DNA of 64,000 nucleotides. Origin: Cellulomonas cellasea. Lineage in GTDB: Bacteria > Actinomycetota > Actinomycetes > Actinomycetales > Cellulomonadaceae. The notes under the pieces are model-generated. The model ran no database searches. It was not told the origin of the DNA and saw only the letters and a list, made by a program, of their open reading frames with translations. The position numbers were made by a program, and so were the translations under genes. The stretch lies in contig NZ_JAUDBQ010000002.1 in assembly GCF_030372105.1 (NCBI RefSeq), forward strand, positions 186,001-250,000. The letters run 5' to 3'. Of the stretch, positions 1 to 64,000 are shown one piece after another. Position 1 is the stretch's first letter, and each line of letters begins with the position of its first letter.

Positions 1-182
1 GGGCGCAGGTCGGTCCAGGTCCGCTCGACGAAGTCGAGGGAGTCCGCGCGCGTCGACTCCCCCAAGGCGACCGACCAGCCGGAGGGGACCTCCGCGAAGC
101 TCGGCCACAGGGAGAACTGCTCCTCGTCGTTGACCAGGACGAGGAACGCCCCGTCCTCGTCGTCGAAGGGGTTGGTGCTCAT
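1..182 (-). CDS. mbtH: MbtH-like NRPS accessory protein (partial, 3' end outside window)
   Basis: MbtH proteins bind and activate adenylation domains of non-ribosomal peptide synthetases. Sixty codons are visible from an ATG at 182; the frame runs off the left edge at WTDLRP, a motif near the C-terminus of this 60-75 residue family, so little is missing. The NPFDDEDG start, the [11 protein letters not shown] core and the PSGW motif are all present. The start overlaps the stop of the upstream carrier-protein gene (ATGA), so it is the last visible gene of the siderophore operon. Its presence implies an NRPS beyond position 1. Confidence 0.93.
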
Positions 183-442
183 CGGTGTCCTTCCATCTGT
201 GGTGTCGGCGCCGCCCCGTCGAGGGCGGACGCGATGAGGGCGAGGGTGGGACCGCCGACGAGGTCGGCGTACCCGATCTGCCCGCCCTGCTCGGCGACGC
301 GGGCGATGAGGTCCATCACGCGCACCGAGTCGAGCCCGTAGTCGCGCAGGTCCTCCTCGGGACCGGCGTCGGCGACGTCCTCGGGCACGATCTGGGCCAC
401 GAGCCCGCGGGCACGGGCGAGGGCGGGGTCAGACGGCGGCAT
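179..442 (-). CDS. free-standing aryl carrier protein (phosphopantetheine carrier)
   Basis: An 87-residue carrier protein with the 4'-phosphopantetheine attachment motif GLDSVRVM; Ser39 would carry the arm. In Bacillus DhbB and E. coli EntB this domain is the C-terminal half of the isochorismatase. Here the isochorismatase (5424-6095) ends without one, so this small protein probably accepts the 2,3-dihydroxybenzoyl group from the DhbE-like ligase and presents it to the NRPS. It overlaps the end of the N-hydroxylase gene by 14 bp and the mbtH start by 4 bp. The role is inferred from motif and context; a PCP for an amino acid is the alternative. Confidence 0.85.
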
Positions 443-1790
443 GGCGTTCTTCCTCCAGGGGTGAGTGCAGGGCTGAGTGCAGGGCTGGGCGCTGGGGTGG
501 GCGTGGGGCTGGGTGGCGCTCGGCTCGGCCTGCGCCGGTGAGCAGGTCGGCGATCTCGCCGGCGCGGACGGCGACTGTGGACAGCAGCGGGGAGGTCATC
601 CCGTGCAGGTGGTCGCTCTGGCCGACGAGGATGAGGCTCGCCGCGCCGGGGGCCGTCAACTCTGCCCGGTGGTCGCGCCGGATGACCGGCCTGCCGGAGG
701 CGTCCCGCCGCACGAGGTCGGCGTCGTCCCCGAGCAGCACGGACATGTCGAGCGCGTCGTACCCCGTGCCGAGCACCACCGCGTCGGCGTCGAGCACGGC
801 CTCCCGGCCGTCCAGGTCGGAGCGCGCCACGACGCGGATGCCATGCGGCCCCTCGACCAGGGCTGCCACCCGGCTGGCCCGGTGCAGCACGAGCCGCTCA
901 CGGCCCAGCCACCGGTCCCGGTAGACCCGGTCGAAGAACTCCTGGATCACCTCGGCGCTCGCGACGCCGTTGTTCGCGTTGCGGTGCAGCCGGTCCAGGC
1001 GCGCCCGCACATCCTCTTCCGCGGCATACAGCAGGTCGACCGTCTCGGGGTCGAAGATGCCGTTCACGAGCGGCCCCTGGTAGGACGGCCCGACGCCGAA
1101 CTGCGAGGACACGAGGTGCACGGCGGCGCCCGGGAACCTGTCGGAGAGGTCCAGCGCGACCTCCATGGCGCTCTGGCCGGTGCCGACGACGACGAGCCGC
1201 CGCGGCGCGCGCAGCTCCCCGACGCGATGCAAGTGGTCGGAGCTGTGCCAGCAGCGGGGCCCCGGCTCGACGCCGGCGGGCAGGCGCGGCTGCAGCCCGG
1301 CCGCGACCACCACCGCCCCCGCCCGCACGGAGCCGACGCCGTCGGATGACGCCACGACGACGTCGAACTCGTCGACCCGGCCGTCGGCGCCCCGCACCGG
1401 GTTGATCCGCTCGACGCGCGAGCCGTAGCGCGCCACGTCGTCGAAGGACGCGGCGGCCCAGCGCAGGTAGGCGGCGAACTCGATGCGCAGCGGCTCCATC
1501 GAGCCCCGGTTGGTGAAGTCCGCGAGCCGGCCCTGCTCATGCAGGAAGGAGGTGAACGAGAAGCGCGAGGTCGGGTTGCGGAAGGTGACGAGGTCTTTGA
1601 GGAACGAGATCTGCATGCTCGCGTCCTCGAGCAGCATGCCCGGATGCCAGCTCGGCGCCGGCTGCGCCTCGAAGAAGACCGCGTCGGGCGCATCCGTCTG
1701 CTCCCGCAGGGCGATCGCCAGGGCCAGGTTGGCCGGGCCGAAGCCGACGCCGACGACGTCGGCCCGGGCGGGCAGCGGGCGCCCGGTCAT
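429..1790 (-). CDS. L-lysine/L-ornithine N-monooxygenase (siderophore N-hydroxylase)
   Basis: FAD- and NADPH-dependent hydroxylase of the IucD/PvdA/SidA family, which N-hydroxylates the side-chain amine of lysine, ornithine or a diamine as the first step to a hydroxamate. The 453 residues show the FAD motif GVGFGPANLAL near residue 14, the family motif SFLKDLVTFRNPTS around residue 65, and the NADPH motif VVVGTGQSAMEVAL near residue 200. The start at 1790 overlaps the stop of the DhbE-like gene (ATGA). Substrate cannot be read from sequence. Together with the 2,3-dihydroxybenzoate genes it suggests a mixed catecholate/hydroxamate siderophore. Confidence 0.88.
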   Translation of the reverse strand: MTGRPLPARADVVGVGFGPANLALAIALREQTDAPDAVFFEAQPAPSWHPGMLLEDASMQISFLKDLVTFRNPTSRFSFTSFLHEQGRLADFTNRGSMEPLRIEFAAYLRWAAASFDDVARYGSRVERINPVRGADGRVDEFDVVVASSDGVGSVRAGAVVVAAGLQPRLPAGVEPGPRCWHSSDHLHRVGELRAPRRLVVVGTGQSAMEVALDLSDRFPGAAVHLVSSQFGVGPSYQGPLVNGIFDPETVDLLYAAEEDVRARLDRLHRNANNGVASAEVIQEFFDRVYRDRWLGRERLVLHRASRVAALVEGPHGIRVVARSDLDGREAVLDADAVVLGTGYDALDMSVLLGDDADLVRRDASGRPVIRRDHRAELTAPGAASLILVGQSDHLHGMTSPLLSTVAVRAGEIADLLTGAGRAERHPAPRPPQRPALHSALHSPLEEERHAAV

Positions 1791-3508
1791 GCCCGCCCCC
1801 GCGATGTGGAGGGCGCCGAGGCGAGGCGCCGCCTGTCGACCTTGCCGACGCCCGTCGCCGGGAGCGCCTCGACGAACGCGAACACGTCAGGCGTCTTGTA
1901 GGTGGCCAGCCCGTGCGCCGCGAGGAAGCGCCGCAGCTCGACCGCGCGCGGCGGGGCCGCCCCGTCGCGGAGCACGACGTGGGCGCGGACGCGCTCGCCG
2001 AGCACCTCGTCGGGCGCGCCCGTCACGGACACGTCATGCACGTCGGGGTGCGCGAGCAGCGCGTTCTCGACCTCCTCCGGCGCGATCTTCTCGCCGCCGC
2101 GGTTGATCTGGTCCTTCGAGCGGCCCACCACGGTGAGGTAGCCGTCCTCGCGCTCCACGACGAGGTCGCCGGTGCGGTAGAACCCGTCGGGGGTGAACGC
2201 CCGGGCGTTGTGCTCGGGCGCCCGGAAGTAGCCGCGGATCGTGTACGGGCCCCGGGTCAGCAGGGCGCCGGCGGTCCCCCGCGGCACCGGGCGGTCCCGC
2301 TCGTCCACGACGAGGACGTCGTCGTCCGGGCTGATCCGCAGGCCCTGGGTCGACAGGACCGTCTCCCGGTCGTCGTCGAGCCGCGTGTAGTTGACCAGCC
2401 CCTCCGCCATGCCGAACACCTGCTGCAGGCGGCAGCCGAAGGCGGGCTCGATCCGCTCCGCGACGCTGCGGCTGAGCTTGGCGCCGCCGACCTGGACGAC
2501 CTCGAGGCTGGTGAGGTCGGCGGTGGCGGCCTGGGCCGAGTTCAGCCAGGCGATGACCAGGGGCGGCACGGTCGGCACGATGGTGACGCGGTGGCGCTCC
2601 ACCAGCCCGAGGGCTCCCGCCGGGCTCGGGTCCTGCGTCAGGACGAGCGTGCCGCGCGCGTGCACCACGCCCAGGACGCCCGGCGAGGACATCGTGAAGT
2701 TGTGCGCGATGGGCATCGCCGCGAGCAGGCGGCTGTGGCGGCCCAGGCCGCAGATGCGGGCGCTCTCGCGCACCGAGTACAGGTAGTCGTCATGCGTGCG
2801 CGCGATGAGCTTCGGAGTGCCGGTGGTGCCGCCGGAGAGCTGCAGGAGCGCGACGTCGGCCGGGGAGACGGGGACGGTCGGCGCCTCCGGGAGCGGGCGG
2901 ACGACCTCCACGATCCCGGCGCCACGTCGCCCGCCGGCGGAGGCGGCGTGGTCGGCGTCCACGTCGTCCACCAACAGGACGCCGTGCACGCTCGGCACGC
3001 ACCCCTGGACCTCGCGGGCGAGGGCCCCGTGGTCGAAGCCCGCGATCACGCTGCGCGTGACGATCAGCACCGCGTCGGCGGTCTGGGCGATGTGCCGCAG
3101 GTCGCTGCGCCGGTGCGCGGGGAGGGTGAGGACGGGAACCGCCCCGAGCCGGGCCAGCGCGAAGACGACCAGCACGAACTCGGCGACGTTGGGCAGCTGC
3201 ACCAGGACGCGCTCGCCCCGGGCCACGCCGTGGCGGCCTGCGAGCAGCGTCGCGGCGCGCCCGGCCAGCTCGTCGAGCTCGCGGTAGGAGAGCGCGCGCT
3301 CGCCGTCGATGACCGCGACCTGCTGCGGCTCCTGCGCGGCCGCCTCGCGCAGCAGGCCGTCGAGGGTGGCTCCCGTCCAGTGCCCCGCGGCCCGGTAGTG
3401 GGCCGCGACCTCGGGTGGATAGGGCACGACCCCGTCGATCGGCAGCGGCGCGACCGCGTCGGCCAGACCGGTGGGGATCGGGCGCCCCGCGCCGCCGTCG
3501 CCGCTCAC
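1787..3508 (-). CDS. dhbE: 2,3-dihydroxybenzoate-AMP ligase
   Basis: Adenylates 2,3-dihydroxybenzoate and loads it on an aryl carrier protein. The 573 residues carry the family-specific core LQLSGGTTGTPKLIARTHDD and FGMAEGLVNYTRLDDD, the TGD motif, and a C-terminal GVGKVDRR lysine motif. I place the start at GTG 3508, which overlaps the isochorismate synthase stop (GTGA). A longer upstream frame exists but lies antisense-like inside the neighbour and has no family similarity. Its carrier partner is probably the stand-alone protein at 179-442. Confidence 0.93.
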   Translation of the reverse strand: MSGDGGAGRPIPTGLADAVAPLPIDGVVPYPPEVAAHYRAAGHWTGATLDGLLREAAAQEPQQVAVIDGERALSYRELDELAGRAATLLAGRHGVARGERVLVQLPNVAEFVLVVFALARLGAVPVLTLPAHRRSDLRHIAQTADAVLIVTRSVIAGFDHGALAREVQGCVPSVHGVLLVDDVDADHAASAGGRRGAGIVEVVRPLPEAPTVPVSPADVALLQLSGGTTGTPKLIARTHDDYLYSVRESARICGLGRHSRLLAAMPIAHNFTMSSPGVLGVVHARGTLVLTQDPSPAGALGLVERHRVTIVPTVPPLVIAWLNSAQAATADLTSLEVVQVGGAKLSRSVAERIEPAFGCRLQQVFGMAEGLVNYTRLDDDRETVLSTQGLRISPDDDVLVVDERDRPVPRGTAGALLTRGPYTIRGYFRAPEHNARAFTPDGFYRTGDLVVEREDGYLTVVGRSKDQINRGGEKIAPEEVENALLAHPDVHDVSVTGAPDEVLGERVRAHVVLRDGAAPPRAVELRRFLAAHGLATYKTPDVFAFVEALPATGVGKVDRRRLASAPSTSRGRA

Positions 3509-4638
3509 GCGCCCACCAGCCACGCCGGGCTGAGCTCGGTGACGTCCGCGAGCGCGTCGAGGGCGGTGCGGAGCTTGGCCGCCGTCTCGGCGTGCTCGGC
3601 CGCCGGGTCGGAGCCGGCGAGGATGCCCGCGCCCGCGTGCACCCGCGCGCTGGCGCCGGTGACTGTCGCGCAGCGCAGCGCCAGAGCCCACTCGCCGTCG
3701 CCGGAGGAGTCCATCCAGCCGACCAGGCCGGCGTAGGCGCCGCGCTCCTCGGGTTCGAGGGCGCGCACCAGCGACGCCGCCTCGTGGGCGGGGACGCCGC
3801 ACACCGCGGCCGTGGGATGCACCGCATACGCCACATCCAGCGCGGTGACGCCGGGCCGCAGCCGCCCGGAGACCCGGGTCCCGAGGTGCCACAGCCGGCC
3901 CGCCTCCACGATGGCCGGCGTGGCGGGGATGTGGAGGTCGGTGACCAGCGGCGCGACGTCGCTGGCGAGCCCCGCGACGAGGATCGCGTGCTCCTCGTGG
4001 TCCTTGCCGGACGTCAGCAGTGCCTCGCGGGCCGCGCGGTCCTCCGCGGGGTCGGCCCGGCGCGCCGCGGTCCCGGCGAGCGGGTGCGAGCGCACGGCCA
4101 GGCCCTCGACGTCGGCGACCAGCTCGGGTGACGCGCCGACGATCACGGAGCCGTCGGCGAGCGGGATGTGGAACCCGTACGCCGTGGGAGTGCGGGCCGC
4201 GAACGCGGCGAGGAGCGCCTCGGTGTCGATCGGGGCGGCGGCCCGCACGTCGAAGGCCCGCGCGAGCACGACTTTGCGGATCGTGCCGGCCTCGATCGCG
4301 TCGAGCGCCTGCTCGACGGCCGCCCGGTACGCGGGGTCGTCCGCGGGGGCGGGGGCAGCCCCCCGCGCCGGGCGCCCGGTGGGCCCGTCCGGCCACGGCT
4401 CCCGCGACACCCGCTCGGGCACGACGAGCCGCGCGGGCGTGCCGGGGTCGAAGGGGATGGACCCCATCACCAGGCGCGGGGCGCCGTCGGCCTGCTCGAG
4501 CTCGCGGAGCAGCGCCAGCGCCGCGGCGGCGGCGGCGGGCCCGCAGGCCAAGTCGGGGGCGAGCACGGCCCGGCGGCCGGAGCCGCGCAGGCGCCGTCGG
4601 CCGAGGAAGACGTGGTCGTCGCGCGAGGGTGTCGTCAT
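3505..4638 (-). CDS. dhbC: isochorismate synthase
   Basis: Converts chorismate to isochorismate, the first committed step to 2,3-dihydroxybenzoate. The 377 residues show the chorismate-binding family motifs in order: VVLARAFDV, ASPELVADVEG, HPLAGTA, KDHEEHAILV, HLGTRVSG, HPTAAVCG and the C-terminal GAGILAGSDPAAEHAET. AGAAGGA lies about 6 nt before the ATG. It starts 69 bp after the dhbA stop, one of the few non-overlapping junctions of the operon. The siderophore context favours DhbC/EntC over the menaquinone enzyme MenF. Confidence 0.93.
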   Translation of the reverse strand: MTTPSRDDHVFLGRRRLRGSGRRAVLAPDLACGPAAAAAALALLRELEQADGAPRLVMGSIPFDPGTPARLVVPERVSREPWPDGPTGRPARGAAPAPADDPAYRAAVEQALDAIEAGTIRKVVLARAFDVRAAAPIDTEALLAAFAARTPTAYGFHIPLADGSVIVGASPELVADVEGLAVRSHPLAGTAARRADPAEDRAAREALLTSGKDHEEHAILVAGLASDVAPLVTDLHIPATPAIVEAGRLWHLGTRVSGRLRPGVTALDVAYAVHPTAAVCGVPAHEAASLVRALEPEERGAYAGLVGWMDSSGDGEWALALRCATVTGASARVHAGAGILAGSDPAAEHAETAAKLRTALDALADVTELSPAWLVGA

Positions 4639-4707
4639 GTGCGTCCTTCTGAGCGTGGGAGTGGCGCCTGTCCTGTCGATGCGGCCGGCTCGATCCGGTC
4701 GGCCGCC

Positions 4708-5427
4708 TCAGCGGAGCGAGGCCCCGCCGTCGACGTAGAGCTCCTGCATCGTGATGTGGCGTGCGGCGTCTGAGGCGAGGAAGGCCACGGCCTCGGCGAC
4801 GTCCTCGGGCTCGGCGACCCGGAGCAGGGGGATGCCCGGTTTGAACAGGGCGGAGTCCCCGGCGATCGCGCGCTCGGCGGCTTCGTCCACGCTGTCGCCC
4901 AGCCGCGTGAGCATCGTGGTGCGGGTGGTTCCCGGCGCGACCACGTTGCAGCGGATGCCCCTGCCCGCCAGCTCGAGCCCGAACGACTTCATGTAGGCGG
5001 TGACGGCGGCCTTCGAGGCGGCGTACGCGGCCATCCCCGCGCGGGGCACGCCCGCGGCGTTCGAGGAGACGGTGACGATGGCGCCGCTCCCCCGGGTCGT
5101 CATGCGGGCGGCCACGGCCCGCGACATGCGCGCGACGCCGACGGTGTTGACCGCCAACAGCGCCTCGAGGTCGCTGAGGCCCGTGTCGAGCACGTCTCCG
5201 GCGCGCAGCACCCCCGCCGCGTTGACCAGGACGCCGATGGGTCCGTCCGTCGACTCGACGGCCTCCACCAGCGCGTCCACGGACTCGGCGTCGGTGACGT
5301 CCACCCGCCGCCGGGCCCCGGCCAGGTCGGCCCCGACTGCCGTCCAGCCCGCGCGTCCGAGCCGCTCGAGCGCCGCCGCGCCGATGCCGCCAGCGGCCCC
5401 GACCACGAGGGCGACCCCGCCGCTCAC
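4708..5427 (-). CDS. dhbA: 2,3-dihydro-2,3-dihydroxybenzoate dehydrogenase
   Basis: Short-chain dehydrogenase that oxidises dihydro-dihydroxybenzoate to 2,3-dihydroxybenzoate with NAD. The 239 residues begin directly with the Rossmann motif VVGAAGGIG; the catalytic YAASK tetrad region and SSNAAG are visible, and VAPGTTRT matches the EntA/DhbA subgroup. Start GTG 5427 is chosen because it overlaps the dhbB stop (GTGA) and fits the usual length of about 250. The neighbours dhbB and dhbC fix the pathway role. Confidence 0.9.
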   Translation of the reverse strand: MSGGVALVVGAAGGIGAAALERLGRAGWTAVGADLAGARRRVDVTDAESVDALVEAVESTDGPIGVLVNAAGVLRAGDVLDTGLSDLEALLAVNTVGVARMSRAVAARMTTRGSGAIVTVSSNAAGVPRAGMAAYAASKAAVTAYMKSFGLELAGRGIRCNVVAPGTTRTTMLTRLGDSVDEAAERAIAGDSALFKPGIPLLRVAEPEDVAEAVAFLASDAARHITMQELYVDGGASLR

Positions 5428-6095
5428 CGGACGGCCTCCCGCGCCACGTGCGAGAGCTCGGCGTGCGAGAGCTCGGCGATCACGTCGTCGGCGGCCAACA
5501 CCCGTGCGCACCGGCTCGCGGCGTAGCGCAGCGCCGCCAGGTGGTCCTCGCGGGAGAAGTCGGCCACGGCGTCGGCCACCAGGAACGGCTGGACGTCGTT
5601 CATGAACGCGTCAGCGGCCGTCAGCAGGCACCCGATGTGCGCGTACACCCCCGTGACCACGAGCTGGTCCCGGCCGCTCTCGGCGAGCAGCTCGCGCAGG
5701 GGCGTGCGGATGAACGCGTTGTAGCGCCACTTGGTGAGGATGACGTCGCCGGGCTGCGGGCTCAGCCCGGCGACGATGCGGGCCCCCGCCTCGTCCTGCA
5801 GGCCGGCGCCCCAGAAGTCGGTCAGCAGGCCCCGGTCGGCGGGCGCCTGCCCGGGAGGCTGCGCCGTGTACACGACCGGCACGCCCTGCTCGCGCGCGTG
5901 GCCCAGCACGCGCGCGATGGTGGACACCACCTCGGCGATCGTCTGGTCGGGCTCCGCGTACGCGTCGATGAAGTGGCGCTGCATGTCGTGCACGAGGACC
6001 ACGGCCCGGCGCGGGTCGAGCGGCCAGGCCACGCGCCCGCCCGCGTACTCGTCGGGGGTGGGCAGCCGGTAGGAGGCGATCCGGGGCAGGCCCAT
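5424..6095 (-). CDS. dhbB: isochorismatase, single domain without carrier protein
   Basis: Hydrolyses isochorismate to 2,3-dihydro-2,3-dihydroxybenzoate and pyruvate. The 223 residues match the N-terminal isochorismatase half of DhbB/Ent[14 protein letters not shown] with the catalytic Asp, [14 protein letters not shown], and [15 protein letters not shown] with the catalytic Cys. The protein ends just after this domain; the roughly 70-residue C-terminal aryl carrier domain found in most DhbB/EntB proteins is absent and appears to be supplied by the protein at 179-442. The ATG lies one base from the stop of the upstream binding-protein gene. Confidence 0.92.
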
Positions 6096-6096
6096 G

Positions 6097-7101
6097 TCAG
6101 CTCCCGGTGATCGCGTCGGCGAGCACCGGCACGAGCCGCTCCAGGACCCAGCCCTCGCTGAGCGGCGTCGGGTAGGCCAGCGGCGAGGCGACGAGGTCGT
6201 CGATGACGGCGTAGTGGCTGCCTGCCACCGCGGGGACCTGCTGGAACAGCGCGTCGCCCTCGAGCGCGGACTGGCTCAGCAGCCCCTCGTCGCCGAACGG
6301 GTACCCGACGAGGAGCACGTCGGCGTCGAGCAGGTCGAGGTTCTCGCGGCTGACGGCGGCATTCGACTCGCTGAACTGCGACGCCGTCTCGGGGAGGGTG
6401 AGGCCGAGCCGGGTGAAGAAGGTGACGTCGCTGCCCTCGTAGGAGATGTAGGTGACCTGCTCGGGGTGGATCACGGCGTAGGTGAACGACGTGCCGGCGA
6501 ACTCCGGGTGCTCGGCCGCCGCCGCGTCGAACTGCTGCGCGACGCCGTCGATGACCGACTGCGCGGTGTCGGGCACGCCCAGCGCCGCGCCCGCCTCCTC
6601 GGTGCGGTCGGCCCAGGTCATCGAGCTGAGCCCGTCCTCGCCCTGGTACGAGACCACCGGGGCGATCTTCGACAGGTGGGCGTAGTCCTCGTCGAGCGTC
6701 CAGCCGCTCGTCGCGAGGATGACGTCCGGATCGGCCGCCGCGATGGCCTCGTAGTCGACTCCGTCGGTGGAGTCGTAGGTGGCGAGCTCCGCCCCGCCGA
6801 GCGCGTCGAGCGCGTCCGCGGCCCACGGCTCCACCTCGGAGTCGCCGTACTGCGGGCTGATGACGGGGACCACGCCGAGCGCCAGGGCGATGTCCAGGTC
6901 GACCGACGAGACGACGGCGACCCGCTCGGGCCGCTCCTCGAGCACCGTCTCGCCGAAGGGGCTCGTGAGCGTCAGCGGGTAGCCGCCGTCGGAGCCGGCC
7001 GCCTCCGCGGACTCCTGCTCGGCGGGCGCGCAGCCGGCGATGGCCGCCGCGGCCAGGGACACGACCGCTGCGGCGACGAGCACGCGACGGGCACGGGACA
7101 T
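6097..7101 (-). CDS. ferric-siderophore ABC transporter substrate-binding lipoprotein
   Basis: Captures the ferric siderophore outside the membrane for the FepDGC-like transporter encoded just upstream. The 334 residues begin with a lipoprotein signal peptide (MSRARR then a hydrophobic stretch, lipobox AIAGC, lipidated Cys24), followed by a FepB/FecB-type periplasmic-binding fold (RVAVVSSVDLDIALALGV, then PDVILATSGW). It follows the ATPase gene by about 54 bp and leads into dhbB without a gap, linking uptake and biosynthesis in one transcript. Confidence 0.92.
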   Translation of the reverse strand: MSRARRVLVAAAVVSLAAAAIAGCAPAEQESAEAAGSDGGYPLTLTSPFGETVLEERPERVAVVSSVDLDIALALGVVPVISPQYGDSEVEPWAADALDALGGAELATYDSTDGVDYEAIAAADPDVILATSGWTLDEDYAHLSKIAPVVSYQGEDGLSSMTWADRTEEAGAALGVPDTAQSVIDGVAQQFDAAAAEHPEFAGTSFTYAVIHPEQVTYISYEGSDVTFFTRLGLTLPETASQFSESNAAVSRENLDLLDADVLLVGYPFGDEGLLSQSALEGDALFQQVPAVAGSHYAVIDDLVASPLAYPTPLSEGWVLERLVPVLADAITGS

Positions 7102-7155
7102 GGGTGACTCCTCAGGTGGAAGGGATGGCGATAGGGGTGATGCGTCTCGCCGGGC

Positions 7156-7998
7156 TCACATGTCGTGCCGGCCGCGGGCCAGCACTAGCGGGGCGGCGGT
7201 GTCCGGGTCGTGGATCACCCGCGCCCGGACGCCGAACACGTCGGCGACGAGCTCGGCGGTGACGACGTCGGCGGGAGGCCCGGCGGCCACGATCTGGCCG
7301 TCCTTCATCGCCACGATCGTGTCCGCGTAGCGCACGGCCTGGTTCAGGTCGTGCATCACCACGACGATGGTGGTCCCGGCCGTGTTCAGGTCGACCAGCA
7401 GGTCCAGCACCTCCACCTGGTGGGCGATGTCGAGGTAGCTGGTCGGCTCGTCCAGGAGCAGCAGCGGCGTCTCCTGCGCGAGCGCCAGGGCGATCCACGC
7501 CCGCTGCCGTTGCCCGCCGGAGAGGGTGTCGACGGCCCGCGCGGCGAGGTCGGCGACCCCGGTGCGCAGCAGGGCGCCCGCCACGACGCGGTCGTCGTCC
7601 GCGGTGCGCGCGCCGAAGCGCCGGTGGGGGTGCCGTCCACGGCGCACGAGCTCCGCGACGGTGATGCCCTCCGGCGCGACGGGGGCCTGCGGGAGCACCC
7701 CGAGCCGCCGGGCCACCTCCCGGGTGGGCAGGGAGTGGATGTCGGCGCCGTCGAGCAGCACCGATCCGCCGGTGGCGGGGAGCAGCCGTGCGAGCGTGCT
7801 GAGCAGCGTGGACTTGCCACAGCCGTTCGGGCCGATCAGCGCGGTGATCTTGCCCTCGGCGACCGCGAGGTCGAGGCCGTCGAGGACGACGTGGTCGCCA
7901 TAGTCGGCGGTGAGCCGCTGCGCGACGAGCCCGGCGGCTGGGGCGGGCGGTCGGGCGGCCGGCGCCGAGGGCGACGCCGCCCGGAGGAGCGCGGTCAT
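7156..7998 (-). CDS. fepC: ferric-siderophore ABC transporter ATP-binding protein
   Basis: Energises ferric siderophore import. The 280 residues contain Walker A GPNGCGKST, the Q-loop around VLPQAPVAPEG, the signature LSGGQRQRAW, Walker B LLLLDEPTSYLD and a switch histidine in VVVMHDLNQ, all typical of the FepC/FhuC group. About 30 residues of Ala/Pro-rich leader precede the domain. Start ATG 7998 overlaps the permease stop (ATGA). Confidence 0.93.
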   Translation of the reverse strand: MTALLRAASPSAPAARPPAPAAGLVAQRLTADYGDHVVLDGLDLAVAEGKITALIGPNGCGKSTLLSTLARLLPATGGSVLLDGADIHSLPTREVARRLGVLPQAPVAPEGITVAELVRRGRHPHRRFGARTADDDRVVAGALLRTGVADLAARAVDTLSGGQRQRAWIALALAQETPLLLLDEPTSYLDIAHQVEVLDLLVDLNTAGTTIVVVMHDLNQAVRYADTIVAMKDGQIVAAGPPADVVTAELVADVFGVRARVIHDPDTAAPLVLARGRHDM

Positions 7999-9068
7999 GC
8001 GTCGGCCTTCCGGTGGATGAGCAGGAGCATGAGGAGGGGGGCGCCGATCAGCCCGGTCAGCACCCCGGTGGGCACGGGGCTCACGTACGGCGCCGTCTGG
8101 GCCGCGACGTCCGCCAGCACGAGCACTGCCGCGCCGATGAGCGCCGCCGGGAAGGGGCCGGAGCGTGTCAGCAGGCGGGCGGCGATGGGCCCGGAGACGA
8201 GGGCGATGAAGGCGATGGGCCCGGCGACGCTCGTCGCGATGGCGGCGAGCGTCGCGCCGAGCAGGAGGGCGCCGACGCGCACCGCCTGCACGTGGGCGCC
8301 GAGGGCCGCGGCGAGCGGGTCGCCGAGCCGGAGCGCCTCGAGGTCGGGGCCGATCAGCCGCACGGCTGCCGTCGCGGCGCCCAGCACGACCGCCAGCACC
8401 ACGACCTCGTTCCACTGCGCTCCCGCGAGCGAGCCGATCATCCAGCGCATCGCGCGCGTGGACGTGGTGGAGTCGGCGAAGGTCAGCAGGTAGCTGGTGA
8501 TCGCGGAGCAGCAGGCCCCCACCCCGATGCCGATCAGCACCAGCCGGTACGTCGAGGCCCCGCCCCGCCTGCTCAGCCCGAAGATGACGCCTGCCGCCGC
8601 CACCGCGCCGAGCACGGCCCCGGCCTGCACGGCGAGGCCGCTCACCCCCGCGCCGACCAGCACGGCGACGGCCCCGGCGCTCGCGCCCGCGGAGACGCCG
8701 ATGATGTCCGGCGTGGCCAGGACGTTGGAGACGAGCCGTTGGTACACGACGCCGGAGAGGCCGAACAGCGCGCCCACCAGCAGCGCGGTGAGCGCCCGCG
8801 GCAGGCGCGTCTCGAAGATGACGAAGTCGGCGAGCCCGGAGCCTTGGCCGACGAGGGCGCCGGGAACCTCGGCGAGCCTGATGTCAGCCGTCCCGCCGAC
8901 GAGGACCTCGGCGCAGAACCCGAGGAGGACGACCACTGCCACACCGGCGAGCCGCACGGCGTTCCGCCGTCGCACGCTGCGCCGCTCGGCCCGCAGCCCG
9001 GCGACCAGGTGGGCGACAGCGTCCTCGGCGTCGCGGCCGGCGGCGCTGGCCTGGACCGCCGCCCTCAT
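7995..9068 (-). CDS. fepG: ferric-siderophore ABC transporter permease (FepG-like)
   Basis: One of two membrane subunits of a BtuCD/FepDG-type importer. The 357 residues are strongly hydrophobic with the expected roughly ten membrane helices; RLPRALTALLVGALFGLSGVV and the downstream GDPLAAALGAHV coupling region are typical FecCD features. About 35 charged residues lead in. Start ATG 9068 is coupled by ATGA overlap to the preceding permease gene. Confidence 0.92.
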   Translation of the reverse strand: MRAAVQASAAGRDAEDAVAHLVAGLRAERRSVRRRNAVRLAGVAVVVLLGFCAEVLVGGTADIRLAEVPGALVGQGSGLADFVIFETRLPRALTALLVGALFGLSGVVYQRLVSNVLATPDIIGVSAGASAGAVAVLVGAGVSGLAVQAGAVLGAVAAAGVIFGLSRRGGASTYRLVLIGIGVGACCSAITSYLLTFADSTTSTRAMRWMIGSLAGAQWNEVVVLAVVLGAATAAVRLIGPDLEALRLGDPLAAALGAHVQAVRVGALLLGATLAAIATSVAGPIAFIALVSGPIAARLLTRSGPFPAALIGAAVLVLADVAAQTAPYVSPVPTGVLTGLIGAPLLMLLLIHRKADA

Positions 9069-10180
9069 GCCTCCACCAGCCTGCGGGTGCGGGCGAGCGC
9101 CACGAAGAAGGGCGTGCCGACGACGGCCGTCATGATGCCGACGGCGATCTCCCCGTTGCCGGGGGCGAGCCGCCCGATCACGTCGGCGGCAAGCAGCACC
9201 GTCGCGCCGGCCACCATGCTGAACGGCAGCAGCAGCCGCTGGTCCCCGCCGACGACGAGCCTCGCCAGGTGTGCCCCGACGAGCCCGATGAAGCCGATGG
9301 GCCCGGCCGCGGAGACCGCCGCGGCGCAGAGCAGCACGGCGACGAGCGCCGTCGCGAGCTGGGCGCGACGCACGCGCACGCCGAGGCCGGCTGCGACGGA
9401 CTCCCCGAGGGTGAGCGCGTTGAGCGTCGGCCCGCACAGCAGCGCGAGCACGAGGCCGGCGATCGCGAAGGGCCACAGCTCGCCGATGGTGTCGCCGCGC
9501 CCCGCGAGCTGGCCGATCGACCAGAAGCGGTACCGGGAGAACGCGGACTCGTCACGGATGATCAGCAGGTTGATGACCGCGCCGAGCATCGCCGCGCTGG
9601 CGGCCCCGGCGATCACGAGGCTCACGGCCGTCGAGGCGGCGCGAGTGAGGCGGGAGATCCCGTGGACCACGACGGCTGTCGCCACGGCGCCGGCGAACGC
9701 GAGCCAGAAGGTCGCCACCACGCCGGTCAGGCCGAAGGCGACGATGCCCGCGACGACGGCGCACGCGGCGCCGAGCTCGACGCCGAGGATGCCGCCGTCG
9801 ACGAGCGGGTTGCGCGTGAGGGCCTGCATGATCGCCCCGGACCCGCCGAGGCAGAGCCCGACGAGGAGGCCGAGGACGGTGCGCGGGACGCGCTCGGTCG
9901 CGATGACTGTCGCGTCGTAGCCCTCGGGCGCCACGCCGGCCAACGTGTCCGCCACCGCGCGCGCCACGGCGCTGGGCGGGATCACGCGGGCGCCCAGGGC
10001 GAGTGAGAGCAGGGCGACGAATCCGAGGAGGAGGACCAGGGCGACGAGGCCCGCGACTCGGCGGCGCATGGTCGTCGAGACGGCGCCGAGGACGGCTCGG
10101 GGATCGTCCGTGCCGAGTGCGACTGGCGCCGCCGATCCGCCCAAGGGCAGCACATTCGTGGACAATCCACCCCCGCGCAC
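9065..10180 (-). CDS. fepD: ferric-siderophore ABC transporter permease (FepD-like)
   Basis: Partner permease of the FepG-like protein. The 371 residues carry the FecCD-family stretch RVPRTVLGLLVGLCLGGSGAIMQ, TRNPLVDGGILGVELGA, and GESVAAGLGV, and about ten predicted membrane helices. I chose GTG 10180, which has GGAG four bases upstream; an ATG at 10069, just before the first helix, is a real alternative that would remove 37 residues. It is the first gene of the operon, 45 bp downstream of two iron boxes. Confidence 0.9.
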   Translation of the reverse strand: MRGGGLSTNVLPLGGSAAPVALGTDDPRAVLGAVSTTMRRRVAGLVALVLLLGFVALLSLALGARVIPPSAVARAVADTLAGVAPEGYDATVIATERVPRTVLGLLVGLCLGGSGAIMQALTRNPLVDGGILGVELGAACAVVAGIVAFGLTGVVATFWLAFAGAVATAVVVHGISRLTRAASTAVSLVIAGAASAAMLGAVINLLIIRDESAFSRYRFWSIGQLAGRGDTIGELWPFAIAGLVLALLCGPTLNALTLGESVAAGLGVRVRRAQLATALVAVLLCAAAVSAAGPIGFIGLVGAHLARLVVGGDQRLLLPFSMVAGATVLLAADVIGRLAPGNGEIAVGIMTAVVGTPFFVALARTRRLVEA

Positions 10181-10224
10181 AGTGCTCCGTCCCGGCGCGG
10201 ATCGAGCGACGCACCCCTGCAGTC

Positions 10225-10243
10225 TCGACTTAGGCTTACCTCA
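10225..10243. promoter_or_regulatory. DtxR/IdeR-type iron box, proximal copy
   Basis: The 19-bp site matches the DtxR/IdeR consensus TTAGGTTAGGCTAACCTAA at about 13 of 19 positions (TTAGGCTTACCT core). It abuts the stronger box at 10245-10263, upstream of fepD on the minus strand. Two neighbouring boxes would allow two repressor dimers per face, as in IdeR and DmdR promoters. Function is inferred from match and position. Confidence 0.65.
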
Positions 10244-10244
10244 A

Positions 10245-10263
10245 TTAGGCAAGGCTCACCTTA
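10245..10263. promoter_or_regulatory. DtxR/IdeR-type iron box, distal copy
   Basis: TTAGGCAAGGCTCACCTTA agrees with the 19-bp DtxR/IdeR/DmdR iron-box consensus at 15 of 19 positions. It sits 65 bp before the fepD start, and the next gene on the other side (ABC-F, ending at 10368) points the same way, so the site serves the siderophore operon. Under iron sufficiency a DtxR-family repressor should bind and shut the whole operon down. Confidence 0.8.
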
Positions 10264-10367
10264 GGCATCGATGTGCGACGCAGGCAAGGGTTCGTCCAGA
10301 AATGCGCAGTTGGCCCAGGCGGGGCAGGGCCGCGGGCCGGGTTCGGGGTCGGGGTCGCGGGCCGGGC

Positions 10368-12055
<1,688 letters not shown>

Positions 12056-12059
<4 letters not shown>

Positions 12060-12676
12060 CGTCCGAGGGCGCTGACGATCACCGGGACGAGGGCACGGAA
12101 CGCCTGCCCGCGGTGGCTGATGGCGTTCTTCTCCTGCGGGGTGAGCTCGGCACAGGAGCGCGTGCCGCCCTCGGGGACCAGGATCGGGTCGTAGCCGAAC
12201 CCGCCGTCGCCGCGCGGCGCCGTGGCCAGCGTCCCCACCAGGTGGCCCATCTCGACGTGCTCGAACCCGTCGGGCGTCACCAGCGCCGCGGCGCAGGTGA
12301 AGCGGGCGCCGCGGTGCTCGGCGGCGATGTCGGAGAGCTGGGCGAGCAGCAGGTCGAGGTTCGCGCGGTCGTCGCCGTGCCGTCCGGCCCACCGCGCCGA
12401 GAAGATGCCGGGGGCGCCGCCGAGCACGTCGACGGACAGCCCGGAGTCGTCGGCGACGGCCGGCAGGCCGGTGAACGCCGCGAGCGCCCGGGCCTTGATC
12501 AGCGCGTTCTCCGCGAAGGTCACGCCGTCCTCGACGGGCTCGGGAGCGCCGACGTCACGGGCTCCCACCACTGTCGCCGGGTCGAGCCCGGGCAGCGCCG
12601 GGGCCAGGATGGCCCGCAGCTCGCCGATCTTGTGCGCGTTGTGCGTGGCCAGGACGAGGCGGGGCGCGGCGCTCAT
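12056..12676 (-). CDS. rdgB: RdgB/HAM1 non-canonical purine NTP pyrophosphatase
   Basis: Hydrolyses dITP, ITP and XTP to monophosphates, keeping deaminated purines out of nucleic acids. The 206 residues open with the nucleotide-binding [12 protein letters not shown] motif and show [22 protein letters not shown] and [11 protein letters not shown], then [10 protein letters not shown] at the C-terminus. Length is normal. It is coupled by ATGA overlaps to rph before it and the ABC-F gene after it; the rph-rdgB order is widespread in actinobacteria. Confidence 0.95.
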
Positions 12677-13485
12677 GCGCGGGCGCCGAGGATGGGCGCG
12701 GCGGACGGGGCGCCGGCGGCCAGCGCGGCGGCCTGCAGCGCGCTCAGCTCGCTGGTCCCCGCGAGCGCCAGGTCCAGCAGCGCGTCGAGCTCGGCGCGGT
12801 CGAACGGCGCCTGCTCCGCGGTGCCCTGCACCTCGACGAACTTGCCGGAGCCGGTCACCACCACGTTCATGTCCGTCTCGGCGCGGACGTCCTCGACGTA
12901 CGGCAGGTCGAGCACGGGCACGCCGTCCACGATCCCCACGCTCACGGCGGACACCGAGTCGCGCAGCACCGTCTTCTTGCGGCTGATGGCGCCGCGCTCC
13001 ACACCCCAGGCGACGGCGTCGGCCAGCGCCACGTAGGCGCCGGTGATGGACGCCGTGCGGGTGCCGCCGTCGGCCTGCAGCACGTCGCAGTCCAGCACGA
13101 TCGTGTTCTCGCCCAGCGCTGAGACGTCGATGATCGCGCGCAGGGACCGGCCGATCAGCCGGGAGATCTCATGGGTGCGGCCGCCCACCTTGCCGCGCAC
13201 CGACTCGCGGTCGGAGCGGGTGCTGGTGGCGCGCGGCAGCATCGCGTACTCGGCGGTCACCCAGCCCTGGCCCGAGCCCTTGCGCCAGCGCGGCACGCCC
13301 TCGGTGAACGAGGCGACGCACAGCACCTTGGTGCCGCCGAACTCGACGAGCACGCTGCCCTCGCCGCTGTCGAGGTAGCGGCGGGTGAGCGTGACCGGCC
13401 GGAGCTGGTCGGCGCGACGGCCGTCCACCCGCACCGCGGGCTCGGCGGGGGTCGTCGGGTGGGGGCTCGAGGTGGCAGAAGTCAT
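12673..13485 (-). CDS. rph: ribonuclease PH
   Basis: Phosphorolytic 3'-5' exoribonuclease that trims tRNA 3' ends. The 270 residues have about 20 extra N-terminal residues, then [63 protein letters not shown] and [17 protein letters not shown], covering the substrate-binding and phosphate-binding motifs. It lies 42 bp after the MBL enzyme stop and overlaps rdgB by 4 bp. Confidence 0.96.
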
Positions 13486-13527
13486 GGCGACGAGCCTAAC
13501 CGCGCGAGCGGGGGACGCCGACGAGGC

Positions 13528-14316
13528 TCAGAGCGTGTAGACCGCGCCGGGCCGGGCCAGGTCGATCGGCCCGTCGTACTCCCCCTGCGCCTCGGCGAGC
13601 GTCGTCTGCGGGTCGTTCCACGCGACCAGGTGCGTGAGCACGAGCCGGCCCGCCTTGCCCGCCTCCGCCGCGGCGCCCGCGCGGCGCCCGGTGAGGTGCA
13701 CGCCGCGGAGCGCGTCGTCGCGCCCCTCGATGTACGCGGCCTCGGCCAGCAGCAGGTCGACGCCCTCGGCGAGGGTGGTGAGCCCGGCGCACTCGTCGGT
13801 GTCGCCGGTGTACGCCAGGGTGACGGTGCCCGCCGGGTCGACGTCGGACGGGCCGCTGACGCGCATCCCGAACGCCGGCAGCGGGTGCAGCACGGCCACC
13901 GGCTCGATGGTCAGCGGGCCGACCGTCACCGGGACGCCCTCCTGCCACGGCTCGAAGTCGAACTGGCCGGTGACCTCCGTCGCCGGGTCCTTGCCGGCGA
14001 TCTGCGCGAGCCGCTCGAGCGTGCCCGGCGGGCCGTGCAGCCGCACCGGCGCGCATGCCCCCTCGGGCCGGTACCGCCGCAGCACGTTGAACACCACAAG
14101 GTCGGCCACGTGGTCGGCGTGCAGGTGGGAGATCCCCACCAAGTCCAGCGCGGTGGGGTCGGTGTGCGCCTGCAGGGGCCCCAGGGCGCCGCTGCCCAGG
14201 TCGAGCAGCACCGTCCAGGTCCGGCCGTCGGCGTCCTCCGCCTGCACCAGGTACGCCGACGCGGCGGAGTCCGCGCTGGGGAACGATCCCGCGCAACCGA
14301 CGACGACGAGCCTCAC
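13528..14316 (-). CDS. MBL-fold metallo-hydrolase, Rv1339-like (possible cAMP phosphodiesterase)
   Basis: A 262-residue metallo-beta-lactamase-fold enzyme related to RNase Z. The metal motif [11 protein letters not shown] is near residue 75, and [23 protein letters not shown] and [11 protein letters not shown] supply later ligands. Start GTG 14316 overlaps the murI stop. In M. tuberculosis the gene between murI and rphA is Rv1339, reported as an atypical cAMP phosphodiesterase; the same position and fold here suggest an orthologue, which is inference. Confidence 0.85.
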
Positions 14317-15146
14317 CGGAGCGCCCCTCGCGGCTCCACGGCGAGGACCTCGGGGCCGAGGAACCGGCGGGCGAGGGTGTGGAAGGACTCGGGGTCGCCG
14401 GTGGCGAGGAACCGGTGCTCGGCCGGCCCGGCGCCGGGCGAGCGCTCGAGGTCATGCGCGACGAGCGTGCGGTAGACGTCCTTCGCGGTCTCCTCGGCGG
14501 AGGACACGAGCGTCACCTCGTCGCCCATCACGTAGGAGATGACGCCCGTCAGCAGCGGGTAGTGCGTGCAGCCCAGCACCAGGGTGTCCACGCCCGCGGC
14601 CTTCACCGGCGCCAGGTACTCGTCGGCGACGGCCAGCAGCTCGGGGCCCGAGGTGATCCCCGCCTCGACGAACTCCACGAACCGGGGGCACGCCTGGGTG
14701 ATGAGCTCCACACCGGGGGCCACCGCGAACGCGTCGTCGTAGGCGCGCGACTGCACCGTCGAGCTGGTCGCGATGACGCCGATGCGCCCGGTGCGGGTGG
14801 CGGCCACGGCGCGCCGGGCGGCGGGCAGGATCACCTCGACGACGGGCAGGCCGCGGCGCTGGGTGTACCGCTCGCGGGCGTCGCGCAGCATCGCCGAGGA
14901 GGCGGTGTTGCAGGCGATGACCAGCATCTTCACCCCGGCGTCGACGAGGTCGTCCATGACCTCGAGCGCATGGGCGCGCACCGCCGCGAGCGGCTTGGTG
15001 CCGTAGGGGGTGTTGAGGGTGTCGCCGATGTACAGGGTCGACTCGTGCGGGAGCTGGTCGAGGATGGCCCGCGCGACGGTCAGCCCGCCGACGCCGGAGT
15101 CGAAGATCCCGATAGGTGCGTCGTTCACGGGCGCGAGCCTAGTCAT
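14313..15146 (-). CDS. murI: glutamate racemase
   Basis: Makes D-glutamate for peptidoglycan. The 277 residues have the catalytic cysteine pair in IACNTASS and [10 protein letters not shown], the start [23 protein letters not shown], and [11 protein letters not shown]. Length is normal. It follows the DUF2017 gene with a 4-bp overlap and is coupled to the MBL gene. Confidence 0.96.
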
Positions 15147-15811
15147 CCTCGCTGCCTGCTCTGGCCGTCCCGTCCAGCGCGGCCCAGGTCGTCGAGCAGC
15201 GCCGCCATGAGCGTCTCCTGCAACCAGCTCAGGGAGATGTAGACGGCGCCCAGGTACCTGCGGACCTCGGCCTGCGGGTCGTCCTCATCCTCCGCGGGGT
15301 CGACGTCGAGCTCCACGTACAGCGACTCGGCGTCCTCGTCCTCGTGCAGTTCGAGCCGGTCGGCCAGGACCAGCCGCAGGTCGGTGAGCGTCGCGGCGAC
15401 CGCGCCGCCGCGCTCGAGCGGCACCACCACGGCGTCTGCGGGCCAGCCGTCGCCGGGGCCGGAGGTGAGCGCGTCCCACAGCCAGGTCAGGCGTTCCACC
15501 TTGACGCGGCGCAGGTCGTCCTCGGTGAGCCGGCGGAACTCGGCGGCGACCTCCTCGTCGTCCACCGACGCGTCGGGCAGCAGCCGCCGCACGGCGTCGT
15601 CCTCGGGCGGCTCGATCTCCTGGGTCCGCAGCGACATGCCGATCATCCCCGCGGCGGGGTCCGTCGCGGGCTCGTCCGGGTCGCGCTCCTCGAGGCGCCC
15701 GGCGCCCAGCAGGTCGGCGACGTCCGCGATGACGGCGGCGAAGACGCCCCGCTCGGTGGCGTCGAGCTCGGCGACCAGTGCGCCCCGCTCGCGGCGGAAC
15801 GCGCGCATCAC
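15143..15811 (-). CDS. DUF2017 family protein
   Basis: A 222-residue acidic, soluble protein without signal peptide or membrane helix. It begins [24 protein letters not shown] and is rich in Asp/Glu later, matching the actinobacterial DUF2017 family that nearly always follows clpS (Rv1332 in M. tuberculosis). The function is not established; the fixed link with clpS suggests a role near ClpCP proteolysis. The start is GTG 15811 (GTGA overlap with the clpS stop) or the ATG at 15808. Confidence 0.85.
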
Positions 15812-16101
15812 TCGCCTCCCCGCTGGAGGGTGGCCCAGAGCCCGAAGGAGTGCATGGCCTGCACATCGACCTCCATCTGCTCGCGGTTGCCCGTGGAGAC
15901 CGCCGATCGGCCCTCCTCATGGACCTGCCGCATGAGCTTCTCGGCCTTCTCCCGGGGGTAGCCGAAGTAGCTCTGGAAGACATAGGTGACGTAGCTCATG
16001 AGGTTCACGGGGTCGTTCCACACGATGGTGACCCACGCGTCCCCGAGCCGCTGGCCCGCCTGGGACTCAGCGGTCTCCTCGGGTGCGATCTGGACTGACA
16101 C
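15808..16101 (-). CDS. clpS: ATP-dependent Clp protease adaptor ClpS
   Basis: Adaptor delivering N-degron substrates to ClpC/ClpA. The 97 residues show [16 protein letters not shown], the substrate-pocket NDPVN motif, and the helix [25 protein letters not shown] with the conserved VHxxG element, then [17 protein letters not shown]. It starts 49 bp from the divergent pncB, so both promoters share that short gap. Confidence 0.95.
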
Positions 16102-16150
16102 CCGCCCACTGTAGGTGCGCCCGCGGAGGAAGTCGTCCTACGTTGAGCGC

Positions 16151-17536
16151 ATGAGCACTCCGGAGGCCACGGCGCCTGGGTCCGCCCCCGCCCTGTCCAG
16201 AATCCCCCGTCCGAGCACTGCGCTGCTCACCGACAAGTACGAGCTGACGATGCTCGAGGCCGCCCTCGGCAATGGCACGGCCAACCGGCGCTGCGTGTTC
16301 GAGGTGTTCACCCGCCGCTTGCCCGCCGGGCGCCGGTACGGAGTGCTCGCGGGCACGGGCAGGCTGCTGGAGTCGCTGGAGGACTTCCGGTTCGGCCCCG
16401 CGGAGCTCGACTGGCTGGCCGCCGAGGGCGTGGTGGACGACACGACGCTGGACTTCCTCGCCGGCTACCGGTTCACGGGCTCCATCACGGGCTACGCGGA
16501 GGGCGAGGCCTTCTTCCCGCAGTCCCCCGTGCTGGTGGTCGAGGGCACGTTCGCGGAGGCGGTGCTGCTGGAGACCCTCGCGCTGTCGATCCTCAACCAC
16601 GACTCCGCCGTCGCGTCCGCGGCCTCGCGGATGACCAGCGCGGCCGTCAACCGGCCCTGCCTGGAGATGGGCTCGCGCCGCGCCCACGAGCAGGCGGCTG
16701 TGGCGGCGGCGCGGGCTGCCGCGGTGGCCGGGTTCGCGGGGACGTCGAACCTGGAGGCTGGGCGCCGGTACGGCATCCCGACCATCGGCACCGCCGCGCA
16801 CGCGTTCACGCTGCTGCACGACGACGAGGAGGCGGCGTTCGCCGCGCAGGTCGCCGCCGCGGGCCCTGGGACGACGCTGCTGGTGGACACCTATGACGTC
16901 CGCGCCGGGGTGGAGCGCGCGGTGGCCGCCGCCGGCACGGGGCTCGGCGCGGTGCGGCTCGACTCGGGCGACTTGGGGGTGCTGGCGCAGGAGGTGCGCG
17001 CGCAGCTCGACGACCTGGGGGCCCGGGGCACGCGCATCGTGGTGACGTCCGACCTGGACGAGTACGCGATCGCGGCGCTGGCCGCCGCGCCCGTCGACTC
17101 CTATGGCGTGGGGACGTCAGTGGTGACCGGCTCGGGGGCGCCGACGTGCGGGATGGTCTACAAGCTCGTGGCCCGCGAGGGGCGCAGCGGGGAGATGGAG
17201 CCGGTGGCGAAGACGTCGCGGGCCAAGGCCGGCACGGGGGGCCGCAAGGCCGCTGCCCGTCGGCTGGGCCCCGATGGCCGGGCCGTGGAGGAGGTGCTGG
17301 TGACCGGCACGGATGCCGAGGTCTGCGCGTGGGTGTCGCAGGAGGACTCGTTGCGGGCCCTGCAGGCGCCGCTGGTGGTCGACGGCGTCGTCGACCCCGC
17401 GTGGACCGGCAAGGAGGGACTGCTGCGGGCGACAGAAAGGCACCGGGCCTCCCGTGACGAGTTGCCTCGGGGGGCCCGGCGCCTGTCCGCGGACGAGGCC
17501 GCGGTTCCGACGGTGACGCTGCACCTGGGCGGCTGA
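16151..17536 (+). CDS. pncB: nicotinate phosphoribosyltransferase
   Basis: Converts nicotinate and PRPP to nicotinate mononucleotide in NAD salvage. The 461 residues include LLTDKYELTMLEAAL at the start, LEMGSRRAHEQAA (with the phosphorylatable-His region), GTSNLEAGRRYGIP, GTAAHAFT and VRLDSGDLGVLAQEVR. ATG 16151 is chosen over a GTG at 16115 that lacks family similarity. Divergent from clpS, as pncB1 is in Mycobacterium. Confidence 0.94.
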   Translation: MSTPEATAPGSAPALSRIPRPSTALLTDKYELTMLEAALGNGTANRRCVFEVFTRRLPAGRRYGVLAGTGRLLESLEDFRFGPAELDWLAAEGVVDDTTLDFLAGYRFTGSITGYAEGEAFFPQSPVLVVEGTFAEAVLLETLALSILNHDSAVASAASRMTSAAVNRPCLEMGSRRAHEQAAVAAARAAAVAGFAGTSNLEAGRRYGIPTIGTAAHAFTLLHDDEEAAFAAQVAAAGPGTTLLVDTYDVRAGVERAVAAAGTGLGAVRLDSGDLGVLAQEVRAQLDDLGARGTRIVVTSDLDEYAIAALAAAPVDSYGVGTSVVTGSGAPTCGMVYKLVAREGRSGEMEPVAKTSRAKAGTGGRKAAARRLGPDGRAVEEVLVTGTDAEVCAWVSQEDSLRALQAPLVVDGVVDPAWTGKEGLLRATERHRASRDELPRGARRLSADEAAVPTVTLHLGG

Positions 17537-17544
17537 GACGAGCA

Positions 17545-17580
17545 GGGGGCTGCGCTCAGCGCCTCAGGGGCAGCGCCCCG
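17545..17580. terminator. probable bidirectional terminator between pncB and a small membrane-protein gene
   Basis: The gap between two convergent genes holds a GC-rich hairpin: GGGGC-AGC-GCCCC at 17567-17579, which can extend to a bulged stem using GGGGGCTGC at 17545-17553. There is no T-tract, so termination is inferred from position and stem strength only. Confidence 0.45.
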
Positions 17581-17739
17581 CTAGATCCGTGCGCCGCGAC
17601 CACGCCCCACGAGCCCGAGGATCAGGCTGACGACGAGGACGATGACGCCGATCCAGATGAGGAACTGCCCGATGTTCGTGGCGACGCCCAGGATGACCAG
17701 GACGGCGCCGACGATGATGAGGAGGAGCCAGGACGGCAT
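17581..17739 (-). CDS. small hydrophobic membrane protein (52 aa)
   Basis: Fifty-two residues made of two closely spaced membrane helices (SWLLLIIVGAVLVILGVA and LIWIGVIVLVVSLILGLV) and a short basic tail GRGRGARI, which places both ends in the cytoplasm. AAAGGGTG lies 6-7 nt before ATG 17739, which fixes this start over longer in-frame ones. Similar tiny two-helix proteins are common in actinobacteria and unassigned. It has its own 230-bp upstream region (17740-17970) with a local fall in GC near 17840-17880 that may hold its promoter. Confidence 0.8.
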   Translation of the reverse strand: MPSWLLLIIVGAVLVILGVATNIGQFLIWIGVIVLVVSLILGLVGRGRGARI

Positions 17740-17970
17740 AATGCACACCCTTTCGCTGTTCTCGGTTCCGACCCCCGGGGGATCCGGGGTCGGTGGCACG
17801 TCCAGAAGACTGGCATCGGGACGGGCCCTCGGCATCCGGAGAACAAGAGTTGCGAATCGGGCGACTTTTGCTAAGTGGGCACGTGTCCAGGGCGCTGACC
17901 TGCGGAAACGCAAGTCAACACCCTGTCCACGATGTGAGACACTTCGGGGCTCCCGACGGGGCGGACGACC

Positions 17971-19800
17971 TCAGCGCTTGCCGACGAACCAGGCCCGCAG
18001 CAGCTCGATGCGCGCCGTGAGCTGGTCCGGGTCCGCGAGCGCGACCTCTGGGCCGCCGCACCGGCGCCGCAGCTCGGTGTGCACCGTGCCATGCGGCTGC
18101 CCGCTGCGACGGGCCCACGCCCCCACGAGCTGGGCCAGCTCCTTGCGCAGCTCGGCCTGGCGGCGGTGGTCCATCTCCGCGAGCTGATCGGCCTGCTCCT
18201 GCGCCGACCTGCTCCTGCGCCGGCCGCTCTGCTGCTCGGCCTGGCGCTGCTTGAGCAGCGTGGTCACCTGGTCCGCGTCGAGCAGCCCCGGCAGGCCCAG
18301 GAAGTCCAGCTCCTCCTCCGAGCCGACATCAGCCCCCGTGCCGAACTCGCCGCCGTCGAAGAGCACGCGGTCGAAGGACGCCTGGGCCTCGAGCGCCTCG
18401 AAGGATCCCTGCTTGCCGTCCGGGCCCACCGCGTCCGGGCCGTTGCGCTCGGAGTTCGCCTCGGCGAGCAGCGCGTCCTCGGGCGAGAACACGTCGCCCT
18501 GCTCCTCCGCGGTGAGCGGGCGGTCCAGCGCGTGGTCCCGCTCCTCCTCGAGCGTGTTCGCCAGCGCCAGGAGCTGCGGGACGCTCGGCAGGAACACCGA
18601 GGCCGTCTCCCCCCGTCGCCGGGCGCGCACGAACCGGCCGACGGCCTGCGCGAAGAACAGCGGCGTCGAGGTGCTGGTGGCGTAGACGCCGACGGCGAGC
18701 CGCGGCACGTCCACCCCCTCGGACACCATCCGGACCGCCACGAGCCAGCGGGAGTCCGACGCGGAGAACTCGTCGATCCGGTCGCTCGCGCCGTCGTCGT
18801 CCGAGAGCACCACGGTGGGCGACTTGCCGGTGATCCGGGCCAGGTGGCCCGCATAGGCCCGCGCGTCGTTCTGGTCGGTGGCGATGACCATCGCCCCGGC
18901 GTCGGGCACCGAGCGCCGCACCTCGCTGAGGCGGCGGTCGGCCGCGGCGAGCACCGACGGGATCCACTCGCCGTTCGGGTCCAGGGCCGTGCGCCACGCC
19001 TGCGCGGTGAGGTCCTTGGTGAGCGGCTCCCCCAGTCGCGCGCTGACCTCGTCGCCCGCCTTGGTGCGCCAGCGCATCGAGCCGCTGTAGGAGAGGAAGA
19101 TCACGGGCCGCACGACGTGGTCGCGCAGCGCGTCGCCGTACCCGTAGGAGTAGTCGGAGACGCTGCGGCGGATGCCGTCCCTGCCGCGCTCGTAGGTGAC
19201 GAACGGGATCGCCGCGGTGTCAGAGCGGAACGGCGTGCCCGTCAGGCCCAGGCGCCGGGTGGCGCCCTCGAACGCCTCGCGCACCGCGTCACCCCAGGAC
19301 AGCGCGTCGCCGCCGTGGTGTATCTCGTCGAGGATGACGAGCGTCGGCGCCGCTGACGTGCGCGCCGCGTGCAGCGCGGGCTTCGACGCGACCTGCGCGT
19401 ACGTCACCGCGACGCCGTCGAAGCCGTGGCCGTGCCGGCCCTGCGCGTTGGTGAAGTTCGGGTCGATCTTGATGCCGACGCGGGCCGCGGCGTCAGCCCA
19501 CTGCCGCTTGAGGTGCTCGGTGGGCGCCACGACGGTGACCCGCCGCACCACGCCGGCCTCGAGCAGCTCGGTGGCGATGCGCAGCGCGAACGTCGTCTTG
19601 CCGGCGCCCGGGGTGGCCACCGCCAGGAAGTCGCGCGGGTTGCGGACGCGGTACAGCTCGAGCGCCTCAGCCTGCCAGGCACGCAACTTCCCCGCCGTGC
19701 CCCACGGGGCACGGGCAGGGAAGGCCGGCGGCAGATTCGAGGCTGCCGACGACGACGCGTGACTGCTGGCGGAGGACGCTGGCTGGCGGAGCGCGCTCAC
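17971..19800 (-). CDS. DEAD/DEAH-box helicase, superfamily 2
   Basis: A 609-residue SF2 helicase. After about 35 low-complexity residues come LRAWQAEALELY (Q-motif-like), Walker A ATPGAGKTTFA near residue 60, VVAPTEHLKRQW (Ia), the Walker B DEIHHGGD, GLTGTPFRSD (III), and in the second RecA domain VRMVSEGVDVPRL and QAVGRFVRARR (VI). This matches the XPB/SSL2-like or type III restriction-like group. Past residue 420 is a coiled, Gln/Arg-rich tail. Substrate is unknown. The start overlaps the DUF3039 gene end by 4 bp, so the pair is coupled. Confidence 0.9.
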   Translation of the reverse strand: MSALRQPASSASSHASSSAASNLPPAFPARAPWGTAGKLRAWQAEALELYRVRNPRDFLAVATPGAGKTTFALRIATELLEAGVVRRVTVVAPTEHLKRQWADAAARVGIKIDPNFTNAQGRHGHGFDGVAVTYAQVASKPALHAARTSAAPTLVILDEIHHGGDALSWGDAVREAFEGATRRLGLTGTPFRSDTAAIPFVTYERGRDGIRRSVSDYSYGYGDALRDHVVRPVIFLSYSGSMRWRTKAGDEVSARLGEPLTKDLTAQAWRTALDPNGEWIPSVLAAADRRLSEVRRSVPDAGAMVIATDQNDARAYAGHLARITGKSPTVVLSDDDGASDRIDEFSASDSRWLVAVRMVSEGVDVPRLAVGVYATSTSTPLFFAQAVGRFVRARRRGETASVFLPSVPQLLALANTLEEERDHALDRPLTAEEQGDVFSPEDALLAEANSERNGPDAVGPDGKQGSFEALEAQASFDRVLFDGGEFGTGADVGSEEELDFLGLPGLLDADQVTTLLKQRQAEQQSGRRRSRSAQEQADQLAEMDHRRQAELRKELAQLVGAWARRSGQPHGTVHTELRRRCGGPEVALADPDQLTARIELLRAWFVGKR

Positions 19801-20189
19801 TTCCCGCCGGAGGAGTCGCCCGACCCCTTGCCGCGCCCGAACCCGCCCCAGCGCCTACCCCCGCCGGAACCGCCGGAGTCCCCGGAGCCGCCGTCCTGCG
19901 GCTCGCGCAGGCCCTCGTAGATCTCCTTGCACTGCGGGCACACGGGGAACTTGTTCGGGTCGCGACCCGGCACCCACACCTTGCCGCACAGCGCGATCAC
20001 AGGGCTGCCGCTGATCGCGGAGTCGAGGATCTTCTCCTTGCGCACATAGTGCGCGAAACGCTCGTGGTCGCCGGGCTCGACCTGCTCGGTCGTCTCCGTG
20101 CGCTCGAGGACGCTGGTGGAGGTGCCCGCGCCCGGGTCCGAGCTGAACGGGTCGTCCGGTTCGACAGGGAAAGGCTGGGGCTCACTCAT
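19797..20189 (-). CDS. DUF3039 family protein
   Basis: A 130-residue actinobacterial protein with the DUF3039 core: DHERFAHYVRKEKILDSAISGSPVIALCGKVW followed by CPQCKEIYEGL, three cysteines that could bind a metal. The tail is Gly/Ser-rich and basic. Function is unknown. It precedes and overlaps the helicase gene, an arrangement conserved in related genomes as far as I recall. The start is ATG 20189; a longer frame to 20213 lacks a reason. Confidence 0.85.
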   Translation of the reverse strand: MSEPQPFPVEPDDPFSSDPGAGTSTSVLERTETTEQVEPGDHERFAHYVRKEKILDSAISGSPVIALCGKVWVPGRDPNKFPVCPQCKEIYEGLREPQDGGSGDSGGSGGGRRWGGFGRGKGSGDSSGGK

Positions 20190-20258
20190 GCCACCGAGTC
20201 TACGGCGGCCCACCCACGAGGTGGCCCGCGTCCACGGACGTGGCGTCGCCGAGTTCCG

Positions 20259-21053
20259 TCACAGTCCCTGCCATGACGGCTTCTCGGCGAAGGCCTCCCG
20301 GTAGTAGGGCGCGAGCTGGAGCCTGCTGGCGGCGCCCTCGTCCACCAGCACCGTGACGTGCGGGTGGTGCTGCAGCACCGTCGCCGGCCACAGCACGCTC
20401 ACCGGCCCCTCCACGAGCTGGTGCACGGCCTCCGACTTGGCCCGGCCGAGCGCGACCAGCACCAGGTGGCGGGCCTGCATGATCGTGCCCAGGCCCTGCG
20501 TCAGGCAGTGCCGCGGCACCGCGTCGACGTCGCCGTCGAAGAACCGCGCGTTGTCGGCGCGGGTCCCCGCCGTGAGGGTCTTGAGCCGGGTCCGCGAGGC
20601 CAGCGACGAGCCCGGCTCGTTGAACGCCACGTGCCCGTCGGCCCCGATCCCCAGGAGCTGCACATCCACCCCGCCCGCGGCCACGATCGCCATCTCGTAC
20701 GCGGTGCACGCCGCCGGGATGTCCTCGGCGTGGCTGTCCAGGCCGTGCACGTCGCCGGGGGTGAAGTCGACGCGGGAGACGAGTTCCTGCTCGATGACGT
20801 TGCGGTAGCTGCGGGGGTCGTCCTCCTCCAGGCCGATGTACTCGTCGAGCATGAACGCCTCGACGCCCGCGAAGGACAGCCCCTCCTCGTGGTGCCGCCG
20901 CACCAGCTCGTCGTACACCGCGAGAGGGCTGGACCCCGTCGCCAGGCCGAGCACCGCCCGCGAGCCGATCGCGGCCCGCGCGCGCACCCGCTCCTCGATC
21001 ACGTCTGCGGCGAGTCGCGCGATCTCCGCGCCGTCACCGATCACCACCTCCAT
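20259..21053 (-). CDS. nagB: glucosamine-6-phosphate deaminase
   Basis: Converts glucosamine-6-phosphate to fructose-6-phosphate and ammonia. The 264 residues contain LATGSSPLAVYDELVRRH, FMLDEYIGLEEDDPRSYR, LLGIGADGHVAFNEPGSS (catalytic region) and the late HHPHVTVLVDE. Length fits the family. The start overlaps the ROK kinase gene by 13 bp. Downstream of sugar permeases and a kinase, it places the locus in amino-sugar use. No separate nagA is in the window. Confidence 0.94.
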   Translation of the reverse strand: MEVVIGDGAEIARLAADVIEERVRARAAIGSRAVLGLATGSSPLAVYDELVRRHHEEGLSFAGVEAFMLDEYIGLEEDDPRSYRNVIEQELVSRVDFTPGDVHGLDSHAEDIPAACTAYEMAIVAAGGVDVQLLGIGADGHVAFNEPGSSLASRTRLKTLTAGTRADNARFFDGDVDAVPRHCLTQGLGTIMQARHLVLVALGRAKSEAVHQLVEGPVSVLWPATVLQHHPHVTVLVDEGAASRLQLAPYYREAFAEKPSWQGL

Positions 21054-22030
21054 GAGGCCTCCCCTCGTCCCACCAGTGCAGCACCCACGGCTCCGACTGG
21101 CACACCTATCGGCGCCAAGAGCACCCTGTCCTCGAGCTTCATCGACGCCAGGAATGGCGACGCCTCTGCCTCTCGCGCGAGAGAGCCTGCCACGGCGTCG
21201 AGCAGTGGCGCGCCCAGCTCGCTCACGCCGCCGCCGATCACGATGCGCTCGACGTCGCAGGTGAGGACCAGCAGGCGCACCGCCGACCCCACCGCCCACG
21301 CGAACTCGTCGCGCAGCGCGACGGCCCGGAGGTCCCCCTCGGCGGCCGCCTCGAAGAGCGCGGCGGCGGGCGGGCAGTCGCTGCTCGGCCACACCGCGGC
21401 GATCGCGCTGCCCGAGGCGTAGCGCTCCAGGCAGCCGCGTTGCCCGCACTCGCAGGGCCGCCCGCCGGGGACGAGCGTCACATGCCCGATCTCCCCCGCC
21501 GAGCGCGCGGCGCCACGCCGCAGCGTCCCGTCGAGCAGCAGCCCCGCGGCCACCCCGGTGCCGAGCGCCAGGAACGCGAGGTCCCGCACCGGCTCGGGCG
21601 CCAGATGCGCGGCGCCGAGCACCGCGGCGTTCAGGTCGTTCTCCAACAGCACGGGCACGCCGCCGAGCGCGTCGCCGAGCAGCTCGGCGAGTGGGAGGCG
21701 TTCGGCGATGCCCAGGTTGACGGCGTGCTCCACGGCGCCGGCCACCGGGTCCACCAGGCCCGGCACCCCGGCGCCCACACCCCGCAGCGCGCGCGGGTCG
21801 ACGCCCGCCCACCCCGTGAGGTCCAGCACTGCCGCCTGGGCCGCCGCGACGACCCCCCGGGCGCCAGCGGTGGTGGGCAGGCGCACCCGGCGCCGCACGG
21901 CGCCGTCGTCGTCGAGCAGGACGCCCATCACCTTGGTGCCGCCGATGTCCAGGCCCACGGTCCAGCCCGGCCCACCGCTGGCCGCCGTCGTCGTCGTGCC
22001 GACCGCCAGGTCAAGCGGGTTCTCGCTCAC
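21041..22030 (-). CDS. ROK family sugar kinase
   Basis: A 329-residue ROK kinase, probably for N-acetylglucosamine or glucose. It has the ATP motif GLDIGGTKVMGV near residue 25, ENDLNAAVLG, LALGTGVAAGLLLDG, the zinc-binding CECGQRGCLERYASG, and a C-terminal GGGVSELGAP. There is no DNA-binding domain, so it is an enzyme rather than a repressor. GTG 22030 sits one base from the permease stop. With nagB it would channel imported amino sugar into glycolysis; substrate is inferred. Confidence 0.88.
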   Translation of the reverse strand: MSENPLDLAVGTTTTAASGGPGWTVGLDIGGTKVMGVLLDDDGAVRRRVRLPTTAGARGVVAAAQAAVLDLTGWAGVDPRALRGVGAGVPGLVDPVAGAVEHAVNLGIAERLPLAELLGDALGGVPVLLENDLNAAVLGAAHLAPEPVRDLAFLALGTGVAAGLLLDGTLRRGAARSAGEIGHVTLVPGGRPCECGQRGCLERYASGSAIAAVWPSSDCPPAAALFEAAAEGDLRAVALRDEFAWAVGSAVRLLVLTCDVERIVIGGGVSELGAPLLDAVAGSLAREAEASPFLASMKLEDRVLLAPIGVPVGAVGAALVGRGEASWRW

Positions 22031-22031
22031 G

Positions 22032-22961
22032 TCAGCCCTTCACCGCCCCCGACACCAGCCCGGAGGTCATCCGGCGCTGCACCAGCATGAAGAACACGAT
22101 CACCGGCAGCGCGAGGAGCGTGGACGCGGCCATCACCTGGCCCCAGTCGACCTCGCGGCTCACGCTCGCCTGCACGAACCCGCGCAGCCACACCGGCAGG
22201 GTCTTGGCGGACTCCGCCGGCAGCACCACCAGCGCGAGGGTGAACTCGTTCCAGGCCTGCAGGAACGCGTACACCCCCGAGGCGATCAGGCCGGGGGCGA
22301 GCAACGGCAGCGTGATCCGCATGAACGCCTGCCAGCGGCTCAGGCCGTCGACCATCGCGGCCTCCTCGAGCTCGACGGGTACCCCGGCGACGAAGCCGCG
22401 CAGCATCCAGATCGTGAACGGGACCACCGCAGCGGCGTACAGCACCGAGATGCCGATCACCGAGTTGAGCAGCTGCGCCGAGCCCAGCAGCTTGTATTGC
22501 GCGATGAACAGCCCCTCGGCGGGCAGCATCTGCACGACGAGGACGGTCAGGACGAAACTGCGACGGCCGGTGAACCGGTAGCGGCTCACCGCGAGCGCCG
22601 CGAGGAACGCCAGCACGATCGCGACGGCCACGGTGAGGGTGGTGATCGCCAGGCTCATCCGCAGCGCGGGCAGGAACGTGCCGCCGTCGAGCACCGCGGC
22701 GAAGTTGTCGAGCGACGGCCGGGTCGGCCAGAACATCGGGGCGCCCGACGTCAGGCGCACGTTCGGCAGCAGCGAGGAGATGAGCATCCAGTAGACGGGG
22801 AACGCCCACAGGGCGGCGATGACGAGCGCGATGACGCTCAGCAGCACCCGCATGAGGGTCCGGGGCGCGGGTCCGCCGCGCCGGGGGGCCACGCGGCGCG
22901 GCGCTGTGGCCGGCGGGGCCTGGGGGGCCGTCTGAGTGGCGGCTCCGGGGAGGGCGGTCAT
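22032..22961 (-). CDS. carbohydrate ABC transporter permease (MalG/DasC-like)
   Basis: One membrane subunit of a CUT1-type sugar importer. The 309 residues have a Pro-rich cytoplasmic N-terminus (about 35 residues), six predicted helices and the cytoplasmic EAA loop ELEEAAMVDGLSRWQAFMRITLPLLAPG, ending in RRMTSGLVSGAVKG, typical of MalG-type proteins. ATG 22961 overlaps the MalF-type gene (ATGA). No ATPase is in the locus, so a shared MsiK-like ATPase elsewhere is likely. Confidence 0.92.
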   Translation of the reverse strand: MTALPGAATQTAPQAPPATAPRRVAPRRGGPAPRTLMRVLLSVIALVIAALWAFPVYWMLISSLLPNVRLTSGAPMFWPTRPSLDNFAAVLDGGTFLPALRMSLAITTLTVAVAIVLAFLAALAVSRYRFTGRRSFVLTVLVVQMLPAEGLFIAQYKLLGSAQLLNSVIGISVLYAAAVVPFTIWMLRGFVAGVPVELEEAAMVDGLSRWQAFMRITLPLLAPGLIASGVYAFLQAWNEFTLALVVLPAESAKTLPVWLRGFVQASVSREVDWGQVMAASTLLALPVIVFFMLVQRRMTSGLVSGAVKG

Positions 22962-23896
22962 GGCTGCTCCTCTCGCAGCAGGGTCCGCACGTACGGCCAG
23001 CTCAGCGTGACCGTCAGCGCCAGCACGAACATGGACACCGCTGACGCGGCGCCGAAGTCCCCGGAGCCGACGCCCACCTGGTAGATGTACGTGCCGAGCA
23101 GGTTGGTCTCGCTGGGCACTCCCCCGGCGTCCTGCAGCAGCTTGATCTGCGCGAAGACCCGCAGGTCCCAGATGAGCTGCAGCAGCAGGACGAGGGCCAG
23201 CACGGGGCGGACCATCGGCAGGATGATCCCGGTGAACCGCTGGCGCGAGTTCGCCCCGTCGATCTGCGCCGCCTCGAGCACCTCGTCCGGCACCTGGGTG
23301 AGCCCGGCGTACACCGAGAACGCCACGAAGGGCACCGACATCCACACGATCACGACGGTGGCGACGAACAAGAACGACAGCGGCTGCTCGAGCCAGGAGT
23401 GCCCCACGAAGTCGAAGCCGAGCTGGGTCAGCAGGTGGTTGATGACGCCGCGCTGGTAGTCGAACAGCCAGCGCCACACCGTCATGGCCGCCACCACGGG
23501 CATCGCCCAGGCGAGCAGCAGCGACACCTGGAGCACCAGGGCGACGGGGCGCGGCACGGCCTTCATCAGCAGGGCCAGAAGAACCCCGATGGCCATCGTC
23601 AGCAACGCGTTGACCAGGCAGAAGGCCAGCGAGCGGAGCACGACGCCCCACAGCTCGGGGTCGGTGACCAGGCGGGCGTAGTTGCCCAGCCCCACGAACT
23701 CGGCGCTCGCGCCGAACTGCTGCGCCAGGCCGAAGCGCTGCATCGACGTGACGATCTGCCAGCCCACGGGGTAGGCCAGCGCGGCGAGCAGCAGGAGGAC
23801 CGCGGGGGCGAGCAGGATGAAGGGCGCGCGCGGCTTGCGGCGCTTGCGGAGGGCGTCAGCCCGTGGAGGGGTGTCGAGGGTGCGGGACATGGTCAT
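22958..23896 (-). CDS. carbohydrate ABC transporter permease (MalF/DasB-like)
   Basis: Partner permease, 312 residues, with RKPRAPFILLAPAVLLLL at the start, six helices and the EAA loop VLEAAQIDGANSRQRFTGIILPMVRP. ATG 23896 follows a gap of 72 bp after the binding-protein gene that holds a 16-bp stem-loop. Sequence of the pair and the neighbouring nagB and ROK genes suggest chitobiose/GlcNAc or another beta-glycoside as substrate. Confidence 0.92.
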   Translation of the reverse strand: MTMSRTLDTPPRADALRKRRKPRAPFILLAPAVLLLLAALAYPVGWQIVTSMQRFGLAQQFGASAEFVGLGNYARLVTDPELWGVVLRSLAFCLVNALLTMAIGVLLALLMKAVPRPVALVLQVSLLLAWAMPVVAAMTVWRWLFDYQRGVINHLLTQLGFDFVGHSWLEQPLSFLFVATVVIVWMSVPFVAFSVYAGLTQVPDEVLEAAQIDGANSRQRFTGIILPMVRPVLALVLLLQLIWDLRVFAQIKLLQDAGGVPSETNLLGTYIYQVGVGSGDFGAASAVSMFVLALTVTLSWPYVRTLLREEQP

Positions 23897-23919
23897 CTCC
23901 TTCGTCCGCGCAGGCCGCC

Positions 23920-23957
23920 CCGGGCCGGACGGCGCTTGCAGGCGCCGTCCGGCCCGG
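23920..23957 (-). terminator. intra-operon stem-loop after the sugar-binding-protein gene
   Basis: A perfect 16-bp inverted repeat: left arm 23920-23935, loop TTGCAG, right arm 23942-23957. It lies between the binding-protein stop (23969) and the first permease start (23896) with no T-run. Such elements protect the upstream mRNA or partially terminate, giving more binding protein than permease; that role is inferred from position. Confidence 0.7.
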
Positions 23958-23968
23958 AGCGACGCCGG

Positions 23969-25324
23969 TCAGCCGGCCGCGCCGTTGAGGATGGGCGTGG
24001 CGGCGGCGTCGAACGCCTTCGCGGTGGCAGTGACGTCAGCCCCGCTGGCGATCTGCCCGAAGAACTCCTCGAGCTTCTTGCTGTTCTCCAGCGCCGCCCA
24101 GCCGGGCGCCGCCGGGGTGAGCTTCGCGCCGAGCGCGGACTCGATCAGCGCGGTGGCGAACTGGTCGTCCCCGAGGGAGCCGACGTGGTCCGAGTTGCCC
24201 GGGCCCAGGCCGTTCTCACCGAGCATCTGCTGGTACTTGTCCGAGAAGATGATCCGCATCAGGCTCTTCGCCAGCTCCGGGTTCTGCGACTTCGCGGAGA
24301 TCCCGATGTTGGAGCCGCCGGCGAACACCGGCGCCGGGCCGGTCCCGTCGACGTTGGGGAGCGTGAAGACGCCGAACCGCTCGTCGTTCCACTCCCGGAC
24401 CTCCTTGCCGTCCTTGGTGACCAGGTCGCCGACGGACCAGTGCGCCCAGCCCGGCGCCATGACCGTCGCCGCGTCGAGCGAGTAGGACGTCGTGGTGCCG
24501 TCCGCGGCCTCGACGGCGTCGGAGTCGTTGAGGTGGTTGTAGGTGTTGTCGTCCTTCGCGTCACGCGGCGCCTTCGACGCGCTGGTCCAGATCTCCTGGA
24601 GCTGCTCGAGGCCCTTGATCGACTTCGGGTCGGACATCGTGGACGTCCACTGGCCGTCCTTCTGGACCGCGAGCTCGCCGCCGTTGGCGAAGATCCAGGA
24701 GATGCCGTTGCGCCAGTCCTGGCCGCCGATCCAGAAGCCCGAGAGGTTCGGGATGCCGTTGGGCTGCGCGGACGCGATGGTGGCGACCGTCTCGTTGAAC
24801 TCGGCGAGGGTCTTGGGAACCTCGACGCCCGCCGCGGCCCAGAGGTCCTTGCGGTAGAAGACGTACCGCGAGCCGAAGTAGTACGGGAGCGTGAAGTTGG
24901 CGCCGTCGACGACCCCCGCCTCCACGAAGCCGGGCAGGAGCTTGTCGCCGCCGAGCTCCTCGTACATGTCGCTGATGTCCAGGAACGCGCCCACGTTGGT
25001 GAACGTGGAGGACTGCGAGTTGCCGAGCTCGACGACGTCGGGGGTGTTCGCCGCGTCGGGCAGGGCCGTGGTGAGCTTGGTGATCAGGTCGCCCCAGTCC
25101 TGCTGCTCGATGACGAGCTTCGATCCGGGGTTCTCGGCCTCGAACGTCGTCGTGAGGTACTCGCGCAGCTCGTCGGGCGTGTCGCCGCCCGCCAGCCACA
25201 GGGTGATCGAGTTATCGCTCGTGCTCTCGCCGGCGGGCTCGCCGGTGGGCCCGTCGCCGCTTCCGCAGGCCGCGAGTGCGAGTGCTGCCGCCACTCCGAC
25301 GGCCGCCGTCCGTAGGATCTTCAC
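23969..25324 (-). CDS. sugar ABC transporter substrate-binding lipoprotein
   Basis: A 451-residue extracellular solute-binding protein (family 1). Signal peptide MKILRTAAVGVAAALALAAC with lipidated Cys20, then an acidic/Ser linker, the fold start SITLWLAGGDTPDELREYL, and GSRYVFYRKDLWAAAGV, FWIGGQDWRNGISW. GGGAGGAA lies 8 nt before GTG 25324. It is the first structural gene after the ROK repressor gene. DasA/NgcE-type chitobiose or GlcNAc binding is plausible given nagB downstream. Confidence 0.9.
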   Translation of the reverse strand: MKILRTAAVGVAAALALAACGSGDGPTGEPAGESTSDNSITLWLAGGDTPDELREYLTTTFEAENPGSKLVIEQQDWGDLITKLTTALPDAANTPDVVELGNSQSSTFTNVGAFLDISDMYEELGGDKLLPGFVEAGVVDGANFTLPYYFGSRYVFYRKDLWAAAGVEVPKTLAEFNETVATIASAQPNGIPNLSGFWIGGQDWRNGISWIFANGGELAVQKDGQWTSTMSDPKSIKGLEQLQEIWTSASKAPRDAKDDNTYNHLNDSDAVEAADGTTTSYSLDAATVMAPGWAHWSVGDLVTKDGKEVREWNDERFGVFTLPNVDGTGPAPVFAGGSNIGISAKSQNPELAKSLMRIIFSDKYQQMLGENGLGPGNSDHVGSLGDDQFATALIESALGAKLTPAAPGWAALENSKKLEEFFGQIASGADVTATAKAFDAAATPILNGAAG

Positions 25325-25401
25325 GTTGGTGTTCCTCCCAGGTGCGAGGCGATCGCCGTCTGGCGTCGCCGAGGGTGGTGCGTCCGACCTGCAAGTGGTC
25401 G

Positions 25402-25428
25402 GCTCGGGGTCCTCACGAGACCCCGAGC
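25402..25428 (-). terminator. hairpin spanning the stop codon of the ROK regulator gene
   Basis: A perfect 10-bp inverted repeat GCTCGGGGTC / GACCCCGAGC (25402-25411 and 25419-25428) with a 7-nt loop. The regulator stop codon lies in the loop. No T-tract follows. It could end the regulator transcript before the binding-protein gene or act as a partial barrier. Confidence 0.5.
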
Positions 25429-26606
25429 TGACCGGACAGGACGAGGACGGCGGCCCCGAAGAGCGCGGCGTCCTCTCCTAGTGAGGTGGTGCGTAGCCGC
25501 AGGTCATGCCCGATCACGGGCATGGTGCGCTGCCTGACGGCGTCCAGCGCCGCCTCCCGCAGGGGTCCGTCGAGCAGCTCCGGCGGACCGGAGAGCAGGA
25601 CCTCGGCGAGGTTCAGGGCGCTGATGACGGGCGCCAGCGCGGTGCCCAACAGCCGCCCTGCCGATGCGAGTGCCGCATCGGCGTCCTGGGGTGAGAGCCC
25701 GGCGACGCGACGCCGCAGGGCGGGGACCGACAGCACGGTCTCGAGGCATCCACGGCGCCCGCACGCGCAGGGCAGCGCGCGGTCTCCCCCGAATGCCTCT
25801 TCGCGCTCGTCGACGACTGTGACGTGCCCGATCTCCCCGGCCGCGTCGCGTCGGCCGCGCACGAGGGCGCCATCGACGACGAGGCCGGCGCCGAGGCCTT
25901 GGCCGACGGTCACGACCATGAGCCCGTCGCCGGTGGCGCCGCCGAAGGTCAGCTCGCCCAGCGCGCGGGTGTTGGCGTCGTTCGCGACGTGCACGGGGAC
26001 GCCGAGCTCACGGGCGAGGTCGGCGGCGAGCGGCACGTCGTACCAGCCCCGGTTCGGGGCCTCGACCACGGCGCCGTCGGCGGCGATGACGCCGGGCGAG
26101 CTGATGCCCACCCCGATCACGGGCCGGCTGGCGGCGGCGAGGAGGTCGCGGCACAGGCCGCGCAACACGTCGACGGCGGGCGTCCCGGTGCGGCCCTCGA
26201 GCCGGGCGGTGCGCCGGGCGACCACGTCCCCGACGAGCGTCATGACGGCGCCGTGCAGGCTCTCGTCGTCGGCGAGGTCGATGGCCACCACCTGGAACTC
26301 GGCGGTGCGCATCCCGACGAGGATCGCGGGCTTGCCGACCTTGCCCTCCTGGCGGACGCCGAGCTCCTCCACGATCCCTTCGGCCAGCAGCGACGCGACG
26401 AGGTCGGAGACGGTGACCCGGGTGAGGCCTGTGCTGCGGGCCAGGTCGGCGCGCGAGGTGGCGCCGGAGTGGAACAGGTGCTGGAGCACCATCGAACGGT
26501 GGTGGGCTCGGGCGTGCTCGGGGAGCAGCTTGGCAGTGGGTCGGAGGATGCCCCCCAGTGCCCTGCCGGCGCCGCCGTTGGCTCCGTTCGCGGTGATCGC
26601 TGTCAC
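25413..26606 (-). CDS. ROK family transcriptional repressor
   Basis: About 397 residues: an N-terminal winged helix (LLPEHARAHHRSMVLQHLFHSGATSRADLARSTGLTRVTVSDLV region, positions roughly 30-75), then a ROK sugar-sensing domain with PNRGWYDVPL, VHVANDANTRALGE, GQGLGAGLVVDG and the zinc motif CACGRRGCLE. NagC/Mlc-like. GTG 26606 is chosen; an in-frame TTG at 26642 would put the operator-like palindrome inside the gene. It likely represses itself and the sugar operon that follows, with a phospho- or free amino sugar as inducer (inference). Confidence 0.85.
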   Translation of the reverse strand: MTAITANGANGGAGRALGGILRPTAKLLPEHARAHHRSMVLQHLFHSGATSRADLARSTGLTRVTVSDLVASLLAEGIVEELGVRQEGKVGKPAILVGMRTAEFQVVAIDLADDESLHGAVMTLVGDVVARRTARLEGRTGTPAVDVLRGLCRDLLAAASRPVIGVGISSPGVIAADGAVVEAPNRGWYDVPLAADLARELGVPVHVANDANTRALGELTFGGATGDGLMVVTVGQGLGAGLVVDGALVRGRRDAAGEIGHVTVVDEREEAFGGDRALPCACGRRGCLETVLSVPALRRRVAGLSPQDADAALASAGRLLGTALAPVISALNLAEVLLSGPPELLDGPLREAALDAVRQRTMPVIGHDLRLRTTSLGEDAALFGAAVLVLSGQLGVS

Positions 26607-26611
26607 ATTTG

Positions 26612-26632
26612 TTAGTGAACCTGCCTTACTAA
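26612..26632. promoter_or_regulatory. probable ROK-repressor operator
   Basis: An inverted repeat TTAGTGA-N7-TTACTAA (13 of 14 arm positions symmetric except one pair), AT-rich in an otherwise very GC-rich region, placed 6 bp before the chosen start of the ROK repressor gene. Spacing and AT content resemble NagC/Mlc/XylR-type ROK operators. No second copy was seen before the binding-protein gene. Confidence 0.6.
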
Positions 26633-26698
26633 TCGGCGTCAAGGCTCTTCTGTGACTGTGATCACTTTGTGATGTGGCGGTCTGCCCGGGTTCGCAGG

Positions 26699-27670
26699 TC
26701 AGCGCGGCCCGTCGGCGCCCTGTCGCCCATCGTCACGCGCCGCGATCCAGCCCCGCGCCCCCGCGTGCCGCACCGATCGCGTCGCGGCCTCGACGCCCGC
26801 CGCGAGCGCCGCCCCCACGTCGTCGCCCAACGCGAGGCGGGCCGCGAACGCCCCATGCAGCACGTCGCCGGCGCCCAGCGTGTCCACCACCGCGCCCGGA
26901 GGCACCGCGGGCGGCTGGACGACGCGCACGACCGCCCCCTCCCCCGACGCCGCCGACAACGCCGCCGCATCGATCCAGCGCAACGGGCCGCCGCCAGCCG
27001 AGCGCGCGACGACGCCCGGGCCCAGGGCCGCCACCGCCGCCAGATCCTCCAGGCTGCCCGGCTCGGCCGCGCCCGCAACGGCCGCCGGCAGCCGGAAGTC
27101 CGCCGAGAGCACCGCGTGGTCCACGACGGCCAGCAACTCCGCCAGCCCGTCCTTCCAGCTCCCCCCGTCGAGAGCCACCACGATCCCCCGCTCCCGCGCC
27201 GCGGACGCCAGCGCCAACGCCCCCGCGAGGTGATGGCCGTCGAGCAGCACAGCCCGCGCGTCGTCGAGCACCCCCGGCAGCACGCCGCGCGCCCGCTCCC
27301 CCAGATCCCCCACTCCCGTGCCGTTGACCGACGCCACCGCGCGCTCCCCCGTCGACCGTGTCACCAGCACCGTCGACACCGCCGGCGCCGCGGCCTCGCC
27401 CGCGACCAGGTCCACCACCTCGACGCCGGCCTCCGCGAGGCCCGCCCGCACCAAGTCGGCCACCGGCCCCGAGCCGATCGCCGTCACCAGCCGGGTCGGC
27501 ACGCCGAGCGCCACCGCCGTCGCGGCGGCATTCGCCGCCGGGCCCCCGAACGTCACCTGCAAGCCGTGCGCGACGACCTTCTCATTCGCGGCGGGCACGT
27601 GATCGACCACCTGGAGCACGTCGAGGGTGACCAGGCCGCAGCACACCAGCCAGGGACGACGCGGTTCCAT
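26699..27670 (-). CDS. PfkB family carbohydrate kinase
   Basis: A 323-residue ribokinase-like kinase. Visible are CCGLVTLDVLQVVDHVP, the glycine-rich TFGGPAANAAATAVALG, and the catalytic DTLGAGDVLHGAFAARLA near residue 245. GGAGGTGT lies just before ATG 27670. The sugar is not readable. It lies upstream of the ROK regulator in the same direction and is divergent from a GntR-type regulator 125 bp away, so it may be controlled by either. Confidence 0.88.
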   Translation of the reverse strand: MEPRRPWLVCCGLVTLDVLQVVDHVPAANEKVVAHGLQVTFGGPAANAAATAVALGVPTRLVTAIGSGPVADLVRAGLAEAGVEVVDLVAGEAAAPAVSTVLVTRSTGERAVASVNGTGVGDLGERARGVLPGVLDDARAVLLDGHHLAGALALASAARERGIVVALDGGSWKDGLAELLAVVDHAVLSADFRLPAAVAGAAEPGSLEDLAAVAALGPGVVARSAGGGPLRWIDAAALSAASGEGAVVRVVQPPAVPPGAVVDTLGAGDVLHGAFAARLALGDDVGAALAAGVEAATRSVRHAGARGWIAARDDGRQGADGPR

Positions 27671-27795
27671 CGCACACACCTCCGGGGACGGCGCCGCCCG
27701 ACGCGGCCCGCCGACTGTACCGAGCGCCCCCCAGGCCAACCGCCGACCGATAGTTTGTGCGCACCCCGCCACGCCGACGTCCCGAAGGGCCCGCC

Positions 27796-28158
27796 ATGCG
27801 CCTGTTCATCGATGCCGACTCGGCTTCGCCGCCCTACGAGCAACTGCGCACGCAGATCACCGAGCAGGTCCGCTCAGGCGCCGTGCCGCCCGGAACCCGG
27901 CTGCCCACCGTGCGCCGCCTCGCCGAGGACTTGGGACTCGCCGCCAACACCGTCGCCCGCGCCTACCGCGAGCTCGAGCACGGCGGAGTCGTCGAGACGC
28001 GCGGCCGCAACGGCACCTTCGTCCGCGCCGCCGACGCGGTGCGGGCCAGCGAGGCCATGGCGGCCGCGCTCGCCTTCGCCCGACGCGCCCGTGAGCTGGG
28101 CCTCGACGACGAGACCGCGCTCGGCTGGGTCCGCGCCGCACTCGCCGAACCCGCCTGA
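27796..28158 (+). CDS. GntR family regulator, YtrA subfamily
   Basis: A 120-residue regulator: a GntR winged helix (PPYEQLRTQITEQVRSGAVPPGTRLPTVRRLAEDLGLAANTVARAYRELEHGGVVETRGRNGTFV region) and a short C-terminal helical part, the YtrA layout without an effector domain. GAAGGG lies 6 nt before the ATG. YtrA regulators usually control a linked transporter; here the nearest divergent gene is the PfkB kinase, which makes the target uncertain. Confidence 0.85.
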   Translation: MRLFIDADSASPPYEQLRTQITEQVRSGAVPPGTRLPTVRRLAEDLGLAANTVARAYRELEHGGVVETRGRNGTFVRAADAVRASEAMAAALAFARRARELGLDDETALGWVRAALAEPA

Positions 28159-28212
28159 CGTCCGGAAGCCGCCTGATCGGGCCCCTTCCCGCCTGCTGAT
28201 GATGGGTGATCG

Positions 28213-28782
28213 CTACCGTGAACTCGCGGCTGCGGCTGTGATCGCATCAGCAAGTCGCTCCCAGAGGATCGGAACTCCCCCCAACCGGATGACAGTCGTG
28301 AGCCGCATCGAACCCTGGCCCGTGGCGGCGACCACGGCGCCAGGAACGACATGGAAGAGCCACCGGCCGATATCGAGGCCGTCATACGGCTCGTCCTGGC
28401 TGGTGGTGTGCACGGCAAAGACGTAGACGTCCGCAACGTGTGCGGGACCGTACGTGTTGGTCGTCGCATCCCACGAGGTCTTCCCCGCGCGCCCAGGCAG
28501 ACCGGAGAACGCGATGACGGCCGGGCCTGAGCGAGCCCACGCCTGGGAGTGTCCCGACGTCTTGACCTCGATAGTCGTCCCATCCGGGGCGAGGACGTCG
28601 TAGGCATCCCACTCGACCCGATCTCCTGCCGCGCCAACAGCGCGGGCGACGAGATACTCGGCGAGGGCGCCGCGAGCCGTGTTCTGCTGGAAGTCCGAGA
28701 GCGCGTAGGCCCAGAAGTCGCGAACCGTCGTCCCCACGCTGAACAACTCGTCGCCTGTCAGGCGAGTCGGGCGGCTGGTCAT
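28213..28782 (-). CDS. hypothetical protein, possible PD-(D/E)XK nuclease fold
   Basis: A 189-residue protein without signal peptide. Residues about 45-85 read ALAEYLVARAVG, then DAYDVLAPDG, TIEVKTSGHSQAW: an early Glu, an Asp and E-x-K spaced as in PD-(D/E)XK nucleases. The rest is unfamiliar. Codon GC looks somewhat lower than its neighbours. There is no adjacent methylase, so an orphan restriction-like or repair nuclease is only a possibility. Start ATG 28782 or 33 bp upstream. Confidence 0.6.
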   Translation of the reverse strand: MTSRPTRLTGDELFSVGTTVRDFWAYALSDFQQNTARGALAEYLVARAVGAAGDRVEWDAYDVLAPDGTTIEVKTSGHSQAWARSGPAVIAFSGLPGRAGKTSWDATTNTYGPAHVADVYVFAVHTTSQDEPYDGLDIGRWLFHVVPGAVVAATGQGSMRLTTVIRLGGVPILWERLADAITAAAASSR

Positions 28783-28863
28783 CGCCGGACTGTACCGAGG
28801 CCGCGGCCCGACCAAGGAACAGGAACGATCCAGTTCACCAGCCCGGGTGTCAGCGCATCGGAA

Positions 28864-29082
28864 CTATTCGGCCGGGACCTGGCGCTCGACCAGGTAGGAG
28901 TGGCCGTCCGGCCCCACAACCCGTTCGAGCTGGGTGCGCAGGTCCTGGTCCCGCTCGCGCTCCTCGGCGCTGACCGGGCGGTGCGGGGCTGTCGAGTCGC
29001 CGAGCTGCGGCGGCCCGAAGATCGTCAAGAGCTTCTCCGTCACGCGCATGCCCAGCGGGGTTCGGGGGGCCTTGCCCGTCAT
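28864..29082 (-). CDS. hypothetical small protein (72 aa)
   Basis: A short basic-to-acidic soluble protein starting MTGKAPRTPLGMRVTEKLL and continuing IFGPPQLGDST, with a charged helix SAEERERDQDLRTQLERVV and DGHSYLVER at the end. AAGGAG sits 8 nt before ATG 29082, and the start overlaps the stop of the upstream membrane-protein gene by 4 bp, so it is very probably translated. I do not recognise the family. Confidence 0.7.
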   Translation of the reverse strand: MTGKAPRTPLGMRVTEKLLTIFGPPQLGDSTAPHRPVSAEERERDQDLRTQLERVVGPDGHSYLVERQVPAE

Positions 29083-29480
29083 GGCCTTCTCCTTGCCGGC
29101 GCCACAGCAGCGCCCTCTGCTCCCATTGTCGGCCCGTCCGCTGAGCGGTCGGCGCCAGCACGGCCCGCCGCCCGGTCGACCAGCATCCACGCGGCGGCGC
29201 CGAGCAGCAGCGCGGCGGCGATCACGGCGGGCCACGCGCCGATCGTCGGGGCGGCCAGGTGCGACCCGACGAACGCGAGCACGGCCACGAGGACGACCGC
29301 TGCCGTCCGCAGCCATCCGGCGGCCGGCACGGAACGCCACGCGCACCAGGCGCCGCCTGCGATGAGCACCACTGCGGCGAGGGGCCGCACCCCGGTGAGC
29401 TGCCCGACGGCGAAGCCGACCACGAGCGTCAGGGCTGCGACGACCGCCGTGGGGAGCGTGGCGAGAGGAGGGCGTGGCAC
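29079..29480 (-). CDS. small membrane protein (133 aa), four predicted helices
   Basis: Four hydrophobic segments (TAVVAALTLVVGFAVGQL, LAAVVLIAGGAWCAW, AAVVLVAVLAFVGSHLA, AVIAAALLLGAAAWML) followed by an Arg/Ala-rich cytoplasmic tail. The start is GTG 29480. Function unknown. Coupled to the 72-residue gene by a 4-bp overlap; divergent from pgi. Confidence 0.7.
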   Translation of the reverse strand: MPRPPLATLPTAVVAALTLVVGFAVGQLTGVRPLAAVVLIAGGAWCAWRSVPAAGWLRTAAVVLVAVLAFVGSHLAAPTIGAWPAVIAAALLLGAAAWMLVDRAAGRAGADRSADGPTMGAEGAAVAPARRRP

Positions 29481-29607
29481 GGGACCACTCTAGGCGCCCG
29501 CCCGCGTCTGGCAGCCGCCCGCCAGCCGTCCACCAGCGCGGAGTCCCGCGTGCGACGCCCCCAGGTGGACATACCGTGGTGCCACTGACCTGACGAGAGG
29601 GAGCCCC

Positions 29608-31290
29608 GTGACGACCGAACCCATCGACGCGACCGCGACGACGGCCTGGACCGACCTCACCGCGCAGCGTGACGCGCTCCGCCCCGACCTGCGCGCCTGG
29701 TTCGCCGCCGACCCCGAGCGCACCGAGCGGCTCACACGCACGGTCGGCGACTTGCACGTCGACCTGTCGAAGAACCTGGTGACCGACCAGACGCTGGAGA
29801 CGTTGGTGCGCCTGGCCGACGAGGTCCGCCTGGGCGAGCGCATCTCGGCGATGTTCGCCGGCGAGCACATCAACTCCACCGAGGACCGCGCGGTGCTGCA
29901 CACCGCCCTGCGCCGGCCCGCGTCGGCCAGCCCCGCACTGGTCGTGGACGGCCAGCAGGTCGACACGGACGTCCAGGCCGAGCTCGAGAAGGTCTTCGCC
30001 TTCGCGGACAAGGTCCGGTCGGGCGCCTGGACCGGCGTCACCGGCGCCCGGGTGGCGACTGTGGTGAACATCGGCATCGGCGGCTCGGACCTGGGCCCCG
30101 TGATGGCCTACGAGGCGCTCGCCCCGTACGTGCAGGACGGCCTCGAGCTGCGGTTCGTCTCCAACATCGACCCGACGGACCTCGCGGAGACGGTCCAGGG
30201 CCTGGACCCGACGACCACGCTGTTCATCGTCGCCTCGAAGACGTTCGGCACCATCGAGACGCTCACCAACGCGCGCCTGGCCCGTGAGTGGCTGTGGGAG
30301 CAGCTCGCCGCGGCCGGCGCCATCGAGGACACCGACGAGGCTCGCGCGCAGGCCGTGGCCCGCCACTTCGTCGCCGTGTCGACGGCGCTGGACAAGGTCG
30401 CCGCGTTCGGCATCGACCCGGCCAACGCGTTCGGGTTCTGGGACTGGGTCGGCGGCCGCTACTCGGTGGACTCCGCGATCGGCACGTCGCTGGCCATCGC
30501 GATCGGCCCGGACGGCTTCCGTGACTTCCTGTCCGGGTTCCACGCCGTCGACGAGCACTTCCGCACCACCCCGTTCGCGCAGAACGTGCCGGTGCTGATG
30601 GGCCTGCTCAACGTCTGGTACGTGAACTTCCTCGACGCCGCGACGCACGCCGTGCTGCCCTACGCGCAGCACCTGCACCGGTTCCCGGCGTACCTGCAGC
30701 AGCTCACGATGGAGTCGAACGGCAAGTCGGTCCGCTGGGACGGCACGCCCGTCACCACGCAGACCGGCGAGGTGTTCTGGGGCGAGCCCGGCACCAACGG
30801 GCAGCACGCCTTCTACCAGCTCATCCACCAGGGCACGCGCCTCGTCCCGGCCGACTTCATCGCCGTGGCGAACCCGGCGCACCCGCTCAAGGACGGCGAC
30901 ACCGACGTCCACGAGCTGCTGCTCGCGAACTTCTTCGCGCAGACCAAGGCGCTCGCGTTCGGCAAGACCGCCGACGAGGTCCGCGCCGAGGGCACCGCCG
31001 AGGAGATCGTCCCCGCGCGCGTCTTCACCGGCAGCCGGCCCACCACGTCGATCCTCGCGCCCGCCCTGACGCCGTCGGTGCTCGGCCAGCTGATCGCGCT
31101 GTACGAGCACATCACCTTCGTGCAGGGCGTGGTGTGGGGCATCAACAGCTTCGACCAGTGGGGCGTCGAGCTCGGCAAGAAGCTCGCCCTGGAGATCGCC
31201 CCGGCCGTCTCCGGCGACGCCGAGGCCCTGGCCGCGCAGGACCAGTCCACGCGCAGCCTCATCGAGTACTACCGCACCCACCGCGGCTGA
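29608..31290 (+). CDS. pgi: glucose-6-phosphate isomerase
   Basis: Interconverts glucose-6-phosphate and fructose-6-phosphate. The 560 residues carry [32 protein letters not shown], the signature [41 protein letters not shown] and a C-terminal [24 protein letters not shown] precedes GTG 29608. It closes the route from imported amino sugar and glucose to glycolysis. Confidence 0.97.
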
Positions 31291-31302
31291 CCACCGCCTG
31301 AG

Positions 31303-31350
31303 CGCTCGTCGAGGGCCCGCCGGATCAGCCGGCCGGGCCCTCGACGAGCG
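31303..31350. terminator. long bidirectional terminator shared by pgi and the HtrA-like gene
   Basis: A 17-bp perfect inverted repeat (31303-31319 and 31334-31350) capped by a one-base bulge, an inner CCGG/CCGG stem and loop ATCAG. It sits between two convergent genes. Its right arm is inside the protease gene: the protease stop at 31325 lies in the apical part, so the last codons of that gene form half of the stem. Confidence 0.85.
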
Positions 31351-32482
31351 TCACGTCTGCGCTGTGCGACGCCCCGCCGCGGGTCCACTCGAGCGTCACG
31401 GTGTCCCCGGGCTCATGCTCCGCGAGCCGCTCCGACAGGTCGGCCGCCGAGGTGACAGGCGCGCCGTCGAGCATGGTGACGATGTCGCCGGCGATGATCC
31501 CCGCTGCGTCGGCGGGCGTCCCGGAGAGGACTCCAGCGACGGGCGCGCCCGTGTCGTCCCGCTGGCGCCGCAGCAGGTGGTCGGTGGGCTCGTCGACTCC
31601 TAGGCCGCCGGGCCGGGTGGGCTGGTCGGACATGACGAGCTGCACCCCGAGGAACGCCGGGTAGCCGATGGAGACGGTCTCGGTCTCCTCGCCGCTGAGG
31701 ATCTGCGCGGCGATGTCGAGCACGGCCCCCACCGGGATGGCGTAGCCGCGGATGTCCTCCCTGCCGGTGGACGCGGCGGTGGTCATGGCGACGACTTCCC
31801 CGTCCTCGTCGAGCACGGCGCCGCCGGAGTCTCCGGAGACGACGTCGGCGTCGACCTCGATGAGCCCGCCGAGCTCGCGTCCGGTGGTGCTCCCCTCGGT
31901 GCGCGTGGTGATGGTCCGGTCCATCGACGTGACCAGGCCGGGGGTCGCGATGAGCTCGCTGGCGCCTTGCGCGTTGCCCACCACGGTGACGGCGTCGCCG
32001 ATCGCGAGGTCCTCGTCGTGGTCGATGGCGGCGACGGCCAGGTTGGCGGCGTCGTCGAGTTGCAGCACCGCCACGTCGTTCTCGGCGTCGGAGCCGACGA
32101 CGGTCGCGGAGTAGGCGACCGGCGGCACGCCCACGGTGACGGTCACCTCGGTGGAGCCTGCGATCACGTGGGTGTTGGTGAGCACCACGCCGTCGGAGGT
32201 GAGCACGATGCCGGTGCCGGCCGCCTCGGCCCGCTGGTAGCCGAGCTCGGTGTCGAGGATCGCCAGCCCTGCCCGCTCGTCGAGGGTCGCGGCGCGCGGG
32301 TCGACGGTGATCGTCTGCGCGGGAGCGGGCGCCATGGCGCCGGACGGCTCGGGCCCTGACGCGAGCGCCGAGCCGCCGGCGAGGACCGCGACCGCCAGTG
32401 CCGCGCCGACGCCTCCCGCTGCCAGACGGCGTCCGGGCCGACGCCCGCGCGGCATGCGGGCTGCCTCAACCTCGTCATCCAT
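31325..32482 (-). CDS. secreted or membrane-anchored HtrA/DegP-like serine protease with PDZ domain
   Basis: A 385-residue S1C protease. A basic N-terminus RRPGRR and one hydrophobic segment (about 21-42) anchor or export it. The catalytic triad is visible: His105 in LTNTHVIAG, Asp136 in AENDVAVLQL, Ser219 in VSGDSGGAV. A C-terminal PDZ domain covers about 280-380, with PVAGVLSGTPADAAGIIAGDIVTMLDG. It probably degrades misfolded extracytoplasmic proteins. The final EGPAG codons overlap the terminator shared with pgi. Confidence 0.92.
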   Translation of the reverse strand: MDDEVEAARMPRGRRPGRRLAAGGVGAALAVAVLAGGSALASGPEPSGAMAPAPAQTITVDPRAATLDERAGLAILDTELGYQRAEAAGTGIVLTSDGVVLTNTHVIAGSTEVTVTVGVPPVAYSATVVGSDAENDVAVLQLDDAANLAVAAIDHDEDLAIGDAVTVVGNAQGASELIATPGLVTSMDRTITTRTEGSTTGRELGGLIEVDADVVSGDSGGAVLDEDGEVVAMTTAASTGREDIRGYAIPVGAVLDIAAQILSGEETETVSIGYPAFLGVQLVMSDQPTRPGGLGVDEPTDHLLRRQRDDTGAPVAGVLSGTPADAAGIIAGDIVTMLDGAPVTSAADLSERLAEHEPGDTVTLEWTRGGASHSADVTLVEGPAG

Positions 32483-32618
32483 CGCACACCCCCCGCGCCC
32501 GCGCCCCGGACGCGGTTCCCCCTGTCTCCAGGAGAACTCACGCGGGCGGATGCGGCCTGCGCTGCGGGCGCCGGATCACGCTGGCGCAGGTCGGGGCGGC
32601 GCCGGTGTGACGGCTGCG

Positions 32619-32671
32619 TGACGCGGGCGGGGTGACGCGGGCGGGTGACGCGGGCGGGTGACGCGGTTGGG
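32619..32671. repeat. tandem 13-bp repeat, four copies
   Basis: Unit TGACGCGGGCGGG repeated: copy 1 (32619-32632) has one extra G, copies 2 and 3 (32633-32645, 32646-32658) are identical, copy 4 (32659-32671) has TT for GC. It lies in the 204-bp gap before the 3' end of the amidohydrolase gene and after the HtrA-like gene start, where no gene is seen. Possibly slippage-prone. Confidence 0.9.
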
Positions 32672-32686
32672 CGGCGCGGGCCGGTG

Positions 32687-33928
32687 TCAGGCGCGGAACC
32701 GCTCGGCGCGCTCCACGACGTGACCGGTGCGGGAGGCCTCGTCCCAGCGGTAGACGGTGGCGCCGGAGATGAGCACGTGCTCGGCGCGGGAGGCCAGGTC
32801 GAGCGGGTCGCCGGACCAGACCACCACGTCGCCGTCCAGCCCGGGGGCCAGCGACCCGATCCGGCCGTCGAGGCCGAAGAACGACGCGGGGTTCACCGTC
32901 AGCGCCTCGAGGGCCGTCTGGCGGGGCAGCCCGTCCCTGACGGCCAACGCGGCTTGGTGGACCAGGAAGTTGATCGGCACCACGGGGTGGTCCGTGGTGA
33001 TCGCCACCCGCACGCCCGCGGCGGCGATGGCGGCGAGGTTCGAGATGGCGCGGTCGCGCAGCTCGACCTTGGACCGGCTGGTGAGCATCGGCCCGAAGAT
33101 GACCGGCACGTCCCGCTCGGCGAGCACGTCGGCGATCTTGTGGGCCTCGGTGCCGTGGTTGACCACGAGCCGGTAGCCGAACTCGTCGGCGAGGCGCAGC
33201 GCGGTGGCGATGTCGTCGTGGCGGTGGGTGTGCTGGTCCCAGACGAGCTCGCCGTCGAGCACCCGGGTGAGCACCTCGAGACCGAGGTCGACGGAGAACG
33301 GCTCGTCCTTGACGGCGGCGGCCGCCCGGGCGGCCCGATAGTCCTGCGCCCGGGTGAACGCCTCCCGGATGACCAGGGCGACGCCGAGCCGCGTCGAGGG
33401 GAGCTGCTTCTTGTCCCCGTAGACCCGCTTGGGGTTCTCGCCCAGCGCCGACTTCACGCTGACCGCGTCGCTGATCACCTGCTCGTCGATGGTGCGCCCG
33501 CCCCATGACTTGATCGCCACGCTCTGCCCGCCGATGGGGTTGCCCGATCCCGGCTTGACGACGATGGACGTCACGCCGCCGGTCAGCGCGTCGCGGAACC
33601 CCTCGTCGTCGATGTCGATCGCGTCGATGGCCCGCACCGCCGCCTGGTTGGGCCCGGTGAGCTCGTTGATGTCGTTGCCCTCGACCCCGACCCCCTCCTC
33701 GGAGATGCCCACGTGGCCGTGCCCCTCGACGAAGCCGGGGAGCACCCAGCGGCCGCGCGCGTCCACGATCTCGGCGCCGGGCGGGATGGGCACGTCCTTG
33801 CCGACGGCGGTGATCCGCCCACCCTCGATCAGCACCACGCCGCCCTCGATGGGCGGGGCGGTGACGGGGACGACGTATCCGCCGGTCACGGCGACGACGG
33901 GGTGCGAGGGGTTCGGTGCAGACGTCAT
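32687..33928 (-). CDS. metal-dependent amidohydrolase
   Basis: A 413-residue amidohydrolase-superfamily enzyme of the imidazolonepropionase-like group. After a small beta domain come the metal motif PGFVEGHGHVG (HxH), the region HTHRHDDIATAL, LVVNHGTEAHKIADVL and TTDHPVVPIN with the late Asp, then SFFGLDGRIGSLAPGLDGDVVVW. This suits an amide, N-acyl or imide hydrolase. The substrate is not readable and no pathway genes adjoin it. Confidence 0.87.
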   Translation of the reverse strand: MTSAPNPSHPVVAVTGGYVVPVTAPPIEGGVVLIEGGRITAVGKDVPIPPGAEIVDARGRWVLPGFVEGHGHVGISEEGVGVEGNDINELTGPNQAAVRAIDAIDIDDEGFRDALTGGVTSIVVKPGSGNPIGGQSVAIKSWGGRTIDEQVISDAVSVKSALGENPKRVYGDKKQLPSTRLGVALVIREAFTRAQDYRAARAAAAVKDEPFSVDLGLEVLTRVLDGELVWDQHTHRHDDIATALRLADEFGYRLVVNHGTEAHKIADVLAERDVPVIFGPMLTSRSKVELRDRAISNLAAIAAAGVRVAITTDHPVVPINFLVHQAALAVRDGLPRQTALEALTVNPASFFGLDGRIGSLAPGLDGDVVVWSGDPLDLASRAEHVLISGATVYRWDEASRTGHVVERAERFRA

Positions 33929-34012
33929 CCGCCCACCGTACGACGCGCCCCAGGCCCGCCGTCGAGGCCTACGTCACACCGTCGGCGGGCGCGGGCATGG
34001 CCTGCCGCGGGC

Positions 34013-34110
34013 GTACTCTTCAGGCACGGATCCCTTCGGAACGCGGCGGTCAGTCGCCGCGAGGCTCCGCTCTCCAACGACAGCCGGGTTCGCCCGGAGT
34101 CTGGTGACTC
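34013..34110 (+). promoter_or_regulatory. structured leader before the DUF5994 gene
   Basis: From a -10-like TACTCT at 34013 to the ATG at 34111 the leader shows three compact hairpins: GCGGCG-N6-CGCCGC near 34043, CCGGG-TTCG-CCCGG at 34084-34097 (a stable UUCG tetraloop), and GAGTC-TGGT-GACTC at 34097-34110, directly against the start codon. The last two share one base, so they may compete. I see no standard Shine-Dalgarno. I do not recognise a known riboswitch class. Confidence 0.45.
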
Positions 34111-34608
34111 ATGAGCATCAGCTCGCCTGCCCGCGTCCGTCAGCCCCACCGAGCTCCTGCGTCGCCCCTGCGTGTGCATCCCGATTCGTGGTTCGGCTCG
34201 GCGCCCCTCGCGCCGGAGGCCTCCGTGCGGCTGGAGCTGGCCACCGGCCCCTCCGAGAGCCCTGTGGGCGGAGCGTGGTGGCCGTGGAGCCGCGACCTCG
34301 CCGCCCAGGCGCCGGAGCTGCTGGCGGCTGTGGGCGCCGCCTGCGGGTCGAGCGTGGTGCATGTGGTCTACGACCGGCGGACGTGGGGGTCGGTCCCCCA
34401 CCGCCTGCCCCTGGGCGACAGGTACGTCAAGTGCGGTTGGTTCGACCTGACGGACCCGCATCAGGTGTCGCTGCGCCTGTACGACGGCCGCAGGCTGGTG
34501 CTCTTGGTCGTCCCGCCGGACACCGGCAGGCGCACGGCGCTGCGGGCCATGCACCAGGCCGCGGACCCCCACAACCAGCTGACGCCGGGGCAGATCCTGC
34601 CCCGCTGA
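34111..34608 (+). CDS. DUF5994 family protein
   Basis: A 165-residue soluble protein. The segment PVGGAWWPWSRDLAAQAPELL followed by VYDRRTWGSVPHRLPLGDRYVKCGWFD matches the actinobacterial DUF5994 family as I know it; its function is unestablished. It is followed by the cspA gene and its long leader in the same direction. Its upstream region is unusually structured. Confidence 0.75.
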   Translation: MSISSPARVRQPHRAPASPLRVHPDSWFGSAPLAPEASVRLELATGPSESPVGGAWWPWSRDLAAQAPELLAAVGAACGSSVVHVVYDRRTWGSVPHRLPLGDRYVKCGWFDLTDPHQVSLRLYDGRRLVLLVVPPDTGRRTALRAMHQAADPHNQLTPGQILPR

Positions 34609-34639
34609 CCAGGGCTCTGGCGCCTCCGGCTGGAGTCGT

Positions 34640-34792
34640 GTACTGTGACAAAGGATTTGCAGTGCTTGGATGTCATTATTCGTGCCGGTCACACGGCACG
34701 CGTTCCCACAAGGGGCGGACGACGAACACCGTAATCACCTGGTCCCGTTAATTCTGCGGGGTCGTCCCGTCTTACCTCCTGAGGAGAACAAC
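34640..34792 (+). promoter_or_regulatory. long AT-richer 5' leader and promoter region of the cold-shock gene
   Basis: About 150 bp upstream of the cold-shock ATG is much less GC-rich than the rest of the window and includes a perfect hairpin GTGCCG-GTCACA-CGGCAC at 34682-34699 and a GAGGAGAA Shine-Dalgarno about 5 nt before the ATG. Long leaders that refold in the cold are known for cspA-type genes. I could not fix the -35 and -10 elements with confidence. Confidence 0.55.
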
Positions 34793-34996
34793 ATGGCTAC
34801 TGGCACCGTGAAGTGGTTCAACGCCGAAAAGGGCTTCGGCTTCATTGCCCCCGACGACGGCGGCGCCGACGTCTTCGCGCACTACTCGGCCATCGCGAGC
34901 AGCGGCTACCGCTCGCTCGACGAGAACCAGAAGGTGCAGTTCGACGTCACGCAGGGCCCCAAGGGCCCGCAGGCCGAGAACATCACGCCGCTCTGA
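34793..34996 (+). CDS. cspA: cold-shock protein, CspA family
   Basis: A 67-residue single OB-fold RNA chaperone: [16 protein letters not shown] with RNP1 [15 protein letters not shown] with RNP2, and [25 protein letters not shown] precedes the ATG. An in-frame upstream extension of about 41 codons is open but has no family similarity and falls in the leader. A strong terminator follows. Confidence 0.96.
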
Positions 34997-35015
34997 TCGA
35001 GCGCGCCTGACTCAC

Positions 35016-35051
35016 AAGAACGCCCCGGCCGGGAACGGCCGGGGCGTTCTT
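35016..35051 (+). terminator. rho-independent-type terminator after cspA
   Basis: A perfect 15-bp stem AAGAACGCCCCGGCC / GGCCGGGGCGTTCTT (35016-35030 and 35037-35051) with loop GGGAAC, 20 bp after the cspA stop. It ends in TT followed by GCGT. It also faces the convergent gene ending at 35068, so it may act on both. Confidence 0.85.
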
Positions 35052-35067
35052 GCGTCTGCTGACGGCC

Positions 35068-35580
35068 TCAGCCGGTCAAGCCGGTGGGCGACGACGCCAT
35101 CTGCGAGGGCTGCTCCCACAGCTTGATCTGACGACGCTGCCCCTCCAGCAGGTCCGCGGAGTCGATCGTCACCTCGATGATCTCGCCGGCGCCACGGATG
35201 CTGACCACCAGGTCGTGGTCCGGCGAGGCCGGCGCGAGCCGCATCAACCACGACGAGCGCGCCGACGTCCTCGACACCCCGCGCACCGAGCGCGGCTCAT
35301 GCACCGGAGTCGCCAGCGCCAGCCCCGGCTGCCGGGCCAGCACAATCACGCTGTGCTCCGACGCGACCTCCCCGGGCTCCCCCGTGAGCATCTGGACGTC
35401 CGCCGCGCGGATCAGCGACCCTGGCGGCTCCAGCACGATCACCAGGTACTCCACCTGGGCGTTCCACACCCAGACGGGGCCCACCACGTAGGACATCCCC
35501 TCGATCTGCCCCGCGAGCTGCACGCGCGCGACACACCCCGGCACCATCGTCTCCGCCGGCTCCGACTCATCGTGGTCCAC
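35068..35580 (-). CDS. hypothetical protein
   Basis: About 170 residues from GTG 35580, or 159 from ATG 35547. It is a soluble, beta-rich-looking protein (CVARVQLAGQIEGMSYVVG, EYLVIVLEPPGSLI, DLVVSIRGAGEIIEVTIDSADLLEG) with no signal peptide. I do not recognise the family. It is convergent with cspA and divergent from the S4 protein gene. Start is uncertain; an open frame continues to 35676 without support. Confidence 0.6.
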   Translation of the reverse strand: MDHDESEPAETMVPGCVARVQLAGQIEGMSYVVGPVWVWNAQVEYLVIVLEPPGSLIRAADVQMLTGEPGEVASEHSVIVLARQPGLALATPVHEPRSVRGVSRTSARSSWLMRLAPASPDHDLVVSIRGAGEIIEVTIDSADLLEGQRRQIKLWEQPSQMASSPTGLTG

Positions 35581-35716
35581 CGCGCCCCCGTCCCTCGCCC
35601 GTCGGCGGACAGCCGCCCCTGCTCCACCGAACACCGCCGCGCGACGACCGGCAACCGGTCGACACCCGCTGGACACCGTGGGCGCGACCCCCGGCCACGC
35701 CGCCTACAGTCGGGGC

Positions 35717-36097
35717 ATGAGCAACGCCCCGAGCGCGGAGTCGACCCGCCTCGACCGCTGGCTGTGGTGCGCGCGCCTGTTCCGCACACGCGCGCTCGCG
35801 GCGGCCGCCTGCCGGTCAGGCCATGTGCGCATCAACGGCGCGCATGCCAAGGCCGCGTCGACAGTGCGCGTCTCCGATGAGATCCGTGTGCGAGGCGAGG
35901 GCCGGGAGCGGATCGTCGTCGTCACGCAGATCGTGGTCAAGCGGGTCGGGGCCGGGGTGGCCGCCGAATGCTACGTGGGCCACACCCCGCCGCCGCCGAC
36001 CCCTGAGGAGACCCCGGGGGTCCCGGTGCGCGATCGCGGCGCCGGGCGCCCGACCAAGCGCGAGCGCCGCCTGCTGGAGCAGCTCCGGGGGCGTTGA
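35717..36097 (+). CDS. RNA-binding S4 domain protein (Hsp15-like)
   Basis: A 126-residue protein with an N-terminal S4 domain: [46 protein letters not shown] region, then a basic C-terminal tail [15 protein letters not shown]. This matches the Hsp15/HslR family, which recycles stalled nascent-chain 50S subunits in E. coli. No adjacent partner. It precedes luxS by about 90 bp. Confidence 0.88.
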
Positions 36098-36185
36098 CCC
36101 GCGGACAGCCCGGCACGAGATCATTGGCGTGACGGAGAATCACGACACGAGCACCGTCCCTTGCCCGACGAGCAGAAGGCCCACT

Positions 36186-36653
36186 GTGAACCAGCCCCGC
36201 ATGAACGTCGAGTCCTTCAACCTCGACCACCGCACCGTCGCCGCCCCCTACGTGCGGCTCGCCGACACGAAGGTCCTCCCCGGCGGGGACGTCATCACCA
36301 AGTACGACGTGCGGTTCTGCCAGCCGAACGTCGACCACCTGGAGATGCCGTCGCTGCACTCGCTCGAGCACCTCATGGCGGAGCACTCGCGCAACCACAG
36401 CGACCGGGTCATCGACATCTCCCCGATGGGCTGCCAGACGGGCTTCTACGTGATCCTGCAGGGCGAGTGGGAGTACGACGCGGTGCTGGACCTGCTGCAG
36501 GCCACGCTCGAGGACGTCCTCGCGGCCACCGAGGTGCCGGCTGCCAACGAGGTGCAGTGCGGCTGGGCCGCGAGCCACACGCTCACGGGCGCGCAGGAGG
36601 TCGCTCGCGGCTTCCTGGCCAAGCGGGACGAGTGGGCGCAGGTGAGCGCATGA
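36186..36653 (+). CDS. luxS: S-ribosylhomocysteine lyase (AI-2 synthase)
   Basis: Cleaves S-ribosylhomocysteine to homocysteine and DPD, the AI-2 precursor. The 155 residues carry the metal motif HSLEH (His58, Glu61, His62), the catalytic Cys83 in PMGCQTG and the third metal ligand Cys125 in [13 protein letters not shown] lies five bases before GTG 36186, which decides this start over ATG 36201. It overlaps mtnN by 4 bp, giving the complete detoxification pair for S-adenosylhomocysteine. Confidence 0.96.
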
Positions 36654-37357
36654 TCGCGATCGACGCCCTCATCGTCACAGCGATGCCGGACGAGTCGGCG
36701 CCGTTCGTCGAGCGCGCCGACTTCGTGGGGCAGCCGACGCAGGTGGGGCACGCCGTGCACCGCGCGCTGTCTTTCGACGGTCGCGGCGTGCTGCTCGTGC
36801 AGTGCGGCATCGGCCTGGTGAACGCCGCGACCGCTGCCGCCGTCGCGCTCAACGGGACGAAGGCGCACGTGCTGATCAGCGCGGGCAGCGCCGGCGGCAT
36901 TGGGGCGTCCGTGCGGGTGGGCGACGTGGTGGTCGGGTCCGAGTACGTGTACTCCGGCGCCGACGCGCGGGCCTTCGGCTACTCGCTGGGCCAGGTGCCC
37001 GGCATGCCCGCCGTGTACGAGGGTGACGACGCGCTGCTCAAGACCGCGGCCAACGCCGACGTCCCCGACCTACGGGTGCTGACCGGGGCGATGCTCTCCG
37101 GCGACACGTTCATCGACGCGACGATGGTCGACGCGATCCGGGCGTCCTTCCCCGACGCGCTTTCCACCGACATGGAGTCGGCCGCCCTCGCGCAGACCGC
37201 CCACCTGTACGGGGTGCCGTTCCTGTCCGTGCGCGGCATCTCCGACCTGTGCGGGCCTGCTGCGGACTCCGACTTCCTGCAGCATGTCGACGACGCCGCC
37301 GAGCGCTCGGCGCGCGTGGTCATCAGCTCGTTGTCGGAGATCACCTCGCGGTACTGA
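36650..37357 (+). CDS. mtnN: 5'-methylthioadenosine/S-adenosylhomocysteine nucleosidase
   Basis: Hydrolyses S-adenosylhomocysteine to S-ribosylhomocysteine, the LuxS substrate, and adenine. The 235 residues include [27 protein letters not shown], the catalytic [11 protein letters not shown] and [13 protein letters not shown] 36650 overlaps the luxS stop (ATGA). The order luxS-mtnN reverses the reaction order but keeps both on one transcript. Confidence 0.95.
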
Positions 37358-37370
37358 CTCGACGCGCCGG

Positions 37371-38216
37371 TCAGATCCGGACGACACCCTCGACACAGCC
37401 GACGCACTCGCCGCCGACCCACACGTCGTGCCCGTCACTGCTCACGTGCACGCGTCCGTCGCGCTGCAGCGCCGTGCCCTGCCGCACCACATAGGACGAC
37501 GGGGCGAGGCCCGCGCCGATCAGCCACTGGCCGAACGCGGCGTTGAGGCTGCCCGTGACCGGGTCCTCGACGACGCCCATGTCGGGGATGAACGCCCGCA
37601 CCTCGAAGTCGGCAGCGGCCCCGCCGCGATGGGGCCCGATCACCCCGAGCGGGGTGTCCCCCATCGCGGCCAGGTCGGGGGCCAGTGCGAGCACCGTCTC
37701 CGCGGAGTCGAGCAGCAGGCCGGCCCAGCCGGGGCCGTTGTCCACCCACTGGTGGCCGCGCACCTGCCCGGCGTCCAAACCGAGGGCCGTGACGGCGCGC
37801 CGCAGCGTCTCCTCGTCGAGCGGTCCGGTGCGCAGCAGCGGCGGGGCGGCGAAGGCCAGGCGCGCGCCCGTCCGGCGGATGCGCACCAGGCCGGCCCCGC
37901 ACTCCTGCACCACGACGCCGTCCTGCTGCGAGCAGCCGCCCGCCGCGAGCCACGCGTGGCAGGAGCCGAGGGTCGGGTGCCCCGCGAACGGCAGCTCTCC
38001 GCCCGGGGTGAAGATCCGCAGCCGGTAGTCGGCGCCGGGATCCGTCGGCGGCAGCACGAACGTCGTCTCCGAGAGGTTGGTCCAGCGGGCGAAGGCCGCC
38101 ATGTCGTCCTCGGAGATTCCCCGGGCGTCGAGGACGACGGCCACCGGGTTGCCGTGGAACGGGACGTCGGTGAAGACGTCGACTTGGGCGAAGGGGCGGT
38201 CAGCGGCGAGGGCCAT
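37371..38216 (-). CDS. PhzF family protein
   Basis: A 281-residue PhzF-fold protein (phenazine-biosynthesis-like, also diaminopimelate-epimerase fold). Visible: DVFTDVPFHGNPVAVVLDA, the active-site Glu in NLSETTFVLPP, TPGGELPFAGHPTLGSCHA, and GVVEDPVTGSLNAAFGQW. There are no phenazine genes nearby, so it is probably a general isomerase of unknown substrate. Convergent with mtnN. Confidence 0.9.
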   Translation of the reverse strand: MALAADRPFAQVDVFTDVPFHGNPVAVVLDARGISEDDMAAFARWTNLSETTFVLPPTDPGADYRLRIFTPGGELPFAGHPTLGSCHAWLAAGGCSQQDGVVVQECGAGLVRIRRTGARLAFAAPPLLRTGPLDEETLRRAVTALGLDAGQVRGHQWVDNGPGWAGLLLDSAETVLALAPDLAAMGDTPLGVIGPHRGGAAADFEVRAFIPDMGVVEDPVTGSLNAAFGQWLIGAGLAPSSYVVRQGTALQRDGRVHVSSDGHDVWVGGECVGCVEGVVRI

Positions 38217-38260
38217 GGGACGTACCGTGCCACAGGCTCGCGCGGCAGCGTGAGTCGCGC

Positions 38261-38905
38261 CTAGACGGCACGGGTCAGCCGCATATGGGCGACCGAGGAC
38301 GCGACGAGCTCGGTGCAGGTGTAGTCACGGGCCACCGGGTCGATCCCGTCGAACAGCCGCTCGCCGGAGCCCAGCAGCAACGGCACCACCGCGACGTGGA
38401 TCTCGTCCAGGAGCCCGGCCCGCAGGTACTGCTGGATGGTGTTCGCTCCCCCGCCGAGCCGCACGTCCAGCCCGTCAGCAGCCTCGAACGCCTGCGCGAG
38501 CGCGGACTCGATCCCGTCCACGACGAAGTAGAAGGTCGTGCCGCCCTCCATGACGACTGGCTCGCGCGGATAGTGGGTGAGCACGAAGACGGGGTGGTGG
38601 TACGGCGGGTCCTCACCCCACCAGCCGGTCCACTTGTCGTCGGGCCACGGGCCGCGCACCGGGCCGAACATGTTGCGCCCGATGATCGTCGCGCCGATCC
38701 CCTCGACTCCCTGGACGATGAAGTCGGCGTCGACGCCGACGCTGCCGCCCTCCCGGTCGAGCATCGCGCGGCCAGGGCGGGTGGCGAACACCCACTCGTG
38801 CAGCAGCTCGCCGCCCACGCCCAGCGGATGCAACTCGTCCTGGCCAGGTCCCGCGCCGTAGCCGTCGAGCGACATCGAGAAGTTGTGCACGCGCAGTCTC
38901 GGCAT
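38261..38905 (-). CDS. dihydrofolate-reductase-like protein (RibD C-terminal fold)
   Basis: A 214-residue reductase-fold protein. It starts RLRVHNFSMSLDGYGAG and has ATIIGRNMFGP, VFVLTHYPREP, DVRLGGGANTIQQYLRAGLLDEIHVAVVPLLLGSGERLF, typical of the YyaP/YwjB group of DHFR-superfamily proteins, which lack proven substrates. Start ATG 38905 is preferred to an upstream GTG-rich extension. Not expected to be the folate enzyme. Confidence 0.87.
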   Translation of the reverse strand: MPRLRVHNFSMSLDGYGAGPGQDELHPLGVGGELLHEWVFATRPGRAMLDREGGSVGVDADFIVQGVEGIGATIIGRNMFGPVRGPWPDDKWTGWWGEDPPYHHPVFVLTHYPREPVVMEGGTTFYFVVDGIESALAQAFEAADGLDVRLGGGANTIQQYLRAGLLDEIHVAVVPLLLGSGERLFDGIDPVARDYTCTELVASSVAHMRLTRAV

Positions 38906-39001
38906 CGTCGCTCCCACCGTCGGGTTCCCGTCCCTGCACTGATCTTGCGCCCTCACACGGCGCGTGGCCAGCGTGCGGGCCGAGCCCACGGCCCACAACC
39001 C

Positions 39002-40561
39002 TCAGGCCAGTCCTCCGACGTGGACGCCCTGCGCCCGCAGCAGCTCGACGCCAGCCGGCGAGGGGTGGGCGCCCTCCAGGTCCACGCCCAACAGGGCTGG
39101 CAGCTCGGTGAGTGGGGTGAGGTCGGGCACCGGGTTCCCGCCGAGCCACAACTCGTCGAGGGCGCTGAAGCCGGTGAAGCGCGCCGCGTCGTCGATGCGG
39201 TTGTCGGCGATGTCGAGCATGACCAGGGCGGGCAGCCCGCCCAGCGGCGCCGGGTCGGCCACGCGGTTCGCCGACACGGTCAGGCGGTTGAGCTCGCTCA
39301 ACCCCGCGAGCGGCGACACGTCCACGATGGCGTTCCCGCTCACGTCGAGCGTGACGAGCCTGGTCAGCGCCGCCAGAGGCGCGAGGTCGACCACCTCGTT
39401 GCGGGCGAGCCCGAGGTGCCGGATGCCCGGCGCGGAGGCGAGCGGCCCCAGGTCCCGGATCTGGTTGTCGGACAGGCCCACGTCTTGCAGGGGAAGCCCG
39501 CGCAACGGCTCGAGGTCGGTCACCTGGTTGTGGGTGAGCTTGAGCACGCTCAGCGAGTTCAGGTCGCTGAGTGGCGTGAGGTCTGACACGTCGTGCTCGG
39601 ACAGGTCCAGCGTCGCGAGGTTCCGCAGCGACTCGATCCCTATGAGGCTTGTCACGCGGGGGCTCGTCGCACCGGGCTCCTGTGAATCAGCCGTGTCCAC
39701 GTCGCAGGCGAGGCTGCGCACCTGTGACAGCGCGGCCCGCGAGACCTTGGCCGTCACGCCAGCGGCGCCGGTGGACTGCGCCACGCATGCGGCGAGCCGG
39801 GGGTCCGGGAAGACCTCGGCCAGGACGATCCGCGGGCCCCACTGGTACCAGCCGCCGGCGCCGCCCGCGGCCAGCGCCACACCGAGGAGGGCCGCCGCCG
39901 TGCGCGCCACCCACCGCGGGCGGGGGCGGACCGGCGCGGCGCCCGGCTCGGACACGGTGGGCCACTGCAGCCACGTGCGGTGGAACGCCACGGCGGCAAG
40001 CAGGGCTCCAGCCGCGAGCAGGGCGATCCCGCGCAGCAGGTCAGTGCTGGCGAGCGGCGACATCGACGGCACGAGCCGCAGGGTGCGCCATGCGTTGAGC
40101 AGCGACGACATCGCGAAGAAGGCGCAGGTGACGACCAGCAGCACCACCGAGGCCACGACGAGGCCCCGGCGGCGCCCACTGCGGGCGCGGGCCATCGCCA
40201 CCCCCGCCAGTGCCAGTCCCGCACCGGCCAGCACCCAGCCCCACGGCGCCAGCCCGTAGCCGGACACCACGAAGATCCGCCAGTGGATGGTCGCCAGGCG
40301 CAGCGAGAGGAACCGCAGCTCGGCCGCGAGCACCAAGCCCGCGACGGCGAGCGCGGAGCCCGCCAGGGCCAGTGCGACGCCACGGCGACGGCGGTCGGCC
40401 TCGGAGGCTGTGAGCAGCAGCACGGGCGCCAGGCCGAGCACCAGGACGAGCACCCCCAGTGGGCGGCTCGCGCTGGAGCCCAGCAGGGGGGCCGAGACCG
40501 GCAGGGCCGCCGCCCCCACGATCGCCGCGATCGCGAACCAGACCCACTGCCGTCGACGCAT
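39002..40561 (-). CDS. leucine-rich-repeat membrane protein (internalin-type repeats)
   Basis: A 519-residue protein with about seven membrane helices in residues 5-250 and, after a 50-residue spacer, eight to nine 22-residue LRRs at about 300-510. Repeats read like LSVLKLTHNQVTDLEPL, IRHLGLARNEVVDLAPL, LVTLDVSGNAIVDVSPL. The Arg-rich N-terminus is cytoplasmic, so an odd helix number puts the LRR domain outside. Such a multi-helix plus internalin-LRR fusion is unusual; function unknown, perhaps cell-surface binding or sensing. Confidence 0.85.
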   Translation of the reverse strand: MRRRQWVWFAIAAIVGAAALPVSAPLLGSSASRPLGVLVLVLGLAPVLLLTASEADRRRRGVALALAGSALAVAGLVLAAELRFLSLRLATIHWRIFVVSGYGLAPWGWVLAGAGLALAGVAMARARSGRRRGLVVASVVLLVVTCAFFAMSSLLNAWRTLRLVPSMSPLASTDLLRGIALLAAGALLAAVAFHRTWLQWPTVSEPGAAPVRPRPRWVARTAAALLGVALAAGGAGGWYQWGPRIVLAEVFPDPRLAACVAQSTGAAGVTAKVSRAALSQVRSLACDVDTADSQEPGATSPRVTSLIGIESLRNLATLDLSEHDVSDLTPLSDLNSLSVLKLTHNQVTDLEPLRGLPLQDVGLSDNQIRDLGPLASAPGIRHLGLARNEVVDLAPLAALTRLVTLDVSGNAIVDVSPLAGLSELNRLTVSANRVADPAPLGGLPALVMLDIADNRIDDAARFTGFSALDELWLGGNPVPDLTPLTELPALLGVDLEGAHPSPAGVELLRAQGVHVGGLA

Positions 40562-40741
40562 CCGTCGAGTATCGGGGCGCCGGCGGGCGATCGGCGCCCA
40601 CTCGAACGAGTGGGCCGCACATTCCGCCGATCGGGCTACCCTTCCTCCGGGTGATCGGGCGATCGATCCCCGTTCGAGGCATTTTCCGGTTCAGCCCTGC
40701 GCGTTCGCACGGCTTCTGTGACGAGCGAGGCTGACAGCTCC

Positions 40742-41506
40742 ATGATGGGCGCACACCATGCCGCCACCGGCGCGGCGGCCTGGGTGGCCGTCGCCGGCAC
40801 TATCCCGTACACGCTGGGCTGGTACCCGGTGTCCGACTCCGGGCTCCTCGTCGGCTCGGTGGTGTGCGCGGGGGCCGCGTTGCTGCCCGACGCCGACCAC
40901 CACTCCGGGACGATCAGCCAGTCCCTGCCGCCGTTGTCCCGGTGGGTGACGCGCGGCGTCTCGGCGGTCTCGGGGGGCCACCGCAACGGCACCCACTCGC
41001 TGCTGGCGGTGCCAGTCGCCACCGGGGGCGCGATGCTGCTGGGGCTGATCGGCGTGCACAGCGAGACGTTCGGCCGGATCGCGATCGGCGCGGGCCTGCT
41101 GTCGGTGCTGCTGGTCGCCTATGCCCTCAAGGCGTTCCGGCTGACCAAGGAGGGCTCCTGGCTGCGGTCCTGGGTGCTCGCCGTGTCGATCTCCGTGGCC
41201 GTCACGCTGTTCTCGTCGAGCCGCTGGGAGTGGCTGCCGGTGTGCGTGGGGCTGGGCGTGAGCGTGCACATCGTCGGCGACATGCTCACCAAGGGCGGCG
41301 TCGCGCTGCTGTGGCCGTGGGAGCCGCGCCCACCCCGTTGGTGGACGCGGACTCCGGGGCTCAACCGGGTCTGGCAGCGCGGCGGGAACCTCGGCCTGCC
41401 GATCCTCGGGCGCACGGGCTCGGCCCGCGAGTGGACGTTCGCCATCCCGGTGTCGCTGTACGCCAGCTACGGCGCCGTGGCCGCGGTGATGGGCATGCTG
41501 GAGTAG
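40742..41506 (+). CDS. YdjM-like membrane-bound metal-dependent hydrolase family protein
   Basis: About 254 residues with five to six membrane helices and conserved polar clusters GAHHAATGAA, LPDADHHSGTIS, SGGHRNGTHSLLA and HIVGDMLTKGGVALLWPW, the His/Asp motifs of the YdjM/DUF457 family (LexA-regulated in E. coli). ATG 40742 with GAGCGAGG upstream is preferred; GTG 40718 is an alternative. Substrate unknown. Convergent with the oligopeptide operon. Confidence 0.82.
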   Translation: MMGAHHAATGAAAWVAVAGTIPYTLGWYPVSDSGLLVGSVVCAGAALLPDADHHSGTISQSLPPLSRWVTRGVSAVSGGHRNGTHSLLAVPVATGGAMLLGLIGVHSETFGRIAIGAGLLSVLLVAYALKAFRLTKEGSWLRSWVLAVSISVAVTLFSSSRWEWLPVCVGLGVSVHIVGDMLTKGGVALLWPWEPRPPRWWTRTPGLNRVWQRGGNLGLPILGRTGSAREWTFAIPVSLYASYGAVAAVMGMLE

Positions 41507-41518
41507 CCGGAGCCTCCC

Positions 41519-43279
41519 TCAGAGCACCGCCGCGTCTGTCGGCTCCGGGTCCCCCCGGTCGGGTGTCACGGCCAGCCGCGCGCCGGGGATCGCGTCCAGC
41601 AGCTCGCGGGTGTACTCCTCGCGCGGGTGGTCGAACACCTCGTCGGTGGTGGCCGACTCGACGATCCGGCCGTCCTGCATGACGCACACCTCGTCGGCGA
41701 TCTGCCGCACCACTGCCAGGTCGTGGGTGATGAACAGGTAGGTCAGCCCCAGCTCGGTCTGCAGGTCGTTGAGCAGCGTCAGCACCTGGGCCTGCACCAG
41801 CACGTCGAGGGCGGAGACGGCCTCGTCGCACACGATCATCTCGGGCTCCAGGGCCAGGGCTCGCGCGATGGCGATGCGCTGCCGCTGCCCGCCGGACAGC
41901 TCGTTGGGGAACCGGCGCATCGTCGAGGCCGGCAGCGCCACCAGGTCCAGCAGCTCGCGCACCCGCGCCTCACGCGTGCGCTTGTCGCCCACGCCGTGGA
42001 TGCGCAGCGGCTCCTCGATGGTGCGGTAGATGGAGTACATGGGGTCCAGCGAGCCGTACGGGTTCTGGAAGATCGGCTGCACGCGCCGCCGGAAGTCGAA
42101 CAGCTGCCGGCGGTCGAGGGTGCTCACGTCCGTGCCGTCGACGAGCACCCGGCCGCTGGTGGGCTCAAGCAGGTTGAGCACGATCTTCGCCACCGTGGAC
42201 TTCCCCGAGCCCGACTCCCCCACCAGCGCGGTGGTGGTGCCCCGCGGAATGGCGAAGGTGACGTCGTCGACGGCGGTGAGCTCGCGGGTGGCCCCGGGAC
42301 GGCCGCCGGGCAGCCGGAACACCCGGGTGAGGTTCTCCACGCTGACGATGTCGTCGCGGCGGCTCGGGCCGTCGGCGGCGCCGGCCTGCGCGAGCAGCTC
42401 GGACGAGCGGACGCCCCGCTCCTTCGCGCTCTGGATGCGGCGCGAGGCGAGCGACGGCGCCGAGGCGACGAGCCGTCGGGTGTACGGGTGGCTGGGGTCC
42501 GCGAGGATCTCGCGGGCGGGCCCGGACTCGACGACCTTCCCCCGGTACATCACCACCAGGTGGTCGGCGCGCTCAGCGGCGAGCCCCAGGTCGTGGGTGA
42601 TGAACAGCACCGCGGTGCCGAGCTCCTGGGTGAGGCCCTGCAGGTGGTCCAGGACGGTCCGCTGCACTGTGACGTCGAGCGCCGAGGTGGGCTCGTCGGC
42701 GATGAGCAGCTGGGGGCGCGCGGCCAGCCCGATGGCGATGAGCGCGCGCTGCAGCATCCCGCCGGAGAACTGGTGCGGGTACTGCTTGGCCCGCCGGGCG
42801 GCGTCGCGCAGCCCCGCCTCGGCCAGCAGCTCGTTCGCGCGCGCCGTGGCGGCGGCCCCGGTGGCGACGCCGTTCGCGCGCAGCGCCTCCTTGACCTGGA
42901 ACCCGACCTTCCACACCGGGTTGAGGTTGGACATCGGATCCTGCGGGACCAGGCCGATCTCCTTGCCGCGCAGCGCCACCATGTCCTTGGCGCCCGCATG
43001 CGTGATGTCGACGCCGCCGAACTCGATCGTCCCCCCGGTGACCTTCCCGGTGCCGGGCAGCAGCCCGATCACGGCATGCGCGGTCGTGGACTTGCCCGAC
43101 CCGGACTCGCCGACGATCGCGACCGTCTGCCCCGGGTACACGGTCAGGCTGACGCCGCGCACCGCCTGCACCAGGCCGTTCGCCGTGGCGAACGACACCT
43201 CCAGGTCGCTGATGCGCAGCAGCGGCTCGACGGTCGTGGCGAGCGTGGGGGCCTGGGTGTCGATCTCGACGGGGATCAT
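41519..43279 (-). CDS. oligopeptide ABC transporter ATPase, fused DppD-DppF
   Basis: A 586-residue protein joining two ATPase domains that are separate in many bacteria. Domain 1 has GESGSGKSTTA, PQDPMSNLNPVWKVG, FSGGMLQRALIAIGLA and LLIADEPTSALDVT; domain 2 has GESGSGKSTVA, FQNPYGSLDPM, LSGGQRQRIAIARALALEP and IVCDEAVSALDV. Both end in the oligopeptide/dipeptide C-terminal signature (HPYTRRLVASAPSL). It is last in the operon; the ATG overlaps the permease stop. Confidence 0.94.
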   Translation of the reverse strand: MIPVEIDTQAPTLATTVEPLLRISDLEVSFATANGLVQAVRGVSLTVYPGQTVAIVGESGSGKSTTAHAVIGLLPGTGKVTGGTIEFGGVDITHAGAKDMVALRGKEIGLVPQDPMSNLNPVWKVGFQVKEALRANGVATGAAATARANELLAEAGLRDAARRAKQYPHQFSGGMLQRALIAIGLAARPQLLIADEPTSALDVTVQRTVLDHLQGLTQELGTAVLFITHDLGLAAERADHLVVMYRGKVVESGPAREILADPSHPYTRRLVASAPSLASRRIQSAKERGVRSSELLAQAGAADGPSRRDDIVSVENLTRVFRLPGGRPGATRELTAVDDVTFAIPRGTTTALVGESGSGKSTVAKIVLNLLEPTSGRVLVDGTDVSTLDRRQLFDFRRRVQPIFQNPYGSLDPMYSIYRTIEEPLRIHGVGDKRTREARVRELLDLVALPASTMRRFPNELSGGQRQRIAIARALALEPEMIVCDEAVSALDVLVQAQVLTLLNDLQTELGLTYLFITHDLAVVRQIADEVCVMQDGRIVESATTDEVFDHPREEYTRELLDAIPGARLAVTPDRGDPEPTDAAVL

Positions 43280-44220
43280 CGGGTGCGCGCCTTCGGGTCC
43301 AGGGCGTCGCGCACGGCGTCGCCCATCATGATGAAGCTGAGCACGGTCAACGCGAGCGCCGCCGACGGGTAGAACAGCACCATCGGCTCGCTGCGCAGCG
43401 ACGTCTGCGCCTTCGCGATGTCGGCGCCCCACGAGGTGATCTGGGGCGGCAGCCCGATCCCCAGGAAGGACAGCGTCGCCTCGGCCACGATGTAGGTGCC
43501 GAGCGCCACCGTCGAGGTCACGATGACCGGGCCGGAGGCGTTGGGCGCCACATGCCGGATGAGCGTCGCGAGCCGGGAGGCGCCGAGCGCCCGCGCGGCG
43601 GTGACGAACTCCGAGTGCCGCACCGCCACGACGGCGCCGCGGGTCACGCGGGCGAGCTGCGGCCAGCCGAAGATGCCCAGCACCAGCACCACCGTGAGGA
43701 TGTTGCGGCTCTCCTTGAACATCTGCATGACGACGATCGCGGCGAGCACCAGCGGGATCGCGAAGAAGATGTCCGTCACGCGGGATAGCAGCGAGTCGAA
43801 CCACCCGCCGTAGAACCCGGCCACACCGCCCACGATCCCCCCGACGATGAGCACCAGCAGCGTGGTCAGCACGCCGGTGGCCACCGACGCCCGGGCGCCG
43901 TAGATGGTGCGGGCGTAGATGTCGCAGCCCTGCCGGTCGAAGCCGAACGGGTGCCCGGCGGTTGGCTCGCCCAACGAGTTCCGCAACTCGCAGAACCGCG
44001 GGTCGAGCGACGTGAACATCGTCGGGAACGCGGCCACCAGCAGCACCAGGGCGATCAGCGCGGCCGAGACCCAGAACAGCGGGCGGCGGCGCAGGTTCTG
44101 CCAGGCGTCGGCCCACAGGCTCGTGGGCGCCGACGTCTCGTCGATCTGGTCGACGAGGCCCAGTTCGGTGTCGGCCGCGAAGAAGTGGGCCTGATCCGGC
44201 CGCACGGGGGCGTCAGGCAT
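43276..44220 (-). CDS. oligopeptide ABC transporter permease, DppC-like
   Basis: A 314-residue permease: cytoplasmic N-terminus, then RRPLFWVSAALIALVLLVAAFP, the long extracytoplasmic loop GEPTAGHPFGFDRQGCDIYARTI, and five further helices with the EAA-type loop EFVTAARALGASRLATLIRHVAPN. ATG 44220 overlaps the DppB-like gene by 8 bp. Confidence 0.93.
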   Translation of the reverse strand: MPDAPVRPDQAHFFAADTELGLVDQIDETSAPTSLWADAWQNLRRRPLFWVSAALIALVLLVAAFPTMFTSLDPRFCELRNSLGEPTAGHPFGFDRQGCDIYARTIYGARASVATGVLTTLLVLIVGGIVGGVAGFYGGWFDSLLSRVTDIFFAIPLVLAAIVVMQMFKESRNILTVVLVLGIFGWPQLARVTRGAVVAVRHSEFVTAARALGASRLATLIRHVAPNASGPVIVTSTVALGTYIVAEATLSFLGIGLPPQITSWGADIAKAQTSLRSEPMVLFYPSAALALTVLSFIMMGDAVRDALDPKARTR

Positions 44221-45139
44221 AACGGATCCTCGGGTCCAGGGCCGCGTAGAGCACGTCGACGACGAGGTTCGCGGCGATGTAGATGACGACCAGCACGGTG
44301 GTCAGGGACACGACAGTGGACGACTGCCCCTGCAGGATCGCCCGGTAGAGCGTCCCGCCGACGCCGTTGATGTTGAAGATGCCCTCGGTGATGATCGCCC
44401 CGCCCATCAGGGCGCCCAAGTCGGCCCCGAGGAACGTCACCACCGGGATCAGCGAGTTGCGCAGCACATGCACCGTGACGACCCGCGGCCGGGACAGGCC
44501 CTTGGCTGTGGCCGTGCGCACGTAGTCGGCGGTGAGGTTCTCCGCGACGGAGGTGCGCGTCAGGCGCAACACATACGCCAGCGACACGGCGCCCAGCACC
44601 ATCGCGGGCAGCAGCAGCGTCCGGAAGCTCACATCCGAGCCGACCGTCGGCGGCAGCACGCCCCACTTCACCCCCACGGTGAACTGGAGCACGAAGCCGA
44701 TGACGAAGGTCGGCACGGCGATGACGAACAGGCTCACGATCAGCACCGTCGCGTCGAATGCCTTGCCCTTGCGCAGCCCGGCCACGAGCCCCGCCGCGAC
44801 GCCGAGCACCGCCTCGAACACGAGCGCCATGAACGCGAGCTTGAACGTGGTGGGCAGCGCCTCGCCGATGACGTCGCGGACTGAGCGGCCGGAGAACGTC
44901 GTGCCGAAGTCGAACGTCACAACGCCCTTGAGGTACAGCAGGTACTGCACCAGGAAGGGCTTGTCGAGGTTGAAGCTCTCCCGGATGCGCTCGACGAGCG
45001 CAGGGCTGAGCCCGCGGTCGCCGCCCAGCGCCGCGACCGGATCGCCCGGGAGGGCGAAGACCATCGCGTAGATCAGCAGCGTCGCCCCCAGGAACACGGG
45101 GATCGTCTGCACAAGCCGTCGGCCGATGTACCAGGCCAC
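44213..45139 (-). CDS. oligopeptide ABC transporter permease, DppB-like
   Basis: A 308-residue permease starting WYIGRRLVQTIPVFLGATLLIYAMVFALPGDP, with LKGVVTFDFGTTFSGRSV and the EAA loop YVRTATAKGLSRPRVVTVHVLRNSLIP. GTG 45139. A 14-bp stem-loop separates it from the binding-protein gene. Confidence 0.93.
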   Translation of the reverse strand: MAWYIGRRLVQTIPVFLGATLLIYAMVFALPGDPVAALGGDRGLSPALVERIRESFNLDKPFLVQYLLYLKGVVTFDFGTTFSGRSVRDVIGEALPTTFKLAFMALVFEAVLGVAAGLVAGLRKGKAFDATVLIVSLFVIAVPTFVIGFVLQFTVGVKWGVLPPTVGSDVSFRTLLLPAMVLGAVSLAYVLRLTRTSVAENLTADYVRTATAKGLSRPRVVTVHVLRNSLIPVVTFLGADLGALMGGAIITEGIFNINGVGGTLYRAILQGQSSTVVSLTTVLVVIYIAANLVVDVLYAALDPRIRYA

Positions 45140-45174
45140 AGCGGGACCTCCTCAGGTGGGTCCTGGGCAGTCGT

Positions 45175-45206
45175 CGGCGGGGACGGGAGCTGTCCCGTCC
45201 CCGCCG
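45175..45206 (-). terminator. intra-operon stem-loop after the oligopeptide-binding-protein gene
   Basis: A perfect 14-bp stem (arms 45175-45188 and 45193-45206) with a GCTG loop between the binding-protein stop (45217) and the DppB-like start (45139), without a T-run. It is likely an mRNA-stabilising or partial-termination element, as seen at 23920-23957 in the sugar operon. Confidence 0.7.
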
Positions 45207-45216
45207 GCTCCTGCGA

Positions 45217-46830
45217 TCAGTTCTTGGTCACCTCGTTGAGCAAGGGGACGCTGTTCCACCCGAACGTGACGTTGCTGACGGTGTCCGCCGAGCCGCCGGT
45301 GGCGTTGGCGTACCACAGCGGGATCGCCGGGAGGTCGGTGAAGAGCACCTCCTGGACCTTGACGAACTTCGCGTTGGCCTCCTCGATCGAGCCGGCGGCC
45401 GCGCCCTCGGCGAGCAGCGTGTCGACCTCGGCGGAGGAGTAGTCACCGTCGTTGGACCCCGCGCCGGTGCCGTAGAGCGGGCCGAGGAAGTTGTAGAGGC
45501 CCGGGTAGTCGGCCTGCCATCCCGACCGGAAGGCGCCCGTGATGGTGCGGGCGGTGACCTCAGTGCGCAGGTCCTTGAACGAGGGGAACGGGTTGCCCTC
45601 GGCGGAGATGCCCAGGGTGTTGCGCAGCCCGTTGGTCACGGCGTCGACCCATGCCTGGTGGCCGCCGTCGGTGTTGTAGCCGATGGTGAACGTGCCGCTG
45701 AACGGCGCGATGGCGTCGGCCTCGGCCCACAGCTTCTTGGCCTTCTCCGGGTCGTACTCGAGCACCTCGGAGCCGGTGACGGAGTCCGACCAGCCGTCGA
45801 TGACGGGTGACGTGAAGTCGGACGCGGGGGTGCGGGTGCCCTGGAAGATCGCCTCGGTGACCTCGGCGCGGTTGATCGCGAGCGAGATGGCCTGGCGGCG
45901 GAGCTTGCCCTCCTCGCCGGAGAAGTGGGCGAGGCTCTGCGGGATCGTGAACGACTGGAACACGGCGGCGGGCTGGTTCACCGCGCGGTCGCCCAGCTCG
46001 GACTCGTAGGTGCCGAACGCGCTGTCCGGGATCTGGTCGAGCACGTCGAGCTGGCCCGCGAGCAGGTCGTTGTAGGCGCCGTCGAGCGTCTCGTAGAACT
46101 TGACGACGACGCCGCCGTTCGCGACGGTGCGGTCGCCCGCGTAGTCCGGGTTGGGGACCAGCGACGCCTGGACGTTGTGCTCCCAGGCCCCTTCGCCGTC
46201 GAGCTTGTAGAGGCCGTTGCCGACAGGGCTCTCACCGAAGGCGTCCATGTCCGCGAACGCTGACTCGGGCAGCGGGTAGAACGCCGAGTAGCCGAGCCGC
46301 AGCGGGAAGTCGGACTCCGGCTGCGTCAGCGTCACGGTGAACGTGGTGTCGTCGACGACCTTGAGGCCCGTGAGGTCGGAGTCCACGTCGTAGGAGAAGC
46401 CCTCGATGGGCTCGAAGAAGTAGCTGGAGAGCTGCTCGTTGCTGAGCTTGGCGCCGTAATTCCAGGCGTCCACGAAGCTGCTCGAGGTGACGGGCTCGCC
46501 GTTGGAGAACGTCCAGCCCTCCTTGAGGGTGATCGTGAAGGTCTGCGCGTCCTCAGTCTCGATGGACTCGGCGACCTCGTTGACGGCCTTGCCGTCGGCC
46601 TCGTAGTGCACGAGGCCGGAGAAGATCAGGTCGAGGATCTTCCCGCCGCCCACCTCGTTGGTGTTGGTGGGGATGAGCGGGTTCTGCGGCTCGCTGCCCC
46701 ACGCGGTGACGATGCCCTGCGACGTTCCACCCTCAGTGGTCTCCGCGTCCCCGCTGCCGCCTGTGTCGCTGCACGCGGCGAGGGCGAGGGCCGCCACTGC
46801 CGCGAGGCCGACGATGCGCTTGATCTTCAC
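45217..46830 (-). CDS. oligopeptide ABC transporter substrate-binding lipoprotein
   Basis: A 537-residue extracellular solute-binding protein, family 5. Signal peptide MKIKRIVGLAAVAALALAAC with lipidated Cys20, then a Gly/Glu linker; WGSEPQNPLIPTNTNEVGG, TFTITLKEGWTFSNGEPVT, PVGNGLYKLDG and RRQAISLAINRAEV are typical OppA/DppA motifs. AGGAGGAA precedes GTG 46830. It is the first gene of the operon. The 277-bp region upstream (46831-47107) shows no gene and no promoter I can fix, with a GC dip at 46900-46980. Confidence 0.94.
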   Translation of the reverse strand: MKIKRIVGLAAVAALALAACSDTGGSGDAETTEGGTSQGIVTAWGSEPQNPLIPTNTNEVGGGKILDLIFSGLVHYEADGKAVNEVAESIETEDAQTFTITLKEGWTFSNGEPVTSSSFVDAWNYGAKLSNEQLSSYFFEPIEGFSYDVDSDLTGLKVVDDTTFTVTLTQPESDFPLRLGYSAFYPLPESAFADMDAFGESPVGNGLYKLDGEGAWEHNVQASLVPNPDYAGDRTVANGGVVVKFYETLDGAYNDLLAGQLDVLDQIPDSAFGTYESELGDRAVNQPAAVFQSFTIPQSLAHFSGEEGKLRRQAISLAINRAEVTEAIFQGTRTPASDFTSPVIDGWSDSVTGSEVLEYDPEKAKKLWAEADAIAPFSGTFTIGYNTDGGHQAWVDAVTNGLRNTLGISAEGNPFPSFKDLRTEVTARTITGAFRSGWQADYPGLYNFLGPLYGTGAGSNDGDYSSAEVDTLLAEGAAAGSIEEANAKFVKVQEVLFTDLPAIPLWYANATGGSADTVSNVTFGWNSVPLLNEVTKN

Positions 46831-47107
46831 TGTTCCTCCTGGAGGGTCACGTGCGAGGGGTGACGACGGGAGTCGGGGTGGCCGCTCTCGTTCAACGCGA
46901 GGACACTACGGTCCGGATGTCACGTTGATGACGCTTCGTCGCAATCGTTATTGGAGTGATACCACCCGGTAACACCCCGGTAGCGCGACCGACCACGCCG
47001 CCCGCTTTCGCACGGTCGACACCGTCGGCGACCTCAATGACCCCTATGTCCTATCAGTGCGCGGCGCTGGTGACCAGGCCCCCGCTGATCCGGGCGCCCG
47101 CGCGCCG

Positions 47108-47485
47108 CTACGCGCCGGGGGCCGGCTCCTCGATCACATGAGCGCGGGTGAAGCGGACCCGGTCGCCGAACCGTGGCCGTCGCAGGCGGTAGGGCTCGCA
47201 GTCCACCCGGCCCATGTGCCAGCCGTCGCCCTCATCGCCGACCTCGACGCGCACCCACAGCCGCTCCACGGCACTGGGCCACACCCGCTCGAAGGCGAGC
47301 TTGACGACGCTGCCCTCCTCCAGCGGCGGCAGGCCATCGCCCTCATCGCCGCCCCCGTCGCCCGATGACCAGCGCACCGGGATGTCACTCCGGATCGCGA
47401 GGAGCAGCCGCCAGGGGAACAGCACCCGGCCGAGCAGGTCCCGCCGCTCGCCGCGGACGCGTCGGGGCCTCCCGATTCCACTCAT
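47108..47485 (-). CDS. hypothetical protein, weak DUF2314-like resemblance
   Basis: A 125-residue protein with a basic N-terminus (RPRRVRGERRDLLGR) and a second half VKLAFERVWPSAVERLWVRVEV, GWHMGRVDCEPY, GDRVRFTRAHVIE that recalls DUF2314/YegJ proteins. The match is weak. ATG 47485 is chosen; the frame continues upstream over the neighbouring HNH gene without support. It may share the HNH gene's orientation and transcript. Confidence 0.6.
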   Translation of the reverse strand: MSGIGRPRRVRGERRDLLGRVLFPWRLLLAIRSDIPVRWSSGDGGGDEGDGLPPLEEGSVVKLAFERVWPSAVERLWVRVEVGDEGDGWHMGRVDCEPYRLRRPRFGDRVRFTRAHVIEEPAPGA

Positions 47486-47576
47486 GCGGCGAGGATAGGC
47501 GCGAGCCACCCCGAACACGCGCGAACGCGACGATCCAGGCACGAGGCGCCAACGGGCACGGGCGAGGCCGGCGAGG

Positions 47577-48566
47577 TCAGGGACGCCGCTCGCAGCCGAC
47601 GCCGTCGCCGTCGCCGTCGAGGTGCGGGGCGTAGCCCGGATCGCCGAGCCGCACCGGCGCGGCGCCAGCACTCCAAGCCTCGGCGCAGTTCTTGTAGGGC
47701 GCGGACTCCGGCGCGGACTCCGGCTCAGGGGCGGGCTCAGTGGCGGGTGCGGGCGCAGCCGCCGGCGGGATCGCGGACCCGGTGGGAAGCGGCTCGTCCG
47801 GGCACGCCGACAGGACGCTGGCCATCGCGTCCTGCTCCGCGGCCGTCACCCACAGCCCGTAGGCGAGTTTCACGCCGACCTGCCGTGCCACGTACGCGCA
47901 GCGGTAGGCCTTGTTCGGCGGCAGCCACGTCGCGGTGTCACCCGCGCCCTTCTGGGCGTTGAGCGGGCCGTCGACGGCCAGCAGGTTGAGCGGGTCGTTG
48001 GCGAACTGCTCGCGGGTGGGGGCGTCCCACTGCTGGGCGCCCTTCTGCCAGGCGTCGGCCAGGGCCACGACGTGGTCGATCTGCACCGCGGAAGACGTGT
48101 CCTGGCCGCGCTGGAACGCGATGACCGTCCCGCTGTAGGGGTCGGCGAGGGTTCCCGACAGCACGACGCAGGATCGGGTCCCCGGCTTGTGCGTGAGGTC
48201 GGTGAGGTCACGGCCGAGCACGTCGTTGCGCTGGTCGCACCCATTGCGGTCGGTGTCCTTCCAGGCGGCGCCGAATTGGTCGCGCGAGTACCCCGTCTTC
48301 GGGGCGCGCCCCTTGACCTCGAGCAGCAGCGCAGCGGCGAGGGCGGACTGCGCCGCCGCGACCTCGCCCGCCGGGGCGAGGTCGGCCTCGGGGACGGGCT
48401 CGGCGTCGACGCCGGTCTCGACCTCGACCGCGGCGGCGGGCGCCGAGGCAGCGCCCGGCGCGGCCTCCACCTGCTCGCAACCCGCGAGCAGTGGCCCGGC
48501 GAGCAGCGCCAGGGCCAGCGCGGGCGCGACCGTGGACCAGGAGCGTCGGGCGACGTGAGTGCTCAT
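47577..48566 (-). CDS. exported HNH-endonuclease (DUF1524-type) lipoprotein with excalibur domain
   Basis: A 329-residue predicted lipoprotein: signal peptide with lipobox LLAGC, Cys30. After a low-complexity Ala/Glu linker comes a nuclease domain with QRNDVLGRDLTDL, QIDHVVALADAWQKGAQQW and FANDPLNLLAVDGPLNAQKG (His/Asn metal site). A Pro/Ala/Glu linker leads to a C-terminal excalibur calcium motif DGDGDGVGCE. It is probably a surface nuclease that feeds on or destroys extracellular DNA or RNA. Mechanism is inferred from the family. Confidence 0.88.
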   Translation of the reverse strand: MSTHVARRSWSTVAPALALALLAGPLLAGCEQVEAAPGAASAPAAAVEVETGVDAEPVPEADLAPAGEVAAAQSALAAALLLEVKGRAPKTGYSRDQFGAAWKDTDRNGCDQRNDVLGRDLTDLTHKPGTRSCVVLSGTLADPYSGTVIAFQRGQDTSSAVQIDHVVALADAWQKGAQQWDAPTREQFANDPLNLLAVDGPLNAQKGAGDTATWLPPNKAYRCAYVARQVGVKLAYGLWVTAAEQDAMASVLSACPDEPLPTGSAIPPAAAPAPATEPAPEPESAPESAPYKNCAEAWSAGAAPVRLGDPGYAPHLDGDGDGVGCERRP

Positions 48567-48621
48567 ACCCAGCCATCGGCACGCGCGGCGCCCGACGCGA
48601 GCCGCGGGTGACGCCGGGCCG

Positions 48622-49521
48622 TCAGGCTCCGGCCCCCCGCTCGGCCGCGACGAGCTCGCGCAGCGCTGGCGCGACCTCCTGGCCGAACCGCGCCAGGGCG
48701 GCCGGGTCGTCACTCTGCAGGATGTACGCGCTGAAGCCGTGCTCGAGGGACAGCGCGGCCAGGTGGTCGACCCACTGCTGCGGCGGCCCGGACAGCGGCC
48801 CCTCCCCCGCAGGCCCGAACGTGCCGCTGATGTTCACCAGTCGCCGCACGGCGGCGGGCTCGCGTCCGGCGGCGAGCGCCGCCTCGTCGATGGTGGCGTT
48901 CGCGGCGACGAGCTCGGCGGGCGGGATCCGGCCCATCGACGGCAGCCACCCGTCGGCCTTGCGCCCGGTCAGGCGGAGCATGCGCGGCTTGAGGGCGCCG
49001 AGCCAGATGTCGATGCGGTGCGCGGGCGCGGGGCCGCGCTTCGCGCCGTCGACGTGGTGGTGGGACCCGGCGACGTGCAGCCGGGCGCGGTCGCCCGTGT
49101 CCCAGATGCCGCGGATCACGTCGAGGGCCTCGCTCAAGGCGTCGACGGCCTGGCCGGGGCTGAGCCGCTGGCCGCCCATCGCCTCGATGGCGTCCCAGAA
49201 CGCCCCGGCGCCCAGCCCCAGCTCGACGCGCCCGCCGCTGAGCAGGTCGAGGCTCGCGGCGGCCCGGGCCAGCACGGCGGGCTGCCGCAGCGGGAGGTTG
49301 AGCACGTTGCCGGCCAGGTGGATGCGCCGGGTGCGGGCCGCGACGTAGGACATCAGCGTCCAGGTGTCGAGGAAGGCCGGCTGGTACGGGTGGTCTTGGA
49401 AGGTCGCGAGGTCCAGGCCGGCCCGCTCCGACTCCTGGGCGAGCACCACAGCCTGCTGCGGGTCGGCATTGACCGGCGTGATGAAGGAGCCGAAGAGGAG
49501 GTCGTGCCCGTAGTCAGGCAT
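48622..49521 (-). CDS. LLM class (luciferase-like) flavin-dependent oxidoreductase
   Basis: A 299-residue TIM-barrel protein of the bacterial luciferase/F420 family: LLFGSFITPVNADPQQAVVLAQ, LATFQDHPYQPAFLDTWTL, HLAGNVLNLPLRQPAVLARAAASLDLLSGGRVELGLGAG and DIWLGALKPRML. It follows the TetR gene with an 8-bp overlap, so both are controlled by the same operator. Whether FMN or F420 is used cannot be seen. Confidence 0.9.
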   Translation of the reverse strand: MPDYGHDLLFGSFITPVNADPQQAVVLAQESERAGLDLATFQDHPYQPAFLDTWTLMSYVAARTRRIHLAGNVLNLPLRQPAVLARAAASLDLLSGGRVELGLGAGAFWDAIEAMGGQRLSPGQAVDALSEALDVIRGIWDTGDRARLHVAGSHHHVDGAKRGPAPAHRIDIWLGALKPRMLRLTGRKADGWLPSMGRIPPAELVAANATIDEAALAAGREPAAVRRLVNISGTFGPAGEGPLSGPPQQWVDHLAALSLEHGFSAYILQSDDPAALARFGQEVAPALRELVAAERGAGA

Positions 49522-50134
49522 GCGCCTGCTCCTGGGTCCCCGCGGGGCGGCGCACGGGTGGTGTCGCCGCTGCCGCGGTGGCTGCGGCGACGTCGATCAG
49601 CACCTCTGCCGCTCGGCGTGCCTGCGCGGCGGCGTCGGGGGCGCCGGCGATCGCGGCGGTGGTCTGGGCCCCCTCGGCGAGGATCGCGAGCTGTGCCGCG
49701 AGCTCCGGCGTGCCGCCCGCGTCGGCGACCAGCCGGGCGACGTACTCCTGGAACGACTGCTTGTGGGCGCGGGTCTCCGCGGCGACGACCACGGAGGTGC
49801 CGCCCAGCTCGGCGAAGGTGTTGATGAAGCCGCAGCCCCGGAACCCGTCGTCGGCGAACCAGTCCGCGAGGTAGTCGAAGACGGCCAGCAGCCTGGCGCG
49901 CGGGCTGCCCGCCTGGCCCACCCTGCCCTCGACGCCGTCGGACCAGAGCCGGTGGCGGCGCTGGAGCACGGCCAGGACGATGTCGGACTTCGAGGGGAAC
50001 AGCGCGTACAGCGCCTTGAGGGACACGCCGGCGGCGGTGCGCAGCTCGTCCATGCCCACAGCTTGGATGCCACGCGCGTAGTAGAGGCGGTCAGCGGCCT
50101 CCACGACTCGGGCACGGGTCTCTTGCTCGTTCAT
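49514..50134 (-). CDS. TetR family transcriptional repressor
   Basis: A 206-residue regulator with an N-terminal HTH (RLYYARGIQAVGMDELRTAAGVSLKALYALFPSKSDI region, residues about 12-50) and a C-terminal sensor domain ending in a Pro/Ala tail. ATG 50134, or GTG 50137 directly before it. A -10-like TACTAT lies about 7 bp upstream, so the transcript may be leaderless. It faces an alpha/beta hydrolase gene across two identical-arm palindromes and precedes the LLM oxidoreductase gene. Confidence 0.92.
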   Translation of the reverse strand: MNEQETRARVVEAADRLYYARGIQAVGMDELRTAAGVSLKALYALFPSKSDIVLAVLQRRHRLWSDGVEGRVGQAGSPRARLLAVFDYLADWFADDGFRGCGFINTFAELGGTSVVVAAETRAHKQSFQEYVARLVADAGGTPELAAQLAILAEGAQTTAAIAGAPDAAAQARRAAEVLIDVAAATAAAATPPVRRPAGTQEQAHA

Positions 50135-50144
50135 CACGCCATAG

Positions 50145-51062
<918 letters not shown>

Positions 51063-51067
51063 CAGTG

Positions 51068-51136
51068 GGCCGGGCACTGCCCGGCCGAGCGCACGGCGAC
51101 CACCGCACCGCAGCCGCGGCCGGTGGTCGTCGTGCG
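51068..51136 (+). terminator. tandem stem-loops after the alpha/beta hydrolase gene
   Basis: First: GGCCGGGC-ACT-GCCCGGCC at 51068-51086. Second: a 15-16 bp stem (51090-51105 with 51121-51136) containing one G-T wobble and a 15-nt loop. Neither has a T-run. Together they should end transcription before the GHL10 gene 92 bp on. Confidence 0.65.
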
Positions 51137-51227
51137 TGCCCCGTCGCGCGTCGGCCCGCGCCCGCGCGACAGCCCGCCTCTCAGGAAACCGACGCACGCT
51201 GGTCGCCGATCCAGAAGGGGGAAGCAC

Positions 51228-52895
51228 GTGACTCGACGACTGACGTTCCTGACAGCCATCCTCGGCTGTCTCGCCCTCCTATTCGGATGGTCGATGGGCT
51301 TCGACGGCGCCGCCGCCGAACGCCTCCGCAAGGCCTCCCCGGACGCCTCCCGCACGGCGTCCTCCACCGACTCCGGGTCCGATGACGCCTCCGACGACGC
51401 GTCCCCCGACGCGGCGGCGCAGGCCGAGGACTCCCCCGAGGCCGCCGCGTCAGGGGGAGCAGCCGCCTCCTCGGACGCGCAGGCGAAGGACGAGCAGTGG
51501 CGCGGCTACTGGGTGGACAGCTTCAACGAGGGCATCTCCACCCCTGACGAGGTGCGCCAGATGGTCGCCGACGCCCAGGCCGTGGGCGCCAACGCGCTCG
51601 TCGTGCAGGTGGCCCGCTGGTTCGACTGCTTCTGCGACGACTCGACGCTCCCCCGCACCGACGCCGACCTCGACCCGGGGTACGACCCGCTCGAGGAGGT
51701 CGTGGACCAGGCCCACGCCGCAGGCCTCGAGGTGCACGCGTGGGTGAACTCCACCACGCTGTGGAGCCGCAGCACCCCGCCGGAGTCCCCTGACCACGTG
51801 TACAACACGAACGGCTTCTCGGCCTCGGGCTCCGACCGGTGGCTGAACAAGCGCAACGACGGCGTCGAGAAGATCGGCACCATGTCGTACATCGACCCCG
51901 CCAACCCGGCGGCCGTGGACTACCTGGTCGACGGCGTGGTCTCCATCGCGGAGAACTACGACATCGACGGCGTGAACCTCGACTACATCCGCTACCCGGA
52001 CGACTCCGCGAACACCAACGCGAACGACTGGGGCTACTCGGAGACCTCGCTGGCGCGCTTCGCCGCGGAGACCGGCCGCACCGACGTGCCGGCGCCCAAC
52101 GACCAGCAGTTCAGCGACTGGCGGCGCGAGCAGGTCACCAACATGGTCCGCAAGGTCTACGTCGGCCTGTACGAGAACGACCCGAGCGACCGGCTCAGCG
52201 TGAACGCGGTCACCTACGGCGACGGGCCGATCACCGTCGGCGCCTGGGAGTCCACCCAGCCGTACCTGGGCGTTCTGCAGGACTGGAAGGGCTGGCTGGA
52301 CGAGGGCATCGTCGACACCGTCATGACGATGAACTACAAGAGCCACTCCAGCACCAACTCGCTGCGCCGCTTCGACGAGTGGAACGCCGCGCTGCTGGAG
52401 TACCAGGCGGGCCGCCACGGGGTCGCCGGGCCGGGGCTGTACCTCAACGACGTCGCCGAGAACGTCGCCCAGGCACAGCGCGTCGACGACCTGGGGCTGG
52501 GCTGGAACGGCTACAGCTACGCCAACACCACCGAGGCGGCAGCCGACTCGAGTGACGTGGCCGTGGACCGCGCCGAGCGCGCCGCGCTGACCAGCGCGCT
52601 GCGCTCCGGGGTGTTCGCGGACGACGTCGCAGTGCCCGAGATGACCTGGAAGACCAGCCCGTCCACGGGCATGGTGTCCGGGACCGTCGACCTGCAGGGC
52701 GGCGGGCCGGTGGACGTCGTGCTGCAGGCGGACGGCGGCGAGCAGGTCGTCACCCGCACCGACGCCAGCGGGTGGTTCGGCGCCACCGGCCTCGAGCCCG
52801 GCACGTACACGGTGCGGGCGGGCGAGTCCGACGCGACGGTCCACGTCCAGAAGGGCGAGGTCGCCGAGGTGGGGCTCAATGCCGCAGGCGACTGA
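51228..52895 (+). CDS. exported GHL10 (glycoside-hydrolase-like 10) family protein
   Basis: A 555-residue exported protein. Residues 1-25 form a signal or anchor helix (FLTAILGCLALLFGW), then a roughly 60-residue Ser/Asp/Ala linker, then a GHL10/DUF187 TIM-barrel domain (WRGYWVDSFNEGISTPDEV, LVVQVARWFDCFC, GLEVHAWVNS, DGVNLDYIRYPDDSA, TVMTMNYKS), and a C-terminal carboxypeptidase-regulatory-like beta domain (VSGTVDLQGGG to EPGTYTVRAG). AGAAGGGGGAA precedes GTG 51228. The family's substrate is unproven; polysaccharide or peptidoglycan cleavage is plausible. Its 3' end overlaps the P-ATPase gene by 20 bp tail to tail. Confidence 0.88.
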   Translation: MTRRLTFLTAILGCLALLFGWSMGFDGAAAERLRKASPDASRTASSTDSGSDDASDDASPDAAAQAEDSPEAAASGGAAASSDAQAKDEQWRGYWVDSFNEGISTPDEVRQMVADAQAVGANALVVQVARWFDCFCDDSTLPRTDADLDPGYDPLEEVVDQAHAAGLEVHAWVNSTTLWSRSTPPESPDHVYNTNGFSASGSDRWLNKRNDGVEKIGTMSYIDPANPAAVDYLVDGVVSIAENYDIDGVNLDYIRYPDDSANTNANDWGYSETSLARFAAETGRTDVPAPNDQQFSDWRREQVTNMVRKVYVGLYENDPSDRLSVNAVTYGDGPITVGAWESTQPYLGVLQDWKGWLDEGIVDTVMTMNYKSHSSTNSLRRFDEWNAALLEYQAGRHGVAGPGLYLNDVAENVAQAQRVDDLGLGWNGYSYANTTEAAADSSDVAVDRAERAALTSALRSGVFADDVAVPEMTWKTSPSTGMVSGTVDLQGGGPVDVVLQADGGEQVVTRTDASGWFGATGLEPGTYTVRAGESDATVHVQKGEVAEVGLNAAGD

Positions 52896-55698
52896 CGGCC
52901 TTCCGCGCCTCCTCCACCCACAGCACGGCTGACGCCACCGCCACCGCGACGAGCCACTGGCCCCCGGTCAGCGCGGTGGTGGTGAAGAAGCCCTGCAGCG
53001 CCGGCGTCTGCACGACCAGCACCTGCAGCACCACGATCGCGGCCAGCGCGAGCCACAGCGCGCGGTTGGTGAACGTGGCGCGGGTGAAGACGCTGGCCTC
53101 GCGGCTGCGCACGTTCAGCAGGTTGAACACCTGCGAGAACACGAATGTGGTGAAGGCGAGGGTGCCCGCGGTGGTGGCGACATCGGCCTGGGGCTCGGGG
53201 CCGGGCGCCAGCTCCAGCACCGCCAGGGCGCCGATCGCCATCACGAGCGCGGACAGCGTGATGCGCAGGATGCGCGGCCCGGTGAGGATGCACTCGCCCA
53301 CCGCCCGCGGTGGGCGGCGCATCACCCCGGGGTCGGGCCGGTCCAGGCCCAGCGCCATCGCGGGCGGGCCGTCCATGATGATGTTGACCCACAGCACCTG
53401 CAGGGCGGTGAACGGCGCCCCGCCCGCGATCCCGACGGCGCCCGCGACGAGGAAGATCAGCACGAAGCCCCACGACGTGGCGATCTGGAAGCGCACGAAC
53501 TTCACGACGTTGTCGTAGATCCCGCGCCCCTCGCGCACGGCGGCGACGATCGTCGCGAAGTTGTCGTCGGTGAGGATCATCGACGCGGCGCCCTTGGAGA
53601 CCTCGGTGCCGGTGATCCCCATCGCGATGCCGATGTCGGCCTGCTTGAGCGCGGGGGCGTCGTTCACGCCGTCCCCGGTCATGGCCACCACCGAGCCGTC
53701 GGCGCGCAGCCCGTCGACCAGGCGGATCTTGTGCTCGGGGCTCACCCGGGCGATGACGCCGAAGCCGCGGGCGCGCTCGGCCAGCTGGGCGTCGTCGAGG
53801 TCGTCGAGCACCGCCCCGGAGACCGCCTCCCCCTCGATGCCCAGGTCGCGGGCGATCGCCGAGGCGGTGCCGACGTGGTCGCCGGTGATCATGTGCACGC
53901 TGATGCCGGCCTCGCGGGCCTCGGCGATCGCCGCGCGCGCCTCGGGGCGCGGCGGGTCGACGATCCCGACGAGGGCCAGCAGCGTCAGCCCGTCGACATG
54001 GCGGGCGAGGTCCTCGACGTCGAGCGAGCCGATGGCCTCGGGGTCGATCTCCGAGGCGGGCACGTCCCCTGCCGCGACGGCCATGCCGCGCAGCCCGCGG
54101 GAGCCGATCTGCTCGGTCAGCGCGGCGAGGCGCTCACGCTGCGCCGCGTCGAGCGGGACCTTCCCCGTCGGGGTGTCCAGCCACGCGCAGCGGGCCAGCA
54201 CCACGTCCGGCCCTCCCTTGACGAACAGCCGCGCGCCGCTCTCGCCCGGGACCAGCCCTTCTGCCCAGGCGGCCAGGGTCGCCTGGGCCTCAGCGTCCGC
54301 GGGAGCCTCGCCGCGCACGGCAGCCCACGGGTGGAACGTCGCCATGTACTTGCGGTCGGAGTCGAAGGGGATCTCGGCGACCCGGGGCCAGGCGCGGCGT
54401 GCGGCGTCCACGTCGAGCCCGCCCTTGGCGGCGAGCACCACGAGGGCGCCCTCGGTGGGGTCGCCCACCAGCTCGCCGTCGCGCAGCACCGCCTCGCTCG
54501 CCAGGGCCATGCCCAGCAGCGCGCGGCGCACGTCCGGCGCGGGGCCCTCGCCCGTCACCTCGAGCGTGCCGTCGGTGGAGTAGCCCTCCCCCGTCACCTC
54601 GAAGAGCCGCTGCCCGGCGAACAGCTCGCGCGCCGTCATCTGGTTGAGGGTCAGCGTGCCGGTCTTGTCGGTTGCGATGTGCGCGGTCGAGCCGAGCGTC
54701 TCCACGGAGGACAGCCGCTTGAGGATCGCGCCCTGCCGCGCGAGCCGCCCCGCGCCCATCGCGAGGGTGAAGGTGACGACGGCCGTCAACCCCTCGGGGA
54801 TCGTCGCGACGGCCAGCGCCACAGCCGTCAGGAACAGGTCGGCGGGCGCCACGCCCCGCAGCAGGCCGAGCGCGAAGACGATGACGATGACGACGCCGGC
54901 GATGATGCTGAGGAACTTGGCGAGCTGCGCGATCTGCCGTTGCAGCGGCGTGGTCTCGCGCCCGGCCGAGCTGAGCAGCCCCGCGACGCGGCCGATCTCG
55001 GTGCGCATGCCGGTGGCCGTGACGAGCAGCGCGCCGCGCCCACGCGTGACGGCGGTGCTCATGTAGGCCATGTCAGTGCGGTCGCCGAGGCTCGCGGCAG
55101 GGTCGCCCAGCGCGGACACGTCCTTGCTGACCGGCGCCGACTCCCCGGTGAGGGCCGACTCCTGCACCTCCAGGCCCGCCGCCTCGATCAGCCGCCCGTC
55201 AGCCGGGACGACGTCGCCCGGCTCCAGCAGCACGACGTCCCCGGGCACGAGCCCGTCGGCCTCGACCTGCTCGACCCGCCCGTCCCGGCGCACTGTCGCG
55301 CGCGTGACGGTCATGTCCTGCAGCGCGCGGAGGCTGTTCTCGGCCCGGCGCTCCTGGACCAGGTTGAGGATCGCGTTGAAGACGACCACCACGAGGATGA
55401 CGATGGGCGTCTCGAGCTCACGGGACACCACCGCGCTGACCACCGCCGCGGCCAGCAGCACGAGCGTCATCGGCTCGACCAGGAGGGCCAGGACCTTGCG
55501 CCACGCCGGCGTCGGGGGCGCCTGCTCGAGCTGGTTGGGGCCGACGTCCGCCAGCCGTCGGGCGATCTCGGGGCCGTCCAGGCCGCGTCGGGGATCGACG
55601 GCGAGCGCGGTCTTGGCCTCGTCGATCGTCAGGACGTGCCACGGACGGGCGTCCCCGGACGTCGTGTCGGCTGTGGCGATGGGGTCTGCCTCGGGCAT
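52876..55698 (-). CDS. calcium-type P-type ATPase (P2A/P2B-like)
   Basis: A 940-residue ion pump. The N-terminal domain is followed by helices 1-2, the actuator TGES motif, PEGL in helix 4 (residues 301-304), phosphorylation Asp344 in DKTGTLT, the nucleotide domain, TGDGVNDAPAL, and helices 5-10 with VNIIMDGPPAMALG. PEGL points to the calcium or mixed-cation P2 group rather than heavy-metal pumps (CPC absent). ATG 55698 is chosen over an upstream extension. It is convergent with, and overlaps, the GHL10 gene. Confidence 0.93.
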   Translation of the reverse strand: MPEADPIATADTTSGDARPWHVLTIDEAKTALAVDPRRGLDGPEIARRLADVGPNQLEQAPPTPAWRKVLALLVEPMTLVLLAAAVVSAVVSRELETPIVILVVVVFNAILNLVQERRAENSLRALQDMTVTRATVRRDGRVEQVEADGLVPGDVVLLEPGDVVPADGRLIEAAGLEVQESALTGESAPVSKDVSALGDPAASLGDRTDMAYMSTAVTRGRGALLVTATGMRTEIGRVAGLLSSAGRETTPLQRQIAQLAKFLSIIAGVVIVIVFALGLLRGVAPADLFLTAVALAVATIPEGLTAVVTFTLAMGAGRLARQGAILKRLSSVETLGSTAHIATDKTGTLTLNQMTARELFAGQRLFEVTGEGYSTDGTLEVTGEGPAPDVRRALLGMALASEAVLRDGELVGDPTEGALVVLAAKGGLDVDAARRAWPRVAEIPFDSDRKYMATFHPWAAVRGEAPADAEAQATLAAWAEGLVPGESGARLFVKGGPDVVLARCAWLDTPTGKVPLDAAQRERLAALTEQIGSRGLRGMAVAAGDVPASEIDPEAIGSLDVEDLARHVDGLTLLALVGIVDPPRPEARAAIAEAREAGISVHMITGDHVGTASAIARDLGIEGEAVSGAVLDDLDDAQLAERARGFGVIARVSPEHKIRLVDGLRADGSVVAMTGDGVNDAPALKQADIGIAMGITGTEVSKGAASMILTDDNFATIVAAVREGRGIYDNVVKFVRFQIATSWGFVLIFLVAGAVGIAGGAPFTALQVLWVNIIMDGPPAMALGLDRPDPGVMRRPPRAVGECILTGPRILRITLSALVMAIGALAVLELAPGPEPQADVATTAGTLAFTTFVFSQVFNLLNVRSREASVFTRATFTNRALWLALAAIVVLQVLVVQTPALQGFFTTTALTGGQWLVAVAVASAVLWVEEARKAVSRLRH

Positions 55699-55904
55699 CT
55701 GCCCATCCTCGCATCGCGCCTCGTCGCACGCGGACCCGGCGCCGCGCCGCGGGACGACGGCCCGGCCACCGGTCGCCGCGCGCAGTCGCCGTGCGTAGCG
55801 TGGTGGGGTCCATTCGGACACGGGTGGACGAGCCGAGAGCGCGGCCTCGGACCCTGCGGTTGTCCCGGCGGCCTCGGCTCCCGCACTCCTGAGGAGGCCG
55901 GCTG

Positions 55905-56543
55905 ATGAGCACCCCGATGGACCCCCACGACCAGCCACCCGCCTACCGGCCAGAGCCCCACGGCTCCAGCGCGGCGCGCATCGGCGACGCGGTGGTGGAG
56001 CGCGAGCGGGAGCGGTTCGGCGGCGTCAAGGTGGGCTCCGCGTTCTTCGGATGGCTCACCGCGACGGGCACGGTCGTGCTGCTGACCGCCATCGTGGCGG
56101 CGGTGGGCATCGCGATCGGCGCGGCCAGCAACACCGACATCGACGCGGCGACGGACCAGGCCGCCGCCGATCCGACGACCGTCGGGATCGTCTCCGGCAT
56201 CCTCCTGCTGCTGGTCGTCCTGGTGGCCTACTACTGCGGCGGGTACGTGGCCGGGCGGATGGCGCGCTTCAACGGCGCGCGGCAGGGCGTCGCCGTGTGG
56301 CTGTGGGCCGTGGTGCTGTCGGTGGCGGTGGCCGTCCTCACGGCGATCGCCGGCGCCCGCTACAACGTGCTGGCGGAGCTGAATGGCGTTCCGACGGTGC
56401 CACTGGACGAGGGCTCCCTCACGTTCGCGGGGGTGGTCGCACTGGTCGTGATCGCGGTGGCGAGCCTGGTGGGCTCGGTGCTGGGCGGCATGGGAGGCAT
56501 GCGGTTCCACCGCAGGGTGGACCGGTTCGGCTTCAGCCGCTGA
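55905..56543 (+). CDS. YrzE-like (TIGR04086-type) membrane protein
   Basis: A 212-residue protein: a Pro/Glu-rich cytoplasmic N-terminus of about 45 residues and four membrane helices (LTATGTVVLLTAIVAAVG, GIVSGILLLLVVLVAYYCGG, GVAVWLWAVVLSVAVAVL, FAGVVALVVIAVASLVGSVL). GAGGAGG lies 8 nt before the ATG. The family is common and unassigned. It is divergent from the P-ATPase and its stop lies just before the CstR operator. Confidence 0.75.
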   Translation: MSTPMDPHDQPPAYRPEPHGSSAARIGDAVVERERERFGGVKVGSAFFGWLTATGTVVLLTAIVAAVGIAIGAASNTDIDAATDQAAADPTTVGIVSGILLLLVVLVAYYCGGYVAGRMARFNGARQGVAVWLWAVVLSVAVAVLTAIAGARYNVLAELNGVPTVPLDEGSLTFAGVVALVVIAVASLVGSVLGGMGGMRFHRRVDRFGFSR

Positions 56544-56549
56544 CCAACC

Positions 56550-56567
56550 TATACCCCCGGGGGTATA
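56550..56567. promoter_or_regulatory. CstR/CsoR-type operator O1 over the promoter of the sulfur operon
   Basis: TATACCCCCGGGGGTATA is an 18-bp perfect palindrome of the CsoR/CstR operator class (A-T flanks, GC centre). It overlaps a -10-like TATAGT at 56566-56571, and the CoA-disulfide reductase GTG lies just seven bases past that box, so transcription may start on the start codon. A CstR-type repressor is encoded at the end of the same operon. Confidence 0.85.
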
Positions 56568-56577
56568 TAGTCGGGGT

Positions 56578-58371
56578 GTGGACCAGCACCTGACCCCCCG
56601 CACCACCCCCGTCACCGACGGCGCCGCCGCCCGCCGGATCGTCATCGTCGGCGGTGTCGCTGGCGGCATGAGCGCCGCCGCCCGCGCCCGCCGCAACGAC
56701 GAGCGCGCCGAGATCATCGTGCTCGAGAAGTCTGAGCACGTGTCGTTCGCGAACTGCGGCCTGCCGTACCACCTGTCCGGCGAGATCGAGCGCCGCGACG
56801 ACCTGCTGCTGCACACGCCCCAGTCGCTCGCGCGCGCCCTCGACCTCGACGTCCGGACCCGCCACGAGGTCGTGGCCGTGGACCCCGCGGCCCAGGCCGT
56901 CACCGTCCGCGGCCCGCACGGCGAGCACCAGATCGGCTACGACGCGCTGCTGCTCGCGCCGGGCGGCGTCGCCGTGCGGCCCCCGATCGACGGCCTCGAC
57001 CACCCCGCCGTGCACACCCTGCGGACCATCCCGGACGTCGACGCGCTGCGCGCCGAGGTCGACCGGATCACCTCCGCGCAGACCCCGGGCGCCGCCCCGC
57101 GCGCCGTCGTGGTGGGCGCCGGGTTCATTGGCCTCGAGGCTGTGGAGGCGCTCACCGCACGCGGGGTGCGCGTCGACCTGGTGGAACTGGCCGACCAGGT
57201 GCTGCCCCCGCTCGACGCCGAGCTCGCGCCGCTGCTGGCCGACGAGCTCGCGGATCACGGCGTCGGCCTGCACCTCGGCGTCTCGGCCCAGTCGGTCCAC
57301 CCCGCCGCCGACAGCCACCGCGTCACCGTGGCCCTGTCCGACGGCACGCGGCTCGCCGCCGACCTCGTCGTGGTCAACGTCGGGGTGCGCCCCGCCGGCG
57401 ACCTCGCCCGCGAGGCGGGCCTCGACACCGGCCCCACCGGCGCCATCACAGTCGACGCGGACCAGCGCACCTCCGACCCGCACATCTGGGCCGTGGGCGA
57501 CGCGGTCGAGGTGGTGCACGCCGTCACCGGCGCCGTCGGGCCCGTCCCGCTGGCCGGCCCGGCCAACCGCCAAGGCCGCCGCGCCGCCGACTCCATGACC
57601 GGGCGCCGCACCACCCCGCAGGCCACAGTGCTCGGAACCGCCATCGTGCGCGTCTTCGGCCTCACCGCAGCCGTCACCGGCGCCAGCCAGGCCACGCTGC
57701 GCCAGGCGGGCATCGCGCATGAGGTGGTGCACCTGCACCCCGCGCACCACGCCGGCTACTACCCCGGCGCCGAGACGATGCACCTGACGGCGTCCTTCGC
57801 GCCCGACGGCCGCCTGCTGGGCGCCCAGGCCGTGGGCCGGTCCGGGGTGGACAAGCGCATCGACGTGCTCGCCACCGCGCTGCGCGCCGAGATGACAGCA
57901 GACGACCTGGCCGAGCTCGAGCTCGCCTACGCCCCGCCGTACGGCTCCGCCAAGGACCCGGTGAACATGCTGGGATTCGTGGCGCAGAACGTGCTCAGCG
58001 GCGCCATGCCGCAGTGGCAGGCCTGGGACCTCGACGAGGCGCTGCGCACCAGCCTGGTGCTGGACGTGCGCTCCGCCGCGGAGTTCGCGGCCGGCCACCT
58101 GGACGGCGCCCTGAACATCCCGCACACCGAGCTGCGCGCCCGCCTGGACGAGGTGCTCGAGGCCGCCGACGGCCGCCCGGTGAAGGTGCACTGCGCCAGC
58201 GGCGTCCGCTCCTACCTGGCCACCCGCATCCTGCTGGCGCATGGCGTGGACGCCAGCAACCTCTCGGGAGGCTGGCTCACGCTCGAGGCGGCCCGCCGAT
58301 CCGCGGCGCCCCTTCCCCCGCGCGTGCCCACGACCCGCGTGACCAACGACCCGGAGGAGATCCCCGCATGA
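56578..58371 (+). CDS. FAD-dependent CoA-disulfide reductase fused to rhodanese domain
   Basis: A 597-residue two-domain enzyme of the CoADR-RHD type, which reduces CoA-persulfides or CoA disulfide and handles sulfane sulfur. The FAD motif IVGGVAGGMSAA (about 23-34), active-site Cys60 in SFANCGLPY, NAD(P) motif VVGAGFIGLEAVEAL, and a C-terminal rhodanese domain with the persulfide-carrying Cys539 in CASGVR are visible. GTG 56578 lies right after the operator, with no clear Shine-Dalgarno. The stop overlaps the rhodanese gene (ATGA). Confidence 0.93.
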   Translation: MDQHLTPRTTPVTDGAAARRIVIVGGVAGGMSAAARARRNDERAEIIVLEKSEHVSFANCGLPYHLSGEIERRDDLLLHTPQSLARALDLDVRTRHEVVAVDPAAQAVTVRGPHGEHQIGYDALLLAPGGVAVRPPIDGLDHPAVHTLRTIPDVDALRAEVDRITSAQTPGAAPRAVVVGAGFIGLEAVEALTARGVRVDLVELADQVLPPLDAELAPLLADELADHGVGLHLGVSAQSVHPAADSHRVTVALSDGTRLAADLVVVNVGVRPAGDLAREAGLDTGPTGAITVDADQRTSDPHIWAVGDAVEVVHAVTGAVGPVPLAGPANRQGRRAADSMTGRRTTPQATVLGTAIVRVFGLTAAVTGASQATLRQAGIAHEVVHLHPAHHAGYYPGAETMHLTASFAPDGRLLGAQAVGRSGVDKRIDVLATALRAEMTADDLAELELAYAPPYGSAKDPVNMLGFVAQNVLSGAMPQWQAWDLDEALRTSLVLDVRSAAEFAAGHLDGALNIPHTELRARLDEVLEAADGRPVKVHCASGVRSYLATRILLAHGVDASNLSGGWLTLEAARRSAAPLPPRVPTTRVTNDPEEIPA

Positions 58372-58748
58372 GCACCACCCCCACGCCGTCCCTCGGCGAC
58401 CGCATGCGCAGGCTGCTGGGCCGCGGCCAGGACGACGGGCGGCTGCGCGCGACAGTGGACGCCGCCCGGGCGCTCGAGCTCGTGCGAGACGGCGCGTCGC
58501 TGGTCGACGTCCGCGAGCGCGGCGAGTGGCGTGCCGGCCACGCCCCGCAGGCCGTGCACATCCCCCTGGCCGAGATCGACAAGGCCGCGCAACGCGTCGC
58601 CAAGGGCCGGCCCGTCGTCGTGATGTGCGCCAGCGGGATGCGCTCGCGCACCGGCGCGAAGCGGCTGCGCGCCCTCGGCCTGGACGCGACGAGTCTCTCG
58701 GGCGGCATCGGCGCCTGGCAGGCCGCGGGCGGCGCCGTGCGGCGCTGA
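58368..58748 (+). CDS. single-domain rhodanese
   Basis: A 126-residue sulfurtransferase: short basic N-terminus, LVDVRERGEWRAGHAPQAVHIPL, active Cys87 in VMCASGMRS, and LSGGIGAWQAAGG. It overlaps the CoADR-RHD gene by 4 bp. In the operon it probably moves sulfane sulfur between low-molecular-weight persulfides and the reductase. Confidence 0.93.
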   Translation: MSTTPTPSLGDRMRRLLGRGQDDGRLRATVDAARALELVRDGASLVDVRERGEWRAGHAPQAVHIPLAEIDKAAQRVAKGRPVVVMCASGMRSRTGAKRLRALGLDATSLSGGIGAWQAAGGAVRR

Positions 58749-58796
58749 CTCCCCCACACCTCACCACCACACCCACCCCGTTTGAAGGAGTTCCCC

Positions 58797-58916
58797 ATGT
58801 GCTTCCCCGTTCCCTGCGCCACCTGCGGCAAGACGACCTGGGACGGCTGCGGCCTGCATGTCGACGACGTGATGTCGCAGGTCGCCGCCGATCAGCGGTG
58901 CACGTGCCGCCGCTGA
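58797..58916 (+). CDS. 39-residue cysteine-rich small protein
   Basis: A very short gene with GAAGGAG 6 nt before its ATG. The sequence has six cysteines (MCFPVPCATCGKTTWDGCG then QRCTC), in a CxxC and a CTC pair that could bind zinc or carry persulfide. Related tiny Cys-rich proteins occur beside rhodaneses in actinobacteria as far as I recall. Position inside the operon argues for a sulfur-handling role, which is inference. Confidence 0.75.
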   Translation: MCFPVPCATCGKTTWDGCGLHVDDVMSQVAADQRCTCRR

Positions 58917-58966
58917 GCAGCGCCCACGACAAGGCGGCGCCGGGCCCTGCCGCGGCGCCACCCACC

Positions 58967-58984
58967 GATACCCAGCGGGGTATC
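58967..58984. promoter_or_regulatory. CstR/CsoR-type operator O2 before the repressor gene
   Basis: GATACCCAGCGGGGTATC has perfect 7-bp arms GATACCC/GGGTATC around an AGCG centre, the same design as O1 at 56550-56567. It lies 30 bp before the repressor ATG; TATCGT at 58981-58986 could be its -10 box. This suggests autoregulation from an internal promoter. Confidence 0.8.
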
Positions 58985-59014
58985 GTGCCCAGCAGTCACC
59001 GAGGAGGAACCGGC

Positions 59015-59281
59015 ATGGAGCTCGACAGGGACGAGATGGCCAAGGTCAGCAACCGGCTCAAGCGCGCCCAAGGGCAGCTCAACGCCGTGGTGCGGATGCT
59101 CGACGAGGGCCGGGACTGCGAGGACGTCGTCACCCAGCTCTCGGCCGTGTCCCGCGCCCTGGACCGCGCCGGGTTCGCGATCATCGCCTCGGGCATGCGG
59201 CAGTGCATGACGAAGTCCGACGAGGGCGAGCAGACGCTGGACGTGCAGAAGCTCGAGAAGCTCTTCCTCTCGCTGGCCTGA
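59015..59281 (+). CDS. cstR: CstR-type (CsoR family) persulfide-sensing repressor
   Basis: An 88-residue all-helical CsoR/RcnR-family repressor: LKRAQGQLNAVVRMLDEGRDCEDVV, then IIASGMRQCM. Cys35 and Cys64 are 29 apart, as in CstR and CsoR. The copper ligand histidine four residues before the second Cys in CsoR is Gly60 here, which points to persulfide sensing (CstR) rather than copper. GAGGAGG lies just before the ATG. Operators of matching symmetry lie before the operon and before this gene. Confidence 0.9.
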   Translation: MELDRDEMAKVSNRLKRAQGQLNAVVRMLDEGRDCEDVVTQLSAVSRALDRAGFAIIASGMRQCMTKSDEGEQTLDVQKLEKLFLSLA

Positions 59282-59288
59282 CTGCGCC

Positions 59289-60413
59289 CTAGGCCCGCTC
59301 GAGCAGGGTCAGCACCTCGTAGTGCGCCGTCTGGGGAAACATGTCGAGCACCTGCGCCTGGCGTGGGCGCAGCGACGGCATCAACGCGAGGTCGCGGGCC
59401 AGCGACCCCGCATGGCAGCTCGAGTACACGACGTGCCGCGCCGAGGACTCCTCGAGCCAGCGGCTGAGGTCCTCGCCGAGCCCGCGCCGGGGCGGGTTCA
59501 CCACGACCAGGTCGGGCACCCGCTCAGCCGCGAGCGCGAACGCCGTCGCGTCGCCGGCCTCGAACGTCACTCGGCCCAGGCCGGCCTCCTCCGCGCTGAG
59601 CCGCGCGCTCGCCACCGCCTCCACGCTGGTCTCGATGCCGACCACCTCGCGCTCGGGCTCGGCGACGTGCAGCGCGAAACCGCCGACCCCGCAGTACAGG
59701 TCCCACACCGAGGCGGGCGACTTCTCGGCCACCCAGGCGGCGGCCTGCCGGTAGAGCGCCGCGGCGACGCCGGTGTTCGTCTGGAAGAAGCTCTGCGGGC
59801 GCAGGTGCAGGTCGACGCCGCCCAGGCGCATCCGCAGCGTCTGCTGCTCGGTGAGCACGATCTCCCGCTCACCCTCGACCGTCGCCTTGTGCTCGGGGTG
59901 CAGGTTCACGGACACGACCGCCAGCCGCGGCAACGCCGACCGCAACCACGGCAGGTGCTTGCGGATCCGGGCGACGGACTCCTGCGACCGCAACACCAGC
60001 CGCAGCATGAGCTCGCCGTCGGGCGACTCGGTGACCAGCAGATACTTCAGCTCGCCGGTGCGCTGCGGCACGCTGTACGGCGCGATCGCGGCGCGCGCCA
60101 CGAACTCGGCCAGCACCGGGAACGCCGCCCGCAGTCCCGGGGTGTAGAGCCCGCACAAGCGCAGGTCCACCCCGCGCCCGTCGGCGTCGAGGATGCCCAG
60201 CGTCGGCTCGTGCGCGTCGCCGCCCACCACCAGCTTCGCCTTGTTGCGGAAGCCCGACTCGGGGCTGGCGACCGGGGGCAGCCACTGCAAGCCCTCGGGG
60301 CGCCCGAGGGCGAGGTCGGCGTGGCGCTGCTTGCCCGCGAGCTGCTCGGCGTACGGCTGCCCCATCAACGTGCAGGAGCGGCACTGCGCTGCGGCGAAGT
60401 ACGAGCAGTGCAT
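59289..60413 (-). CDS. rlmC: 23S rRNA (uracil-747-C5)-methyltransferase RlmC
   Basis: SAM- and [4Fe-4S]-dependent rRNA methyltransferase. The 374 residues begin MHCSYFAAAQCRSCTLM with three cluster cysteines and a fourth in LRLCGLY (about 87), the RlmC/RumB pattern. SAM motif DLYCGVGGFALHVA, VVNPPRRGLG and the catalytic Cys in VYSSCHAGSL follow. Convergent with cstR; 7 bp separate the stops. Confidence 0.94.
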   Translation of the reverse strand: MHCSYFAAAQCRSCTLMGQPYAEQLAGKQRHADLALGRPEGLQWLPPVASPESGFRNKAKLVVGGDAHEPTLGILDADGRGVDLRLCGLYTPGLRAAFPVLAEFVARAAIAPYSVPQRTGELKYLLVTESPDGELMLRLVLRSQESVARIRKHLPWLRSALPRLAVVSVNLHPEHKATVEGEREIVLTEQQTLRMRLGGVDLHLRPQSFFQTNTGVAAALYRQAAAWVAEKSPASVWDLYCGVGGFALHVAEPEREVVGIETSVEAVASARLSAEEAGLGRVTFEAGDATAFALAAERVPDLVVVNPPRRGLGEDLSRWLEESSARHVVYSSCHAGSLARDLALMPSLRPRQAQVLDMFPQTAHYEVLTLLERA

Positions 60414-60423
60414 GGGCGCGAGC

Positions 60424-61161
60424 CTACGTGACGGACCCGGGAGCCCTGGACGGCTCCGCCAGCCGCCCGACGAGCGTGAACGGGGCGCTCACCAAGCCGC
60501 GCGGGGTCCGCACTGCGTACCGGGTGCGCCCACGCTTCTCGATGACCCCGACCAGGCCCGCGTACTTGCCGCCTCCGAGCAGCCGCACCCGCTCCCCCGG
60601 TTCCAGGTCGACGGCGCCGCCCGGCGCGCCCACGCGCGCGCCAGAGCCGCCGTGGCGCGCCGCGGCCCGGACATGCGCCAACTCCGCCACGTACGCCGGG
60701 TGCATCGGCGCCGGCTGGCCCCGCAGCGTCCACGTGTACAACGCGTCCAGGTCCAGCGTCGGCGAGCACGTCGGGCAGGTCCGCACCCGCACCGGCCGCC
60801 GGTGCACGCTCATGCGATGCCCCGCCGGGCACACCCCCACCCACGGCCCCTCGACCTTCGGTGCGTCGGACGGCACACACCGCTCGCCGCTGCCGCCGAT
60901 CCGCACAGCCGTCGCCCGCCACACCGCGTCATGCCCGTGCCCCGGCCCCACGAGCGCGTGGGCGATCTCATGCAGCACCGTGTCGCGGACCTGCTCCACC
61001 GAGTGCAGCGCCGTCAGCTCACGCGACAGCCCGATCTCGCGCCGCCCCGCCCGGCACACCCCGGCCCGCGTCTTGGCCCGGTCGAGCACCAGGGTCCAGC
61101 GCTTCAGTCCGTGCTCCGCCATCAGGCCCCGCGCCATGCGCTGGGCCTCCATCAGGTCCAC
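60424..61161 (-). CDS. SprT-like zinc metallopeptidase-fold protein
   Basis: A 245-residue protein with the zinc site VLHEIAHALVGPGHGHDAVW near residue 65, then CPAGHRMSVHRRP and CPTC zinc-ribbon cysteines, and a C-terminal beta domain (ERVRLLGGGKYAGLVGVIEKRGRTRYAV). SprT-like proteins include DNA-protein crosslink proteases, but the bacterial role is unproven. Start GTG 61161. It precedes rlmC by 10 bp in the same direction. Confidence 0.85.
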   Translation of the reverse strand: MDLMEAQRMARGLMAEHGLKRWTLVLDRAKTRAGVCRAGRREIGLSRELTALHSVEQVRDTVLHEIAHALVGPGHGHDAVWRATAVRIGGSGERCVPSDAPKVEGPWVGVCPAGHRMSVHRRPVRVRTCPTCSPTLDLDALYTWTLRGQPAPMHPAYVAELAHVRAAARHGGSGARVGAPGGAVDLEPGERVRLLGGGKYAGLVGVIEKRGRTRYAVRTPRGLVSAPFTLVGRLAEPSRAPGSVT

Positions 61162-61168
61162 CCCGCCC

Positions 61169-62860
61169 TCAGAGCGTCGGGATGACCTGCTCGCGCACCT
61201 GCTTGCGGAGCACCTTGCCGAGCATCGAACGGGGCGTGTCCTGGATCTGCACCACGCGGCGCGGCACCTTGTAGGCGGCCAGCCGCTCGCGGCAGAACGC
61301 CCGCAGCGCCTCCTCGTCGAGCGCGACGCCCGGCTCCAGCTCGACAGCCGCGACGACCATCTCGCCGCCCCGCTCGAGCGGCTTGCCGATCACCGCGACG
61401 TCCGCGACGTCCGGGTGCAGCCGCAGCACGGCCTCCACCTCGGACGGGGAGACGTTGAAGCCGCCCGTGATGATGATCTCCTTGGCGCGGTCCACGATCG
61501 TCGTGAAGCCGTCCTCGTCCACCGTGACGATGTCGCCCGTGCGCAGCCACCCGCCGGGCAGCAGGGTCTTCGCCGTCTCCTCCGGGTTGTTCCAGTAGCC
61601 CTGGAACACCTGCGGCCCCTGCAGCAGCAGCTCGCCCGGCTCCCCCTGCGCCACGTCGACAGTCGGGTCGTTCACGTCGACGACGCGCATCGACGTCGAC
61701 GGGAACGGCACCCCGATGGTGCCCGTGCGGCGCGTCGGGTGGAACGGGTTGCCCAGGGCCACCGGCGAGGACTCCGTCATGCCGTATCCCTCGACCAGCA
61801 GGCCGCCGGACACCGACTCCCACAACTCCACGACGTGCGGCGGCAGGTTCATCGCGCCGGAGATGCAGTACTTGCACGAGCGCAGCGAGACGCCCTTCTC
61901 CTTCGCGGCCAACGCCGTCCGCTCATAGATGGGCGGCACCGCGCAGTACACCGTCGCCGGGGACTTCTTCATCGCGTCGAGGATGAGGTCCGGGTCGAAC
62001 TTCGGGAACAGCACGATCAGGGCCTGCTTGCGGATGCCGTACGTCAGGTACAGCGTCATCCCGAATGCGTGGAACATCGGCAGGATCGCGTAGAAGACCT
62101 CCTTGCGGAGCTCCGCGCCGTGCATCCACGCCTCGCCCTGGAGCGCGTTGGAGTACAGGTTGAAGTGCGTGAGCATCGCGCCCTTGGGCAGGCCCGTGGT
62201 GCCCGACGTGTACTGGATGGCGGCCAGGTCCTCCACGGCCGGGCGCGGGTGCGCGCCGTCGATCGGATCGGCGGAGAGCAGCTTCTCCCACGGGATGGTC
62301 CCCGGCGCCGGGGCCGTCAGCGCGTCGCGCGTCGCGCGCAGCTTCTTCACCGGCAGGCCCAGGGCCAGGCGCTTGACCGTCGGGAACGCCTTGAGCAGGT
62401 TCACCGAGACGATGTGGTCGATCTCCACATCGGCGGGGAACGCCTGGATCGCGGGGACTGCCTTGTCCCAGGCGATGACCACACGGGCCTGGTGGTCCTC
62501 GAAGAGGTGCCGCAGCTCGCGGGACGTGTAGAGCGGGTTGTGCTCCACAGCGATGGCGCCCAGCCGGAGCACCGCGTAGAACGCGATCACGTGCTGCGGG
62601 CAGTTCGGCAGCGCCAACGCCACCCGGTCCCCCGCCCGCACCCCGAGCTTGCGCAGCCCCTCCGCCGCGCGCGCCACCTGGTCGCCGAGCTCGGTGTACG
62701 TGGTGCGACGACCGAAGAACTCCAACGCCGGATGGCTCCCGCCCTCGGCCACCGAGCGCTCGAACAACGCCACGAGGGACTCGGTGGGCAGGTCGATCTC
62801 GGCCGGCACGCCCGGCTGGTAGTTCTTCACCCAGGGGTGCTGCTGGTCAGTCGTCGACAT
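61169..62860 (-). CDS. long-chain fatty-acid-CoA ligase (FadD-like)
   Basis: A 563-residue adenylating enzyme. Core motifs: QYTSGTTGLPKGAMLTHFN, FHAFGMTLYL, VEGYGMTESSP, LRTGDIVTVDEDGF, IVDRAKEIIITGGFNVSP and the catalytic Lys in GKVLRKQVREQ. The linker and length fit long-chain acyl-CoA synthetases for beta-oxidation or lipid synthesis. ATG 62860. It stands alone upstream of the SprT-like gene. Confidence 0.92.
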   Translation of the reverse strand: MSTTDQQHPWVKNYQPGVPAEIDLPTESLVALFERSVAEGGSHPALEFFGRRTTYTELGDQVARAAEGLRKLGVRAGDRVALALPNCPQHVIAFYAVLRLGAIAVEHNPLYTSRELRHLFEDHQARVVIAWDKAVPAIQAFPADVEIDHIVSVNLLKAFPTVKRLALGLPVKKLRATRDALTAPAPGTIPWEKLLSADPIDGAHPRPAVEDLAAIQYTSGTTGLPKGAMLTHFNLYSNALQGEAWMHGAELRKEVFYAILPMFHAFGMTLYLTYGIRKQALIVLFPKFDPDLILDAMKKSPATVYCAVPPIYERTALAAKEKGVSLRSCKYCISGAMNLPPHVVELWESVSGGLLVEGYGMTESSPVALGNPFHPTRRTGTIGVPFPSTSMRVVDVNDPTVDVAQGEPGELLLQGPQVFQGYWNNPEETAKTLLPGGWLRTGDIVTVDEDGFTTIVDRAKEIIITGGFNVSPSEVEAVLRLHPDVADVAVIGKPLERGGEMVVAAVELEPGVALDEEALRAFCRERLAAYKVPRRVVQIQDTPRSMLGKVLRKQVREQVIPTL

Positions 62861-62940
62861 GCGGCCATTGTCTCGCGCGCCGCTGGGCGCCTGTGCTCAA
62901 CTCGGGGCTCGACTGCGCCACATCACCCGCATCCAGGGGT

Positions 62941-63633
62941 CTAGGGCACTGCGAGCAGGACCTCGTGCCCAGTGGGCGACGCCTCGGCGTCCGTCACCAG
63001 GCCCGGTGTGCCGCAGACGATCACGTCGGCCCGCTCCCACGGCCGGTCGTCGGCGAGGAACGGCAGCTCCTGGGCCATCCAGCCGTGCCAGAACTCGATG
63101 CTGGCCGCCTCGTCGCCGTTCACGCCCTGCGCGATGTCGCGGGCGATGCCCCGGCGCTCCGCCTCGGCGGCGTCGGACTGCACCCACACGGCCGCGTCCA
63201 GCAGCCCGGTGAGCGCGCGCTGGCTGGCGCCGACGCCCTCGACGATCACGAGGTCGAGCCCGGCGGGGACCTCGATGGCGCCGTCGCGCCCATGCGCCGG
63301 CCAGGCGGGCGGTTGGTAGGAGACGGCGAGCCCGCGGCGCAGCGGCTCGAGCACCCCGCTGACGAGCAGTGGCGCCCAGCCGAAGAACGACTCGTTCCAA
63401 GCCACGTCGTCGGTGTGGACGATGGCCGAGGCGGGGACGGCGGCGTTCATGCGTGCCGCGAGGGTCGTCTTGCCGCCAGCGCTGCGGCCGTCGACCGCGA
63501 CGATCCTCGGCCTGCCGGTGGGGGCGCCCCGAGTGGCGCCGAGCAGGCGCAGCAGGTCGTCGGTCGAGGCTGCGGTCCAGGGCGCGGCGACGGGCTCGCC
63601 CGCGTGCGGGGTCAGGGTCACGGTCACGCCCAC
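62941..63633 (-). CDS. P-loop NTPase, uridine-kinase-like
   Basis: A 230-residue kinase-fold protein with Walker A GRSAGGKTTLA near residue 47, HTDDVAWNESFFGW (the substrate-binding DD motif of uridine kinases), and VIVEGVGASQRALTG with a Walker B-like end. Substrate uncertain. The start is GTG 63633; a second GTG at 63627 is possible. A terminator lies before its promoter, so it is separate from the SDR gene. Confidence 0.8.
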   Translation of the reverse strand: MGVTVTLTPHAGEPVAAPWTAASTDDLLRLLGATRGAPTGRPRIVAVDGRSAGGKTTLAARMNAAVPASAIVHTDDVAWNESFFGWAPLLVSGVLEPLRRGLAVSYQPPAWPAHGRDGAIEVPAGLDLVIVEGVGASQRALTGLLDAAVWVQSDAAEAERRGIARDIAQGVNGDEAASIEFWHGWMAQELPFLADDRPWERADVIVCGTPGLVTDAEASPTGHEVLLAVP

Positions 63634-63670
63634 AGCATGCCGCCCGACAGGCCAGCGCGGGTGGGAAACC

Positions 63671-63719
63671 GGCCGGTGTGAAACCGGCCCCGGCTGGAGG
63701 TGGGGTGGGCCCAGCCGGG
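63671..63719 (-). terminator. stem-loops after the SDR gene
   Basis: CCCGGCTGG at 63689-63697 pairs with CCAGCCGGG at 63711-63719, and just beyond it GGCCGGT-GTGAA-ACCGGCC at 63671-63689 forms a second hairpin. Both follow the SDR stop (63732) on the minus strand. No T-run, so rated on stem and position. Confidence 0.6.
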
Positions 63720-63731
63720 ACCGGAAGCTCG

Positions 63732-64000
63732 TCAGTCGAGCAGGTCCTTCATCTTCTTCTGGATGAGCGCCGCGGACCGCCGGGGCGACAGCCGCGCCAG
63801 GCGGTCCAGCATCGTGGCGTCCTTGCCGACCGTGACCCGGTAGGCGTCGCGTTCCATCCCGTCGAGGATGATGCGAGCCGCGTCGGGGGCCGAGGTCATC
63901 TTGTGCTTCGACTGGTCCGCCGTGGCCGCGTCAGGCTTCCCGTGCATCTCCACGCCCGAGTTCTTGGTGATCTCTGTGTGGATCGCGCCCGGGAACACCA
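63732..64000 (-). CDS. short-chain dehydrogenase/reductase, C-terminal part (5' end outside window)
   Basis: Eighty-nine codons of an SDR C-terminus. The visible VFPGAIHTEI matches the post-catalytic motif of SDRs, and the end SPRRSAALIQKKMKDLL is a basic helix. The Rossmann motif and YxxxK lie beyond position 64000, so the subfamily cannot be assigned. It is followed by two hairpins. Confidence 0.8.
   Translation of the reverse strand, partial: VFPGAIHTEITKNSGVEMHGKPDAATADQSKHKMTSAPDAARIILDGMERDAYRVTVGKDATMLDRLARLSPRRSAALIQKKMKDLLD

Follow-up and report, generated by a model that had tools for sequence, protein, structure and literature searches.

A putative CstR-type sulfane-sulfur operon of Cellulomonas cellasea, its cysteine-rich microprotein, and an apparent one-base-pair difference between copper and sulfur operators

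A CsoR-family repressor encoded together with sulfurtransferases and a very small Cys-rich protein in Cellulomonas cellasea raises two questions: whether this locus responds to sulfane sulfur or to copper, and whether the small protein is part of the response. The locus lies in a 64,000-nucleotide stretch of contig NZ_JAUDBQ010000002.1 (positions 186,001 to 250,000; hereinafter the window, in which all coordinates below are given). The sequence and its ORFs place four genes on the + strand, in the single direction given in a preliminary description of this DNA: a predicted CoA-disulfide/CoA-persulfide reductase with a C-terminal rhodanese domain (hereinafter CoADR-rhodanese; 56578..58371, GTG start, 597 amino acids), a single-domain rhodanese (58368..58748, ATG start, 126 amino acids), a Cys-rich microprotein (58797..58916, ATG start, 39 amino acids) and a predicted CstR-type repressor of the CsoR family (59015..59281, ATG start, 88 amino acids). 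The start of the rhodanese gene overlaps the end of the CoADR-rhodanese gene (ATGA), and AAGGAG precedes the ATG of the microprotein gene. The two palindromes previously placed at the start of the operon and ahead of the repressor gene are found as well, namely operator 1, a perfect 18-bp palindrome TATACCCCCGGGGGTATA with a 16-bp core of the N6 type (56550..56567, just 5' of the GTG at 56578), and operator 2, GATACCCAGCGGGGTATC (58967..58984), the inverted repeat of which extends to CGATACCC/GGGTATCG (58966-58985).

A Pfam search identifies Pyr_redox_2 (1.1e-57) and Rhodanese (7.4e-14) domains in CoADR-rhodanese and a Rhodanese domain (9.9e-17) in the 126-residue protein, which carries Cys87 in a CASGMRS loop. 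The best PDB match of CoADR-rhodanese is 3nta (1.5e-148), and the CoA-persulfide reductase 8a56 is matched at 7.5e-145. Both catalytic cysteines are kept, Cys60 (SFANCGLPY) and Cys539 (HCASGVRS), the counterparts of C42 and C508 that are used by the Enterococcus faecalis CoA-persulfide reductase (PMC9405070; this and the other articles are cited from the parts of their text examined). The protein scores below the cut-off of the NCBIfam CoA-disulfide reductase equivalog TIGR03385 (398.7 vs 578.8 bits), a model of 439 positions that does not include the rhodanese domain, and below those of two further CoA-disulfide reductase models, NF007123 (338.9/458) and NF010037 (294.5/394). Neither a persulfide dioxygenase (PDO) nor TauE is present among the four operon genes and the two flanking genes scanned.

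The repressor matches Trns_repr_metal (PF02583, 2.1e-23, above the cut-off) and CsoR-family PDB chains. The position of the copper-ligand His is occupied by Gly60, in agreement with the preliminary description, and the Cys-His-Cys copper site is accordingly incomplete. Cys35 and Cys64 are also as described, but their 29-residue spacing, taken there as a mark of persulfide-sensing CstR, is shared by 58 of the 59 loci fetched with a copper CsoR (the remaining one is unparsed) and was rejected as evidence for persulfide sensing; because His-type repressor loci have the same spacing, only the missing His is diagnostic. The protein combines CsoR/DUF156 family membership, a Cys pair and the absence of the His with linked sulfurtransferase genes and palindromic operators containing G/C tracts, all as in the CstR type, and instead of the N7 operator and copper genes of a copper CsoR it has two N6 sites and genes of the sulfur type. 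Among the 51 distinct CsoR-family genes parsed at loci encoding homologs of the microprotein (one more is unparsed), the His is absent in 50. The only additional PF02583 match in the genome is encoded on contig 17 and keeps the His; its gene adjoins that of an HMA-containing P-type ATPase and has ATACCCCCTGGGGGTAC (N7, 17-bp) upstream.

A search with TATACCCCCGGGGGTATA allowing three mismatches finds only operator 1 itself in the window (0 expected), and the strict 16-bp pattern ATACC-N6-GGTAT occurs three times in the 3,807,857 bases of the genome (mirror control, 0), twice in the operon. The third site (G000:C32:84947) was considered as a further repressor target and rejected as a probable coincidence because ARAGORN places the 5' end of a tRNA-Gln gene across it. 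Relaxing the pattern to TACCC-N3-6-GGGTA yields no enrichment over the whole genome (7 forward matches vs 8 in the mirror control); by count, the strict pattern alone is informative here. The 6 kb surrounding the operon contain no N7 site. On contig 2, a P-type ATPase gene has the N7 site ATACCCTAGGGGGGTAT across the earliest codon at which it could start, and a further GTG is located about 20 nucleotides downstream; because this gene has a His-rich start, we take the site to be copper-type. A consensus scan of 56400-59400 detects no sigma-70-type promoter or terminator, and TATATA/TATAGT at 56564-56571 could be the -10 element of a promoter at operator 1. Operator 2 has a GTACC-N6-GGTAT counterpart in two congeners and none in three further loci checked. 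Taken together, the sequence features of the locus very probably define a CstR-type sulfane-sulfur stress operon.

The microprotein (MC-x4-C-x2-C-x4-W-x-GCG-x-H-x13-C-x-C) belongs to a family for which Pfam, NCBIfam, PHROGs and PADLOC (the latter searched with four members) contain no model, and no description was found in the openly licensed literature searched, including by family peptide strings. In an alignment of 79 members, M1, C2, C7, C10, W15, G17, C18, G19, H21 and C35 are invariant, and position 37 is occupied by Cys (64 members) or Gly (15 members). Comparison of these members with curated profiles yields weak, zinc-ribbon-like scores only (the best Pfam value is 0.0039, for RNA_pol_N, matched by 10 members), and neither a PDB profile search (best E-value 0.11) nor a Foldseek search with the 39-residue model (no match at E ≤ 10) reveals a convincing relative. 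The AlphaFold2 model built from the 79 sequences (pLDDT 85.9, pTM 0.53) contains two short strands and a helix (residues 22-26). With CxxC in the predicted hairpin and, after it, CxxH where the helix begins, the arrangement recalls a treble clef, which suggests that C7, C10, C18 and H21 form a small treble-clef-like zinc site; more speculatively, C2, C35 and, usually, C37 might be sulfur-reactive thiols outside that site.

The family is present (E ≤ 1e-3) in 69 of 99 genomes of relatives and in 36 of 296 genomes sampled from the phylum. Among the matches listed in a search of genome contigs, 584 of the 592 matched stretches were confirmed, and the best 80 were kept as named loci, a set that leans towards close relatives because the best-scoring loci were chosen. 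Within 3.5 kb of the microprotein, these 80 loci encode CstR-like repressors (36, a count that may include His-type repressors), rhodaneses (33), CoADR (20), thioredoxins (15), and PDO, TauE and DUF302 proteins (11 each). At least one core sulfur gene (CoADR, rhodanese, PDO or CstR) lies within this distance in 44 loci and none in 35, with one locus unparsed. The 748,746 bases of the 80 loci, several of which end early at contig ends, contain 81 N6 sites, compared to 0 in the mirror control and 0-1 in five Markov simulations. Upstream regions were read for 128 microprotein genes (85 from the named loci and 43 from the genome samples, with only identical copies removed), and an N6 operator is found within 130 nucleotides in 50 of these (37/85 and 13/43, respectively), 46 of them at 37-83 nucleotides; extending the search to 400 nucleotides increases the count to 56 of 128. 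Ahead of microprotein genes, the operator frequently ends in TAT-N2-T (with the T in 30 of 48), which is compatible with an overlapping -10 element. The microprotein thus represents a family of wide distribution, and many of its genes have an N6 operator of their own, a point absent from the preliminary description; a role as a co-regulated part of the sulfane-sulfur response can be inferred.

The principal alternative is that, in this genus, the operon simply happens to include a general zinc protein of 39 residues that does not belong to the regulon. The weak zinc-ribbon-like scores are in line with this possibility, as are the 15 of the 36 microprotein-bearing phylum-sample genomes that have no strong CstR match and the 78 of 128 microprotein genes that have no N6 site within 130 nucleotides, although some of the latter are accounted for by a position inside operons; the gene in the window, itself within the operon, has no N6 site within 400 nucleotides. 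Against it stand the empty mirror control and the 50 genes that do have a proximal N6 site, including 17 of the 35 in loci where no core sulfur gene lies closer than 3.5 kb (of the other 18, two have a site within 3.5 kb and 16 have none; for the 44 loci with a core sulfur gene, the respective numbers are 17 proximal, 23 within 3.5 kb and four without). Hence a general zinc protein unconnected to the regulon seems rather unlikely.

The second alternative is that the repressor senses copper or another metal and that the microprotein is a copper metallothionein comparable to MymT, the copper metallothionein under RicR. CsoR family membership, the G/C-tract palindromes and the small Cys-rich protein itself could be read in this way. 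Furthermore, the motif search for ScCsoR, the sulfane-sulfur repressor of Streptomyces coelicolor, was built with sites of Mycobacterium tuberculosis RicR and Geobacillus CsoR, and high similarity to the RicR sites was reported (PMC7533328). However, the repressor has Gly at the His position, the genome encodes a His-type CsoR elsewhere, next to HMA/P-type ATPase genes, and the microprotein follows CstR rather than copper CsoR. Among the relatives, CstR (E ≤ 1e-14) is found in 63 of 69 genomes with the microprotein vs six of 30 without it (p = 3.5e-12), whereas copper CsoR shows no association (60 of 69 vs 25 of 30; p = 0.75); the microprotein is encoded within 1.5 kb of 15 of 30 CstR loci vs none of 30 copper-CsoR loci. 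In the phylum sample, CstR (E ≤ 1e-16) is likewise found in 21 of 36 genomes with the microprotein vs 16 of 260 without it (p = 4e-13). A copper operon is therefore very unlikely, and the earlier reading of the locus as a sulfane-sulfur rather than a copper system gains support from the non-His sensor position, the sulfur-gene neighborhoods in many genera and the N6 operator spacing. Least probable of all is an operon that serves mainly in oxidative, nitroxyl or electrophile stress via the Cys pair, with sulfur species secondary, given that the adjoining enzymes are sulfur enzymes across many genera, even though agents other than sulfur species can cross-link dithiol repressors and nitroxyl cross-links the CstR of Staphylococcus aureus (PMC5480029).

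Operator spacing was compared across 116 repressor loci, each taken with flanks of about 1.5 kb, the best matches in the two genome samples (30 + 29 fetched with the copper CsoR and 30 + 27 with the repressor of the operon); sites were counted anywhere in the locus, with one outer half-site base left free (ATACC...GGTA[TC] or GTACC...GGTAT), and the loci were grouped by whether the copper-ligand His is kept. The 58 His-type (copper) loci comprise 49 with N7, none with N6 and nine with neither, and the 54 non-His loci 35 with N6, none with N7 and 19 with neither; the four unparsed loci include one N6, one N7 and two with neither. The association of spacing with the sensor residue among loci with a site is strong (Fisher p = 1.9e-24, uncorrected for shared ancestry). 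With the half-site TACCC...GGGTA, the copper set of the relatives shows one N4, the phylum CstR set one N5 as well as one N7, and the best 80 named microprotein loci a single N7 vs 88 N6. The lengths found here agree with the published operators of copper CsoR, TAC-N9-GTA (PMC3902906), and ScCsoR, ATACCn6GGTAT (PMC7533328).

Plasmids provide a further view. Sixteen annotated loci were picked by hand among the 60 + 60 matches listed (of 89 and 128 records, respectively). N7 is found in four of the eight His-type loci, one of which also has a degenerate N6-like site lacking G/C tracts, and seven of the eight have a heavy-metal P-type ATPase gene nearby. For the eight Gly-type loci, N6 is found in six and N7 in none, and all eight encode at least one of rhodanese, MBL-fold hydrolase, TauE, thioredoxin and DUF302 nearby. 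Both kinds of repressor, together with the microprotein, are carried by plasmid pRHL3 of Rhodococcus jostii RHA1. As a point against the reading proposed here, a copper locus on an M. gilvum plasmid has, next to its His-type repressor, a rhodanese-like gene preceded by an N7 site. Both kinds are annotated alike, as metal-sensitive regulators, in 15 of the 16 loci. The microprotein itself is often unannotated: among the 40 plasmid matches listed for it, 30 have no feature under the match, nine are hypothetical proteins and one record is unannotated (the PLSDB gene table is incomplete).

As judged from these sequences, copper and sulfur regulons appear to differ by a single base pair of operator length, and we propose that the N6 rather than N7 length prevents cross-talk between the repressor of the operon and the copper CsoR that the cell also encodes. 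The copper sensor RicR is a possible exception because its sites entered the same motif search as those of ScCsoR (PMC7533328). No statement of the one-base-pair rule was found in the openly licensed literature searched, and it may be in print elsewhere. If confirmed, it would separate the two types of regulons across the phylum, and it poses the question how paralogous CsoR-family tetramers measure DNA length.

By analogy with characterized homologs, the reduced repressor would sit on both operators and keep the operon and its own gene off; operator 2 would give the repressor gene its own regulated start, and its placement supports the self-regulation suggested earlier. Persulfide or polysulfide would then modify Cys35, with Cys64 taking part, and release the repressor. 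With NAD(P)H as the reductant, CoADR-rhodanese would convert CoA persulfide into H2S and CoA, the rhodanese domains would move sulfane sulfur, and the enzymes would lower CoA persulfide and related species. The operon itself appears to be of a known kind, to which a widely co-regulated, undescribed microprotein would be added. A broader proposal, to which we assign about even chances, is that the microprotein is a dedicated, previously undescribed zinc/thiol effector that buffers, carries or reports sulfane sulfur and in many cases is produced alone, under a CstR-controlled promoter of its own, and that actinobacteria insulate copper and sulfur paralogs by one base pair of operator spacing (N7 vs N6), so that regulons can be assigned from sequence alone.

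The enzymes and the repressor are close to known systems. In the cst-like operon of E. faecalis (CstR, RhdA, RhdB, CoAPR), a CstR-type repressor likewise governs a CoADR-rhodanese and rhodaneses, CoA-persulfide reductase being a CstR target; this operon comes from a different phylum, and the text examined mentions no Cys-rich microprotein (PMC9405070). The ScCsoR circuit of S. coelicolor (CsoR-like regulator, PDO, rhodanese, TauE) shares an actinobacterial sulfane-sulfur repressor with two Cys at 29-residue spacing, self-repression and the operator ATACC-N6-GGTAT; ScCsoR binds DNA containing this operator in EMSA and is released by polysulfide, through persulfide at Cys37 with the assistance of Cys66 (PMC7533328). 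That circuit employs a persulfide dioxygenase and a sulfite exporter, in place of which CoADR-rhodanese and the 39-residue protein are encoded here. The copper CsoR of Streptomyces lividans shares the family and the TAC/GTA inverted repeat around G/C tracts but recognizes TAC-N9-GTA (17-bp class) and has copper efflux targets, whereas the operators here are TAC-N8-GTA and the repressor lacks the His (PMC3902906). TTHA1953 of Thermus is also a CsoR-family regulator of sulfur genes, those of the sulfur-oxidation (Sox) pathway, with no NaHS response seen in the part of the report examined; its operator TACNNTACNNNNGTANNGTA, unlike those described here, has no continuous G/C tracts, and its spacing matters, given that adding or removing one base changed the affinity about 10- or 15-fold (PMC10318464). 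If these comparisons hold, an often-unannotated microprotein family joins the core genes of the sulfane-sulfur response.

The large P-type cation ATPase encoded upstream of the operon (window 52876-55938, minus strand; Cation_ATPase_N and Cation_ATPase_C domains) is apparently unrelated to it. Directly upstream of operator 1, which precedes the CoADR-rhodanese gene, lies a 212-aa ORF (window 55905-56543, plus strand) with many hydrophobic stretches, for which a Pfam scan yielded no matches above the cut-off.

Elsewhere in the C. cellasea genome (G000), a perfect 16-bp palindrome with the N6 spacing of the CstR/sulfur class, ATACCCCATGGGGTAT (G000:C32:84947-84962, equivalent to L003:1501-1516), overlaps a reverse-strand tRNA-Gln gene (L003:1436-1508) at the gene's 5' end, and probably reflects chance agreement with the acceptor stem. 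Three loci from the wider survey of the Cys-rich microprotein family (L101, L091 and L121) each carry two of its genes, of unequal lengths and each with a separate predicted N6 operator; in L101 and L091, the paired genes are divergent and a short distance apart.

One P-type ATPase gene of this genome, a likely copper-CsoR target that encodes a His-rich N-terminus, has a 17-bp palindrome of the copper CsoR class (N7; G000:C2:132842-132858, equivalent to L145:1500-1516) at its start. On a Mycolicibacterium gilvum plasmid (L272:3956-4566), such a copper-type N7 site lies upstream of a rhodanese-like gene, which is adjoined by a CsoR that retains the copper-ligand histidine.
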